NCBI GenBank assembly: GCA_021783685.1
Contig: JAJXTQ010000130.1
Coordinates: forward strand, 1-6,161
Direction: 5' to 3'
DNA length: 6,161 nucleotides
DNA from: Pseudomonadota bacterium
Lineage (GTDB): Bacteria; Pseudomonadota; Gammaproteobacteria; UBA5335
Shown: positions 1-6,161 of the stretch, piece by piece
How positions within the stretch are numbered: the stretch's first letter is position 1
Layout: the number at the start of each line of letters is the position of its first letter
Position numbers and translations under genes: made by a program
Notes under the pieces: generated by a model
Told to the model about the DNA's origin: nothing
Database searches by the model: none
What the model saw: only the letters and a program-made list of their open reading frames with translations

Positions 1-267
1 GACGCCGCGGGAGGCAGCAACAAGGCATCGGCGCTGCGCTTCTACGGCGATCGGTTTGTGTTCGACACGGAATCCGGGCGGTTCTACCGGGTCACCCCGA
101 CCGCGAGTTTCATGTTGCGGGCGCTCGAGCGCGGCGTTGGTCCGGACAGGCTCGCGGACCTTCTTGAATCCGAATACCACATCGACCGGGCCACCGCGGC
201 GCGGGATGCAAGCAGGTTCGTAAAAGATATGCAACGGATCGAGCCGTTCAACGAGCTGGCAGCCTAG
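1..267 (+). CDS. PqqD-like small protein (peptide/carrier chaperone), 5' end outside window
   Basis: The frame is open from base 1 to a TAG at 265-267, giving at least 88 residues. The only good in-window start, GTG at 58, would cut through the first beta-strand pair (LRFYGDRFVFDTESGRFYRV), so the real start is probably upstream and the gene is partial. The pattern fits the PqqD fold: a strand pair around 'RFVFDTESGRFYRVTP', a hydrophobic helix 'ASFMLRALERG', a winged-helix-like stretch 'DRLADLLESEYHID', and a last helix 'ARDASRFVKDMQRI'. In characterised RiPP systems PqqD-type domains bind a precursor leader peptide and deliver it to a modifying enzyme. Here the likely partner is the ATP-grasp ligase starting 19 bases downstream. 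This is probably not the PqqD of PQQ synthesis, since no PqqA/B/C/E is seen. Its client is unknown; a precursor or carrier could lie upstream. Confidence 0.72.
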   Translation, partial: DAAGGSNKASALRFYGDRFVFDTESGRFYRVTPTASFMLRALERGVGPDRLADLLESEYHIDRATAARDASRFVKDMQRIEPFNELAA

Positions 268-286
268 AGAGCCCCGGGTATTTCCC

Positions 287-1372
287 ATGACGACGGTCGC
301 GCTCACCGGCATGCACCGAGGCGAGAACCCCCAGCCGGGCGCCGCGGTCGGCGTGAGCCTGCGTCGCCAGCACCCTGATCTGCGCATCGTCGGACTCTGC
401 TACGACCCGCTGGAGAGCGCACTGTTCAGCCGCGACGCCAGCCGGCCCGATGCGGCCTTTCTCCTTCCCTATCCGGGTGCCGGTCCCGATGCGTTGCTTG
501 AACGCCTGGACGAGATCCTGAAATACGAGCGGATCGACTGCCTGATCCCCTGCCTCGACTCCGAGTTGGACAACCTGATCGTCCTCGCGCCGGAACTCGC
601 CAAACGATCGATCGCCTGCCTTCTGCCGAGCAAGGAATCGCTTGACGCGCGCAACAAGGTGAACCTGCCGGAATTCTGCCGTGGGCTCGGCATCCAGACG
701 CCGCGCACGTTTTGCGCCAGCGACGCGGAGACACTCGCGGTACAGGCCGAGGCGCTGGGTTATCCGGTGTATGTGAAGGGACGCCTTTACGCGGCGCACC
801 GGGCGCGTTCACGGCCGGAGCTCGTGGAAGCCTACACCCATATCGCGGCGGATTGGGGCGGCCCGGTCCTGGTTCAGGAGCCGCTCTATGGCGAGGAATA
901 CGACGTCGTCGGGCTTGGCGATGGGCAGGGTCGGATCGTTGGGTACTGCAGCATTCGCAAGCTGCTGCGGACGTCCGCCGGGAAGGGCTTCGCTGGGGTC
1001 GTGGTCGCCGACCCGAAGCTCGACGCGCTGGCGCAGCGCGTCATCGCCCGCCTGCGCTGGAACGGGCCGTTCGAACTGGAGTTCGTCAAATCTCCGGGCC
1101 ACCCGCATGCCCTGTTCGAAATGAACCCGCGCTTTCCCGCGTGGGTCGATTTTCCCTCGCAGATCTCGTGCAACCTGCCCGCCCGGCTTTTGCGCAGCCT
1201 GCTCGGCGCGGGGCCCGTGCCGCTCGCGGTCTGCGCGCCGGGCCGGATGTTCATTCGTCACAGCACCGACCTGGTCGCCGATATCGCGGAGGTGGCGGAA
1301 CTCGTCACCACCGGCGCGCGCGGCGTCAAGACGGCCCCCGCAGCGACCAGCGTCGCGCGGACCGGGGACTGA
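287..1372 (+). CDS. ATP-grasp domain ligase (carboxylate-amine ligase type)
   Basis: This 361-residue protein has ATP-grasp architecture. Residues 1-115 look like a pre-ATP-grasp Rossmann-like domain: strand 'TTVALTG', then 'LRIVGLCYD' and 'IDCLIPCLDSELDN'. The central part carries the nucleotide-binding elements: K124 in 'DARNKV', K164 in 'YPVYVKGR', 'VLVQEPLYGEEYDVVG' (196-209) and the flexible loop 'AGKGFAG' (231-237). The metal-binding end is 'FELEFVK' (262-268) and 'LFEMNPRFPAW' (277-287, with E278, N280, R282). It resembles CarB/PylC-like ATP-grasp proteins, which activate a carboxylate as acyl phosphate and couple it to an amine. All key residues seem present, so it is probably active; the substrate is unknown. 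ATG 287 is preferred because it preserves the first strand, although its ribosome site is weak, which suggests coupling to the gene before it. The decarboxylase next door could supply an amine substrate or act on a shared intermediate. Confidence 0.87.
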   Translation: MTTVALTGMHRGENPQPGAAVGVSLRRQHPDLRIVGLCYDPLESALFSRDASRPDAAFLLPYPGAGPDALLERLDEILKYERIDCLIPCLDSELDNLIVLAPELAKRSIACLLPSKESLDARNKVNLPEFCRGLGIQTPRTFCASDAETLAVQAEALGYPVYVKGRLYAAHRARSRPELVEAYTHIAADWGGPVLVQEPLYGEEYDVVGLGDGQGRIVGYCSIRKLLRTSAGKGFAGVVVADPKLDALAQRVIARLRWNGPFELEFVKSPGHPHALFEMNPRFPAWVDFPSQISCNLPARLLRSLLGAGPVPLAVCAPGRMFIRHSTDLVADIAEVAELVTTGARGVKTAPAATSVARTGD

Positions 1373-1384
1373 CAGGCGGGGAAT

Positions 1385-1390
1385 GAGGGG
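1385..1390 (+). promoter_or_regulatory. Ribosome binding site of the decarboxylase gene
   Basis: GAGGGG lies 8 bases before ATG 1399 and supports that start. The ATP-grasp stop codon ends only 26 bases before the ATG, leaving little room for a separate promoter. Confidence 0.6.
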
Positions 1391-1398
1391 ATCGAGCG

Positions 1399-2829
1399 AT
1401 GAACTTCGGATACACGCAACCGGCGATCAGCGAGGAACTCGGCAGCTCGGGCTCGCGGGCGGCGGCGGAGCGCAATGTCTATGCGTTTGGCTCACGCGGG
1501 CGCTCCCTCGGCGAGATCGACGGGGTCTCCGTCCCGGCGCTGCTGGCGGAGTTCGGTTCGCCCCTCTTCGTTTTTTCCGAACGAACCCTGCGCGGCCACG
1601 CGCGCCGGGCCCATGAGGCGTTCGAGAGCCGCTACCCGCGCACCAGCTTTGCCTGGTCCTTCAAGACCAATTACCTGGACGCGATCTGCCAGGCGTTCCG
1701 GCAGGAGGGTTGGATCGCCGAGGTCGTTTCGGATTTCGAATACGAGAAGGCGCGCCGGCTCGGCTTTGCCGGCGACGAGATCGTCTTCAACGGCCCCTAC
1801 AAGCCTCGCCCGATCCTGGAACGCGCGGTTGCCGAGGGGGCGCTGGTCCAGATCGACAACTGGGATGAGCTGGCGCTGGTCGAGGAACTCGTTTCGGGTT
1901 CGGAGAAGCCCGTGTCGGTCGGGCTGCGCGTCTGGCTCGATGCGGGCGTGCAGCCGATATGGTCCAAGTTCGGCTTCGCGCTAGCGAACCAGGACGCGGG
2001 GCGCGCGGCCGCACGGGTGGTCGCCAACCCGAGGCTTCGGCTGCACACGCTGCACACGCATATCGGCACATACATCCTGGCACCCCAGGCTTATGGTACC
2101 GCGGCGCGCAAGCTGCTGGGGCTGCGCCAGGACATCAGCGACACGCTTGGTCACGTGGTGCCCTGTCTCAACCTCGGTGGCGGCTTTCCGTCCAACAGCC
2201 TGCTGCACGGGATGGCGGGGCCGGCGGAGGCGCAGGTTCCGCCGATCGAGGCCTACGCCGCGGCGATCGCGGATGTGCTGGCCGGCCTGCCTGCCGCGCA
2301 GCAGCCGCTGCTGCGGCTCGAGACCGGCCGCCACCTGATCGACGAGGCAGGCTACCTCCTCACCAGGGTCGTGGCTGTGAAGGGCCCGCTGGCCCACGCC
2401 GGTGCGACCGCTGATCTGGTCGCGCGCGCAAACAAGGAGCGCGCGATCCTGGGCGACGAGCCGGAGGCAAGCTACATCCTGGATGCCGGGATCAACCTTC
2501 TCTACACCGCGGCCTGGTACCGGTATTCGGTCATGCCGGCCCGCGCGTCGGCGGCGCCGGCGGTACCGTCGCGGCTTTACGGGTCGTTGTGCATGGCGAT
2601 CGATGTCATCCGCGACCGCGTGGCGCTGCCGCCGATGGAAGTGGGCGACGCCCTGAGCCTCCATCCGGTGGGGGCCTATAACGTCGTTCAGTCCATGCAG
2701 TTCATCCAGTATCGCCCGGCCGTGGTGCTGATCGATCCGGACGGGACGCCGCGGCTGATCCGCGCTCGCGAGCAACTCGAGGACATCGAGCGTGCCGAGC
2801 ATCTGCCCGCCCATCTTTCCCCCGCCTAA
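1399..2829 (+). CDS. Fold-III PLP-dependent amino acid decarboxylase (LysA/Orn/DAP/Arg decarboxylase-2 family)
   Basis: This 476-residue cytoplasmic enzyme has the full layout of group IV (alanine-racemase-fold) decarboxylases. The PLP lysine is K89 in 'FAWSFKTNYLDAIC'. Next come 'VVSDFEYEKARRLGF' (S-x-x-E pattern), 'IVFNGPYK' (128-135), 'SKFGF' (189-193) and 'LHTLHTHIGT' (215-224, with H221 expected to stack on PLP). Phosphate binding is shown by 'LNLGGGFP' (257-264) and 'LETGR' (307-311). The second-subunit active-site pieces are C398 and D402 in 'SLCMAIDVI' and Y427 in 'GAYNVVQSMQF'. The family converts L- or D-amino acids to amines and normally forms dimers. 'ETGR' replaces the more usual 'EPGR', and the stretch after GGGFP is unlike standard DapDC, so this is probably not the housekeeping lysine enzyme. 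The substrate could be diaminopimelate, ornithine, arginine or a carrier-bound amino acid; sequence alone cannot decide. The first 45 or so residues are an extra, low-similarity N-terminus. It lies in the middle of the operon. Confidence 0.9.
   Translation: MNFGYTQPAISEELGSSGSRAAAERNVYAFGSRGRSLGEIDGVSVPALLAEFGSPLFVFSERTLRGHARRAHEAFESRYPRTSFAWSFKTNYLDAICQAFRQEGWIAEVVSDFEYEKARRLGFAGDEIVFNGPYKPRPILERAVAEGALVQIDNWDELALVEELVSGSEKPVSVGLRVWLDAGVQPIWSKFGFALANQDAGRAAARVVANPRLRLHTLHTHIGTYILAPQAYGTAARKLLGLRQDISDTLGHVVPCLNLGGGFPSNSLLHGMAGPAEAQVPPIEAYAAAIADVLAGLPAAQQPLLRLETGRHLIDEAGYLLTRVVAVKGPLAHAGATADLVARANKERAILGDEPEASYILDAGINLLYTAAWYRYSVMPARASAAPAVPSRLYGSLCMAIDVIRDRVALPPMEVGDALSLHPVGAYNVVQSMQFIQYRPAVVLIDPDGTPRLIRAREQLEDIERAEHLPAHLSPA
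2779..2783 (+). promoter_or_regulatory. Ribosome binding site supporting the GTG 2792 start
   Basis: GAGGA sits 8 bases before GTG 2792, inside the end of the decarboxylase gene. It supports a start that overlaps the upstream gene by 38 bases. A rival GTG at 2870 has GGGGA at 2858-2862, 7 bases upstream, so the start is not settled. Confidence 0.45.
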
Positions 2830-5083
2830 GCCAGCCAGGCCGGCGAGCCCGCGCCGCGGGGACCCGCCCGTGGGCGGGCTCGCGCGCGCAACCGCGGCTT
2901 CCATCGGGGATCGGTTTCCGACCCCGCTGATCATGATCCTGGGGCCGGCGCTCGGCGGCGCGTTCCTGATCTCCAACCCCTGGATCGGCGCGCTGCTCTG
3001 GCTGGCGATCTTCCAGGATCTGCCGCACGCCGCCTTCGCGCTCCTGGGTATCGGCATCGCCGAGGCGATCGTGCGCGCGGCGCGCGTCAGCGATGGTTCG
3101 CCGGTGGACGGCAGCCTGAAGGCGAACGCGGTGCTGGCGGCGCTCGCGGCGTCCTGGCTTACCGAGTCCGTCGACATGCCGGTGGAAATCGGGATCGTGA
3201 TTGCCGCCATCTCCGCCGCGACGGCGGCGGTGCTCACGGCGGCCATCACGCGGGCGCTGGCGACGACGGGGCTGCCGACGCTCGTGCTGGGCTACTGCGT
3301 GACGGCGATGATGCTGTTCGCGACGTTTCATCACTGGACCGAGACCGCAGTGCTGGCCATCCACTGGCCGCTGGTGCCGGACACGCTTTCCGGCTGGATC
3401 ATGACCTTCTTCGAAACCCTCGGCGCGCTGGTGTTCCTGCCCACCGCGCGCGTCGGCATCGTGGTGGCACTCGCCATCCTGCTGTGGTCGCGTGCCGCGT
3501 TCGTCGCCGGCGTCGCCGGTTGGATCGCCGGCGTGCTGGTCTCCCTCGCGCTGGCGCAAATTGGCGTCGTCTACTACTGGATGCCGGCCGCCTATAACTT
3601 CTTTCTCGCCGGCATGGGGCTCGGCGCGATCTTTTTCCTGCCCGGTCCGGCAAGTTTGCTGATCGCGACGCTTGGCGGCGCGAGTGCGGCGATCATCGCA
3701 GTCGCACTGCAGCACCTGTTCCCCGACAGCTCGTTCGGCTACCTGCCGATCGCGTCGCTGCTCACCATCTGGGTCGGCATCTACGCACTCGCGCAGGCGA
3801 GCGAGCAGACCCTGTTCCAGCGTAACCATGCAATCGAAATGCCGCCCGAGGAGGCATGGTGGCGCGCGGCCTACTGGTTGCAGCGGCTGGGGCCACCCGG
3901 ACCCTTCCTGGTCGTGCCGCTCGACGGCCGCGCGCAGGTCTCGCAAGGCTGGGACGGCGAGTTCAGCCATGTCGGACCGTGGCGAAACGCGCTCGATTTC
4001 CAGCGTCCGGCGCCGACAGCCCACACCACGTCCGAGGAACCCACCACCATCTGGAACGCCGACGTCAGCGCGCCGGCAGCCGGCTTCGTCGAGCGGATCG
4101 AAAGCCGCGTCCCGGACAATCCGCTTGGTGTCGCCAATTACGCCGACAACTGGGGCAACTACGTGATCATCCGCCTCGACCAGGGCGGCTGGGCGACGCT
4201 CGCGCATCTGCGGCAGGGAAGCGTTGCGGTCTCGCTCGGCATGCGCGTGGAGATCGGCACCCGCATCGGTGCCGTCGGCAACTCCGGCCGTTCGCCGATG
4301 CCGCACCTGCACATGCAGGTCCAGGGCGCTCCCTACCTCGGCGCGCCCACCGTGCCGTTCCGGCTGGCCAACTACCTCTCGGCGACCGATCCCGGAGAAG
4401 CGCCGCGACACTGGAACGCGGCGGGTATCCCGAGCCACGGGGCGATCGTGTCGCATGCCGTCCCGGAGCCTGGCGTCCAGGCGCTGCTGGCGAGCTTCAC
4501 GCCGGGTTGCGCCGTCTGGGCGATCGAGAGCAAGGGGCGCCTGCCATCCGTGTTCAGCCGGGCGCGTTTCGCATCCACCGTGCGCGCCGGTATCTTCCTG
4601 ACCGAAGCCGGCCGGCACGTGCTCAGGGTGGGCCGCGGCGGCGCGCTGATCGCGGGGCTCGATCCGGACGCCTGGCGCGTGCTCGACCTGCAGGTCGGCG
4701 CCTCGCCGCTCCAGCAGATGCTGGCGCTGGCGGTACCCTCGATCCCTTATGCCGCCAGGCCCGGGCTCACCTGGGCGGAACCGGCTCCGATCGTGCCGTT
4801 CAGGGCGGCGCGCTGGCTCGGGCTCTCGTTCGCGCCCTACCTGCGCGAGCCGTTCGCGCATGTCCGTTGCCAATGCGTCACGGCGCCGGGAGCGCAAAGC
4901 GAGGCCCTCGTCGTCGAGACCCTGCTGGAAACGCCCTGCACCTGGCTGCCCTCCAAGCTCGTCTGTGAGTTCGAGCGCCTGCGCGGTCCGGTGCGGCTGG
5001 AAGCGATCTTCGACAACGGGAGCCTGGTCTATTCGCTGCTGTCCTTCGAACCCGGGCTTCCCTTCGAGCCGGCTGACCGGTGA
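2792..5083 (+). CDS. Urea-transporter-like membrane domain fused to M23 (LytM-type) zinc peptidase
   Basis: This 763-residue protein has three parts. Residues about 44-336 are very hydrophobic and match the two-repeat urea transporter (UT) fold. Repeat one has 'NPWIGALLWLAIF' (62-74), the N112 region 'GSLKANAVLAALAASW', and 'GLPTLVLGY'. Repeat two has 'FFETLGALVF' (206-215), the N269 region 'AYNFFLAGMGLGAIFF', and 'GYLPIASLLTIW'. Residues about 375-525 are an M23 peptidase: H393 and D402 ('SHVGPWRNALDF') with H507 as zinc ligands, and H472 ('LAHL') and H505 ('PHLHMQV') as catalytic histidines, so hydrolysis of peptide crosslinks is likely. Residues 530-763 form an unrecognised, probably beta-rich domain with cysteines at 573, 693, 695, 716 and 725. 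The UT pore motifs are altered, so urea may not be the substrate. The proline-rich first 26 residues would vanish if GTG 2870 is the start. The protein ends the operon and could export or import a product and trim it, or act on peptidoglycan. Confidence 0.85.
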   Translation: MPSICPPIFPPPKPARPASPRRGDPPVGGLARATAASIGDRFPTPLIMILGPALGGAFLISNPWIGALLWLAIFQDLPHAAFALLGIGIAEAIVRAARVSDGSPVDGSLKANAVLAALAASWLTESVDMPVEIGIVIAAISAATAAVLTAAITRALATTGLPTLVLGYCVTAMMLFATFHHWTETAVLAIHWPLVPDTLSGWIMTFFETLGALVFLPTARVGIVVALAILLWSRAAFVAGVAGWIAGVLVSLALAQIGVVYYWMPAAYNFFLAGMGLGAIFFLPGPASLLIATLGGASAAIIAVALQHLFPDSSFGYLPIASLLTIWVGIYALAQASEQTLFQRNHAIEMPPEEAWWRAAYWLQRLGPPGPFLVVPLDGRAQVSQGWDGEFSHVGPWRNALDFQRPAPTAHTTSEEPTTIWNADVSAPAAGFVERIESRVPDNPLGVANYADNWGNYVIIRLDQGGWATLAHLRQGSVAVSLGMRVEIGTRIGAVGNSGRSPMPHLHMQVQGAPYLGAPTVPFRLANYLSATDPGEAPRHWNAAGIPSHGAIVSHAVPEPGVQALLASFTPGCAVWAIESKGRLPSVFSRARFASTVRAGIFLTEAGRHVLRVGRGGALIAGLDPDAWRVLDLQVGASPLQQMLALAVPSIPYAARPGLTWAEPAPIVPFRAARWLGLSFAPYLREPFAHVRCQCVTAPGAQSEALVVETLLETPCTWLPSKLVCEFERLRGPVRLEAIFDNGSLVYSLLSFEPGLPFEPADR

Positions 5084-5194
5084 CGCACGGGCCGCGGGCC
5101 GCAGGGCTATCACGGTCTCCCGCTGTCGGGCATGCTGACCGGCGTTTCCGGGTTCCCGGTTTCATCGTGCTCGGGACGCCAGGCTCGGATCATC

Positions 5195-5200
5195 GGAGAG
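5195..5200 (+). promoter_or_regulatory. Ribosome binding site deciding the TTG 5206 start
   Basis: GGAGAG lies 5 bases before TTG 5206. No comparable site precedes GTG 5080, and GTG 5215 would be 14 bases away. TTG 5206 also gives a normal-length lipoprotein signal peptide. Confidence 0.5.
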
Positions 5201-5205
5201 CGACG

Positions 5206-5916
5206 TTGCGGACAGTGCCGGAAGCAGGGGTATCGAGGCGGCGGGTCCATTCCCTGCGCCGCGTGCTGTTCCTCGCGATGCTGACGGTGCTGGCCGGCTG
5301 CGCGGGCGATCCTCCGCCGCCGGGCATGCCCACGGTGGCCCTGGCCCCGGCGCCGCATGGCGAGGCGGGGACGGTGGCGCTGCTCACCCATGGCTGGCAC
5401 ACGGATATCGCGGTGCCGGTGGGCGAGATATCCGGCCCGCTGACGATGTTCGTGCGCCGCTTTCCGGGCGCGAAGAACATCGTGTTCGGCTATGGCAAGC
5501 GCAGCTTCATGGTTTCGCGCGAGCATACCGCGGGGGACTGGCTGGACGGGCCGTTTCCCGGCCGCGGCGCGGTGGAGGTGAGTGCACTCGCAGCCGACCC
5601 CGCCGCCGCCTATGGCGCGCGGCATACCATGACGATCGACCTGCCGCCCGGTGGCGCGGCGCGGCTTTCCGCCTTCATCTGGCAGAGCCTCGCCAAGGAT
5701 GCGGCGGGCCGGCCGGTCGAGGTCGCGCCGGGCGGCTTCAAGGGCAGCCACGTCTTCGCGGCGACGAGCGGCTACGACCTGTCCCATACCTGCAACACGT
5801 GGAGCGCGCAGGCGCTCGCGTTCACCGGCCTCGGCATTCGCTGGACGGGCATCACTTTTTCGAGCCAGATCGACGCCGAGGCGCGGCGGTTCGCGGTGCC
5901 GCCGTCCGGGTCCTGA
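5206..5916 (+). CDS. DUF2459 (TIGR02117-type) lipoprotein
   Basis: From TTG 5206 the product is 236 residues. It begins with a positively charged region ('SRRRVHSLRR'), a hydrophobic stretch 'VLFLAMLTV' and the lipobox 'LAGC' with Cys32. It is therefore a predicted lipoprotein; Ala at +2 suggests the outer membrane under the E. coli rule. Conserved-looking blocks are 'LLTHGWHTDIAVPVG' (H62, H65, D67), 'VFGYGKRSFM' and 'SHTCNTWSAQALAFTGLGI' (C196, N197). These match my recollection of the DUF2459/TIGR02117 family, whose function is unknown and whose name refers to urease regions. A histidine motif early and a cysteine motif late is the order seen in circularly permuted papain/NlpC-P60-like enzymes, so a thiol hydrolase or acyltransferase role is possible but unproven. 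The frame stays open back to GTG 5080, overlapping the previous stop, but that start would bury the signal peptide behind 42 extra residues. A 122-base gap separates it from the UT-M23 gene, so co-transcription is possible rather than certain. Confidence 0.85.
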   Translation: MRTVPEAGVSRRRVHSLRRVLFLAMLTVLAGCAGDPPPPGMPTVALAPAPHGEAGTVALLTHGWHTDIAVPVGEISGPLTMFVRRFPGAKNIVFGYGKRSFMVSREHTAGDWLDGPFPGRGAVEVSALAADPAAAYGARHTMTIDLPPGGAARLSAFIWQSLAKDAAGRPVEVAPGGFKGSHVFAATSGYDLSHTCNTWSAQALAFTGLGIRWTGITFSSQIDAEARRFAVPPSGS

Positions 5917-5933
5917 GGGCGGCGCGAACGGGT

Positions 5934-5947
5934 ATGATCCCGATCAA
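5934..5947 (+). promoter_or_regulatory. Probable FNR/FixK-type (anaerobox) operator
   Basis: The bases ATGAT-CCCG-ATCAA match 9 of the 10 fixed positions of the FNR/FixK consensus TTGAT-N4-ATCAA. The site lies in the only intergenic region leading into the iron-sulfur hydrogenase-like gene, centred at about 5940.5 and 61 bases before its ATG. If it acts as a class II activator site (centre at -41.5), transcription would start near 5982 with a -10 at about 5970-5975 (TAGGCG, a poor match). The TATGAT at 5933-5938 overlaps the box and could instead be a -10 element that the regulator would block. Oxygen-sensitive control fits the predicted gene product. Confidence 0.55.
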
Positions 5948-5997
5948 TGTGCCGCGGGCCGGGTTCGGCTAGGCGGAACGGGAGGCACGAGGCGGCG

Positions 5998-6004
5998 AAG
6001 GAGG
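5998..6004 (+). promoter_or_regulatory. Strong ribosome binding site of the hydrogenase-like gene
   Basis: AAGGAGG is a full Shine-Dalgarno match 4 bases before ATG 6009. It is the strongest ribosome site in the window and suggests high translation of the downstream gene. Confidence 0.75.
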
Positions 6005-6008
6005 GTGT

Positions 6009-6161
6009 ATGCGCTCCGGTGAGGCGCAAGCGGAGCCCGGGGAAGCTGCCGCGGGCGCGGGGCAACGCGCGCCGCGCCGGCTGATCGCGCCTGATCAGCT
6101 CGGCGCGCTGATCCAGGCGCTGGCAGGGCGTGGCTACGCGGTGATCGGCCCGACGGTGCGG
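6009..6161 (+). CDS. Sulfhydrogenase/hydrogenase beta-like 4Fe-4S protein, N-terminal part only
   Basis: The frame from ATG 6009 is open to the window end, giving 51 residues. After a low-complexity Ala/Gly/Glu-rich lead of about 20 residues comes 'RRLIAPDQLGALIQALAGRG' followed by 'YAVIGPTVR'. This is the N-terminal pattern I associate with 4Fe-4S dicluster proteins annotated as sulfhydrogenase beta subunits (HydB/HyhB-like) and anaerobic sulfite reductase A-like proteins: a short strand, a helix, then 'G-Y-x-V-x-G-P-T-V-R'. Such proteins pass electrons between an NAD(P)-binding flavoprotein and a [NiFe] hydrogenase in the cytoplasm. The iron-sulfur cysteine motifs would lie beyond the window, so the assignment rests on the N-terminus, the strong ribosome site and the FNR-like box upstream. 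It most likely opens a new operon unrelated to the genes before it. Confidence 0.6.
   Translation, partial: MRSGEAQAEPGEAAAGAGQRAPRRLIAPDQLGALIQALAGRGYAVIGPTVR

Follow-up and report, generated by a model that had tools for sequence, protein, structure and literature searches.

A conserved four-gene operon combining a PqqD-like protein, an ATP-grasp enzyme and a PLP decarboxylase with a urea-transporter–M23 fusion protein

Introduction

The putrescine-free rhizoferrin pathway (FslA/FigA, FslC/FigC) couples first and decarboxylates second, as set out in the sections of PMC7857480 drawn on here, and this is the logic that we propose below for a different set of enzymes. According to the same sections, its N-citrylornithine decarboxylase belongs to a clade that includes other enzymes for conjugated or carrier-bound amino acids, but also diaminopimelate and D-ornithine decarboxylases; the decarboxylases of the butirosin (BtrK/BtrI) and microcin C (MccE) systems, grouped with FigC, take as substrates amino acids that are linked to a carrier or a peptide. 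They further report that N-citrylornithine decarboxylase has a methionine next to the catalytic cysteine, in place of the acidic residue that binds the side-chain amine in other enzymes (PMC7857480).

Small PqqD-family proteins encoded beside enzymes are represented by PqqD itself and by the PqqD chaperones of lasso-peptide systems, and the ATP-grasp enzymes of Ter operons define the family PF15632. Urea transporters, including bacterial ones such as dvUT, carry the pore signature LPxxTxPF in both halves and form a narrow channel; their usual topology places both ends inside, and the assignment of inside loops used below comes from the same background. Here we describe a locus with affinities to these families. 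It lies in a gammaproteobacterial contig (JAJXTQ010000130.1), and "the window" denotes the whole stretch of 6,161 nucleotides that was analysed.

Results

Gene layout

Four reading frames on the + strand run head to tail over positions 1-5083 of the window:

1..267, + strand: PqqD-like small protein; the frame enters from base 1 with its 5' end cut, 88 residues being visible
287..1372, + strand: predicted ATP-grasp ligase, 361 residues (fold match of an AF2 model; NCBIfam matches below cut-off)
1399..2829, + strand: alanine-racemase-fold PLP decarboxylase, 476 residues, with an N-citrylornithine-decarboxylase-like pocket (Pfam, alignments to solved relatives)
2590..2595, + strand: codons for Cys398 (catalytic-type) and Met399 (alignments to 7kh2, 1twi and 8d2y)
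2792..5083 (alternative start 2870), + strand: urea-transporter-M23 fusion protein, UT-M23 (Pfam, AF2 model)
2903..3883, + strand: domain with the urea-transporter fold (residues 12-338 when counted from 2870); the two pore signature motifs are altered
3902..4372, + strand: peptidase domain of the M23 (LytM) type, carrying H367, D376, H446, H479 and H481
4427..5053, + strand: C-terminal beta-rich domain of UT-M23, poorly conserved (one weak LolA-like fold match)
5080..5916, + strand: DUF2459 protein (PF09601), a neighbour outside the system

The gaps of 19 bases (PqqD-like/ATP-grasp) and 26 bases (ATP-grasp/decarboxylase) and the intact key motifs, all described in the earlier note, were confirmed by the reading frames and by the residues conserved among relatives. 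The 38-base overlap that it gave for the decarboxylase and UT-M23 genes depends on the start of the latter: it stands if translation begins at GTG 2792, which is preceded by a GAGGA motif 8 bases 5' of it (by reading), and is abolished if it begins at the in-frame GTG 2870, which yields a protein of 737 residues that fits the relatives' frames (median 728). The DUF2459 protein was rejected as a fifth member, tblastn at E 1e-3 matching it in 0/80 of the relatives' loci. A known anti-phage defence system was likewise rejected, with PADLOC matches for 0/4 of the window proteins scanned, a set that leaves aside the PqqD-like protein.

Conservation of the operon

Eighty loci bearing about ten phylum-level labels were selected by their ATP-grasp homologues, and counts were made over those with enough sequence. 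The decarboxylase was present in 73/73 and UT-M23 in 67/67, and a PqqD homologue occupied the same position in 73 of the 74 loci with room for it (71 recognized by clustering and two, L044 and L058, on inspection by eye). The relatives' genes are collinear, with median gaps of -4, 0 and 6 bases. In the reverse direction, the decarboxylase adjoins UT-M23 in 50/54 loci selected by the latter, and selection by the decarboxylase recovered the ATP-grasp gene in 28/28 loci and UT-M23 in 24/28. Exceptions are loci in which no decarboxylase was seen beside UT-M23 (L105, L106), no UT-M23 beside the decarboxylase (L166, L167, L175), or no PqqD at all (L062) or at the cut-off used (L184), and two of unusual arrangement, with UT-M23 on the opposite strand (L032) or an extra gene inserted (L070). 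Pairwise distances over 49 loci correlate among the ATP-grasp enzyme, decarboxylase and UT-M23 (r 0.935-0.939) and between PqqD and the other three (0.848-0.855); 0/1000 permutations gave values as high, with the shared ancestry of the hosts contributing part of the correlation.

Because of these neighbourhood tests, we conclude that the association of the genes is not due to chance. The earlier note had proposed an undescribed system whose four families should recur together in proteobacteria: their co-occurrence proved strong, also beyond that group (80 loci, two reverse tests), and the set matched no known biosynthetic cluster. The open-licence papers of PMC yielded no published description of the four-gene set and no relevant paper joining a urea transporter to M23, PqqD or ATP-grasp; for PqqD with diaminopimelate decarboxylase, the part of that literature covered held nothing related.

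The system is present in 36/299 and 20/198 sampled genomes of two large phyla, and in only 2/145 of a third. Named carriers include Stutzerimonas sp. S1, Pseudomonas songnenensis NEAU-ST5-5 and Chthoniobacter flavus Ellin428. All named phyla with the system are, we take it, diderm, the deliberate search having been directed at phyla other than Firmicutes and Actinobacteria. At E 1e-40, the ATP-grasp protein had no match in 72,556 plasmid records.

PqqD-like protein and ATP-grasp enzyme

The PqqD-like protein matches PF05402 at 43.1 bits (cut-off 23.4; 5.4e-11), and the frames of its relatives have a median length of 88 residues. It differs from the lasso-peptide chaperones in that the lasso and HPr-rel-A models of NCBIfam score below cut-off (41 of 70 bits and 19.7 of 35, respectively). 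PQQ biosynthesis, which would combine a PQQ-type PqqD with pqqA, B, C and E, was rejected: no PQQ-synthesis model is among the NCBIfam matches at E <= 0.1, and the genes 3' of the PqqD-like gene in the window are not pqq genes.

The protein encoded at 287-1372 scores below cut-off both in Pfam (ATPgrasp_Ter, 21.3 of 29.1) and in NCBIfam, where its matches are carbamoyl-phosphate-synthase-like models (best 75.7 of 316). As judged from its AF2 model (pLDDT 93.6), it nevertheless is predicted to fold as an ATP-grasp enzyme, 2pn1 being the best fold match, followed by carbamoyl phosphate synthetases and, in thirteenth place, by the L-amino acid ligase RizA. Residues K164, E263, E265, E278, N280 and R282 are kept in 73/73 sequences. 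It shares with the Ter-operon enzymes its weak Pfam match, and about 36 of the 120 relatives listed carry the PF15632 label; it differs from them in that the window protein falls below the cut-off and no Ter family turned up more than once among 87 upstream frames (see below).

Decarboxylase and its pocket

The decarboxylase matches both Pfam domains of its class (Orn_Arg_deC_N, 87.1 bits with a cut-off of 23.4; Orn_DAP_Arg_deC, 43.3 with a cut-off of 23) and has the PLP lysine and catalytic cysteine of alanine-racemase-fold decarboxylases. Among solved structures, N-citrylornithine decarboxylase (7kh2) is its best match, ranking first in two comparisons (2.1e-45 vs 2.1e-28 for the next, and 5.7e-71 vs 7.4e-47); solved BtrK matches less well (9.7e-21 vs 2.1e-45). 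All 74 decarboxylases keep K89, H221, G260-262, E308, R311, C398, M399, I401, D402, Y427 and Q431, and CMxID occurs in all 73 of the 78 locus decarboxylases that reach the Cys398 site, the other five being too short. Met399 stands where ornithine and diaminopimelate decarboxylases have the acidic residue, and the site of the diaminopimelate-binding arginine holds Thr (66 of 74) or Ser (8 of 74), Thr also being the residue of N-citrylornithine decarboxylase.

These replacements, together with a TIGR01048 score of 182.8 of 297.9 bits, speak against a diaminopimelate decarboxylase. Identity with FslC/FigC was rejected: the NCBIfam FslC model scores 167.9 of 500 bits, and the suggested citrate contacts H357, R387 and N389 correspond to I401, Q431 and M433 in the window enzyme (alignment, by reading). 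The two enzymes have the Met and the Thr in common (PMC7857480, in the sections used), and the pathways differ elsewhere: the rhizoferrin ligase is a NIS synthetase whereas ours is an ATP-grasp enzyme, no IucA/IucC-type NIS synthetase being found among the window proteins or more than once among 87 upstream frames of relatives, and the rhizoferrin pathway, as those sections describe it, has nothing that corresponds to PqqD or UT-M23.

Because W373, M399, I401, Q431 and Q434 never vary among the 74 sequences, all of these enzymes probably share one substrate, and this near-invariance of the pocket points to a single fixed product, not to a tailored peptide that varies. The residues seen are consistent with the earlier proposal that the ATP-grasp enzyme may form an amide and the decarboxylase an amine.

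UT-M23 fusion protein

UT-M23 matches PF03253 at 75.2 bits (cut-off 25) and Peptidase_M23 at 43.4 (cut-off 28.7); modelled from 2870 to 5083, it reached a pLDDT of 89.4, and Pfam and structure searches confirmed the urea-transporter fold. It differs from bacterial urea transporters in its fusion to an M23 peptidase and a further, third domain and in scoring only 36.1 of 274.6 bits with TIGR03441. The pore signature is not retained: the first half reads LPTLVLGY, the second half has no LPxxTxPF motif, and the threonine of the signature, often Ser in relatives, is lost. Because these channel motifs are degraded, more so than in many relatives, transport by the window domain appears doubtful.

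The M23 residues that we take to be zinc ligands and catalytic histidine are intact in 63/63 sequences. The C-terminal domain, barely covered by the VIA-align rows, was searched as 10 fragments, 8 of which had no Pfam match at E <= 5 and 2 of which had chance-level matches (E 0.085 and 0.27); a LolA-like reading comes from a single Foldseek row (8cgm LolA, rank 39, E 4.6e-4, residue range not visible).

Neighbouring genes

Upstream, 87 same-strand frames within 1.5 kb 5' of PqqD in relatives, some certainly spurious, matched 104 families and encode mainly type IX sorting-tail proteins (12/87) and TPR proteins. The radical SAM, HprK-like and carrier genes that the earlier note suggested looking for were not matched in two or more of these frames; in this result for carrier proteins, the operon differs from the butirosin and microcin C systems. 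One upstream frame, in L035 only, is radical-SAM-like by reading. In 24/69 loci, the nearest called frame ends no more than 80 bases away from PqqD.

Downstream, UT-M23 is often followed by genes for a TPR protein and for barrel-like proteins: among the 57 loci that include UT-M23 and a further 2.5 kb 3' of it, the TPR family C4 occurs in 45 and one of the clusters C7, C11 and C20 in 22. Ten neighbour proteins, upstream and downstream together, were scanned; at least 156 downstream frames are listed.

Discussion

Starting from the conserved operon, the catalytic-type residues and the folds established above, we propose, with a probability of roughly 0.4, a biosynthesis-and-handling operon that couples an amino acid, decarboxylates it and releases or moves the product at UT-M23. 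The ATP-grasp enzyme would use ATP to link an ornithine-, lysine- or glutamate-like amino acid, through the end of its side chain, to a second molecule, and the PqqD-like protein would hold this coupling partner, in all likelihood a peptide or a protein. The decarboxylase would then take the alpha-carboxylate off the attached amino acid, giving a conjugated amine, which UT-M23, with its zinc peptidase tethered to a membrane domain of channel fold, would release and/or pass on; in many bacteria the TPR and barrel-like proteins may complete an envelope route. We infer the order of events, with coupling before decarboxylation and UT-M23 as the last to act, and also that the partner is bound by PqqD, although PqqD might bind something else.

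The earlier note had favoured peptide tailoring, which survives as one of several readings. In its RiPP-type or protein-tailoring form, PqqD would present a ribosomal peptide, perhaps encoded elsewhere, for modification by the ATP-grasp enzyme and decarboxylase, and M23 would cut the leader. The PF05402 score identifies an RRE-type protein, the M23 residues are intact, and the usual urea-transporter topology would put M23 in the cytoplasm with the other enzymes, in weak agreement with loop charges (a weak measure: 42/63 in, 15 out and 6 ties for UT-M23, and 7/9 in and 2 out for stand-alone transporters). Nevertheless, we consider this reading unlikely, as the pocket is invariant across many phyla, unlike what diversifying RiPPs would show, and a coarse search (frames of at least 40 residues, matches of at least 55 bits, which short peptides would escape) found no recurrent precursor gene; besides PqqD, the sole small cluster in at least four loci within 3 kb was C16 (110-212 residues, six Verrucomicrobia loci).

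The topology and, weakly, the loop charges speak, conversely, against envelope remodelling, in which a periplasmic M23 domain would cut peptidoglycan, with a wall peptide or small signal as the target of the cytoplasmic enzymes. Peptidoglycan peptidases are among the solved M23 relatives, TPR and barrel-like genes adjoin, and the decarboxylase is related to diaminopimelate decarboxylase; its diaminopimelate-specific residues are replaced, however, and this reading too seems improbable. Secretion of a polymer or poly-amide, for which UT-M23 would form the gate in the inner membrane and the TPR and barrel-like proteins the onward path, is very unlikely despite the position of these genes immediately downstream in many loci, since the urea-channel fold is narrow, the Stutzerimonas loci have neither TPR nor barrel-like genes, and no glycosyltransferase family was found in two or more of the 87 upstream frames (downstream genes being only sampled).

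Returning to the coupling-and-decarboxylation operon, a bolder and more doubtful version is that of an undescribed ancient diderm pathway, in which one fixed amine metabolite would be built on a PqqD-held scaffold (peptide or protein), cut free and passed through the inner membrane by the urea-transporter-fused protease, and then led out by a dedicated TPR/outer-membrane barrel route.

If the proposal is true, an unnamed pathway would occur in roughly a tenth of the genomes sampled from two large phyla, and the named strains that carry it open it to direct testing. Among 30 urea-transporter matches listed for 200 Pseudomonadota genomes (E <= 1e-30), 21 lie in frames of at least 559 residues at UT-M23 places, so that a plain "urea transporter" annotation would often mislead. 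UT-M23 would also allow the physical joining of a protease to a small-molecule channel fold to be put to the test.

Organization of the window and conservation of the gene set

Six frames were delineated in the window:

1-267, + strand: PqqD-like gene, 5' end cut by the window
287-1372, + strand: ATP-grasp ligase
1399-2829, + strand: alanine-racemase-fold PLP decarboxylase
2792 or 2870 (start) to 5083, + strand: UT-M23, a urea-transporter fold joined to an M23 peptidase
5080-5916: DUF2459/TIGR02117 protein, frame overlapping the UT-M23 stop
6009-6161, + strand: further frame, beginning only, running off the window end

None of 80 related loci contained a match to the DUF2459 gene, which was therefore excluded from the system. 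The last residues of the 6009-6161 frame are reminiscent of an iron-sulfur oxidoreductase subunit.

The 80 loci are the best of at least 393 stretches encoding an ATP-grasp relative, among at least 591 obtained by scanning a species-genome collection once with 25 aligned ATP-grasp relatives. They carry the labels Pseudomonadota, Verrucomicrobiota, Planctomycetota, Armatimonadota, Cloacimonadota, Bacteroidota, Ignavibacteria/Chlorobiota, Myxococcota, another deltaproteobacterium, Riflebacteria, an Obscuribacterales genome and one Aquifex, most being metagenome bins whose taxon labels can be wrong. When presence was counted only in loci with sufficient sequence on the side concerned, the decarboxylase accompanied the ATP-grasp gene in 73/73 loci, UT-M23 in 67/67 and PqqD in 73/74 (71 recognized by clustering and two, L044 and L058, by eye; L062 showed none). 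The four families thus co-occur repeatedly, which the earlier note had proposed as a test. Median gaps were -4 (67 loci), 0 (70) and 6 bases (66), assuming that frames begin at the first start codon. UT-M23 lies on the opposite strand in L032 and is preceded by an additional gene in L070.

In the 49 loci where all four proteins were long enough, the pairwise distances of ATP-grasp, decarboxylase and UT-M23 correlated at 0.935-0.939 and those of PqqD with the other three at 0.848-0.855, and 1000 permutations gave no value as high; descent shared by the hosts contributes to these correlations.

Searches from UT-M23 and from the decarboxylase

Since ATP-grasp had chosen the 80 loci, searches were also begun from other genes. 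UT-M23 was matched (E <= 1e-60, centre genomes included) in 36/299 genomes of the phylum of the Pseudomonas locus, 20/198 of the phylum that includes the Ignavibacteria bin carrying L041, and 2/145 of the Chthoniobacter phylum; second copies may be missed because three to seven candidates were scored per genome. G002 and G012 show two full-length UT-M23 matches within one genome. In 50 of 54 fetched loci the decarboxylase adjoined UT-M23. None was seen beside UT-M23 in L105 and L106; of the other two, L130 overlaps L132, which has the decarboxylase, and L131 is fragmentary. In 43/54 loci a gene of TPR or barrel type was present (row count, flank <=1.5 kb). Operon genes look interrupted in L109, L116 and L130/L132 (decarboxylase split in two; UT-M23 likewise split or containing a stop), and an asparagine-synthetase-like frame, by reading of the sequence, adjoins UT-M23 in L104.

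The decarboxylase was matched in 28/200 genomes (E <= 1e-90), with ATP-grasp directly upstream in 28/28 loci, PqqD in 26/28 (the exceptions being L170, which starts at a contig end, and L184, where none was seen) and UT-M23 in 24/28, weakly in L190 and L192. UT-M23 is absent from L166, L167 and L175, and L182, also without it, stops at a contig edge. On these counts, the closest linkage is among PqqD, ATP-grasp and decarboxylase, which UT-M23 accompanies nearly always. The data support a genuine system that is widespread and co-inherited.

Neighbouring genes

Among the 57 loci where sequence extends 2.5 kb past a UT-M23 gene, 45 encode the TPR family C4, mostly after UT-M23 and in a few loci before PqqD, and 22 encode a protein of cluster C7, C11 or C20. 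A crude pattern recognized a signal-like N-terminus in 52/56 C4 frames. One C7 and one C20 protein gave weak TPR matches under the cut-off, one C11 protein had no Pfam match, and one other downstream protein matched an autotransporter barrel, under the cut-off (E 0.003). By our reading of the sequences, these proteins may be outer-membrane barrels; their C-terminal residues are mixed. Cluster C13, a second UT protein whose urea-transporter domain is split by TPR repeats (domains from L006), lies near the operon in L004-L009, L011 and L016 (Verrucomicrobia and one Planctomycetaceae locus). The Stutzerimonas-type L001 and L002 have the four genes only, flanked on the other strand by solute-binding-protein and hydrolase clusters (families from one member each).

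Upstream, a C5 protein ends 3-20 bases 5' of PqqD in L038, L039, L051, L054, L063, L067 and L079 (Ignavibacteria/Chlorobiota), the L054 member showing a type IX sorting tail. In six Verrucomicrobia loci (L004, L006, L007, L009, L010, L011), PqqD is closely preceded by C16, a small protein (110-212 aa) whose N-terminus resembles a signal anchor; one member examined had no Pfam match. A radical-SAM-like frame, by reading, lies 155 bases upstream of PqqD at L035:1566-2606, in L035 only as far as seen.

Enzymes and proposed mechanism

The best solved relative of the window decarboxylase is N-citrylornithine decarboxylase 7kh2 (2.1e-45, next 2.1e-28; profile search 5.7e-71, next 7.4e-47). According to PMC7857480, in that enzyme a Met occupies the position next to the catalytic Cys where other enzymes have an acidic residue that binds the side-chain amine, specificity-helix residues including T327 stand in place of the diaminopimelate-binding Arg, and H357, R387 and N389 may touch citrate, by docking. 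Residues were mapped by alignment with our own numbering conversion (chain number = paper number + 19). Relative to those features, the window enzyme is alike in M399 (beside the Cys) and T370 (in the diaminopimelate-Arg place) but differs at the suggested citrate places, with I401, Q431 and M433. Across 74 sequences, M399, I401, W373, Q431 and Q434 are invariant, position 370 is Thr in 66 and Ser in 8, and position 433 is Met in 70. From these residues we infer that the substrate, probably the same throughout the family, would have its distal group already coupled, to a partner other than citrate.

The ATP-grasp model (pLDDT 93.6) best matched 2pn1, followed by carbamoyl phosphate synthetases; RizA, an L-amino acid ligase, ranked 13th. 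Its catalytic-type residues are unchanged in 73/73, and neither the fold nor these residues point to particular substrates.

No description of the four-gene combination was found in curated families, solved pathways or open-licence papers; each part belongs to a known superfamily. The most economical mechanism would be side-chain coupling, alpha-decarboxylation, and release or passage, in which we infer both the coupling-first order and the partner: the ATP-grasp enzyme would couple an amino acid via its side chain, the PqqD-like protein would hold the coupling partner, the decarboxylase would then take off the alpha-carboxylate, and UT-M23 would release the product or pass it on.
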